The translations under genes were made by a program, and so were the position numbers. A stretch of DNA of 38,345 nt, from positions 1 to 38,345 of IMG/VR virus record IMGVR_UViG_3300045125_000009. One strand, given 5' to 3'. Source of the DNA: a virus. Numbering within the stretch: position 1 is the stretch's first letter; each line of letters starts with the position of its first letter. A model generated the notes under the pieces. The model searched no databases, was not told where the DNA came from, and saw only the letters and a program-made list of their open reading frames with translations. Shown here in pieces: positions 1 to 38,345 of this stretch.

Positions 1-420
1 GGTGCAGGTGGCGCAGCGCAAGCAGGCACAGGCAACACGCCGTCAGTTAGTCCATCACAAGGAAGTAATGGTGGAACCGGAAGTGCGTCTGCTCGCAGAA
101 TTATAGTGGGGCGGGGGGCGGTGGCGCATCTGCCGTTATGGCTGGAACATCAACTGCTGGCGGCAACGGCGGTGCTGGAACGGCATCAGCCATTTCTGGT
201 GGTAGTGTTACCTATGCAGGCGGTGGCGGCGGTGGAACATACGTCGGCGGCATAGCCGGTTCTGGCGGTTCTGGTGGCGGCGGCGCAGGATCCGATTCCT
301 CTACTGCTGCAACAGCAGGCACCGCTAATACAGGCGGCGGTGGTGGTGGCGGTTCGCAACATACTCCGGCTTCAGCAGCGCATCTGGCGCAGGCGGCTCC
401 GGTATCGTCATCCTGAAATA
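1..420 (+). repeat. Glycine-rich repeat unit, second half
   Basis: It begins about 34 bases before an NTPSVSPSQG landmark and runs to SGIVILKY near 420. The NTP landmark is similar but not identical to that at the window end, so the two ends are paralogous and do not overlap. Confidence 0.7.
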
Positions 421-1215
421 CAACATCGGCTCTGCCACGATCTTCACCTTCAAGTCCTCGCAGAAGTGGACTGCACCTGCGGGTGCGGTGAGCGTGGATT
501 ACCTCGTTGTAGCGGGGGTGGCGGCGGTGGCGGAGCAAATACCACCGCAGGCGGCAGAGGCGCTGGTGGCGCAGGCGGTATGCGTACCGGTACGGCGTTG
601 GCCGTAACCGCGGGAAGACGAATACACGATTACCGTTGGAGCAGGTGGTGCAGGTGGCAGCAGCGCGGGCTTTGGTGACCCCGGTGCAAAAGGCTCCGGA
701 TTCCGTATTCAGCACTATTACCAGCACAGGCGGCGGTTTAGGTGCGGCTGGCGGCGGTGTTGGTGGCGGTTCCGGCGGCTCTGGCGGTGGCGGTTCAAAT
801 AGTGGCGCGGGTGGAACTGGCAATACGCCTTCCACATCGCCTTCTCAAGGATCAAACGGAGGCTCAGGCGCAACCGAAGGCGGTGGCGGCGGCGGCAGTG
901 CAAGCGCGACTGGCTCCAATGCTTCTGGAAATTCCGGGGGCAATGGCGGCAACGGTACAGCATCATCCATTTCTGGCAGCAGCGTAACGTATGCTGGCGG
1001 CGGCGGTGGAGGAGGCTACAACGGAACACACAGCCGGAACTGGCGGTACAGGCGGCGGCGGTAACGGGAAAGGCAATAACACCAATGCTGATGCAGGCAC
1101 AGCTAACACAGGCGGTGGAGGCGGCGGTACAGGCGGTTTAGCGGCTGGCGGCGGCGCTGCAACAGGTGGCTCCGGCGGCTCCGGCATCGTAATTCTCAAG
1201 GTCAACTTCACATGA
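1..1215 (+). CDS. Glycine-rich tail fibre protein, C-terminal part
   Basis: This is the distal part of a large glycine-rich fibre gene that starts at 37066. It contains the end of one repeat unit (closing with SGIVILKY near 395-420) and one full unit from the WTAPAG motif near 467 to SGIVILK just before the stop at 1213-1215. Inside the units are runs of Gly, Ser, Thr and Ala with the landmarks YLVVAGG, VFSTITST, NTPS.SPSQG, VTYAGGGG and GTANTGGGG. Such domains are known from phage tail fibres, where polyglycine helices form receptor-binding tips; adhesion here is inferred. At least five frame changes break the reading (near 105, 340, 515, 615 and 1055). The stop overlaps the next start in ATGA at 1212. 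Confidence 0.75.
467..1203 (+). repeat. Glycine-rich repeat unit, complete, last of the fibre
   Basis: All landmarks of the unit are present, from WTAPAG at 467 through YLVVAG, MRTGTALAVTAG, VFSTITST, NTPSTSPSQG (about 822), VTYAGGGG and GTANTGGGG to SGIVILK. It is followed by only VNFT and the stop, so this unit forms the fibre tip. Confidence 0.75.
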
Positions 1216-1445
1216 AGACATATCAACTGATGGGCATTGATACGGCGATGCACTTGCTGCGTCCCGGTGCGAAGTGAGATCAGCAACCGCGAGATCACCC
1301 GCTGGGAAGACCCGCGACCAAAACCGTCGTGGGACGAGATCATGTTCACGATTGAGAAGATCAAAGAACTTGAGGACGCGGTGCCGACGATTCTGTTGCC
1401 CGAGCAGGCAAGGCCGCGTTTGAGGACTTGCGTCAGCCAGATTGA
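1212..1445 (+). CDS. Small fibre-associated protein, XkdW-like
   Basis: A protein of about 77 residues beginning MKTYQLMGIDTAMHLLRPGA and continuing, after a missing base near 1277, with ITRWEDPRPKPSWDEI and a helical segment MFTIEKIKELEDAV. A second frame change near 1407 leads to the ending AAFEDLRQPD. Short proteins with a YxLLGID..MHLLRPGA start and a W(D/E)DPRP.PSW core sit directly after tail fibre genes in many phages and resemble the XkdW family. That resemblance is from memory and not tested. Its ATG overlaps the fibre stop, so it is translated with the fibre. A chaperone or fibre-accessory role is only a guess from position. Confidence 0.6.
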
Positions 1446-1456
1446 AAGGCGGTCGC

Positions 1457-2040
1457 GTGAACCTCGTATTCCATATTCCCGACAGCGGTTGCCAAAAGTT
1501 TGAACTCGGTCGTGAGTACACCGCCGAGGAAAACGCCTTTGTGGACTCGCAAGAGACGCACAAGAACCAAGGCAACACGACGAGCAACGACCGCTATGTG
1601 TTGCGCCACGACACGATGGCAAGCCTCAAGGCGTTCGTGGAAGCCAGCGTGGGCGAGTACCTGCGCTCCATCTACGCGCCGAAGAACAGAAGTGGGCTTA
1701 CGCATCACGCAGTCGTGGCTGAATTACTGCAAGCCCGGCGAGTGGCACCACAAACACGCACACCCGAACTCGTTTATCTCGGGCGTCCTTTACATGAAGG
1801 CCGCACGGGAGCGCGACAAGATTTACTTCTACCGCGACGGCTACCAGCAGATCAAACTGCCGACGAACAACTGGAACCTGCACAACTCAGAGTCATGGTG
1901 GTTTGAGGTCGGTGCGGGCGACCTGATGATTTTCCCCTCGCACTTGACGCACATGGTGGAATCCGTGCAGCAGGAGCGGGTCTCGCTGTCGTTTAACACT
2001 TTCCCGGTAGGTATACGTCGGTGAGGAAGAAAGTCCCTCA
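1457..2040 (+). CDS. Putative 2OG-Fe(II) oxygenase
   Basis: The GTG at 1457 follows an AAAGGCGG ribosome site and gives VNLVFHIPDSGCQKFELG. After a frame change near 1690-1700 the protein continues as SWLNYCKPGEWHHKHAHPNS, then FISGVLYMKA, FEVGAGDLMIFPSHLTHMVE and ERVSLSFNTFPVG. The HxHPNS motif, the distal His in SHLTHMVE and the Arg before VSLSFNTF are the pattern of the jelly-roll 2OG-Fe(II) dioxygenase family of phages (Pfam 2OG-FeII_Oxy_5 type): the His residues bind iron and the Arg binds 2-oxoglutarate. A last frame change near 2010 probably gives an ending with YVGEEES. Length is about 190 residues, normal for the family. The substrate is unknown. It lies between the glycine-rich fibre and the portal. 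Confidence 0.8.
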
Positions 2041-2068
2041 CCGCTTTGCATTTGAAGGAGTAACCAAA

Positions 2069-2434
2069 GTGGCTCACTACGCAGAATTGATGAAAACAAT
2101 GTTGTTCAGCGTGTAATCGTTGTCGCCAACAAGGACACCGGCTGACGTTGACGGCAACGAGATGCGAAGGCCATCGGCGTAGCGTTCTGCCAGAAGCTGC
2201 TCGGCGGCAACTGGAAGCAGACGAGCTACAACGGCAACATCCGCAAGCACTACGCCGGGATCGGCTACACCTACGACGCGGGCCGCGATGCGTTCTATCC
2301 CGCCGCAGCCGTTTCCGTCGTGGTCGCTTGATGCCGACTGCAACTGGCAGGCTCCGGTAGCGATGCCGAGCGACGGGAAGATGTATTCTTGGGATGAGGC
2401 CGCGCAGGCGTGGGTCGCTAAGGAGGCCGCATGA
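2069..2434 (+). CDS. Conserved phage protein of unknown function
   Basis: A GTG start at 2069 stands eight bases behind AAGGAG (2055-2060). The corrected protein begins MAHYAELDENNVVQRVIVVA and contains FCQKLLGGNWKQTSYNGN, IRKHYAGIGYTYD and FYPPQPFPSW, ending WDEAAQAWVAKEAA. Proteins with this sequence pattern recur beside fibre genes of marine and freshwater phages, but no function is known to me. Indels near 2089, 2143, 2161 and 2320 split it. Its TGA overlaps the next ATG (ATGA at 2431-2434), so it is coupled to the following gene. A structural or fibre-associated role is inferred from its place only. Confidence 0.65.
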
Positions 2435-2748
2435 ACTGGAAGATCACGAACCTACAGGTTTACCCGCAGGCAGACGGCCACAGCGATGTGGTGGTTCGCG
2501 TGGACTACCAAGTCGGCGTCCTCAAGGATGTCGTGGAACTCGCCCCGCCGAGTGGCAGCTTCATCCCCTTTGCTGACCTGACCGAAGACAAGGTTTTGGG
2601 CTGGGTCTGGGCGGCAGTAGACAAGGCTGCGGTGGAGGAGCGCGCTACCCGAGAGGCGCAAGAATTGGCGCGCAAGCTGGCCGTCCTCGAGAAGGATGGC
2701 AAGGAGCCGAGCGCGGTTCCGATGGGTACTCCTTGGACTGGTGGCTGA
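2431..2748 (+). CDS. Hypothetical phage protein, 105 aa
   Basis: One of the few genes with no visible indel. It begins MNWKITNLQVYPQADG and has a beta-rich N-terminal half (VVVRVDYQVGV, VVELAPPSG), a central TEDKVLGWVWAAVDKAAVEE and a charged helical C-terminus ending in PMGTPWTGG. The pattern, a small beta domain followed by a helix carrying LGWVW, occurs in phage proteins near tail or portal genes. I cannot assign a function. The start overlaps the upstream stop by four bases and the stop lies one base before the portal ATG, so it belongs to the late operon. Confidence 0.7.
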   Translation: MNWKITNLQVYPQADGHSDVVVRVDYQVGVLKDVVELAPPSGSFIPFADLTEDKVLGWVWAAVDKAAVEERATREAQELARKLAVLEKDGKEPSAVPMGTPWTGG

Positions 2749-2749
2749 A

Positions 2750-4427
2750 ATGGCTGATTCACGCGCGAGCGAGGTTCTCGAGGGTTACGATCGGCTGAAA
2801 GGCAGCCGTGGTACTTGGGAGCAGCATTGGCAGGAAGTTGCCGAGCGCGTGTGGCCGTCAATGGCTGAGATGACCGGCTGGCGTACTCCCGGCGAGAAGC
2901 GATCAGAGAAGATCTTTGACTCGACTGCACAGCGCGCCCTGCCTCGGTTTGCGGCGGCGATGGACTCGATGCTGACTCCGGCGACTCAGGTCTGGCACGG
3001 ATTGCATACCGGCATCCCTGAACTTGATGAAAACGTCGCCGTGCAGCGATGGTGCGATTCTCTGCGCGACATCCTGTTCCGTCAGCGATATGCGCCGACC
3101 GCTAACTTTGCGAGTCAGGCATTCGAGTGCTACATGAGCCTCGGCGCGTTCGGCACCTCTGCGCTGTTCATTGACGAGATCCCCGGCGTGACGCTGCGTT
3201 ACCGCGCGATCGCGCTCTCTGAGATTGTGGTTGACCTCGACCATACGGGTCGGGTTGATACGGTTTATCGATGTTTCCAGCTCACGGCACGGCAGGCGAT
3301 GCAGGTGCCGGGTTGGAAAGACAAACTCCTCGCGGCATCAAGTCGGCAGCGAGTCCCGCGCCAATGACATGTTTGAGTTTGTGCATTGCGTGAAGCCAAA
3401 CATGGACTACAGGTCTGGCCGAGCTGGGCCGGAGGGCATGGCCTACCAGTCGCGGTATGTCGCGCGCGAGGGCAACGTGTTACTCGCTGACGGCGGCTAC
3501 CGGACAATGCCGTATGCGGTCGGGTCAGATATGTGACCGGAGCCTCGAGAGGTTTATGGGCGGTCTCCAGCGATGGAGGCTTTAGCGGATATTAAGTCTC
3601 TGCAAGAGATGGAAAAAGACCATGCTCCGTATGGCGCACCGCATGGTCGACCCGCCGCTCATCCTCACGGAGGAGGGGGCGTTAAACGCCTTCTCCGTGC
3701 GCTCCTAATGCATTGAACTACGGCTACCTCCGCGAGGACGGTACTCCGTTGGTGCGAAAGCCGTTACAGGCTGGCGGGAACCTGCCGATCGGCATCGAGA
3801 TGTCGGATCAGAAGCCCGCAAGGCGGTGAACGACTCGTTCCTTGTGACGCTGTTCCAGATACTTGTCGAGAACCCCGCGGGTGATGACCGCGACCGAAGT
3901 ATTGCAGCGCGCACGGGAGAAGGGCGCTCTGCTTGGGCCGACGATGGGCCGCCAGCAGTCCGAGTTTCTCGGCCCGATCATCGAGCGCGAGCTTGATCTA
4001 CCGTCGCGGTCTGGCACTTTGCCGCCGCGCCGCCTCCGCAGCTCATGGACTACGTCATGGGTGGTGGTGAGGTGCTGCCGAAGTGTACCGGCCCCGCTCG
4101 CGAGACTGATGCGCGCTGAAGAAGCGGCGGCATCCTGAGAACGATTGAGGCGATCCTGCCTGTAGCGCAGGCGTCTGGCGATATGGCCGTACTGCGCCGC
4201 ATCAATGCGGATCAGGCTGTAAAAGTGATTGCCGAAGCCAACAATGTCCCGGCGAAGGCGCTGCGTACCGACGAGGAGCTCGGAGGCGATGGACGCCGCG
4301 CAGCAGCAGGCCGCGCAGATGCAACAGCTCCTTGCGGCGGCTCCGATCGCTGGACAGGCAGCAGAGATTCGCGAGGGCAGAGCAGATTGCCGCCTCCGCA
4401 CCCAGACGCGAAGTTCTAGGAATCTAG
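2750..4427 (+). CDS. Head-to-tail connector (portal) protein
   Basis: About 555 residues after correction, normal for the podovirus connector family (Pfam Head-tail_con, T7 gp8 type). The start MADSRASEVLEGYDRLKGSR is followed by WQEVAERVWPSM, FDSTAQRALPRFAAAMDSML and LTPATQVWHGL, the usual N-terminal signature. Further on come FECYMSLGAFGTSALFIDE, GASERYGRSPAMEALADI, MVDPPLILTEEG, ILVENPR and MTATEVLQRAREKGALLGP. The C-terminus is Ala/Gln-rich (EAMDAAQQQAAQMQQLL) and ends at the TAG at 4425-4427. The portal forms the dodecameric DNA channel at one capsid vertex and docks the tail tube. At least eight frame changes occur between 3320 and 4400, making this one of the most damaged stretches. 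Identity is secure; exact residues between 3300 and 4430 are not. Confidence 0.88.
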
Positions 4428-4431
4428 AGTC

Positions 4432-4740
4432 GTGGCAAGCGATGAAGTTCTAGCAGTCCGGTTGGATCTGCTGCAAGAGGATGTAGGCGAAATCAAGACT
4501 GCTCTCGGCAAACTCTCCGACGCGATTACCAAACTTGCGCTGGTTGAGCAGAGCCAGTTGCAGACCGCTGACGCACTTGAGCGCGCATTCAAAGCGATTG
4601 AGCGAGTTGAATACCGGCTCGAGAAACTTGAAGAAGCCAGCACCAAGAACAGCGAATCATCGAAGTGGGTTGACCGGGCTGCCGGTGCTGTATTGACCGC
4701 AATCGTTGCCGCGGCCCTGAAGGCGATCGGGGTGTTCTGA
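4432..4740 (+). CDS. Coiled-coil membrane protein, lysis region
   Basis: A GTG-started, unbroken protein of 102 residues. The first 80 residues are a long amphipathic helix with heptads (VRLDLLQEDVGEIKTAL, ALERAFKAIERVEYRLEKLEE), and the last 20 form a hydrophobic segment, AGAVLTAIVAAALKAIGVF. The layout, cytoplasmic coiled coil plus C-terminal membrane anchor, is common for small proteins next to phage holins. It resembles haemolysin XhlA-like proteins in shape, though I see no specific motif. Its TGA overlaps the next ATG (ATG at 4740), placing it first in a chain of four small membrane proteins before the endolysin. Confidence 0.65.
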   Translation: MASDEVLAVRLDLLQEDVGEIKTALGKLSDAITKLALVEQSQLQTADALERAFKAIERVEYRLEKLEEASTKNSESSKWVDRAAGAVLTAIVAAALKAIGVF

Positions 4741-4893
4741 TGGACATGTTCGAGATGTTTACTCGAGCGTGGCCGATGATCCTTGCGCTGATTACTCTCA
4801 TCATCGTGCTATCAAAACTCGATCTGCGAGTGGCGGTGCTGAGGAAAGGTTAAGGCGCTGTTCGACCTGATCAACAAGAAGTCTGACAAATGA
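4740..4893 (+). CDS. Small single-span membrane protein
   Basis: A gene of about 51 codons. It begins MDMFEMFTRAWPMILALITL and continues IIVLSKLDLRVAVLE; a frame change near 4845 restores EKVKALFDLINKKSDK, ending in the TGA at 4891-4893. It has one N-terminal transmembrane helix of about 18 residues and a charged helical tail. The start overlaps the upstream stop (TGATG), and its stop overlaps the ATG of the next gene (ATGA). The shape fits an accessory holin or another lysis-module protein; function is not shown. Without correction it would be a 37-residue peptide. Confidence 0.55.
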
Positions 4894-5146
4894 ACATGCA
4901 AAAGATCGTTGATATGCTGTTCCCGGTATTGCTGGCCGCAGTCGGCTGGCTACTGAGCGAGATCGCATCATTCCAGAATCGACTGATTGAGATTGAAAGC
5001 AAGATGCCAATCTTGATTACGGACGACGGAACACCTACGGATAGCCCGATCAGCGCAGCCCGTAGACAACAACTAAAGACGATCTGATGGACGACATCCA
5101 TGATCTTCAGGTGCGCGTGAAACTGATGGAGGAAAGGCAGAAATGA
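4890..5146 (+). CDS. Membrane protein with C-terminal coiled coil, lysis region
   Basis: It begins MNMQKIVDMLFPVLLAAVGW, with a hydrophobic helix at residues 8-24, then FQNRLIEIESKMPILITDDG and TPTDSPISAARRQQLK. In the raw frame it stops at 5087. With one base restored near 5079 it runs on through DDIHDLQVRVKLMEERQK to the TGA at 5144-5146, which overlaps the holin-like ATG. The spacing IESKMP.LIT..G.PTDSPIS..RR.QLK.DL..DIHDLQVRVK..EER is a recurring phage pattern. One membrane span plus a coiled coil would suit an inner-membrane spanin-like or holin-regulating part, but no lipoprotein partner is visible. Confidence 0.55.
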
Positions 5147-5622
5147 TGACGATGATTTCGACCTTCCTGTCATTCCTTGCCGGCGGTCTGCCAAAGATCC
5201 TCCAGATCTTCCAAGACCGGCAGGACGAAAGCATGAGCTTGCGCTGGTGGCCGCGCAGAAGGAGCGCGAACTCGCGCTTGCTGAAAAGGGCTTTATCGCG
5301 CAGGCCAGAGTCGAGAGATCAAGCTCGAGCGATCCAGACTCAAACCGCGGGTGAGGAGCGGCAGGCGCTCTACGCTCACGACATCGAGATCGGCAAAGGC
5401 GCAAGCCAATGGATGATCAATCTGCGCTCGTCTGTGCGCCCGGTCGTCACCTACATCTTTGTCCTTGAGCTGGTCGCGTTAAACGTGGCTGGAGTCTGGT
5501 ATGCCTCACGACGGGCATCCCTTTTGCTGTGGCGATGGATAACGTATTCTCAGATGACGAGATGCTGATCCTGTCCTCGATCATTGCCTTTTGGTTTGGT
5601 AGTCAAGCATTCGCTAAAAATG
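5143..5622 (+). CDS. Putative holin, GTA-holin-like
   Basis: It begins MMTMISTFLSFLAGGLPKIL, followed after frame changes near 5233 and 5312 by a helical charged stretch with HELALVAAQKERELALAEKG. Next come the hydrophobic segment SVRPVVTYIFVLELVALNVA and, after another frame change near 5515, SDDEMLILSSIIAFWFGSQA. Two or three membrane spans with a coiled-coil stretch and the ending WFGSQAFAK match the 3TM holin family described from gene transfer agents (Pfam GTA_holin_3TM), which permeabilises the inner membrane for release of endolysin. It lies directly upstream of the endolysin and ends in the ATGA overlap at 5620, with one A apparently missing from the preceding A run. Confidence 0.65.
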
Positions 5623-6128
5623 AGGGTATCCGACGCCGCCAAGGCGATGATCAAACATCACGAGGGTGTACGGATGCGCCCGTATCGGTGTCCGGCCCTG
5701 CTATGGACGGTCGGGGTCGGCCACGTTATAGACCCAAAGCACCAAGCATTCCATTCAATGATCGCCGCAATTTACCGATACCCGATGGCTGGGATCGAAT
5801 CCTCTCGGTGGGAGAGGTGGACGCTATCCTGTCTCAAGACCTTGCGCGGTTTGAGCGCGGCGTGGCCCGACTTTGCCCTGCTGCTCTTGGTGATCAAGGC
5901 ATCTTCGATGCTCTGGTTTCCTTCAGTTTCAACGTGGGCCTCGGCAACCTGCAACGCTCTGGGTTGCGGATGAAAACCAATCGTGGCGAGTTTGAGGATG
6001 CGGCGCAGGAGTTCCTGAAATGGACAAAGGCCGGAGGAAAGGTTCTGCCGGGACTCGTAAAAAGAAGGCGCGACGAGATGGCGATGTTCCTGTCGTCCAG
6101 ATCTACGAGGGCGCGTGGTACCGAATAA
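5620..6128 (+). CDS. Endolysin, lysozyme (GH24)
   Basis: ATG 5620 gives MRVSDAAKAMIKHHEGVRMR, then PYRCPALLWTVGVGHV. Glu15, Cys24 and Thr30 have exactly the spacing of the T4-type catalytic triad (Glu, Asp/Cys, Thr), so this is a GH24 muramidase that cuts the glycan strands of peptidoglycan. After a frame change near 5735 come DGWDRILSVGEVDAILSQDL, ALVSFSFNVGLGNLQRS, the usual second signature, and AAQEFLKWTKAGGKVLPGL followed by VKRRRDEMAMFLS. Length is about 165 residues. No signal peptide is seen, so export depends on the holin. The stop at 6126-6128 leaves an odd tail; the real end may be near 6106. Confidence 0.9.
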
Positions 6129-6284
6129 AGGGGTACACGCATACCGAATGCTGCGACTGTGCGCTGGTTCACCGCGAGGAGATTCGACTTGTCGATGGGC
6201 ATCTCGAGTGGCGGGCCATGAGAGACAGACAAGTTGACAAACAAACGCCGAAAGGAACTCGGCATCACTATCAAGAGGGTTTGA
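6065..6284 (+). CDS. Cys-rich small phage protein
   Basis: The recognisable part reads VPVVQIYEGAWYRIKGYTHT, then ECCDCALVHREEIRLVDGHL and EWRAMRD. After a frame change near 6225-6245 it ends KRRKELGITIKRV at the TGA at 6282-6284. The CCxC plus following His could bind zinc. Proteins with a GxWYR.KGYTHTECCDC.L.H core sit near the lysis genes of many environmental phages; their function is not known to me. The start is unclear. In the same frame the reading is open back to an ATG at 6020 inside the endolysin with a very basic leader, but a shorter start near 6065-6090 is more likely. Confidence 0.55.
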
Positions 6285-6285
6285 A

Positions 6286-7262
6286 ATGAGTGTGCCGAGT
6301 TGCTCCGATGAGGAGTTCATACAGCTTTGGAGCCGACTAAAAGCGGGGCTAAGGTTGCAGATCAGCTTGGAGTGTCGGTGCGATCCGCGCTTGCAAGGCG
6401 TCGACGTCTTGAGTTTGCTTATGGGATCGCACTTAACTCGGCCGTGTTCGATGAATCGAAGTCTCCATCAGATAAACGTGCCGCGCGACTTAACTACCAC
6501 AAGGACATGCACAAGACGCTGACCGATGGCGTCGTTCTGGTGGCGAGCGATTGCCACTACTGGCCGCTGGTGGTGACGGCTGCTCATCAGGCGTTCTGTA
6601 CGCTCGCGAAAAAACTCCAGCCGAAGATGATTGTGCTGAACGGCGACATCCTCGACGGCGCTCGCATCACCGTCACGCGCGGATCATGTGGGAGAAACAG
6701 CCAGAGCTGAAGGATGAGATCGGCGCGGTGCAGGACAGATGCGCCGAAATCGAGCGGGGCGGGGAACGGCGCGACGCTGGTTCGCACGATCGGCAACCAC
6801 GACGCCCGGTTTGAGAACTACCTATCGGCCGTGCCGGTGAGTTTGAGGAAATGACCGGCATGACCTTGCTTGATTATCTCCCGCGATGGGAGGCGGGCTG
6901 GGTCGCCTGCATCTCAATGCGAACACGACAGGCGTGGACGACGATCCGGCACAGGCCGGTGTCTGGCGGCGTTCACTCAGCCTACAACTCGACGCTGACG
7001 GTCTGGCGTTCACTCACGTCCACGGACACCTGCATAAGCTGCAAGTGACGCCGTGGGCCGACTACCGTGGGCGTAGATACGGCGTAGATACAGGAACGAT
7101 GGCCGAGCCCATACGGGCCGCAGTTTAACTACACCGAATCCGGCCCGGTGAACTGGGCGTCTGGGTTTGCGGTGCTGACGTTCAACAACGGCAGATTGCT
7201 CGAGCCCGAGGTTTGCGTAGTGCAAAACGGTGAAGCATGGTTCACGCGGCCAGAAAGTGTGA
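6286..7262 (+). CDS. Calcineurin-like metallophosphoesterase
   Basis: About 325 residues after correction. It begins MSVPSCSDEEFIQLWSRLKS; the metal-binding motifs then appear in the order known for this superfamily. They are SDCHYW (about residue 87, D-x-H), NGDILDGA (about 118, GD), GNHDAR (about 168, GNHD) and HVHGHLHK (about 246, GHxH). Between them lie MWEKQPELKDEIGAVQDRCA and EFEEMTGMTLLDYLPRW. The C-terminus carries RGRRYGVDTGTM, NWASGFAVLTF and LLEPEVCVV. It should bind two metal ions and hydrolyse phosphoester bonds; the substrate is unknown, with nucleic acid, nucleotide or cell-wall phosphate all possible. Frame changes occur near 6345, 6680, 6760, 6835, 6915, 7100 and 7245. It sits between the lysis and head genes. 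Confidence 0.85.
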
Positions 7263-7441
7263 TCTGGCAAGCGCCCGAGAATGCCGCACCTGCGTGTGGT
7301 GTTGCCCGTGGAATGGTCAGGGCTACGGCTGCGCGCGCTGACACGGTCAATGGCTTGCTCGGCGGCGTGGTGCGCTGTGGCGGCAAATATCACAAGGAAT
7401 GGCAGCCGTGGGTCATGCCAAACATTGAGGAGACTCCATGA
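7257..7441 (+). CDS. Small Cys-containing protein, unidentified
   Basis: A GTG at 7257 overlaps the phosphoesterase stop (GTGA) and gives an open frame of about 60 codons ending VRCGGKYHKEWQPWVMPNI and EETP at 7439-7441, the TGA sharing bases with the next ATG at 7438. In the first half another frame reads ECRTCVWCCPWNGQGYGC, a denser Cys pattern that looks like a zinc knuckle. A one-base indel near 7330 would join the two, giving a Cys-rich small protein. Which first half is real cannot be settled here. Function is unknown. Confidence 0.4.
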
Positions 7442-7743
7442 GTATCAGCGCGATGATGCGGGCTCGGGTGCGTCCAGGTCATGCACCGGACGCGAGCTTA
7501 CAAGCGAATGCGTTCCTTGACCCGAAGAACAATGGCCTGTCTGAGGACGGGCAGATCGTACTCGCGCACCTCAAGCGGTTCGCAAAACTTAACAAACCAC
7601 CTATATCACCGGGTGCCACAGGTGATCTATTTCAGATCGGTCGCATGGTCGGCCGGCAGGAAACGGTGCAGATGATTGTCGAGGCGCTGCACTTGGACGA
7701 ACGAACCTTGACTAATTTGCAAGAGGACTACAGAGATGAGTGA
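7438..7743 (+). CDS. Bbp19-like phage protein
   Basis: An unbroken protein of 101 residues. It begins MSISAMMRARVRPGHAPDAS and contains FLDPKNNGLSEDGQIVLAHL, KRFAKLNKPP, a short loop, then DLFQIGRMVGRQETVQMIVE and ALHLDERTL. The scheme is a helix with (D/E)GQ.VLA.L.RF, a Pro-rich loop, then GR.......I...L.LD. It matches the Bbp19-type family found between lysis and scaffold genes in podoviruses such as the Bordetella phage BPP-1 group. Its function in those phages is not established; the location suggests a head-assembly accessory. The start uses ATGA overlap, and the end overlaps the scaffold gene by eight bases. Confidence 0.65.
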   Translation: MSISAMMRARVRPGHAPDASLQANAFLDPKNNGLSEDGQIVLAHLKRFAKLNKPPISPGATGDLFQIGRMVGRQETVQMIVEALHLDERTLTNLQEDYRDE

Positions 7744-8588
7744 CGATCAAGGGGTCTGCACCAGCAGGCAACCCGACTGCCCCGGCAGCGGCTCCAGCAT
7801 GGTACGCGCCGGAAGGGCTCGATCAGAACACCGACAAGCCAGCTTGGCGAACTGGTTAAGGCGAAGGGATGGAAGGGGCCGGCCGATGCGCTCCTGTCCT
7901 ACCAGAACCTCGAGAAGGTCTTTGGCGCTGACAAGGCTGGCAGGACGATTCTTGCGCCGAAGTCAGACGACGACGCGGACGGCTGGAATGCCGTCTATAA
8001 CCCTTAGGAAGGCCGGAGAGCGCCGACAAGTACGAACTCCCTGTGCCGGAAGGGGACGACGGTTCGTTCGCCCAAGCAGTCGCTCCGGTGCTGCATGAGC
8101 TTGGTCTTACCGCCAAACAGGCCCGCGGGCTTGCCGAGTGGTGGAACGAAACATCAGGCAAGCGGATCGAAATGGAATCGGAAGGGTTCGCCGCTAGGTC
8201 TGAGGCTGAGTACAAGGAACTCCAGCGAGAGTGGGGCGCGGCCGCCAGTCAGAACGAGGAACTCGCCAAGCGGGCGGTGTTGAAGTTCAGCAAGGAGGCC
8301 GGCATCGACGATCAGGCGTTTGAGGAGCAGGCGGTCGGCACCGCGAGACTGATGAAGCTCTTTCATGCGATCGGCTCGCAGTTTGCGGAAAGCGATTTCA
8401 TCTCGAGCGACATGCCAGCGGCCGGGGCGATGAGTCCAGCGCAGGCGAAGAACAAGATCGCCGGAATGTTTGCCGACGAGGAGTTCATGGCTCGATACAT
8501 GAACCAAGACGCGCGGGTGCGTCAGGGTGCGATCGAGGAGATGACTCGATTACATCAGATGGCCAATCCAGAACTGTTGCAGGAATAA
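7736..8588 (+). CDS. Capsid assembly scaffolding protein
   Basis: About 283 residues. The N-terminus MSDDQGSAPAGNPTAPAAAP is disordered and Ala/Pro-rich, followed by AWYAPEGLDQN, then LVKAKGWKGPADALLSYQNL, EKVFGADKAGRTI and ELPVPEGDDGSFAQAVAPVL. The C-terminal 180 residues, free of visible indels from 8043, are almost all helical and charged: SGKRIEMESEGFAARSEAEY, KELQREWGAAASQNEELAKR, SPAQAKNKIAGMFADEEFM. Acidic, helical proteins of this shape directly upstream of the capsid gene serve as internal scaffolds that guide capsid subunit assembly and leave before DNA packaging. Frame changes lie near 7752, 7825, 7850 and 8010. Function is inferred from position and composition and agrees with T7 gp9-type synteny. 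Confidence 0.75.
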
Positions 8589-8815
8589 CTGCATAGCAGT
8601 ACCATCCGAGTTGAGTGATTCTCCCATTAGACTAGCTGAATTGCCGGGAGGGAAACCTCCCGGTCTTTTAGGAGACAGGGCAAGTCGCGAGACCCCGCTG
8701 ACAGTCGGAAAGACGGCCGCTCTGGCTTGGGCGTATCAGGCAGGGGATTCTGGCCCCGGTAACGGACAAGCCATCCGAGAACAGTATGTCATTTTGTTTT
8801 TTTGGAGGGCTAATC
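8589..8815 (+). promoter_or_regulatory. Leader region upstream of the capsid gene
   Basis: This 227-base gap is the longest clear intergenic stretch of the late block. It holds a perfect terminator-like hairpin (8644-8663), a small GGGG/CCCC hairpin near 8745-8759, and a run of T residues (8794-8802) just before the capsid ribosome site GGAGG (8804-8808). An open plus frame crosses the gap from 8611, but it would have to encode the hairpin and has no ribosome site, so I do not call a gene. I could not find a convincing sigma70 promoter in it. It probably uncouples capsid expression from the upstream genes. Confidence 0.4.
8644..8669 (+). terminator. Rho-independent terminator before the capsid gene
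   Basis: CCGGGAGG (8644-8651) and CCTCCCGG (8656-8663) pair perfectly over eight bases around a GAAA tetraloop, and TCTTTT follows at 8664-8669. This is the standard form of an intrinsic terminator. Lying between scaffold and capsid genes it would trim or attenuate read-through. Confidence 0.75.
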
Positions 8816-9705
8816 ATGGCCGATAATATTGCAAGCGTTTTATGCCGTACGGTACGGCACGAACATCTCGCTGCTGTTGCAGCAGAAGGGCTCCAAGCTG
8901 CGCGGTACCGTGCAGACTGGTTCGTACAAGGGCAAGCAGTCGGAAGTTGTGACGCAGTACGGTGCGACGAGCGCCCGTGCGGTCTCGACCCGCTACCACG
9001 CCGATCGTTCCGGTCAACACCCCGAACGACCGTCGCTGGGTGTTCCCAGAGGACTACGACTGGGCCGACCTGATCGATAGCTTCGACAAGCTCCGTCTCC
9101 TCGCTGACCCGCAGTCTGCCTACTCGCAGAACGGGCTCTACGCGATGGGCCGCGCTGTTGATGATGTGATCATCTCGGCGATGTTCGGCACCGCCAAGAC
9201 TGGCGAGGCCGGCGGCACCAGCACGACGTTCCCGACCTCGACGCAGCAGGTTGCTGTGAACTACGCTGCCTCTGGCAACGTGGGTCTCACGGTCGACAAG
9301 CTCCGCGAGGCGCGCCGCATTCTGATGGAGAACGAGGTCGACCTCGATGCCGAGCCGGTACATTGCGCCATCTCGGCTGAGCAGCACGACGATCTTCTCG
9401 GTCAGATTCAGGTGACCAGCGACGACTACAACTACGGGCATGCCTGTGTTGCAGGACGGAAAGGTCTCGCGTTTCCTCGGCATCAACTTCGTTCACACGG
9501 AGCGTCTGCCGACCAGCTCGAACCACCGTCGTTGCCCGGTGTGGGTGCCGTCTGGCATGCACCTCGGTATGTGGAACGACATCATGTCCAATGTCACGCA
9601 GCGTCGCGATCTCTCCTCGCACCCGTATCAGGTTTACCTGATGGTGCATTCGGTGCTACGCGCACCGAGGAGAAGAAGGTCGTCGACATTCTCTGCGCGG
9701 AATAA
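8816..9705 (+). CDS. Major capsid protein
   Basis: ATG 8816 follows GGAGG by seven bases. After a frame change near 8837 the protein reads FYAVRYGTNISLLLQQKGSK, LRGTVQTGSYKGKQSEVV, then NDRRWVFPEDYDWADLIDSF, DKLRLLADPQSAYSQNGLYA and MGRAVDDVIISAMFGTAKTG. Later come LTVDKLREARRILMENEVDL, AEQHDDLLGQIQVTS, FLGINFVHTERL, VWVPSGMHLGMWNDI and FGATRTEEKKVVDI. This series is characteristic of the podovirus capsid family (Pfam Phage_capsid-like, HK97 fold). About 296 residues, slightly shorter than the usual 310-340. Frame changes occur near 8837, 9010, 9440 and 9645. The position after the scaffold and before the tail-tube genes agrees. Confidence 0.87.
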
Positions 9706-9719
9706 GGGAGTAAACGAAA

Positions 9720-10219
9720 ATGGCAGTTGTAGCAGTTAAGTCGACCCTTATCACCAACGCAGACGCGACGCCGGTTGTTTTCAACAGCCCACGCGTTGAC
9801 GGTGGCCCCAGAACGAGTGGCAGTAGCGACGGCGGCGATCACCTCTGGCGATGACATTGCCTCGACCTACCGCATGTTCCGGGTGCCGTCGAATGCGGTG
9901 ATGACGGATCTGAAGATCTATTCGCCGGATATTGGCACCACGACCATTGCTGACATTGGCCTCTATGCGGCTGATGGCGGCGCTGTGGTTGATGCGGACT
10001 TCTTTGCTCGGCCGTGTCCCTCAAGGACGGCGCGCTGAACGGCACGGACGTTCTGCATGAGGCTGCGGTGTTCACGATCGCGAACTCCGGTAAGGAGCTG
10101 TGGAGCGCGCTTGCTCTCTCCAGCGACCCCGGCGTGTTCTACGATGTGACGCGCTGACTCTGACGGCGGCGGCTGACGCCACCGGCACGGTTAAGCTCCT
10201 CGGTCGATACACGGCGTAA
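9720..10219 (+). CDS. Structural protein downstream of the capsid
   Basis: ATG 9720 stands behind AAGGGAG. The corrected protein, about 165 residues, begins MAVVAVKSTLITNADATPVV and contains ITSGDDIASTYRMFRVPSNA, VMTDLKIYSPDIGTTTIADI, GLYAADGGAVVDADFFA and SDPGVFYDVTLTLTAAADAT. It is beta-rich, with the motif YR...VPSNA.. .LK.Y.......ADIGLY....GAVVDADFFA that recurs right after capsid genes in many environmental podoviruses. Head decoration or head-fibre subunits are plausible roles, but none has been shown to my knowledge. Indels lie near 9805, 10008 and 10155. A strong terminator follows eight bases after the stop. Confidence 0.65.
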
Positions 10220-10226
10220 TGAATCC

Positions 10227-10261
10227 GGGGCGGGTTGCAGGATTCTCGGCCCGCCCCTTTC
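10227..10261 (+). terminator. Rho-independent terminator after the capsid block
   Basis: GGGGCGGG (10227-10234) pairs with CCCGCCCC (10250-10257) over eight GC pairs with a 15-base loop, followed by TTTCTT. The large stem and short T run suit an intrinsic terminator at the end of the capsid transcription unit. Confidence 0.7.
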
Positions 10262-10277
10262 TTGACGGAGAGCCAAC

Positions 10278-10473
10278 ATGGCAGATCGTTTTTATGGAAT
10301 TGACCGCGGCGAGCAGGGCGTTGCCAACGTGACCGAGGGCTCCAGCTCTACGGCTACGACCGACGTCGAAGTGCGCGTCGACCTCGCGGCAAACATGAGC
10401 AAGATGGAAGTGTTGCTCGCGCTTGGATACGATCAAGGAAGCGATTACGCAGGACACTTGGCCTCCGGCCTAA
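10278..10473 (+). CDS. Small conserved structural-region protein
   Basis: It begins MADRFYGIDRGEQGVANVTE and continues with STATTDVEVRVDLAANMSKM and EVLLAL. One extra G near 10425-10427 breaks the frame; without it the ending is DTIKEAITQDTWPPA and TAA at 10471-10473, giving 64 residues. The scheme MADRFYG.D.GE...V.E.....(D/V)VEVR.DLA....K...L.AL..I.......WPPA recurs between capsid and tail-tube genes of podoviruses. Its size and site suggest a head-completion or decoration role; function is not known. It has a GGAG ribosome site at 10267-10270 and is the first gene after the terminator. Confidence 0.6.
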
Positions 10474-10491
10474 TAGCCGCGGGAGACGCCC

Positions 10492-11095
10492 GTGGCAAGT
10501 AGTGATGTCGTCATCGCTAACCTCGCGCTCACCAAGATTGGTGACCTGAGGATCACTAGCCTTCTCGGACAATACAAACCTGCCCGAGAGGTTAATGCTG
10601 TCTATTCGATGCTGCGCGATAAGTTGCAGCGTACCTATAACTGGCGGTTTTGCGTTAAAAGGGCGGTTCTGGCAGCAGAGGTCGATACCCCAGTTTTCGA
10701 CTACAGCTACCAATATCCCGTACCGTCCGACTGTCTGCGGATCTTGCAGATTAACGCCTACTATCCAGCGCCGGATCTGTCCGATCTGATTAGCAGCGGT
10801 GGGCAAGAATATGTGCTTGAGGGCGGCAAGATTCTGACCCGATCCTCTGGCGCGCTGAACCTGCGTTACCTTGCGCGCACGACAGACCCGACGAAGTTTG
10901 ATACCTCGTTCGACGAGGCGTTTGCGTCATCGATCGCTTACAACGTGGCCGAGGCGCTGACGCAATCCGATAGCAAAGAAGAACGCCGCGCTGCGTGATT
11001 ACCGCATGGCGCTCATGGATGCAATTCGTGCCAACGCCATCGAAAACCCACCGGAGTCTATCGCCGACACGACTTGGCTTACTGTGAGGCTCTAA
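10492..11095 (+). CDS. Tail tubular protein A
   Basis: GTG 10492 follows GGGAGA by seven bases. The protein of about 200 residues begins MASSDVVIANLALTKIGDLR and contains REVNAVYSMLRDKLQRTYNW, RFCVKRAVLAAEVDTPVFDY, YPVPSDCLRILQINAYY, ILTRSSGALNLRYLAR, FDEAFASSIAYNVAEAL and, after a frame change near 10979, ALRDYRMALMDAIRANAIEN. The scheme ANLAL.KIG, RD.L...Y.W.F..KRA.LA, P.DCLR.L.I and LRY.A.. is that of T7 gp11-like gatekeeper or tail tubular protein A, which sits between the portal and the nozzle. Its stop overlaps the nozzle gene start (TAATG). Confidence 0.82.
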
Positions 11096-14009
11096 TGCCA
11101 AACGCTAATCCAGCCGTCGTCAATTTTAATGGTGGCGAAGTTGGGGCCATGATGAGTGGCCGCACCGACTTTGATAAATACGCATCGAGCGCGTATCGCA
11201 TGCGGCGCTTTATCCCGACCGCGCAGGGGCCAGCAAAACGATGCCCCGGCACCAAGTACGCGCTACAGACTCGCTATCCTGACAAAAGGGTCTGGTTGCA
11301 GAAGTTTGAGTTTGCATTCGATCAGGCGTATGTGATCGAGTTCGGTGACCAGTATTGCCGGTTCTACACCGACCGCGGCGTTGTCCTTGAGGACGCGCTT
11401 GATGTCTCTAACATCACGCAAGCAAAACCCGGCATTATCACTTACGTTGGAACAGACCCTGCTAACGGCGACTGGATGTACTGTCAAAGACGTACAAGGC
11501 ATGTCAGAAATCAATGGCCGTTACGTCAAGGTCACGAACATCAATACCGCGGCCAAGACGTTTGAGCTGTACGACATCGACGACAGCGCGATCGACACGA
11601 CAAACTATAGTGCGTATCTCGGCAACGGCGACATCCAGCGCGTATATACAATCGCTTCACCTTACGCGGTTGAGGATTTGTTCACGGCAGAAGGCACCTC
11701 GGCACTCTCGATTGCCCAGTCTGGAGACGTTCTCTATATCGGTTGCGAGGGCTACGCGCCGCGTACCTTGACTCGCAGCGGGAATACGAGCTGGGCATTC
11801 GCTGAGTACGCGCCGACTGATGGCCCGTTCCAGCGAGAGCCTGACACCAAAGTGGATTTCACGCTGTCTGGAACGACAGGATCTGTGACTGTGACTGCTG
11901 GGTCTCCGATATTTCCTGACGGCCAAGGACTTCTCTTGCGCTTGCAGCCGGTCAATATCACGACGACCCAATGGGAAACCGGCAAGTCGATTACAACCGG
12001 CGACATCCGAAAGTCGAGCGGAAAATATTATCAGGCCATGAACACTGGCGACGACGGGTGCCGTGCGGCCGATCCATGAGGAAGGTCAAGATTACGACGG
12101 CAATACCGGCGTACTTTGGAAGTTCCTGCATCCCGGTTATGTTGTGCTGAAGATTACCGGCGTCACTAGCACAACGGTGGTGACTGCCGATGTGATTGGC
12201 CCCGGCGTGGCCCCTAATGAGCTGCTCTCGGCTGCGTCCTGTTCTTATCGAGTTGGGGCATGGGGTGATAGTTTCGGAGCCACCTATCCATACAAGGTTT
12301 GTTTCTGGCGCGATCGATTGTTTTGGGCTGGCGGTCAAAATGTTTACGCATCGGTGGCCGGTGATTACAGTTCTCACGCGCCTGACACGATGGGCGAGAT
12401 CCTTGCCGACAACGCGCTCAATCTCACGCTCGCGGTTGGCAATGTCGACAAAGTGCGATGGTTGCGGCCGGGGAATGCGCTGATCGCCGGCACGGCAGGC
12501 GCTGAGATTGCAATCCGCGAAAACATTACGACCGCCGCGCTCGGGCCTGAGAATGTGAAGTTTGATCTGCAATCGGCTGAAGGCTCGATGGAACTTGAGC
12601 CGGTTCTGGTTGAGGATGCTGTGTTGTTCGCTCGAGTGGGCGGCCGGCGAGTCATGGAGCTGCGGTTCGACATCCAAGCCGATGCATGGGTGCCGCGGGA
12701 TATGAGTGTGCTTTATCCCGAGATCACTCGATCCGGCATCATTGACATGGAATTCCAGAAAGAGCCAGACGACATTATCTGGTGCGTACTTGGAGATGGT
12801 CGACTGATCGGACTAACCTACGATCGCGAGCAGAACATTTACGGCTGGCACCAGCACCCGATCGGCGGCCTTAATCCAAAGGTCGAAGCGGTGCAGGTCA
12901 TACCCGGCCCTGACGGCGATGTGGATGATGTGTGGCTTGTTGTATCCCGTACGATACAGGGCGAAATTGCCTATGAGCTTGGGACTGAAGCCGGAGAAGA
13001 TCTAGTCACGGAAGGCGAAAACCAACTCGTCACCGAAGCCAATGTGCAGTTCACTCGGCGATCTGTTGAGTATCTCGCGCAGTCCCTTGAGGACGGAGAT
13101 GACATTCAGGGCGCGGTGTATCTGGATGCGGCATTGGAATACAACTCGCCCATATTCGCTGACTTGTTCTTGAACATTGGCGGCGCAGGAAACGTACTTC
13201 TTGAAGGCGGCGAAAAGGTACTTCTCGAAAACAACAACGGCATCGAAATCGAAGGCGCTGTTACCGCGACAGTAACGTCGTCATTTGAGATCGTGACTGA
13301 AGCGGACGAGTTCTTGCAGACTGAAGATGGCGACGATCTTGTCATCAACGACCCGGTATTCTCGCCGACCGACGTCGGCCGAGAGATTGTGTATCGGTAC
13401 TATGATTCCAGCCTCGAGCTGTGGCGCAGCGCAAGGGCGCGGATCACCGGCTATGTAACTCAAGACTTGGTCTATATCGAAGTGCTGTCTGCGTTCCCGA
13501 GCAATGACATTGCCTCTGGCACATGGCGAATGACAACCAGCACCCTGCGCGGGCTTTATCACCTTGAGGGCGAGACGGTGTCTGCTCTCGCGGACGGTTC
13601 TGAGGTGACCGGGCTTGTGGTGATTGATGGCACGGTGACGCTGCCGACCCCGGCATCTCGGGCTGCGGTGGGTCTGCCCTATACGTCGACGCTGGCGACC
13701 CAGAGGATCGATGCTGGCGCGTCTATAGGTACGGCACAGTCCAAGACCAAGCGCGTCCATAAGCTCGCCCTGCGGCTTTATAACAGCCTCGGAGGCAAGA
13801 TCGGGCCGAGCGCGACGAATCTTGATTACATCCCGTACCGAGTGGGCAACGACTTCATGGACGAGGTGCCGCCGACATTGACTGGCGATACCGACGTTCT
13901 GGCGTTCCCCGGCGGTTACGAGACAGACGGAAGGATCTGGGTGGTCGCGGATCAGCCGCTACCGCTCACGGTGGTGGCTTTGTATCCAGAGCTTGAAACG
14001 GCGGGCTAA
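11095..14009 (+). CDS. Tail tubular protein B (nozzle)
   Basis: About 970 residues. It begins MPNANPAVVNFNGGEVGAMM, then SGRTDFDKYASSAYRMRRFI and KRCPGTKYALQTRYPDK, the usual start of T7 gp12-like proteins. Later landmarks are SFGATYPYKVCFWRDRLFWA, GAEIAIRENITTAALGPENV, MRVIELR-like RVMELRFDIQADAWVPRDMS, YDREQNIYGWHQHPIGG, LRGLYHLEGETVSALADGSE, VGLPYTSTLATQRIDAG and KTKRVHKLALRLYNSLGGKI. The nozzle is the tip of the short tail through which DNA leaves. An acidic insertion near residues 625-755 (nt 12970-13360) carries repeated (L/V)(L/V)TE and LLE motifs. Frame changes occur near 11490 and 12060; the remaining 1,940 bases are unbroken. Somewhat longer than T7 gp12 (794 residues). Confidence 0.85.
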
Positions 14010-14437
14010 TGCTCGAGGTGGTCAAGTTCAAGCCGGAGCATCTTGACGAACTGAGATTGCAACCGGCGCAGGAGTATCTGGCGGCTTTTGTAGGGCGGCC
14101 GGGATACGGGCGGGAGCTGGTCGATGCCGGCCCCTGCTACACCGCTCGGCGGGACGGCAGGATCATCTGCTGCGCTGGGGTGGTGGAGTTGTGGAAGGGC
14201 AGGGCGTCCGCGTGGGCGCTGTTGTCTTGGGACGCGGGCAGAAGCATGAGGCCGCTGCACCGCGAGGTTGAGAAGTTTTTGGATCGCTGCGGTATTCGCA
14301 GGATAGAGGCGTATGTGTATCCGACCTTTGAGCCGGGACACAGATGGGCGAGAATGCTTGGGTTTGAGCAGGAAGGGTACATGAAAGCATTTCACCTAGA
14401 CGGCAGCGATGTTGTGATGTACGCGAGGATTAGATAA
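14009..14437 (+). CDS. GNAT-like internal virion protein A (T7 gp13-like)
   Basis: An unbroken protein of 142 residues beginning MLEVVKFKPEHLDELRLQPA. It has the GNAT acetyltransferase layout: an N-terminal helix after the first strand, then CYTARRDGRIICCAGVVELW, AWALLSWDAGRSMRPLHREV, EKFLDRCGIRRIEAYVYPTF and the C-terminal GHRWARMLGFEQEGYMKAF. The acetyl-CoA loop (Q/R-x-x-G-x-G/A) is not clearly kept, so catalysis is doubtful. It has the place and size of T7 gp13 and its DUF2833-type relatives, which assist assembly of the internal core. TAATG overlap joins it to the nozzle gene upstream. Confidence 0.72.
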   Translation: MLEVVKFKPEHLDELRLQPAQEYLAAFVGRPGYGRELVDAGPCYTARRDGRIICCAGVVELWKGRASAWALLSWDAGRSMRPLHREVEKFLDRCGIRRIEAYVYPTFEPGHRWARMLGFEQEGYMKAFHLDGSDVVMYARIR

Positions 14438-14869
14438 TGGATCCGGCAACAATAGCGATAGTGACAGCAGCAGCATCTGCGACGTCATCCTTGATGGCGA
14501 CCGGGCAGCAACGCGCTGTTAGTAAGGCTCAAGAAAAAGCATTAAAAATAGAATCCGACGTTGCTCGTCAGCAGGCCGGCATGGAGGTTGAGGCGCTTGG
14601 ACGCGAAACCCGTCGCCAGTTTGGCGAACTGCGAGCCGCCGGCGCACAGGCTGGGCTTGTAGACTCGGTGACGTTTGGAGATGTCTACAAGCAGGCTGCA
14701 ACCGCGGCAGAGTTAGACGCGCTTTCGTTGGCATATCAGGGCGAAACCAAAGCGCAAGGTCTGCTAACGGAAGCCGCGATAACAAGAGCGGCTAGACCGA
14801 CTCTGGGTTCAAGGCATATTGCAAGCTGGATCTGCCGGAGTTCAAGGTTACAGGGCCGGCAAAGGCTAG
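14437..14869 (+). CDS. Internal virion protein B (T7 gp14-like)
   Basis: It begins MDPATIAIVTAAASATSSLM with an Ala-rich hydrophobic start, followed by long helices KAQEKALKIESDVARQQAGM, EVEALGRETRRQFGELRAAG, and AATAAELDALSLAYQGETKA. A frame change near 14795-14815 leads to GILQAGSAGVQGYRAGKG and the TAG at 14867-14869, giving about 143 residues. Gene order (after the gp13-like gene, before a gp15-like gene) and the pattern of a hydrophobic N-terminus with helical body match T7 gp14. That protein is ejected with the genome and inserts in the host outer membrane. The raw frame continues falsely to 15018. Confidence 0.72.
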
Positions 14870-14876
14870 GTGATTT

Positions 14877-16632
14877 ATGGCTAAGCTCGAGTTCTACAGG
14901 CAGCAAATTATTCCGCGAATTGCGACTCCAAGCACTCGCGGACTTGCTGCTGTCGGCACTCAGGCCGTGGAGACTGCGGAGGCAATCGCTCGAGGAGCGA
15001 CAGCGTTTAGCCGATTAGCCGCTGACCTTGACGAACTGCGCGTTGAGGATGCCTATAACAAATTGCGTGAAAAGCAGACCGATTTGACGATGAACCCTCA
15101 AACCGGGTTTATGAACAAGCGCGCGGCTGACGCGGTCGATCCCAACTTTATGCCGCAATATTCAAGCGGGTTTGATAAGGCAATCGAAGAGGTTTCTGGG
15201 TCGCTTGCGCGAGCGGCAGAAAGATCTGTTTCGGCGTCGCGCGCAAATGGCGAAAGCTGAATACAGCGATTCGCTGATGCGCCATGTAATGCGTGAAACC
15301 GAAGTCTATCGAGACAATGTATACGCGGGCGCTGTAACTACAGAAACGAACAACGCTGCGCTGAACTGGAAAGATCCGGCGAAGATAAAGGATTCGATTG
15401 GGCGAACCGCTGCCAATACTGCGATGTGGGCTGAGCGCAAAGGTCTTAAAGGCGATGCGCTTATGGCCGAGCAGCTCAAGAACCTGACCACCATACACGC
15501 TACCGTCATCCAGTCCGCGTTGGACGCTGGCGATTATGAATACGCGAAAAAGTATTACGAGGACAACAAGACGCAGATCAATGCGCCAATGATGTCCAAG
15601 ATCGAATCCGCATTGGAGTCTGGATCTGCAAAAGACCAGAGCCTGAAACTTGCTCTTGATCTGACTTCTCGCGGGATCTCGTTTAACGAACAGCGTAAAG
15701 AACTAAAGAGCATGTACGCTGCGGGCAAGATCAGCGCAGACGTTTACGACCAGACTTCTATTCGCGTCAACAACGAAGAAGTGCGAGCCAAGTCTCAAGA
15801 AGCTGATTTTAACAATGCGATGAGCGGCAAGGCTCAGGAATGGATTATTAACAATCCCGGCAAGCCTATCGTCGACATGCCGCCCAACTTGTACAACTGG
15901 GCAAAGTCAAAAGGTCAGTTAGATACATTGACTCGCTTTGCTAATAGCGGTGGAGAGGTGGCCGGCGACAACGCCGAGTTCACTCGACTGTACGTTAAAA
16001 GCGCAGATGATCCAGTTTCTTTCATGAAAGAGTTTGACGAGAAAAGCAATCAGCTTGCGACTGTGCTTTCCAAGTCACAATACAACTCTTTGCTAACTCG
16101 TCGAGGGGCGATTGGTAAAGGCGAGCTTCAGGGGCAACAGGCTGCACAGGTTGCAGTAAAAACTGTGAAGATGATTCGCAATGATCTAATCGCTGCTGGC
16201 CTTGACGTTACCCCGAAAGAAGGAAGTGCTCAGGCTCAGAATCTTGCTGCTTTCCAATCGCAGTTAATTGAGGCTATCGAAGCAAAGACTCAGGCAAAGG
16301 GAAGCGCGTTGACTGCTGATGAAGCGCGCAAGGTCGGTCTCGATTTGCTGAGAGAAGGGCGTCTGGTTGGAGCAGGAATGTTTGGCTTTGATAAGACTGT
16401 TCGCCGGTTTGAGGCGAATGAAGCTGACATTCAACGGCACGGATTCCGATACAACTATGACGACATCCCACCAGAGGATCAGAAGCGTTTGTATCGAATC
16501 ATTCAAACTCGTCCAGATATTCGTGAACAGCTTGGCGTCAAGCTCACGCCGAACAAGACCATTACCAGCGCAGATTTCACGCGCGGGATTGAGCTTTTGC
16601 ATACGGCAGAACTTGACGGAGCGACTTACTGA
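14877..16632 (+). CDS. Internal virion protein C (T7 gp15-like)
   Basis: About 585 residues, almost wholly helical. It begins MAKLEFYRQQIIPRIATPST, then VETAEAIARGATAFSRLAAD and NPQTGFMNKRAADAV. One frame change near 15200 joins it to the unbroken remainder, which contains RAQMAKAEYSDSLMRHVMRE, TANTAMWAERKGLKGDALMA, ESGSAKDQSLKLALDLTSRG, WIINNPGKPIVDMPPNLYNW and GFDKTVRRFEANEADIQRHG. Repeated helical hairpins with TPR-like spacing and the site between gp14-like and the giant gp16-like genes fit T7 gp15. That protein forms a periplasmic tunnel during genome entry. The stop overlaps the next ATG (TGATG at 16630-16634). Confidence 0.75.
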
Positions 16633-19600
16633 TGCCGACTTTGCAGGAATGGTTAAACAAGCAGAATGACGAGAACTTGTCTGGAAAACTGCTTTCTGTT
16701 TCCGATGCGAATCCTGAGCTGGCTGCACAGTCAGTTAAGCAGGCTCGCGCAAATAACATCCCACCTAGTCTGACCCCGTTTGAGCCAGATCCGCACTAGA
16801 TCAGCAGGCTCGACTGAATCGTGTATCTAGCACGGTGCAGTCCACTAAGACACTAAAGCAATGGCTGAGCCAGCAGCCTGATGTTGTCGCTGCGTCCGTA
16901 CAGGATGACGTTGAGAACATGAGCTTGATTGAGTCTGTGCTAAGTGTCCCTCGAGCGATACTTTCGGGTGCGCCTAGTTTGACTGGCGGCGTTCTTGGCG
17001 TTGGTGCTATGGCTGCTGGCGCATTGCGTACCGCGGGTGATTACGTCAGCAAGGCTGGCATGGTTCCATTGAGCCCAGCTTCAGCACTACTTTGCTACAA
17101 GTGGAGCGGCAGAGCAGTTCTTTACAGAGCAGGCTCGCGCACAGGAAGGACTAGCCGAGTTCGTTGCCGGAAAGCAAGCAATCGAAGGCCCGATCTCTGG
17201 CGGCATTTACGACGGTCTTAAATCTATCGGTCAGCAGTTGCCTGCTCTGGCGGCTGGTCTTGCTACGCGAAACCCGACGTATGCGCTTAACTTGATGGCG
17301 GCATCAACGACTGGTGATGAATATCTTAAAGCGCGTGAGCAGTTGGATTTTGTGCAGGCTGCACCGTATGCCACGCTGCAAGGATTGATCGAATACGCTA
17401 CTGAAAAAGCGCCAGTCTTTGAGCTTTTCAAAGACCTGAAAGTTGATGAATCTTTCTTGAAGATTTTTGGCAAGCAGATTTTGTTAGAAGTCCCCGGCGA
17501 GCAGGCGGCGACTGTGCTGCAAGACCTGAACGAGTGGGCAAACCTTAACCCAGAAAAGCCGTTCAAGGAGTATCTTGCAGAGCGCCCTGCGGCCGCACTT
17601 GAGACTCTGGTGGCGACGATCGTCGGCGTTGGCGGTAATGTTGCAATCACCAAGAGCGTTAACTACCTACTCCGAGCGCGACACCTACTCGCAGCAGGCC
17701 AACGAGACGGCCGCGTTGCTGGGCGAACTAGATACCTTGGCTAAGGCGTCTGTCGTTCGCCAGCGCGACGTAGAGACATTTGAGGGATTCCTTCAGACGG
17801 TCACGCAGGATAGCCCCGTAGAATCGTTGTATATCGATTCTCAGGCGCTTATGCAGTCCGGCCTAGCCGATGTACTGGCTGCACAATCGCCGACCGTAGC
17901 GGCTCAGCTTGAGCAGGCGAGCGCCGGAACCATGATCCGCATCCCGACCTCCGAGGTTATGGGCCGGTTCAATCAGGAACTGGCTCCGTTGCTGCCAGAG
18001 ATGCGCGTCGATCCGAACGGCATGAGTCAGAAGGAGGCCGAGGAGTACGTTAGCACCCGCGGCGAGCAGCTCCGTGCCGAGGTCGAAAGTGTCCTGTCGC
18101 AGAATGAGACTGAGTCTGCTGCGCAAGAAGCGCGGGCCGCGGTACGAGATACGGTCGCACAGGAACTCATGGCGACTGGGCGCGTGACTCAGGACGTCGC
18201 CGATAACTATGCCCTGCTGACCTCGACGTTCCTATCACGTTATGGCGCAGCGTATGGGGACGACCGCCGACAAACTGTTTGGTGAGCAGCGGCTTCGCGT
18301 CATGGGCGCGGGGCGTGGTGCGTTTGAGCAGGCTGATATTGCCATGCCAGAAGGCACCGCTCCCGGCGCGCCTGTCGATGTGCAAAGCGCAGGAAGATTC
18401 CCATTCTTGCAAAATGAAGATGGGGCGATCGTTGTCCAAGGCGACGTTGATCAAATTCGCGCTTCTTTGCCGCAAGGTGTCCTTGGGCGAAAAGTTCAGG
18501 GCGGTCTTTCGTTTGGTGTGATTGATGCGCCAAGAGTCTTATCTGCATTGCGTGGCGAGAAACTGACGTATGGCAGAGCCGGACAGGTGCTGGAAAAATT
18601 GCCGATGAAAAACGGCAAGTACATTGGTGCGCCTGAAAAATACAACACTCCAGAAACTATCGAAGATCTCAGAAAGAGTCTGCTTGATCTTGCGCTTGAG
18701 GGTGAGTATGGGCGGTTCTGGTATGAAGATAGCGGCAGAGCGATCATTGAATATGTCGGCGGTGATCTAAAGGAAGCAAGAAAACTTCTTGCTTTGATGT
18801 CTATTTATTCTCCGCAGGCAAAGGTAGATGCGAACTCTACGTTTGCGATTCGCGCATGGGCGCAATACAAAGCCGGCCAGCCGATTAGCGTTAAGACCGG
18901 GCATCAAGACGCCAAGGCCAACTGCGGCTATGGCTGACATTGACGCATTCTGGTCTGGTGAAAAAACCGGAAACTTCATCAACAACCTGTTGCCGTTGTC
19001 GATCCTTCGTTGCCGCAGGGCGCGACGATCGACATGTGGATGATGAGGGCCGGCGAGTACGATACGGACGCGCCAGCCAAAACGCAGTATGCGTTTATGG
19101 AAAACGAAACCAACCGTATTGCGCGCGAACTCGGTTGGGAGCCGCAACAAGTTCAAGCTGCCATCTGGGTTGCCATGAAAGCCCGCATGGAAAATGCTGA
19201 CGTTAAAAAGAAAACCGAAGAGTCTTCAGAGAAGAACGGCTGGATTCGTTTTGAGCGAGATGAAAAAGGCGTCAAGCGTCGCATCATCATTGACGAGAAA
19301 CAGCACCGCGATAATTGGCTGAAGTTTGCAAGAGAACACGTTCCCAATGCGGACGACAAGTTTTCTGCTGGATTCCATTTTGGCGACGGTCTTGCGCGCC
19401 ACATTGGGCAAGTTTCGTTTGAGGCTCGACCGGGCAAAAGTACAGGCGTTCTGCCGGGGATTCATACCGCACCTTACGAGCAGCAGTTGGAATTTCAACA
19501 AGCTATTGATCGCGTGTTTTACGACCCGATCAGCGGCGCGGATCTGATTGCCAGTTACCTCGGGCTGCTGACTGATAGCGACATTATTGCCCCCGGCGTA

Positions 19601-22600
19601 TGGGAAGGCGAAGTATCGCCAAGTTCACAACGTAATGTGGTAATGGCTCCAGCTAAAGGTACGGCTGGTCGGGTCGATCCTGCGCAAGCAAAGTTGCTAA
19701 ATATCTATGCTTCGCTGAAGGGTTTGCTAACACGACAGGAAGGGGTTGGCTGGCATAAACCATATTATGCAAGCTACCCGTCGTGACGCCAATGGGCTTG
19801 ATATTAACGTCGGCAGACCTCTTACCCCACAAGAAACCGTTGATTTAAGCAACGCCATTGGCGCGTGGATGCTTGAAAACAACAAGGGTGAAGATGGAAT
19901 GATTCGTTTGCCTTGATTAGTAGCCCGAATGGGATCAGACTTGTCAACTTTGGTGTCATCGAAAATTCGCAGTTGCAAAGCGACATCATCCAAGTCGCGG
20001 AAAAAGTTTTGCCTGATGCAAAGGCAAAAATGTTTTCGTCGGATGGTGATATGCCTTCCAACAATTGGAGAGAAAATTCAGATGGGCAAGATTACGTTGG
20101 ACGGATTCGTGCCGAAGGACGATCCGATGTTTTGGACTGGGCCGCAAATGTTCTCGCGCCCAGAATACAGCAGGTCTTCGAGGACTTCAGTCAGCGGTAC
20201 GGATGGGAGACCCCGGCTCAATCGCCATTGCTCCAAAAGCAAAGCGTGAAGAGTTCCTCAAGGCGAAGGCCAAGAAGTCCGAGGCTCCTTTAGCCCCGAA
20301 GAGCTGACGATCCGGCTGACCAAGGCGCAGGATCTTTCGACGTTCCTGCACGAAAGCGGTCATTTCTACCTGCACATGCTGGTCAATCTGGCGTCACGGC
20401 CAGACGCCCCGGCAGATGTGCGCAAGGACGCCGAGACGATCTGAACTGGTTTGGTGGAGAAGGCACACCGGAGATGAACCAGTTTGATGCATGGCTGAAT
20501 ATGTCGGTCGACGAGCAGCGGCCGAGCCATGAGCGGTTTGCCCGTAGTTTCGAGGTGTACTGCCGAGGCAAGCCCCCTCGACCGAACTGCAACCAATGTT
20601 CGATCGGTTCCGTTCGTGGCTGATGTCTGTCTATCGGTCGCTGATGGAGCGCGCCAAGGCCACGTTCGGTCGCGAGGTGTCGTTCGGTAGGCCATGCAGG
20701 CTGAACTTAACGACGAGGTTCGTGCCGTGTTCGATCGCCTGCTTGCCACGCAGGAAGAAATTGAGGCCAAGGAAGCCGCCCAGTCTCCATGGGTATGCTG
20801 TTCAAGACGGAAGCCGAGGCCAAGAAGTTTGGCGTCGACTGGAATGCCTATCAGGCGCAAGGAGAGGCCGCTACGCAGCAAGCAATCAGCGACCTAGCCG
20901 CCAAGTCCATCCAAGACATGAAGTGGCTGGAAAACGCGCTCGCAGTCGGTTATTGACCAAGTTGCAGCGGGAAGAGAAGGAGCTCGCCGGAATGTGCGCT
21001 CTATGGTGCGGCCGGAGATCCTTCTCAGCCGCTGTACCGGGCGTGGTCATATCTGACCGGCCCTTTGACTGACGACCCGAACGCGGAGCCGACGAGCCGT
21101 TTTAGTCCTGAGTACCTAGAGCAGGTCACGGCCAGCAAGGAAGTGGTGGCCGAACTGCGCAAGCTCAGGATGGTAGCCGGCCCCGTCTGACATCAAGAAA
21201 GGCGTGAGCGGCGAACATCCAGACACGGTAGCCGAGACCTTTGGATTTCTCCAGCGGTTCGGAACTGATCCGCGCCATCCTTGCATCGCCGACCCCAGAT
21301 GAGGCAGAGAAATCAATGCCGCGACTGACGCTCGGATGCTGCGTGACTTCTCTGACTTGTCCACGGCAGAAGGGGCGCAACAATGCAGTCAATGCCGCGC
21401 TGGCTAACGACGCCAGAACTCGGATGGTTGAGACAGAACTGTCTGCGCTCGAGCAGGCAATGGCACCGACTGTCACGATCGGCGGTCGTGAGCAGCGGAC
21501 GCTGCCGGGTGCAGCGAAGGCGTTTGCACGGTCTGTCATTAACCGATTAAAGATTCGCGATGTGCGTGTCAGCCAGTACAGCGGAAGTGCTGCTCGAGCT
21601 GCGCGTAATGCTGACCGTGCGGTGAAGCGCGGGAAGCTGGCCGAAGCTGCGCTTGAGAAACGTAATCAGTTGGTGAACAACTACGCTGCGCGGTTTGCGG
21701 GTGAGGCGCTTGATGATGTGAAGAAGGTCTTGCCTACCTAAAGAAGTTTACGAAGGAAGGCACCCGCAAGAACATTGACCCTGAGTATCTTGATCAGATC
21801 GATCGAATACTTGAGCGGTTCGACCTGCGGCAGAAAACCCTGCGCAGAACTTGATCGGCGTTCTGCCCTTGCTCAGTTTATTGAGAACCAGAAAGAACTC
21901 GGCATCGAACCTGATCTTCCTGCGCACATCGTCAACGAAGCACAGGCTGTCAATTACAAGAACCTGACCGTCGAGGAGTTCGCTGGTCTGGTGGACAGTA
22001 TCCGTCAGATAGAACACTTTGGTCGGTTGGAAGCGGAAACTGTTGCTCGCTAAAGATAAGCGCGAGTTCGATGCCTTGATGGCAGAGATCCGCGCGTCTG
22101 TCATTGCTAACGATCAGGGCCGTGTTGCTGACAATCGCACCCGTACAGATCTTGGCAACATCCTGTCTCGAGCATTCAAGTCATTCACGGCAGCGCATCG
22201 AAAGATGTCCAGCATGTGTGTATGAGATTGATGGCTTCAAGGACGGTGGCCCATTGTGGGATGCGCTGGTTCGTACTGCTAACGAGCGCGGTAACTGGGA
22301 GGCTGACAAGCAGGCTGAGCTAACTACGCGCCTTGCACAGTTATTGAAAGCGTTGCCGAAAGAACGAGCGTTTGGGAAAGGCCGTTATTTCCCGATGATC
22401 AATGACAGTCTGAAGCAGGAAGAGAGACTTGCCGTCGCGTTGAACTGGGGCAACGAAGGCAACCGCCAGCGATTGCTTGATGGCCGCAACTGGACAACGG
22501 ACGGAGTGCAACAAGTTCTCGATTCTCTGTCGCAGGAAGAATGGGATTTTGTGCAGGGCGTATGGGATACGTTTGAAAGTCTGCGCCCTGAGATTGCACG

Positions 22601-24088
22601 GGTCGAACGTAATCTCATGGGCAAGGAGCCTGAGTGGATTGAGGCCGTGCCTATTCAAACCAAGTTCGGCACATATCGCGGCGGCTATTACCCAGCCGTG
22701 TATGACCCCGGCGAAAGTCTGCGCACCGAACAGTTGAACGCTGAAGAAGAAGCGAAGCGACAACTTCGCGGCGCTCGTACCGCGGCGACTGTCCGTAGCA
22801 ATTTTGTTAAGGGCCGCGCTGAGCAGGTCAAGGGTCGACCGATCCTGCTGACGATGGATGCAACCTTCAACGGATTGACAGACGTCGTGCATTACCTTGC
22901 CTACAAGGAATGGTTGGTCGATGCCAACAGAATCCTTCGAGCTGTCGACGGCACGATCCGCGAGCGTTATGGCGCGGAGATGACTCGGCAGTTACGCACC
23001 GCGGTTGAGGCTATTGCCGCTGGTGAGCAGAACAATCCACACGCGCTTGATAAGCCGCTGCGCCATATTCGCATTGGCTCAATGGTTGCTGGCCTTGGGT
23101 TCAATATCGTCAACGCAGTCATGCAGCCGCTCGGCTTAACGCAGTCGATGGTGCGCATTGGGCCGAGGTACATTGCACAAGGCGTTGCTGCCTTTGCAAA
23201 GAACCCAGTCAAACTTGCGACGTCTGTACTCGAGAAGTCCTCGTTTATGCGCAATCGCAAGAGAACGCAGAATAGAGAACTAAACGAGTTGCGCAATAGT
23301 TTGCGAGGCAAGACTGAATCCCGGCAGTTTATCGACGGCGCGATGTTCTTGCCGATGACCGCGATCCAGATGACGGTTGATATACCGACATGGTGGGGCG
23401 CGTATCAGAAAGCACAGACCGAGGGCTTTGACGAGGACACCTCTGTTCAGATTGCGGATCAGGCTGTTCTTGCCTCACTAAGGTGGCGGACAAACCAAAG
23501 ACCTCGCTGCAATTCAGCGCGGGTCTGAGTTTGTAAAAATCTTCACGGTGTCTCTACGGGTACTTCAACACCGCCTACAACCTTGGGGTCGAGCGCATAC
23601 GCGCGACAAACCCACGCAGTCCTTCGCAGGTCGCACGGCTTGCGACCGATTTGTTGTTAATTTATTCAATCCCCGCCGTATTTGGTGCGTTGATCAAGGA
23701 AGCGTTCAAGATCGGCGACGACGATGACGATGAGGAGATTGCAAACAAGTTAGCAGCCGAACAAGTGTCTTTCCTTTTCGGAACGATGGTCGGTGTCCGT
23801 GAAGCCGCGGGCGCTGCGCAGATCATGCTCGGGCTGTCGACCTCCGGCGGTCTTGGGTATAACGGGCCGGCCGGGTTGCGGTTCTTCAACGAACTGAACA
23901 AGTTTGCGCAACAGGCAAACCAAGACGAACTCGATCGGGCATTTGTCCGCGCTGGCGTAAACGTGGCCGGCATTGCCCTGCACTTGCCGTCTGCTCAGAT
24001 CAATCGAACCGTCGACGGAGTGATTGCCATGAGCGAAGGGCGTACTGAGAACCCGATGGCCTTAATCGGCGGGGCTCCACCACAGTAA
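16632..24088 (+). CDS. Giant polyvalent internal virion protein with zincin motif
   Basis: About 2,480 residues after joining more than twenty frame changes. Order seen: start MPTLQEWLNKQNDENLSGKL; a hydrophobic segment near residue 120 (SLTGGVLGVGAMAAGALRTA); a second near 330 (LVATIVGVGGNVAIT); and a helical region with ESLYIDSQALMQSG. Next is a conserved block at nt 18480-19780 (YSPQAKVDANSTFAIRAWAQ, ARELGWEPQQVQAAIWVAMK, PGIHTAPYEQQLEFQQAIDR). An HExxH zinc-protease motif follows in LSTFLHESGHFYLHML (nt 20335-20380, about residue 1240). Long coiled coils come next, then RPILLTMDATFNGLTDVVHY and an amphipathic C-terminal part (IRIGSMVAGLGFNIVNAVMQ) with a DDDDDEE stretch. Position equals T7 gp16. 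Such polyvalent proteins are packaged in the virion and ejected into the host. I see no lytic transglycosylase motif. Confidence 0.8.
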
Positions 24089-24090
24089 TC

Positions 24091-24109
24091 TATAATGCCG
24101 GGTAGGCAT
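24091..24109 (+). promoter_or_regulatory. Possible -10 element and small hairpin before the fibre genes
   Basis: A perfect TATAAT lies at 24091-24096, just after the polyvalent gene stop, and ATGCC/GGCAT (24095-24109) can form a five-pair hairpin. No TTGACA-like box stands 16-18 bases upstream, so a normal sigma70 promoter is not proven. GGAG (24114-24117) is the ribosome site of the following ATG at 24123. Confidence 0.3.
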
Positions 24110-24122
24110 ATCGGAGACGACC

Positions 24123-24728
24123 ATGACCGTTTCATCGACAACTGCAAGAGTTAGTTACTCCGGCAACGGAACGACGACCGCATTCACGGTGCCGTTCTAC
24201 TTTCTAGCGAACAGCCAGCTCGGCGTCTCGCTCTACTCCTCTGCCGGCGTCGAGACCGTGCAGCTCTTGGACACCAACTACACGGTGACAGGGGCTGGCG
24301 TCACAAGTGGTGGCACCGTCACTATGACCGTCGCTCCGGCGACCGGGACTACGCTGGTCATCTACCGGGGAGTACCGCTGACTCAGGCAACCGACCTGCT
24401 CCCGAACGACAGGCTGCCGGCAGAGTCCATCGAGCAGTCGCTCGACAAGCTGACGATGCTGACCCAGCAGCTCAACGAGGGCGTGGTCAGGTCGATCCGC
24501 ACCCCGATCGGGGATAGCTCTGCTCTCGATATGCGACTGCCTACGGTGGCAAATAGGCTGCGAAAGGTCTTGGGATTTGACTCGACCGGCAAGCCGTACC
24601 TATTCAATTCTGTTGACGACTTGGAAAACATCATCGCAAACGGTAACCCCTTGGCGAGTTTCCCTGTGGATTTGGGAAGCGTAGCGGATGCGGTTATCAT
24701 CTACCGCTACGACCTCGGAGGTCTCTGA
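24123..24728 (+). CDS. Tail fibre adaptor, T7 gp17 N-terminal domain type
   Basis: An unbroken protein of 201 residues. It begins MTVSSTTARVSYSGNGTTTA and continues FTVPFYFLANSQLGVSLYSS, LLDTNYTVTGAGVTSGGTVT, TGTTLVIYRGVPLTQATDLL and LPAESIEQSLDKLTMLTQQL, the N-terminal attachment domain known from T7-like tail fibres. The C-terminus (RLRKVLGFDSTGKPYLF, then DDLENI) is a short connector. In T7 this domain binds the tail where adaptor and nozzle meet. Because the gene ends directly after it, the protein looks like a separate adaptor to which other fibres or the following tailspike could dock. One base separates its stop and the next ATG. Confidence 0.85.
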   Translation: MTVSSTTARVSYSGNGTTTAFTVPFYFLANSQLGVSLYSSAGVETVQLLDTNYTVTGAGVTSGGTVTMTVAPATGTTLVIYRGVPLTQATDLLPNDRLPAESIEQSLDKLTMLTQQLNEGVVRSIRTPIGDSSALDMRLPTVANRLRKVLGFDSTGKPYLFNSVDDLENIIANGNPLASFPVDLGSVADAVIIYRYDLGGL

Positions 24729-24729
24729 C

Positions 24730-26425
24730 ATGTCAAGCGAGCTTAAACACCGACGCGGAACAACGTCGCAGCACAGCGTCTTTACTGGCGCAATCGGTGA
24801 GTTTACCTACGACACCGACAAGAAGGCGATCGTCACGCACGACGGCACGACGATGGGCGGCCTGCCGGGTGGCGGGTTCAAGCAGTCTACCGCGGCCAGC
24901 GTTCGCTCTACAGAGGCGAAACTGCGCGAGGCTCCGAGCGTTGTTGACTACGGGGCAGACCCGACCGGCGTGGCAGACAGCACCTCGGCGTTCACGACCG
25001 CGCTCTCTTTGCATGCCAATGTGTTTGTGCCGGCTGGCCGATACCGCATCAACGGCACGGTCACGGTTCCGAACGGTTGCAGCCTGTTTGGCGCTACCGC
25101 GACCGGAGACTATTACCCGTCGTATCCGTACACCGATGGCACCCTGCTCTTTAAGGACGCGGCCAGCACGGCCGGCCCGATCATCAGACTCAGCGAGTGC
25201 TCGAGCATTCGCCACATGCAGTTTGATCACCAGAAGATCAACGGCGGCACGGACGGCATCATCGCCCTGCACCCGACCCTGACTACGCTCTATGCGTCGA
25301 TCCAAAACATCTACATCATGGGTCACCGCACGACCGACACGACCGGCGCGACGAGCTGCTACGGCATCAAGTTCGACGGCTCGGCGACGACCGCTCGGGT
25401 GCAGTTCTTCAACCGGGTGAGCAACGTCCATATCACGAACTGTGACGTCGGCGTGTTCCTCGGCGGTCTGGCGAATGCCAACGTATTCACGAACATGATC
25501 TCTCGCGAGTGCCATGTTCACTACGAGTTGAAGGGCAACGCCACGCACGGCTGTCATTGAAAACGTGTTCAGCGGGTTTAGGCTGCTTCACGATTGTCAC
25601 GATGTCTCCGCTTGCGATCTGCTTCAAGCTGACGCAGTACGCGGCGAACAACGTATTCACCGGCTACTCAACGGAAGCCTACGGATACGAGTTCTCAGAA
25701 GGGGCAACTGGCAACTCGAATAACATCTTCCTCGGCCAGTCCAACGAAAACGCTTCGTGGACTTCGCAGGCAAACCTGCGCTACATGCAGCCAGAGAATG
25801 TTAAGAACTTCACAAAGCATTACCTGACGAGCAAGACGACCAACGATCGCAACGTCGTCGGTACGGGCGCAACGTACTTCGAGCAGTTCTTTATCGACGG
25901 CACCATGCCGGAAGCGAACAACAACACCGGCACGTTTGTCGCCGCGGACGCCGACAGCAAGGTCATCTTCCGTTTCAACGACACGTTCAAATTCCAAAAC
26001 TTCAAGAGCTTTGGCGCTCGGCTGAAGGTGTACGTCTACGGCAACAGCGGTTCAGGCATGCATGTCGTGGATGTGACGTTTAAGTATCTGGTCGCCGACA
26101 GCGCGACGTCGCCGTATGCGGCCAAACTCTGCGTGAACCAAGTGTTCAACAACCCGACCGAGCGGTCAGATCACCGGCTTGTATTTCATATCCGGCAAGA
26201 CGGGCAACGTCACGCAAGGCATTGGCATTACCTGCGGCAACTTTTGGCGCTTTCCCGGTGGTCAACATCCGCTGCGTACTCGAGTATGAGGTGTTTGATT
26301 ACGCGACCGACTCTGACTTCTTCGACAATTACGTTGGCCTCAAGACCAAGACGACTGCTGCCGCGACGGCTGACGATGTCACCGACGCCATCAGTCTACT
26401 GACCGTGGCGCAAACGACGATCTAA
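24730..26425 (+). CDS. Tailspike with Mtd-type N-terminus and beta-helix
   Basis: About 560 residues. Residues 1-50 (SELKHRRGTTSQHSVFTGAI, GEFTYDTDKKAIVTHDGTTM) match the small N-terminal domain of Bordetella phage Mtd and many fibres. Residues about 72-330 begin VVDYGADPTGVADSTSAFTT and VFVPAGRYRINGTVTVPNGC, the pectate-lyase-3 type parallel beta-helix entry, and continue with beta-helix turns rich in Asn and Gly. The C-terminal third (VFRFNDTFKFQNF-like and ENVKNFTKHYLTSKTTNDRN) probably forms the trimer end. The family binds and often cleaves surface polysaccharide; enzyme activity is inferred. Frame changes occur near 25545, 25575, 25605, 26160 and 26260. Its stop shares bases with the stop of the opposing minus-strand gene. 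Confidence 0.8.
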
Positions 26426-26707
26426 ATCTTTCCTTCCTTTCGCAGCTGGGCAATGGTTCTGACCATGCCCTCGAGGTGGAGAAGTTTGACGTAATCGCGA
26501 TCAAGACTCGGTGTGGCTGCGCCGATCTATCGCGTCGTGGCAGCTTGAGCAGGCCCATGAGCCGATGGCGTCGTCAGGCTTGTGTCCCATGCCGCTAACG
26601 TTAGACAGCCTGTAATGGGCTAATACGACGGTCTCGCTATTGTGGTTGCAGATACCCGGTATCCGCACCATGCAGCCGCGGCCGCGGGCTTCCTTGCGTA
26701 GGTTCAC
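26422..26707 (-). CDS. DUF1364 nuclease-like zinc protein
   Basis: The GTG at 26707 (GTGA overlap with the upstream stop) gives VNLRKEARGRGCMVRIPGIC, then NSETVVLAHYRLSNVSGMGH and KPDDAIGSWACSSCHDAIDR. After a frame change near 26510 it ends LDRDYVKLLHLEGMVRTIAQ and LRKEGKI, about 94 residues. CxxxxxxxC, AHYR and CSSCHD..DRR are the invariant features of the DUF1364 family (phage lambda-type nin-region proteins, HNH-like with a bound metal). A role in DNA recombination or repair is inferred from its partners NinB and Erf. It is the last gene of the minus operon. Confidence 0.8.
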
Positions 26708-27046
26708 CAGTAGTACGCCGGTCTGATTTCAGGCATCCGTGTCGCCGCCTTGGTAACTGAGGGTTGCTTGCGGGTGCGGAAGAAACCAGCATGCTCTGGG
26801 TACGAGCGCATAAACCGACGCGGAGTATAGGGCGCGGTAGTTGTTGTTGAGTTTGAATGACGTCACCCCGTCGCCGCCGACGCTATCCTTTTCCCAGCGT
26901 ATGCGCTCGAAGATTGCATTCACGGAATAGTTCTTATACCCGCGATCGATCATCTGGAATGTGAACTGAACAAAGAGATGCCAGACCTCGGGATGCTGGT
27001 AATGAAACTCAGTAACCTGCTGGCGCATTTCTTCCTGTCTATTCAT
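26704..27046 (-). CDS. Conserved protein of the recombination operon
   Basis: ATG 27046 overlaps the end of ninB by eight bases. The protein begins MNRQEEMRQQVTEFHYQHPE and has VWHLFVQFTFQMIDRGYKNY, SVNAIFERIRWEKD and FKLNNNYRALYSASVYAL. A frame change near 26795 recovers GFFRTRKQPSVTK, ending EIRPAYYW with the TGA overlapping the DUF1364 start. Total is about 113 residues. The scheme FH..HPEVW.LF..FT..MI.RG...YS.NAIFERIRW and NN.YR..Y....... F.R(S/T)R is widespread in phages and has a winged-helix-like look. No function is established to my knowledge. Confidence 0.68.
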
Positions 27047-27443
27047 ATCTCGGCTCCGGTATGTGAATCCCCATCTCGGCGCAGCGCACCTCGATGACGG
27101 AGATGTAGTCACGGAATTCCTGCTTGGTCATCTTGCTCGATCGCTTGAGGGGCTTGTGACGCTTCCTGCCGAAACCCTCGATGATCTCTGAACCGAAGGT
27201 CTCGATCAGGAAATACTCATGCAGATCCTGTTTCGTCCAGCCTCGCAGCGCCTCGCCGCCTCCCTCAAGGATGGATGGATACACCACCCCCCAGAGAAAG
27301 GCATTCTGCTGGTCGGTACGTTTGGGCTTGAATGCCTCAATCGATACCTGCCAGCTAATGGCGGGATCGAGCTCGCGCACCAGAACAGACACCGCATCGG
27401 CAATCTGCTCTGGGCGCGTACCTTTTGGGAATACTCGCAACAC
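27039..27443 (-). CDS. ninB: NinB-like recombination protein
   Basis: An unbroken gene of 134 codons with GTG start, directly after the upstream stop. It contains IEAFKPKRTDQQNAFLWGVV, EALRGWTKQDLHEYFLIETF and the C-terminal SKMTKQEFRDYISVIEVRCA. TDQQNAFLWG matches the RT..QN..LW signature of NinB (lambda Orf); WTKQDLHEYF and the Ser-rich turn followed by F..YI..I...... are the other conserved parts. Lambda Orf binds single-stranded DNA and helps RecA or Red recombination by replacing RecFOR. The neighbouring Erf gene supports this. Confidence 0.78.
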   Translation of the reverse strand: MLRVFPKGTRPEQIADAVSVLVRELDPAISWQVSIEAFKPKRTDQQNAFLWGVVYPSILEGGGEALRGWTKQDLHEYFLIETFGSEIIEGFGRKRHKPLKRSSKMTKQEFRDYISVIEVRCAEMGIHIPEPRYE

Positions 27444-27734
27444 TTAGAACGGGATCTTGTCGTCGTGCATTTCGGCGGTTGCCCAGTTTGCTTCCGTCAG
27501 CTCGCCTTTCGGCGGCGGCTTACGGTCTGGGAATCCGTCTTTGGGTTTGATGCTCAAGCTAAAGAATTTCGAGCCCGGTTCCTTTGCGGTCGGGCCGGCA
27601 GTTTTAACCCATGCATTCAGCCAGTATTCCACGCCGCCGACATTGAGCGATCCCGTGTACTCAGGATGATTATCGGTCGGGCGCTGTTTTGCTTTGCCGA
27701 GGGTTCCGGTGTTGGTTCGATCAAACTGCTTCAT
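27444..27734 (-). CDS. Hypothetical protein of the recombination operon, 96 aa
   Basis: An unbroken gene, ATG overlapping the erf stop (ATGA), stop directly abutting the ninB GTG. It begins MKQFDRTNTGTLGKAKQRPT, contains NVGGVEYWLNAWVKTAGP and SKFFSLSIKPKDGF, and has a polar Pro/Lys-rich tail ending HDDKIPF. The core, two beta segments with G..Y.L..W and KFFSL..K.K, occurs in small phage proteins next to single-strand annealing genes. It may be a compact OB-like DNA-binding partner, but that is a guess; I recognise no named family with confidence. Confidence 0.6.
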   Translation of the reverse strand: MKQFDRTNTGTLGKAKQRPTDNHPEYTGSLNVGGVEYWLNAWVKTAGPTAKEPGSKFFSLSIKPKDGFPDRKPPPKGELTEANWATAEMHDDKIPF

Positions 27735-28418
27735 GCTCTTTGCTCCTTTGCCATCTGGACGTATTTCTTAATCGCACCGCGCTCTTTGGCGCTCATGGCG
27801 TCGGCGACCGCGATGTAGAGATCGTGGTCGGTGCTGATCCGCTCATGGATACCGAGGACTGCGATCGCGATGTCTTTCTCCTCGGCGTCAAGATCGAACG
27901 CTGCGCGAAACTCGCTGACGAACTGGTCGCGCTTACTGGTATCCGCGGCCTTGCCAAGTTCTCCTCGAGGATCGACCGTGAACCCGCCGCGCACCTCATG
28001 CGTCGTGCTGTCGGCGTCGTTGTCTCCCTCTGTCGGAATGCAGAATGTCTGGATCGCGGCGTACTTGTATGCCGCGCTCATGGCCTTGTTGCTGGCCTTA
28101 TCACCTGAAGTCCATTGCCTCTCCTATCGTGACGATCGTGTGCTTGGAACCATCCTCAGCCGCGACGAAATCAAACTCGACGGTGAGGCAGACGTAGAAC
28201 AGGGCGGTGCCAGATCGGTTCTGGCGTTCAATAACCTCGCGATCCTTGACGCGGGGCAGAATGCAGAGCCCGTGTTTGGCGAGCAACGGCGAGAGTGCGC
28301 CGTAGACCTGATCAATACCTCGGAAGGCGTAGCCCTGCGAGGTGTTCTTGCTGTCCTTGCTGATACCGACGCGGGACAGTTCCGCGGTGACCGCGGCGAT
28401 CTTCTCATACACTTTCAT
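27731..28418 (-). CDS. erf: Erf-family single-strand annealing protein
   Basis: ATG 28418 gives MKVYEKIAAVTAELSRVGIS, then TSQGYAFRGIDQVYGALSPL, LAKHGLCILPRVKDREVIER and TALFYVCLTVEFDFVAAEDG. Near 28100 one indel separates GEAMDFR from ASNKAMSAAYKYAAIQTFCI, which together form the GEA.D..DKA..KA.SAA.KYA conserved block of the ERF superfamily. The C-terminus (KERGAIKKYVQMAKEQRA) is a helical tail. P22 Erf forms rings on single-stranded DNA and anneals complementary strands, for example to circularise redundant genome ends. Total is about 229 residues, normal length. Confidence 0.85.
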
Positions 28419-28548
28419 CGAGTCTCTCCTTCAGTTCGGCTAGTGCTTTGTTGCAGGCGTCGATTCGTTGTTCTTCGTCGCGCTCTTGCATCTCGAGATC
28501 TTGCTGGTACCACCAGCTTGAGTCGTCGTCGTTCCAGTAGTTTTCCAT
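28405..28548 (-). CDS. Acidic small protein, 47 aa
   Basis: ATG 28548 behind GGGAGA gives MENYWNDDDSSWWYQQDLEM, then a charged helix ERDEEQRIDACNKALAELKE and the end RLDESV. Its stop at 28405 lies inside erf, an overlap of 14 bases, and the AAGGAGAG near its end is the ribosome site of erf, so translation coupling is likely. Trp/Asp-rich start and helical tail; no family known. Short acidic proteins in early operons are often inhibitors or adaptors, but nothing shows that here. Confidence 0.55.
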   Translation of the reverse strand: MENYWNDDDSSWWYQQDLEMQERDEEQRIDACNKALAELKERLDESV

Positions 28549-28578
28549 GGTGTCTCCCGTTTTACTTGTTGCCAGAAC

Positions 28579-28698
28579 TCAGTTCGCAGTCGTCGTTTCT
28601 TGATCACAACTATGCCCGTCACAAGGTTCGACCAACGCGGCGAGCAGATACACGACGATGATCAATGCCACAGCCGGCCAGACTGAAGGGCGCTTCAT
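28579..28698 (-). CDS. Small membrane peptide, 39 aa
   Basis: ATG 28698 overlaps the upstream stop (ATGA). The protein begins MKRPSVWPAVALIIVVYLLA and continues ALVEPCDGHSCDQETTTAN. It has a basic N-terminus, one hydrophobic span (residues 6-23) and a polar tail with two Cys. It could be anchored in the inner membrane with the tail outside, or secreted. There is no clear lipobox. It is intact and without indels, and ends 30 bases before the next ATG of the operon. Unknown function; its place in an early operon rather than the lysis cassette is unusual for a membrane peptide. Confidence 0.5.
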   Translation of the reverse strand: MKRPSVWPAVALIIVVYLLAALVEPCDGHSCDQETTTAN

Positions 28699-28902
28699 AG
28701 GCCGCCCTCCATCTTTTCGATGAGCTGGTCGATCTCAGCGATCGATGCGGTCGGTGGCGTACTTGACGCCATCGGTGTAGCCATCCATGTGGCCGAGTTG
28801 GAACACAAAGCGCAGCAGCGCATCGGCGTTGTCGGGCGTCACGATCGACGCGCCAGACTTCAGGTCGTTAATCACTCGTTCGAGTTCAGCGTTAGCGTTC
28901 AT
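28695..28902 (-). CDS. Small hypothetical protein, early operon
   Basis: ATG 28902 stands four bases after a perfect AAGGAGG (28907-28913 on the reverse strand). It begins MNANAELERVINDLKSGASI and contains ALLRFVFQLGHMDGYTDGVK followed by YATDRID. The span is not a multiple of three; one indel near 28738 joins it to AEIDQLIEKMEGGL, whose TGA overlaps the ATG of the next gene. About 68 residues, mostly helical. No family recognised. Confidence 0.5.
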
Positions 28903-29179
28903 GCGGCCTCCTTGGCGCAGTCAACACACCAGTCGTCGATGGCAGACGGACTTGAGTCACAGGCGACGCAAGTACCGATATAACCTTGGCATCTGACCGC
29001 AGGCGAAGATCTCGCGATCGTCTGCGTCTCGGGAATACTCGGCAATTTTGCCGGTGGCCTTTGCAGTTGTCGCAGCGGGCGATCTCACGGCAGACCCAAG
29101 CGCCTACCGCGGAAGGGCGATAGTCGCTGTCGTGTGTGCGCTCAATCTCAAACAATGCTTTCTGGTTCGTGCGGTACAT
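28899..29179 (-). CDS. Cys-rich zinc-ribbon-like protein
   Basis: The first gene of the minus operon. ATG 29179 follows GGGAGA. It begins MYRTNQKALFEIERTHDSDY and continues AVGAWVCREIARCDNCKGHR. Two indels (near 29030 and 28985) then pass through FPRDADDREIFACGQMP to GYIGTCVACDSSPSAIDDWC and VDCAKEAA. Two CxxC pairs (CDNC, CVAC) plus a later CVDC could bind one or two zinc ions. About 92 residues. It may be a DNA-binding regulator or a structural zinc protein. The stop overlaps the next start (ATGA at 28899-28902). Confidence 0.55.
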
Positions 29180-29212
29180 GTGTGTCTCCCGTTTAGTCTG
29201 TCAACGGAAGTG

Positions 29213-29241
29213 AGCATACACCCGTCTTTTGTGCTTGTCAA
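29213..29241 (-). promoter_or_regulatory. Sigma70 promoter of the recombination operon
   Basis: On the minus strand, TTGACA (29241-29236) and TATGCT (29218-29213) are separated by exactly 17 bases, a near-consensus sigma70 promoter reading into the gene at 29179. It is the best promoter seen in the window. Its -35 box lies in a region with the tandem CTTGT repeats at 29234 and 29244, one helical turn apart, a plausible operator for the HTH protein encoded at 29294. Confidence 0.75.
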
Positions 29242-29293
29242 CACTTGTGTGCAAATATTTTTCGGGCAGAGTGCGAACCCGTAAGGAGGATTC

Positions 29294-29543
29294 ATGGACA
29301 TTCAAGATCTAATCGAGAAGCACGGTAACCAGTCCGGTTTGGCAAAGCACTTTGGCGTGACCCGCCAGTACGTCAGTAAATGGGTGGCTGCCGGGAAGAT
29401 CCCAGAGAAGTACCTACTGCGTGAAGCTGCACCGGGAGGTGATAGCGGAACTCGAGGACGGTGAACCCAGTAGGTCGACCCAGCGCCTAATCCGAAAGAT
29501 CAAGGCAGGACTACGGCCTAAACCCGACGCTGAAGGCTTATGA
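29294..29543 (+). CDS. Cro-like HTH transcriptional regulator
   Basis: ATG 29294 follows AAGGAGG (29283-29289). It begins MDIQDLIEKHGNQSGLAKHF and continues GVTRQYVSKWVAAGKIPEKY. The helix-turn-helix is SGLAKHFGVTRQYVSKW; the recognition helix is RQYVSKW. This is the Cro or YdaS-like pattern (N.S.LA..LGV....VS.W...G.IP). Raw reading stops near 29463, but an indel near 29425 restores KLHREVIAELEDGEPSRSTQ and KIKAGLRPKPDAEGL, giving about 82 residues. It is divergent from the recombination operon and probably controls the intergenic promoter. Whether it acts in a lytic or lysogenic switch is open; no integrase or second repressor is visible. Confidence 0.78.
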
Positions 29544-29818
29544 GACGATTCCACACAAAGGGGATATGGGACATGCAGAGACGACAAACCCCCTTACGGG
29601 GGCTTGACGGTTGGCTAGAGACCAACTATTTTTCCACCGGGGTAGATGGTGAAGATAGGGTAGTACGGTGTATTACGCCTGTCAAACACCAGCACCCCTC
29701 GGCCTGTCTGGTCGGGGAAACCACGCGCAGACAGAGCTTAAACCTAGACCGGGGCGGTGGGCCTCTAGGCGCGCAGCGTATAGCGAGGAAGCGCGAACCA
29801 CAGCGGGGTGACCCGTGA
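29540..29818 (+). CDS. Hypothetical basic protein, 92 aa
   Basis: An open frame starting in the ATGA overlap with the regulator and ending in a GTGA overlap with the next gene. These couplings are the main support for its being real. It begins MRRFHTKGIWDMQRRQTPLR and ends in an Arg-rich tail (RIARKREPQRGDP). It has no recognisable domain, and the last third also reads plausibly in another frame. A strong hairpin lies inside it at 29589-29602, so part of the stretch may instead be untranslated leader. Moderate doubt remains that the frame is correct throughout. Confidence 0.35.
   Translation: MRRFHTKGIWDMQRRQTPLRGLDGWLETNYFSTGVDGEDRVVRCITPVKHQHPSACLVGETTRRQSLNLDRGGGPLGAQRIARKREPQRGDP
29589..29602. 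terminator. GC hairpin after the regulator gene, possible terminator
   Basis: CCCCC (29589-29593) and GGGGG (29598-29602) pair around TTAC. On the minus strand the hairpin is followed by TTTGT, the look of an intrinsic terminator; on the plus strand it is followed by CTTG only. It could stop stray minus-strand transcripts entering the promoter region or attenuate plus-strand transcription just past the regulator, as tR1 does after cro in lambda. Confidence 0.35.
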
Positions 29819-30186
29819 AAAGTAGCTCGCAGCAGGGTGGCTCCGTCAGTCATCAACCTCTGCACGATCGGTGGTCAGGCGTAACTCCGTCTACTCCCGT
29901 GCAGAGTCCACCATCAGTCATCTCTCCTAGTCTGTCATACGCTATCCAATCTAGTCAGAAGTTCTGGGCTGAGGCGAGTGCTGACCCCATGTTAAGACTG
30001 CGGTTTCTGGATGCTAGGTACGCCAGACTTGACCCGAACGGACTAGATTTCTTCAAGGGTGAAGTTGGCGATGCAATCCGTGCAGCAGACCCGAAAGCCG
30101 TTCTCGGCGACCCTCACCTCGTTGGCCTGATCAGGGCGCTCTGGGGTGAACGTGGCGTAATCAAACTCAGGGACAAAATCAAATGA
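29815..30186 (+). CDS. Hypothetical early protein, 123 aa
   Basis: A GTG start in GTGA overlap, unbroken. The first half is Ser/Pro-rich and likely disordered (VTPSTPVQSPPSVISPSL). The second half is compact and helical: FWAEASADPMLRLRFLDARY, ARLDPNGLDFFKGEVGDAIR and AADPKAVLGDPHLVGLIRAL. No known domain recognised. Its place after the regulator is where small temperate phages carry replication initiators, but it lacks a visible winged-helix or ATPase motif, so I make no functional claim. The stop overlaps the next ATG. Confidence 0.5.
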   Translation: MKSSSQQGGSVSHQPLHDRWSGVTPSTPVQSPPSVISPSLSYAIQSSQKFWAEASADPMLRLRFLDARYARLDPNGLDFFKGEVGDAIRAADPKAVLGDPHLVGLIRALWGERGVIKLRDKIK

Positions 30187-30379
30187 TCGACAATGAATCA
30201 CCGCCGGGTTCTTGGAAGAAGAACTCGATCGCGCGCCGTGGGCGTACGGACAACGTCAGGACAGGGGCATGATGTTTGCTCTTGCCAAGATCAGACAGGC
30301 GGGTCTCTGGCATGAGGCGGCGCTACTTCAGCAGCGGATCGTCTCGCTCGAGGCTGAGATCGAGAGGATGACGGAATGA
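30183..30379 (+). CDS. Small early protein with coiled coil
   Basis: ATG 30183 is in ATGA overlap. The raw frame stops at 30270-30272 after 29 codons. An indel near 30212 gives a longer product: MIDNESPPG, then EELDRAPWAYGQRQDRGMMF, ALAKIRQAGLWHEAALLQQR and IVSLEAEIERMTE. The C-terminal half is a short leucine-rich coiled coil. About 65 residues; no family recognised. The stop overlaps the following ATG at 30376. If the indel is not an error, the second half could start alone at the ATG near 30271. Confidence 0.45.
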
Positions 30380-30622
30380 CCCGCGACGACATTATCCGCA
30401 TGGCGGCAAAAGAAACGGGTTTTGGCGATGTCACCAAGTCGGCATGGAGCGAATTTTTGAATCGTTTCGCCGCCCCTGTTGCCGCCGCCGAGCGGGAGGC
30501 GTGTGCAGAGATATGCGAGAGGTTGCCCAGAGACGTTCAAGATTGCTGCCGATGTGTTCGGCTACCAAGCAGAAATGCCAACGGCAGAAAACTACGCTGC
30601 TGCGATTCGGGCGGAGGGGTGA
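30376..30622 (+). CDS. Small early hypothetical protein
   Basis: It begins MTRDDIIRMAAKETGFGDVT, continues with a helical stretch FLNRFAAPVAAAEREACAEI and CERLP, and after one indel near 30535-30540 ends FKIAADVFGYQAEMPTAENY and AAAIRAEG. The scheme MTRDDIIRMA.E.G.........L..F...VA..ERE.CA.IC is very common in phage early regions (small proteins of about 80 residues). Its function is unknown to me. It overlaps its upstream neighbour in ATGA. Confidence 0.6.
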
Positions 30623-30625
30623 GGC

Positions 30626-30955
30626 ATGAGCGCCAGCCAGCGCCCAGGAAGGGAGCCGCGGGGGAGCGTGAGCTGGCACGAATCCTCTCGGAGCAGCTCG
30701 GGTGGGTGGTCAAGCGCAACATCGGTCAGGCCCGTGACGGCGGGGACGACATCACCACGGGCCAGTTCCGATGGGGGTGCAAGCGCCGGGCAAAGCTCTC
30801 GGTCTACGAGTTCATGGATCAGGTCGAAGCCAAAGCGTGCCGTCCCGGCGATATACCGATCGTCGCCATGCGGGCAGGACGGCAAGAACTGGCTGGTTAT
30901 GATGAAGCTCGAGGACGCGATCCCGATGATCCGCGGGGAGCTGCCCGAGAAATGA
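30626..30955 (+). CDS. Holliday-junction-resolvase-like nuclease (PDDEXK fold)
   Basis: The conserved protein lies in two frames: the start MSASQR, then from about 30645 RKGAAGERELARILSEQLGW, VVKRNIGQARDGGDDITTGQ and AKLSVYEFMDQVEAKACRPG, and after a second indel near 30880 DGKNWLVMMKLEDAIPMIRG. GERELA, RN.GQARDGG(D)DI, KRR and the final beta strand match small archaeal-Hjc-like phage endonucleases. These cut branched DNA during recombination or before packaging. About 108 residues. Oddity: the expected E-x-K acid reads Gly in WGCKRR. This could be a base error or an inactive enzyme. Confidence 0.65.
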   Translation: MSASQRPGREPRGSVSWHESSRSSSGGWSSATSVRPVTAGTTSPRASSDGGASAGQSSRSTSSWIRSKPKRAVPAIYRSSPCGQDGKNWLVMMKLEDAIPMIRGELPEK

Positions 30956-31023
30956 GATGGGTCAGAGACTGTGCCATCTGTGGCACTCTCGGTACCACAC
31001 AAAATGCAAACAGGAGAAACACC

Positions 31024-31290
31024 ATGACGCCAATCATCGCACTCAGAATCGCACCCGTTATCGACATCGTCTGCGACGCCGTGGACGATCGCAAGAACTA
31101 CGCAAGTAAGCGGCAGCTAATGCAACGCATCAGAGACGTCAAGTCAGAGCTTTACGCGCTCGAGCGAGAGCTGAGTTGCGTCCAGATTGGGGTAGCGGCA
31201 CCCTATCGATACGACGCGCAAGAAGTACCCGCGTGGCTAAGGAGGGATGATGGAAACGGTGATAGTTCAGATGACCGTAAAGGACGCTGA
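31024..31290 (+). CDS. Hypothetical protein, 88 aa
   Basis: ATG 31024 with AGGAG at 31011-31015 gives MTPIIALRIAPVIDIVCDAV, then a helical basic part NYASKRQLMQRIRDVKSELY and ALERELS, and a polar tail. The N-terminal 18 residues are hydrophobic enough for a membrane-associated helix. The frame is also open back to 30952, where an ATG overlaps the resolvase stop, so a longer form is possible, but the ribosome site favours 31024. It overlaps the next gene by about 40 bases; a frameshift near 31200 could end it earlier. No family recognised. Confidence 0.45.
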   Translation: MTPIIALRIAPVIDIVCDAVDDRKNYASKRQLMQRIRDVKSELYALERELSCVQIGVAAPYRYDAQEVPAWLRRDDGNGDSSDDRKGR

Positions 31291-31438
31291 GGCTCTGGCG
31301 ACGATCTCGGAACTGAACGAAACGATACTTGCGTATGAGCGTGTCTTGCGTAGAATCGAAAGGTGGGGCAGAGACCACGAACCGAGCATATGGGCGAGAC
31401 AGATCCTAAAATTGAATTCGCGGAAGCTGGATTCTTGA
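31250..31438 (+). CDS. Small helical hypothetical protein
   Basis: AAGGAGG (31239-31245) precedes a double ATG; the second at 31250 has the better spacing. The protein of about 62 residues begins METVIVQMTVKDAEALATIS and contains ELNETILAYERVLRRIERWG, then a basic tail ending NSRKLDS. It is mostly helical with no visible indel. Its last 49 bases overlap the ATG and first codons of the next gene in another frame. No function recognised. Confidence 0.5.
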   Translation: METVIVQMTVKDAEALATISELNETILAYERVLRRIERWGRDHEPSIWARQILKLNSRKLDS

Positions 31439-31536
31439 ACGATGTGTCGTGGTTCGTGTTCGCCGCGGCAGGGTCTGGTGCGCTACTTGGGCTCGCGTTT
31501 GCGGCAGCCTACTGGGTGTTCCGAATACTGACATGA
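31390..31536 (+). CDS. Small membrane protein, 48 aa
   Basis: ATG 31390 gives MGETDPKIEFAEAGFLNDVS, then WFVFAAAGSGALLGLAFAAA and YWVFRILT. The second half is one strong transmembrane helix (about residues 22-42) rich in Ala and Gly, with an acidic N-terminus. There is no indel, and the stop overlaps the next ATG (ATGA at 31533). It starts inside the upstream gene in another frame. It may be a small early membrane factor, an antiholin-like or superinfection peptide; nothing proves that. Confidence 0.5.
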   Translation: MGETDPKIEFAEAGFLNDVSWFVFAAAGSGALLGLAFAAAYWVFRILT

Positions 31537-31736
31537 GCGACGGGATCAGACTCGCACCCTGCCCGAACTGCAACGCCTCTGGCTGGATTGCAGACGGTAA
31601 TGGAGATTGGATCAGGTGCTACGAGTGCAACCCACCGGCCGTGCTAAAGCCGAAGGCCACGGTGTTGACATTCGCTCGAGGTGCGAGGGTTCGTAAACCC
31701 GCGCCAGTTGACAACGACATGCCGCCCGCGGCGTGA
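31533..31736 (+). CDS. Zinc-ribbon small protein, 67 aa
   Basis: Unbroken. It begins MSDGIRLAPCPNCNASGWIA and continues DGNGDWIRCYECN, a CPxC...CYxC zinc ribbon with 18 residues between the Cys pairs. The tail is basic and Pro-rich. Such two-Cys-pair ribbons are frequent in phage early genes, often DNA- or RNA-binding or modulators of host polymerase; the specific role here is unknown. The start is in ATGA overlap with the membrane protein gene. Confidence 0.6.
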   Translation: MSDGIRLAPCPNCNASGWIADGNGDWIRCYECNPPAVLKPKATVLTFARGARVRKPAPVDNDMPPAA

Positions 31737-31742
31737 GGATGT

Positions 31743-31897
31743 ATGGCAAGCAAACCGGGACTCTACGCAAACGTCTGGGCCAAGGTAAACGGATCGCCGA
31801 AGGTAGTGGCGAAAAGATGCGTAAGCCGGGAACCGCTGGCGCGCCGACCGCGAAGGCATTTCGTGAGTCGATGAAAACCGCACTCAAGCGCAAATGA
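31743..31897 (+). CDS. Small basic phage protein (GLYANI-type)
   Basis: ATG 31743 gives MASKPGLYANVWAK, and after an indel near 31785 continues RIAEGSGEKMRKPGTAGAPT and AKAFRESMKTALKRK, about 51 residues. The scheme KPGLYAN..AKR.RIA.GSGE.MRKPG..GAPTAK.F is a familiar small basic phage protein seen next to DUF6321-like genes. An alternative ATG at 31739 reads the whole stretch without an indel (MYGKQTGTLRKRLGQGK start), but the conserved N-terminus argues for the corrected version. Its stop is in ATGA overlap with the next gene. Confidence 0.6.
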
Positions 31898-32204
31898 AGT
31901 CGCCTGCATGGCAGCGCAAGGAAGGGCAGAACCCAAAGGGTGGCCTGAACGAAAAGGGCAGGGCTAGTTATGCTCGCGAGACTGGTGGAAAACTTAAAGC
32001 TCCGGTGCCGAAGCGGCGCGATAATCCGCGCAGAGCAAGCTTTCTGGCGCGCATGGGGAATGCTAGCGGGCCGATGGTCAGATGACCGAGGAAAACCCAC
32101 GACGACTAGCTCTCGCGCTCAAGGCGTGGGGTGCCAGCAGCAAAGAGGACGCCAGAGCGAAGGCCGCGGCGATAAGTAAACGAAACAAGGCTAAAGGTAA
32201 TTAA
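31894..32204 (+). CDS. DUF6321-like small basic protein
   Basis: It begins MKSPAWQRKEGQNPKGGLNE, then KGRASYARETGGKLKAPVPK and NPRRASFLARMGN. The raw frame stops at 32085; indels near 32075 and 32100 bring in LALALKAWGASSKEDARAKA and AAISKRNKAKGN up to the TAA at 32202-32204. About 102 residues, very rich in Lys and Arg. AWQR.EG(Q/K)NPKGGLN.KGRASY and RR.SFC/LARM are hallmarks of the DUF6321 family of phage proteins next to terminase genes. Charge suggests nucleic-acid binding; the function is not established. Confidence 0.7.
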
Positions 32205-32206
32205 CC

Positions 32207-32380
32207 ATGCCCCTTATGCAAGGATACGGAAAAGAAAACCATCTCGAAGAACATCTCGGGAAAGAGGTGAAGTCAGGCCGTCCCCAGAAGCAGGCCGTCG
32301 CGATCGCACTCAGCGTCGCCCGTAAGGCCGCACAGAAAGCCGGCAAGCGCGGGATGTTCACCCGCAAGACGATGGGCTAA
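32207..32380 (+). CDS. DUF6496-like small basic protein, 57 aa
   Basis: Unbroken. It begins MPLMQGYGKENHLEEHLGKE and continues VKSGRPQKQAVAIALSVARK and AAQKAGKRGMFTRKTMG. The core, (E/K)..K.GRPQKQAVAIAL...R, is the signature of DUF6496, a family of about 50-80 residues found in phages and bacteria. Function is unknown; the helical basic tail suggests nucleic-acid contact. Its start is three bases after the DUF6321-like stop and its stop overlaps the next ATG (TAATG). Confidence 0.75.
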   Translation: MPLMQGYGKENHLEEHLGKEVKSGRPQKQAVAIALSVARKAAQKAGKRGMFTRKTMG

Positions 32381-32466
32381 TGCCTCCGAAAAGCCGATCA
32401 AGGATCAAGGTGGCTCAGCAGATACTGAGGGCCAATGCCCAGTACCTTGGGTCAAACGCGCTCTAA
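32380..32466 (+). CDS. Very short basic peptide
   Basis: An ATG overlapping the DUF6496-like stop opens 28 codons, MPPKSRSRIKVAQQILRANA and QYLGSNAL. Only the TAATG coupling and the basic composition, shared with its neighbours, support it. It may be the first part of a longer gene broken by an indel near 32465. Confidence 0.3.
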   Translation: MPPKSRSRIKVAQQILRANAQYLGSNAL

Positions 32467-32757
32467 ATCCCTGAAGCCTATCCAGAACCCGAAGTCACTA
32501 GGGAAGGGAGGTTAAGACGCACCGCATGGCGGCAGAGAGATTGGGCCAGACGGCAAGTCTTACGCATTTCCTACTGTCGTTCTGCAAGGCACCGATACGC
32601 TGAACTGCCTTCTCGATCGCTATGCGGCGGGCGCTCGAGACGGGCGATTGCATCAAGACTGACAACATCGAAAGCGCCATTGAAATCACCAAGAAGTACA
32701 AAGGCGAAAAGTTCAAAGCATGCGAAGCGTCACGGCAGCGATATGGGCGACAACTTC
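32467..32757 (+). CDS. Broken small gene upstream of terS
   Basis: This 290-base stretch has no long frame but reads like one gene cut by several indels. IGPDGKSYAFPTVVLQGTDT is seen in one frame (about 32540-32605) and ALETGDCIKTDNIESAIEIT with KKYKGEKFKA in another (about 32628-32720). An ATG at 32526 behind GGGAGG could be the start. The two pieces resemble a common small phage protein in which a G.E...PT(V/I)..G part is followed by A...G..I..........A...YK. Function is unknown. Confidence 0.4.
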
Positions 32758-33132
32758 ATGACAAACAAAGCCGAACAAGTCAAGCGAGTCATAGAACTCA
32801 TCGAGGACGGAATGTCAGAAGCCGCAGCCTGTCGAGAGGTCAAAATCAACCGAGCAACCAGAACCACGGCGTTGAAGGTCAACTGCTGGTGACGACTACG
32901 CGCGCGCGCTCGAGGCCCTTAGCAGCCGGATCAGGTCGAGAAGGCAGAGCAGGTCATCGAGGACATGCGGAACGGCGTAATCGACGCACAGCAGGCCAGA
33001 GTCGAGCTCGATGCCCGGCAAGTGGTTTGCCAGCAAGTTCCTGCCGAAACGATACGGCGCGATAAGGCCGAGGTCGAGCACTCGGGGAACGTCGGCTTAA
33101 CGGTCAACGTCAAACGATTCACGGATGCCTGA
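32758..33132 (+). CDS. terS: Terminase small subunit
   Basis: ATG 32758 gives MTNKAEQVKRVIELIEDGMS, then EAAACREVKINRATRTTAL, a helix-turn-helix DNA-binding N-terminus. After indels near 32865-32930 come DDYARALEAL, VEKAEQVIEDMRNGVIDAQQ, ARVELDA and WFASKFLPKRYGDKAEVEHS, then GNVGLTVNVKRF. The scheme Q.AR...DARKW.ASKF.PK.YGDK matches the Sf6 gp1 family of small terminases, which recognise the packaging site on viral DNA and load the large subunit. About 124 residues. A frame change near 33025 replaces part of the ARKW motif in the raw reading. It abuts the large subunit gene. Confidence 0.8.
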
Positions 33133-34501
33133 GGATCGACCTGCCGGCGAACGGGTGGCGGCCGCGCCCGTGGTCAGATGCCCGCGTGGCTGGCACTCGA
33201 GAAAGGCACCAAGCGCCTCGCGCTGGCATGGCACAGGCGATCGGGCAAGGACGACATCAGCCTGCATTGGGCCGCGGTGTCTGCCATGAGCCGGGTCGGC
33301 GGCATCTGGCACATGCTCCCGCAGGCGAATCAATCCCGCAAGGCGCTCTGGGACGCGGTGAACCCGCACACCGGCAGACGCCGCATCGACGACGCATTCC
33401 CGGCCGAGATGCGCGAGACGACCCGCGAGCAGGACATGTTTATCCGGTTCAAGAACGGATCGACATGGCAGGTGGTGGGCTCGGATAACTACGACAGCCT
33501 CGTAGGCTCGCCCCCGGTCGGCGTCGTGTTCTCTGAGTACGCGATGGCAGACCCGAACGCGTGGGCGTTCCTGCGGCCGATCCTTGCCGAGAACGGTGGC
33601 TGGGCGATCTTCATCTCAACGCCCCGCGGCCGCAACCATTTCGCCCGGCGTGGTCGAGTACGCCAAGAAAGACCCGGACTGGTTTGGTCAGGTGCTGACG
33701 GTCGAGGACACGAACTCGATCCCGCTCGAGGTACGATTCAGCGCGAGCAGAAGGAGCTGAAGGTCGAACGCGGCGACAGGGAAGCCGAGGCCATCATCCA
33801 GCAGGAGTATTACTGCAACTTCGATGCGGCAATACCGGGCTCGTACTACGGCGACGCCATCCTCGCAGCCGAGCAGCAGGGCAGGATCGCGCCATTCCCT
33901 GCACATCGTCGACGTCAGCCGGTCGGCACAGCATGGGACATTGGCGTCGGCGATTCCACGGTGATCTGGTTCTACCAGTTTGTCGGCCACAAGATCCGCA
34001 TCATCAACGTCCTCGAGGGCAGCGGCGTCGGTCTCGAGTGGTACGCCAAAAAGCTGCTCGCGATGGACTACGTCTACGGCGACACGATCTGGCCGTATGA
34101 CGGTGCTGTGCAGGAATGGGGCAGCGGCAAGTCACGGGTCGAGACCGCGGCCGGCTACGGGCTGAAGCCGCGCGTACTTGAGGCCGATCGGGTGGACGAT
34201 GGCATTCAGGCCGTGCGTCAGATGCTGCCGGATCGTTGAGTGGAACATCGACCCTGATCTCTTTCCCGGCGAGACGAAGGCCGAAGGCGCTGCGCGCATG
34301 AGCCGCGCGATCGATGCGACCAGACAGTACCGGCGCGAGTACGACGACAAGCTGCAACGGTTCAAGGACAGGCCATTGCACGACTGGACGTCGCACTATG
34401 CAGACGCGCTGCGGTATCTCGCCAAAGGGCGCAGACCGTTCCGCGGTACGCCGATGCGACCAAGAACAGGTGCGGCTGTAGCAGACTTATCGCGTGTTAG
34501 G
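33129..34501 (+). CDS. terL: Terminase large subunit
   Basis: About 455 residues. The reading starts RIDLPANGWRPRPYQ just after the terS stop (CTG 33129, or an ATG lost by a base error). ATPase motifs: LALAWHRRSGKDDISL (Walker A type, nt 33220-33265), GVVFSEYAMADPNAWAFLRP (Walker B region, 33520-33580) and IFISTPRGRNHFA (motif III, near 33610). The C-terminal nuclease has TAWDIGVGDSTVIWF (first Asp, near 33930) and TIWPYDGAVQEWGSGKSR, and ends WTSHYADALRYLAKGRRPF. The protein pumps DNA into the prohead and cuts the concatemer. Indels lie near 33170, 33650, 33730, 33910 and 34235. The exact end is uncertain; a TAG at 34499 in one frame is my choice. Confidence 0.87.
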
Positions 34502-34510
34502 CTAGACTCA

Positions 34511-34533
34511 CGCGAGGTGTACCCGCGAGGTGT
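34511..34533 (+). repeat. 10-base tandem repeat before the gene at 34538
   Basis: CGCGAGGTGT occurs at 34511-34520 and again at 34524-34533, a 13-base period. Each copy contains GAGGTG, a ribosome-binding sequence; the second is positioned four to nine bases before ATG 34538. The duplication gives two possible ribosome sites in the short gap after terL. Confidence 0.6.
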
Positions 34534-34537
34534 GCGC

Positions 34538-34741
34538 ATGAGCGGATTGTTCAAACCGAAGATGCCAAAGATCGAGCCACCACCGCCGCCTCCCGAGACG
34601 GATGTGGCGAAGGCCCAGCGGAGATTGAATCGACCCGTCTGCGTCGTCGTCGCGGCCGTATGTCCACGATGATGTCGACGCCTGAGAGCCGTCAGCAGGG
34701 CGGTGTGGCGACGACCAAGCTCCCTCGGAGGTGGCATGTAA
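34538..34741 (+). CDS. Small protein with Pro-rich N-terminus
   Basis: ATG 34538 gives MSGLFKPKMPKIEPPPPPPE, then TDVAKAQRR and, after an indel near 34627, ESTRLRRRRGRMSTMMSTPE. A second indel near 34722 leads to LGGGM and the TAA at 34739-34741. About 67 residues. Short proteins with a PKxPKxPPPP start followed by an Arg-rich RRRGR.ST segment and a Gly-rich end are common directly after terL in podoviruses. Their function is unknown. TAATG overlap with the next gene. Confidence 0.55.
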
Positions 34742-35471
34742 TGTCCACGAAAAAAGATCACACAGCTCGCCTCGCTCGCGCAGATTGATGTTCTGACCGC
34801 CAACGACGTACTGCCGATCGCCGACATCTCGGCGAGCGAAACCAAGAAGATCACCGCAGTCGCACCGTCGGCGTTGGCGTCGACAACATGATCGCGACAT
34901 GGAACAACGTCGCGACCGCATTTAACGGCATCAAACTTCAACGTCACCGACACCGCATCGGATGCGACCTCGAGACTTCTCAGCCTTCAGGTAGGCGGCG
35001 TCGATAAGGCGTACATCACCAAGGCCGGCACGATGAACATTGCCGGCGCGATGGTGATCTCTGGCGTGACGACGATGACGGGCGCGGCCACGGCCGTGAG
35101 CTCGTTGAAGTCGACCTCAGACACGGCTGGCGTTGGTTATGGATCGGGCGCTGGTGGTACAGCGACGGTATGACCAGCAAGTCGACGGGCGTCACGCTGA
35201 ACAAGATTTGCGGCGAGATCACGATGAACAACGCCACGCTCAATCGCGAGACGGCGGTGAGCTTCACGTTGACCAACAGCGCGATCGCAGCGACCGATGT
35301 GGTGGTTGCGAATATCAAGTCAGGCGCGACTGCGAATGCATACAACGTCGCCGTGACGGCGGTGGCCGCGGGCTCCTGCCGAATCCAGTTGCACAACCTT
35401 CTCGGCGGCACCGATGCTTTCTGAGGCGGTCGTTCTTAACTTTGCAGTCATGCAAGGCCGTCGCGGCCTAA
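34741..35471 (+). CDS. Tail fibre-like protein with beta-rich C-terminus
   Basis: About 243 residues after repair. It begins MSTKKITQLASLAQIDVLTA, then DVLPIADISASETKKIT, followed by DTASDATSRLLSLQVGGVDK, AYITKAGTMNIAGAMVISGV and a C-terminal domain GVTLNKICGEITMNNATLNR, AVSFTLTNSAIAATDVVVAN and AAGSCRIQLHNL. The last part is a small beta-sandwich found at the ends of several phage fibres and fibre-like coat proteins. The N-terminus (K(I)..L......D..PI.D....ETKKI) resembles that of the gene at 35934, probably a shared attachment module. Indels lie near 34755, 34865, 34935, 35165 and 35420-35455. Confidence 0.65.
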
Positions 35472-35482
35472 ACGGAGCAGAT

Positions 35483-35766
35483 ATGGCAACGGCAATTACT
35501 CGCATCGAAGCGCCAGCGCGACGGGTAGCTGGTTCTTTTGGCCGGGTGGCCGCGGCGAGTTTCGTGTCGAGGTACGTTCCCCGGCACAGTCAAGCTGCAA
35601 TGCAAGGGCCGAAGCGGCACCGCGCAGGATGTCGGCACTCGATGTGACGCTGACTGCATCAGGCGGCGGCATCTTTGAACTCGGCGCTGGCGAGATCCGA
35701 GCAAACATCGCATCGGCGACCGCGGTCTACGCGATGGCATTGCGGATACCGAGCGGCGGGTTCTGA
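35483..35766 (+). CDS. Small beta-rich fibre-region protein
   Basis: ATG 35483 behind GGAG gives MATAITRIEAPA, and after indels near 35525, 35555 and 35640 the reading is GSWFFWPGGRGEFRVEGTFP, GTVKLQCKGRSGTAQDVGTD and VTLTASGGGIFELGAGEIRA, ending NIASATAVYAMALRIPSGGF. The scheme GSWF.WPGG...F.(V/A)EGTF...(V/T)LQ..G..GT...VG.....TA.G...F.L..G.IRA is familiar from small virion-associated proteins near fibres. About 93 residues; the exact role is unknown. The stop overlaps the next ATG. Confidence 0.6.
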
Positions 35767-35899
35767 TGAGAACCGAAGGCCGGACTCGATCGCGCACTAG
35801 CAAGCGCCCGACGCCTCGGGACAATCCTGAGAAAGTCCAGCACCTAGCCTCGGCATCGATAAACTTTTGCTCGAGGATGCATCCGTTCCGTATGGTTAG
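35766..35899 (+). CDS. Short basic protein with LLLED ending
   Basis: ATG 35766 in TGATG overlap gives MRTEGRTRSRTSKRPTPRDN and PEKVQHLAS, strongly basic. After an indel near 35855 the end reads GIDKLLLEDASVPYG with TAG at 35897-35899. About 44 residues. The KLLLED.S end recalls the LLLEDG-type repeats seen in phage nozzle and fibre proteins, including the insertion in the nozzle gene here. Function is unknown. Confidence 0.4.
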
Positions 35900-35933
35900 A
35901 AACTAGCGACAAGATTCTTTGGAGTAACGACAC

Positions 35934-37062
35934 ATGGCTGATACCAAGATAAGCGCATTGGCATCTGGCGCTCCCGCATTAGGGACAGATGAGACTGTCG
36001 TTGCTCGCAGCGGAGCGAACTACAAACTCACGGTATCAGACATCACCGGATACTTGGGCTCGCCCATCACCGTCGCTAACGGCGGCACCGGGCAGTCGAG
36101 CTACACGAACGGCCAGCTCCTGATCGGTAACACCACCGGCAACACGCTGACCAAAGCCACGCTGACGGCGGGAACCGGCATCACCATCACGAACGGTTCC
36201 GGCAGCATCACGATTGCTGCGACGGGTGGCGGTGGCGGCACGGTCACCTCGGTAGGCGGCACCGGCACGGTCAACGGCATCACGCTCACGGGAACGGTAA
36301 CGTCCTCGGGTAACTTGACGCTGGGCGGCGCTCTGACGGGCGTTGATCTGACGACTCGGGTAGCAGGGCGCTCCCGATTGCGAACGGCGGTACGGGTTCG
36401 ACTTCAACTGACCTATTGCAATCTCGCATCGAACGTCACCGGCACCTTGCCGATTGCCAATGGCGGCACCGGCTCTACGTCAACGACGTACTGCAACCTG
36501 ACCTCAAACGTCACAGGCACTCTGCCTGTCGCCAACGGTGGCACGGGCATCACCTCGCTCGGCACAGGGTGTGGCGACTTGGCTCGGCACGCCATCGAGC
36601 GCGAACCTTGCGGCGGCGGTGACGGACGAGACCGGCACAGGCGCGTTGGTGTTTGCGACGTCGCCGACTCTGGTGACGCCGGTCCTCGGCACCCCGACCT
36701 CGGGCAACTCTCAACTTGCCGGCTGACGGCACGAACAACGTCGGCTATCGCAACATCCCGCAGTCAGGATCGGACAAGACGACGGCCTACACGCTTGCCG
36801 ACCACGGATGTCGGTAAGTTTGTCGGCGTCGGTTACGTCGGGCAGCATCGCGGTGCCGAACAGCACGTTTGCGGCAGGCGATGTAGTGAGCATTTTCAGC
36901 AACACCTCGGGCAACGTACACGCTGACGACAAACCCGACGAGCAGCTACATTGCTGGCACGGACACCGACCAAGGCCACGCGTTACTTTGGCGACAAGAG
37001 GTGTGGCGACGATATTGTTTATCATCGGAACGGTCTGCGTTATCAGCGGCAACGTGAGTTAA
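35934..37062 (+). CDS. Tail fibre protein with ANGGTG repeats
   Basis: ATG 35934 behind GGAG gives MADTKISALASGAPALGTDE, then TVVARSGANYKLTVSDITGY. The body contains repeated (V/I)ANGGTG modules, with TGNTLTKATLTAGTGITITN and IAATGGGGGTVTSVGGTGTV between them, the pattern of many phage fibre shafts. After SPTLVTPVLGTPTSGNSQLA the C-terminal head has NVGYRNIPQSGSDKTTAYTL, TTDVGKFVGV, SIAVPNSTFAAGDVVSIF and the hydrophobic end VTLATRGVATILFIIGTVCV with ISGNVS. About 375 residues. This terminal domain, a small beta fold with a hydrophobic final strand, is common in marine phages. Frame changes occur near 36350, 36410, 36565, 36720, 36800, 36835, 36885, 36920 and 36965. Confidence 0.75.
36376..36552 (+). 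repeat. 75-base repeats coding for ANGGTG fibre modules
   Basis: Copies of a module with ANGGTGST.....CNL.SNVTGTLP start near 36380, 36456 and 36531, a period of about 75 bases or 25 codons; one further ANGGTG lies at about 36075. The copies are diverged at third positions, so they are old or selected protein repeats. Confidence 0.7.
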
Positions 37063-37065
37063 GCC

Positions 37066-38345
37066 ATGAGCGCATTATGAGTCTGCTGCTCGGCCAAGTA
37101 GTGTCAGCGCAGCGGCATCACACCGAATACAAAATCTTCACCGCATCTCGGGTAACTGGACTGCCGCCCACGGGCGTGACGCGAGGTGGAATACCTTGTC
37201 GTCGCGGGTGGTGGCGGGTGGTGGTAATACGCATAGGCGGCGGAGGCGGCGCTGGTGGTTTCCGCACAGGCACGGGCTTTAGCGTCACAGCAGGAACCGA
37301 TTACGCAATAACCGTTGGAGCAGGTGGCGCAACGTCTGCGGATGACAGTCAACAAACGCTGGCGGCGCAGGATAGCGACTCTGTATTTAGCACCATCACC
37401 TCAACGGGTGGTGGCGGTGGTGGCGTGTGGCACAGGAGTGCAGAATCTGCCCCAAGCGGCGGCTCTGGTGGTGGCGGTGCGGGCGCGGCTTCGCAAGCCG
37501 GGGCGCAGGAAACACCCCAAGCGCCAGTCCATCGCAAGGAAATACATGGAGGCACCGGAAGCAGGTCTACGCCAAATTACGGTGGTGGCGGGTGGCGGCG
37601 GCGCATCGGCTGACTGGCGGCTAACGGTTCAGGTACAACCGGCGGCAGCGGCGGCAGCAGGCACCGCATCAAGCATTAGCGGCGGCTCTGTCACTTACGC
37701 TGGTGGTGGCGGTGGCGGCACTTACGCTGGCGGCACGGCTGGTTCTGGCGGCACAGGCGGTGGCGGCACGGGTCAAGTCTCGTCAACCGCAGCAACGTCT
37801 GGAACCGCTAATACGCGGTGGCGGCGGCGGTGGTGGCGCACAGGCTCCTATAGGCGCGAGGCGGCGCCGGCGGCTCCGGCATCGTCATCCTCCAAGTACA
37901 GCGGTACCCGTGCGGTCTGTCGTAGCCACGTTCGACCGCATGAGCGGCACATGGACTGCCCCGAGCGGTGTCACCGAGGTTGAGTACCTTGTGGTGGCGG
38001 GTGGTGGTGAGGGTGGTGGATACGGCGGTGGTGGTGGCGCAGGTGGATTCCGTACTGGAACTGGGTTGTCTGCAACCGCCGGAACCGATTACACGATCAC
38101 AGTTGGTGGTGGTGGTGGTGGCGGTACAGGATCACTGCAGGTAACGCGATCAAATGGTAGCAACTCTGTATTTAGCACCATCACTTCCGCAGGCGGCGGT
38201 GGCGGCGGTAAAGGTAATGCGTCCAACAAATGGGCTGGACGGAGGCTCTGGCGGCGGCGGTGGATATGGGCCTAATACAACCGGCACGCACTTCTGGGAA
38301 CAGGTAACACACCATCTGTAAGTCCATCACAGGGAAATAACGGTG
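37066..38345 (+). CDS. Glycine-rich tail fibre protein, N-terminal part
   Basis: ATG 37066 starts MSAL four bases after the previous stop; the frame then shifts to SHTEYKIFTASGNWTAP-like residues (about 37110-37160). One complete glycine-rich unit runs from about 37157 to 37900 and a second starts with GTWTAPSGVTEVEYLVVAGG near 37945, with GGFRTGTGLSATAGTDYTIT, VGGGGGG, SVFSTITSAGGGG and a third landmark at the window end. The gene leaves the window here and almost certainly continues as the gene ending at 1215. No separate trimer-forming or enzyme domain is visible; the N-terminus is very short, so attachment may rely on a partner fibre. Many indels break the frame. Confidence 0.75.
37157..37905 (+). 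repeat. Glycine-rich repeat unit 1
   Basis: A unit of about 745 bases with landmarks in order: WTAP, YLVVAGG, FRTGTG.S.TAGTDYAIT, VFSTITSTGGG, SGGGG, NTP..SPSQG, VTYAGGGGGG, GTANT and SGIVIL. The same order is found in the unit at 467-1203, and split between the two window ends. Confidence 0.75.
37945..38345 (+). repeat. Glycine-rich repeat unit 2, first half
   Basis: From WTAPSG (about 37951) to NTPS.SPSQGNNG at the very end of the window. The distance from WTAP to NTP is about 355 bases, the same as in the unit at 467, so this is a normal half unit cut by the window end. Confidence 0.75.

Follow-up and report, generated by a model that had tools for sequence, protein, structure and literature searches.

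Metallopeptidases have already been reported among the polyvalent proteins of phages, where zincin-like domains bear their third ligand on a second helix (Iyer 2017, PMC5512222). Residues 700–1000 of Bbp10, a protein of Bordetella phage BPP-1, form one seed of the CLCA_X metallopeptidase family (PMC3650047). A role in packaging is also on record, as encapsidation of the N4 virion RNAP requires its MPTase-bearing region, and this polymerase is packaged unprocessed (PMC5512222). The gene described here lies in an IMG/VR virus record of 38,345 bases, the whole of which was analysed and is referred to below as the window. Its product displays the overall organization of Bbp10 and carries, between two conserved cores, a large cassette, the first half of which has a predicted DNA glycosylase fold.

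Family and gene context of the giant protein

The gene extends over 16632–24088 on the plus strand, and its ATG start codon at 16632 and the stop codon ending at 24088 were read directly from the letters. The original prediction of a single gene of nearly 7.5 kb holds for these two ends but not for the frame between them, which is discontinuous. A MAFFT alignment with the gene of the intact relative L005 (2481 aa from ATG to stop; 80% DNA identity) contains 27 indels whose lengths are not multiples of 3, and the ORF lists of the window gene hold fragments only. Because the frame is broken, the window gene was left unrepaired and protein-level work was done on the intact relatives L002–L005 together with isolates retrieved by tblastn. 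Protein comparison was chosen since a blastn search of phage records with the gene gave a match of only 2%.

The phrog_9880 profile matches piecewise along the window gene (best 3.5e-121) and the best named relative identified by tblastn is Bbp10 of BPP-1 (NP_958679.1), annotated as a ‘crystallin beta/gamma motif-containing protein’. On the strength of these matches the whole protein is of the phrog_9880, BPP-1 Bbp10 type and not of a new kind. The earlier view that the architecture between the zinc motif and the C-terminus matches no family that could be named is therefore abandoned, the zincin of Bbp10 having already served as a CLCA_X seed (PMC3650047). Close to the N-terminus, an LPD22 domain (PF18834) is located at approximately 16692–16957 on the plus strand, limits that were mapped from L005 residues 34–122 with the indels uncorrected; in L005 the domain scores 43.1 bits against a Pfam cut-off of 28.6. 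Several unrelated domains are thus assembled on one chain, namely LPD22, DUF7178 and the HExxH domain, with ART, PBECR and GNAT domains in homologues. In BPP-1 and in Pseudomonas phages AF and UFJF_PfDIW6 the giant gene is preceded by genes for tail/internal virion proteins and followed by the tail fibre gene, and the L005 ORFs are arranged likewise, which places the gene in the late, virion-type context of polyvalent proteins. The proposal of a polyvalent-type protein is borne out by the LPD22 domain above the Pfam cut-off, by the invariant HExxH and by the podoviral internal/ejection gene position. Judging from gene order and family, the protein is probably packaged in the virion and ejected with the DNA.

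The lack of a visible lytic transglycosylase, remarked upon when the gene was first read, extends to the whole record: PF01464 (SLT), the domain expected of a T7 gp16-type ejection protein, was found neither in the gene nor in the rest of the window. In BPP-1, SR18, AF and L020 the transglycosylase domain resides in a separate protein of 703–759 aa, which in BPP-1 is Bbp11, the product of the gene directly upstream of Bbp10. No reverse transcriptase like the one that switches tropism in BPP-1 was found in the window record.

The exchangeable slot and its cassette

Two conserved stretches are defined by BLASTP in the giant proteins, corresponding to L005 residues 20–585 and 1202–2494, with a variable part between them. 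In the window the N-core occupies 16632–18331 on the plus strand and ends at the junction G-x-G-R-G-[AE]-F-E-Q. The C-core, at 20657–24088 on the same strand, contains hydrophobic helices and, at ~23717, the acidic run that had been anticipated in the C-terminal part. The C-terminal part of the window gene is 92–93% identical to L002–L005, the C-core reaching up to 92–93% with L002/L003, and 49% identical to Bbp10. Between L005 and L002/L003 identity amounts to 86% before the slot and 92% after it, while the slot contents are unrelated and unalignable. The left border of the slot is sharp, as DNA identity ends right after the GRGEFEQ codons in L002, L003, L005 and L006. Thus, by these alignments, the giant protein consists of a constant N-core and C-core with an exchangeable middle, and the HExxH domain is positioned directly after the slot.

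A Pfam scan of 28 slot regions and 2 second inserts identified ART-PolyVal, PBECR1, PBECR5, MuF_C, GNAT, LPD23 + DUF6782, DUF3293/SAM-lyase-like, DUF7178 and RadC domains. The BPP-1 slot contains PBECR1, and the slot of L002/L003 also holds a DUF7178 domain, of a second (divergent) type. L028 and L029 carry the second inserts, which separate the helix with HExxH from the one with the glutamates; that of L029 is of ART type by Pfam. The swapping of slot contents between near-identical phages suggests that strong diversifying pressure acts on the slot, as counter-defence would predict.

In the window the slot lies at 18389–20200 on the plus strand and is filled by a mobile cassette of ~605 aa (AGRFPF ... 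QRYGW), which is present in other carriers and absent from L002/L003. The separate conserved block originally drawn at 18480–19780 is real but larger than was proposed, being a discrete mobile cassette of ~18389–20200 that reaches to ~150 nt before the zinc motif. With identical two ends (bounds ~14–616) the cassette recurs in unrelated giant proteins. The carriers at 43 of 47 loci have no full BLAST match to the N-core or to the zincin and C-core of L005, and L055, one of these 43, matches over a short N-core stretch only. LPD38 was identified by Pfam in the cassette carriers L048, L049 and L073; it occurs in 5 of the 10 contigs tested and in none of the Bbp10-type ones. A quick tree of 31 cassette sequences, some of them on long branches, groups the L005 cassette with that of the LPD38 carrier L048 (SH-aLRT 100), and a topology in which the three Bbp10-borne copies form a single clade is rejected (p-AU 0.00085). 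Because L005 and L048 group together and one Bbp10 clade is rejected, the cassette has, on the evidence of the tree, moved between backbone families. A 2H phosphoesterase was considered for the second half of the cassette, as an hmmsearch of PDB sequences with the cassette profile gave the LigT-like PH0099 as its best match (E 0.039) in that half; this assignment was rejected, the invariant columns being devoid of the two HxTx motifs.

The zincin-like domain and its junction with the cargo

The zincin-like metallopeptidase domain is located at approximately 20265–20656 on the plus strand. Its HESGH motif, identified by translation at 20349–20363 (plus strand), lies within FLHESGHFYLHM as predicted, although the true place of this segment is 20343–20378, one codon before the position first reported. 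Only ~0.011 HExxH motifs would be expected by chance in a protein of the same size and composition. The motif is kept in 29 of 29 aligned homologues at identities down to 28%, these homologues belonging to phages of Bordetella, Caulobacter, Vibrio, Xanthomonas, Pseudomonas, Acinetobacter, Nostoc and others; homologues deprived of the His-Glu pair, which had been named as evidence against the prediction, were not seen among them. A second motif, HERFARSFE, is encoded at 20531–20554 on the plus strand and conforms to the consensus HExFARxFExYLxEGKAP. Its Glu codons at 20531 and 20552 specify two candidates for the downstream third zinc ligand, the search for which had been recommended; both Glu, 57 and 64 residues past the second His of HExxH (L005 numbering), are invariant in 29/29. 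This layout is consistent with the zincin-like domains of Iyer 2017 (PMC5512222) and with the earlier use of Bbp10 as a CLCA_X seed (PMC3650047). The 9th position of the HExxHxxxD pattern is occupied by His in the window clade (HESGHFYLH) and by Glu in most relatives, and the CLCA_X consensus HExxHxxxD is not matched.

The AlphaFold model of the zincin domain (pLDDT 61.5) is mostly helical, the two motif helices (76–91) constituting its only confident part. A Foldseek search with this low-confidence model gave no zincin match, and a profile built from the alignment of the domain matched PDB sequences at chance level only. The weak sub-threshold Pfam matches of the domain are to Tox-MPTase4, M78 and Reprolysin. 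Since HESGH and the two downstream Glu are invariant in 29 homologues, the HExxH domain is likely to be a zincin metallopeptidase, an assignment based on motifs. A structural or encapsidation module that performs no proteolysis in vivo would agree with the mostly helical, low-confidence model and with the N4 vRNAP precedent, in which the corresponding region is required for encapsidation of an unprocessed protein. However, a purely structural role would not require HExxH and both Glu to remain strictly invariant over 29 homologues, and such a module is considered unlikely.

The junction between cargo and zincin is marked by a near-invariant Gln, whose codon was read directly at 20259–20261 on the plus strand and which precedes HESGH by 30 residues in L005. 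This Gln is at least 90% conserved over the 29 homologues within a variable linker. In almost all members it is found 26–37 residues ahead of HExxH, mostly with F, Y, N, L or R as the preceding residue. A similar Gln marks the end of the second inserts of L028/L029, and carriers of the LPD38 type often display IxFS[RNQK] after the cassette, in an equivalent role. Counted over the whole slot region, [hydrophobic][FN]Q is enriched 1.66-fold relative to shuffles; as this overall enrichment is modest, the proposal of a processing site relies on the position of the Gln. Both the Gln and the IxFS[RNQK] marks are candidate processing sites, and a structural linker would look alike.

Whatever the cargo, the zincin is retained in all full-length homologues, whose phages range in host from Bordetella to Nostoc. 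This constancy bears on an alternative in which the zincin would itself be the effector, cutting a host protein after ejection, with a slot that is merely insertion-tolerant. An effector role is among those listed for such domains (Iyer 2017, PMC5512222) and metallopeptidase effectors occur in conflict systems. In contrast, an effector adapted to one host should vary as the cargo does, whereas the zincin persists through every change of cargo; it also directly follows the slot, behind the conserved Gln linker. The zincin as effector is therefore held to be distinctly improbable.

The predicted glycosylase, its proposed delivery and the known systems

The first, DUF7178 half of the cassette occupies approximately 18500–19220 on the plus strand, with an SPQ motif at 18809. 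PF23802 (DUF7178) scores 45.7 bits in L005 against a cut-off of 27, while the broken window fragment alone scores 20.5. The sequence alone had already raised the suspicion of an OGG-type HhH-GPD glycosylase before the Foldseek result. When the AlphaFold model of the cassette (pLDDT 87.8, pTM 0.78) was compared with the PDB by Foldseek, the AGOG 8-oxoguanine DNA glycosylases 1xqp, 7ou3 and 7p8l appeared at ranks 1, 4 and 5, with probabilities of 1.00, 0.92 and 0.87, E of 0.021, 0.40 and 0.40, and TM of 0.40–0.43 (by target length). Among the 50 matches listed, these three AGOGs were the only ones with a probability above 0.25.

The catalytic Lys/Asp pair is K249/D268 in OGG1 and K140/D172 in AGOG, and the recognition residues are Q315/F319 and D218/W222, respectively (PMC3397491, PMC9638937). 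The candidate catalytic residues of the cassette are the Lys of GEKTGNF (codon 18963–18965) and the Asp of TIDMW (codon 19031–19033), both codons being on the plus strand and read directly, while the candidate base-recognition pair Gln-x3-Trp is provided by QAAIW (19154–19168, plus strand). All four residues are invariant in 31/31 cassettes, and the window gene retains an intact codon for each of them. In the model, helices 183–194 and 203–212 are connected by a short hairpin, K204 starts the second of them and D227 is positioned just before helix 228–233. An HhH with a candidate catalytic Lys, followed by a loop and Asp, is thus found both in the model and in the 31/31 conservation. Similarly, the spacing of Q268/W272 is that of OGG1 Q315/F319 and AGOG D218/W222. 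Seven divergent DUF7178 members keep K, D-[RTS]-H and Q-x3-W, and one of them, Microbacterium phage Cece gp22, is annotated as ‘glycosylase’. Predicted structure and residue pattern indicate that the DUF7178 half most likely has the fold of a helix-hairpin-helix glycosylase/AP lyase resembling OGG/AGOG. A glycosylase-like fold as such is regarded as fairly probable, and any one assignment of its substrate as less probable than that.

Profile methods did not recover the proposed relationship. hhalign comparisons of DUF7178 with canonical Nth/MutY, in several versions, were not significant; the PF09171 (AGOG) profile has no match in the window record, and PF00730 and PF09171 are absent from the Pfam scan of the intact L005 protein. 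In one hhalign version the two catalytic lysines were in register, which was counted as a hint only. DUF7178 might accordingly be no glycosylase but a helical domain of unrelated fold, with its conserved Lys, Asp and Gln-Trp employed in some other activity on DNA or nucleotides, a reading compatible with the non-significant comparison with canonical HhH-GPD profiles and with a best AGOG Foldseek E of only 0.02. It is opposed by the presence of three different AGOGs at ranks 1, 4 and 5, by the agreement of four catalytic/recognition positions and by the D-[TR]-H form of divergent DUF7178 members (‘TIDTHAV’ / ‘CVDRHAF’). This form is typical of HhH-GPD enzymes. An unrelated fold thus appears somewhat unlikely.

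In the mechanism proposed, virions of a BPP-1-like podovirus would contain the Bbp10-type protein and eject it together with their DNA. The zincin would most likely cut its own chain close to the conserved junctional Gln, either inside the head or post-entry, and the freed cargo, a predicted glycosylase/AP lyase, would act on DNA at the onset of infection. Its target may be host DNA, a modified-base defence substrate or damaged incoming phage DNA. The complete explanation, in which the zincin of an ejected Bbp10-type protein releases an exchangeable effector (in this phage a predicted DNA glycosylase/lyase), is given an even chance of being correct. A more specific version is advanced as a rather doubtful conjecture, namely that a virion-delivered base-excision glycosylase/AP lyase is the interchangeable warhead of a self-cleaving polyprotein, with hydrophobic-[FNYL]-Gln (Bbp10) and IxFS[RNQK] (LPD38-type) as the processing sites that would fit one cassette to two backbones.

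The cassette could instead serve to repair phage DNA that arrives damaged (e.g. by 8-oxoguanine formed in stored virions) and be no weapon. Its AGOG-like predicted fold and its candidate catalytic residues, arranged as in 8-oxoguanine glycosylases, would suit this function, and delivery alongside the DNA would place the enzyme first at the lesions. However, the other slot contents (ART, PBECR RNases, GNAT, SAM-lyase-like) look host- or defence-directed, and DNA glycosylases serve as weapons in phage-bacteria conflict, where they are known from the bacterial side (PMC11078745). A repair enzyme is a possibility of modest weight, well short of even. If the effector reading is true, a DNA glycosylase would be added to the enzyme kinds proposed to enter bacteria with phage DNA, and alignments of the Bbp10 family would point to new virion-packed effectors. 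A large phage protein misannotated as ‘crystallin’ or ‘lysin’ would then become a delivery device with fixed ends, a fixed protease and an exchangeable effector.

The polyvalent theme and the homology to Bbp10 were already known. The word ‘glycosylase’ does not occur in the main text of Iyer 2017 (PMC5512222), and no mention of DUF7178 was found in the literature searched. Bbp10 and the window protein share the N-core (36% identity), the zincin and C-core (47%), the gene position and the slot. They differ in cargo, as the BPP-1 slot of ~150 aa contains a PBECR1 RNase-like domain whereas the window slot contains the ~605-aa DUF7178 cassette, and in the soluble transglycosylase, which BPP-1 encodes in the preceding gene and for which no PF01464 match was found in the window record. 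With CLCA_X (PMC3650047) the HExxH is common, but the window clade has His where the family consensus HExxHxxxD has Asp. AGOG/OGG enzymes and the cassette are alike in the predicted HhH-GPD topology, with Lys starting HhH helix 2, Asp at the next helix and Gln/Asp-x3-Trp/Phe in the C-terminal part. In contrast to these enzymes, the cassette is embedded in a phage virion-type protein, displays no significant sequence-profile similarity to them and has a Lys-Asp spacing of 23 instead of the 32 of AGOG. The polyvalent proteins of Iyer 2017 (PMC5512222) are likewise multidomain late-gene proteins in which LPD22 and an HExxH + Glu metallopeptidase have effector-type neighbours. To that theme the present family adds constant ends and a slot with sharp borders that the protease always adjoins. 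As far as the comparisons reach, the swappable slot, the one cassette exchanged between two backbone families and the tentative reading of DUF7178 as a glycosylase are new.

Reading frame and naming of the Bbp10-type relatives

The giant gene of the window (16632–24088, forward strand) displays 27 frame-breaking indels in relation to the intact relative L005, and thus protein-level statements on this contig must rest on intact relatives. Among homologous loci, the Bbp10-type proteins of L035, L036 and L042 are named 'crystallin beta/gamma motif' or 'lysin', names that appear to have been transferred from record to record. Pfam revealed neither crystallin beta/gamma nor lysin-type domains in L005 or in the scanned slot regions. 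Limnohabitans phage DC33 (L044, PQ492659.1) is filed under Inoviridae, yet its genome spans 39 kb and encodes a Bbp10-type giant protein; the family label looks wrong.

Cassette carriers and further inserts

Nearly all carriers of the DUF7178 cassette in L048–L092 contain at least one HExxH motif elsewhere in the chain, in contexts that are mostly unrelated. A protease and the predicted glycosylase-like cassette are thus repeatedly paired in these carriers. A boundary motif, IxFS[RNQKD], recurs directly after the cassette in the LPD38-type giant proteins of L050, L053, L054, L055, L059, L061 and others. It was observed 57 times in the LPD38-type group against 26.7 expected from shuffling, and 19 times against 24.5 in the Bbp10 group.

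In two homologues (L028, residues 1000–1215; L029, residues 1157–1320) a second insert interrupts the zincin domain, separating the helix that bears HExxH from the one that bears the glutamates. These inserts terminate in LNQG or FMQG, and that of L029 is ART-type by Pfam. The slot of a further homologue, L016, holds a region (residues 786–855) similar to DUF3293/S-adenosylmethionine lyase, an enzyme type familiar from phage anti-restriction.

Comparison with BPP-1 and related phages

No reverse transcriptase (PF00078) was detected across the whole window record, which therefore displays no sign of the BPP-1 tropism-switching retroelement. Similarly, soluble lytic transglycosylase (PF01464) is absent from the whole record, including positions 15172–16632, and from the records of L002–L006, L014 and L015, several of which are partial contigs. 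In contrast, BPP-1, SR18, AF and L020 each carry a soluble lytic transglycosylase, while the window clade has none in the records searched; this clade may have lost the enzyme or may use another wall-degrading domain.
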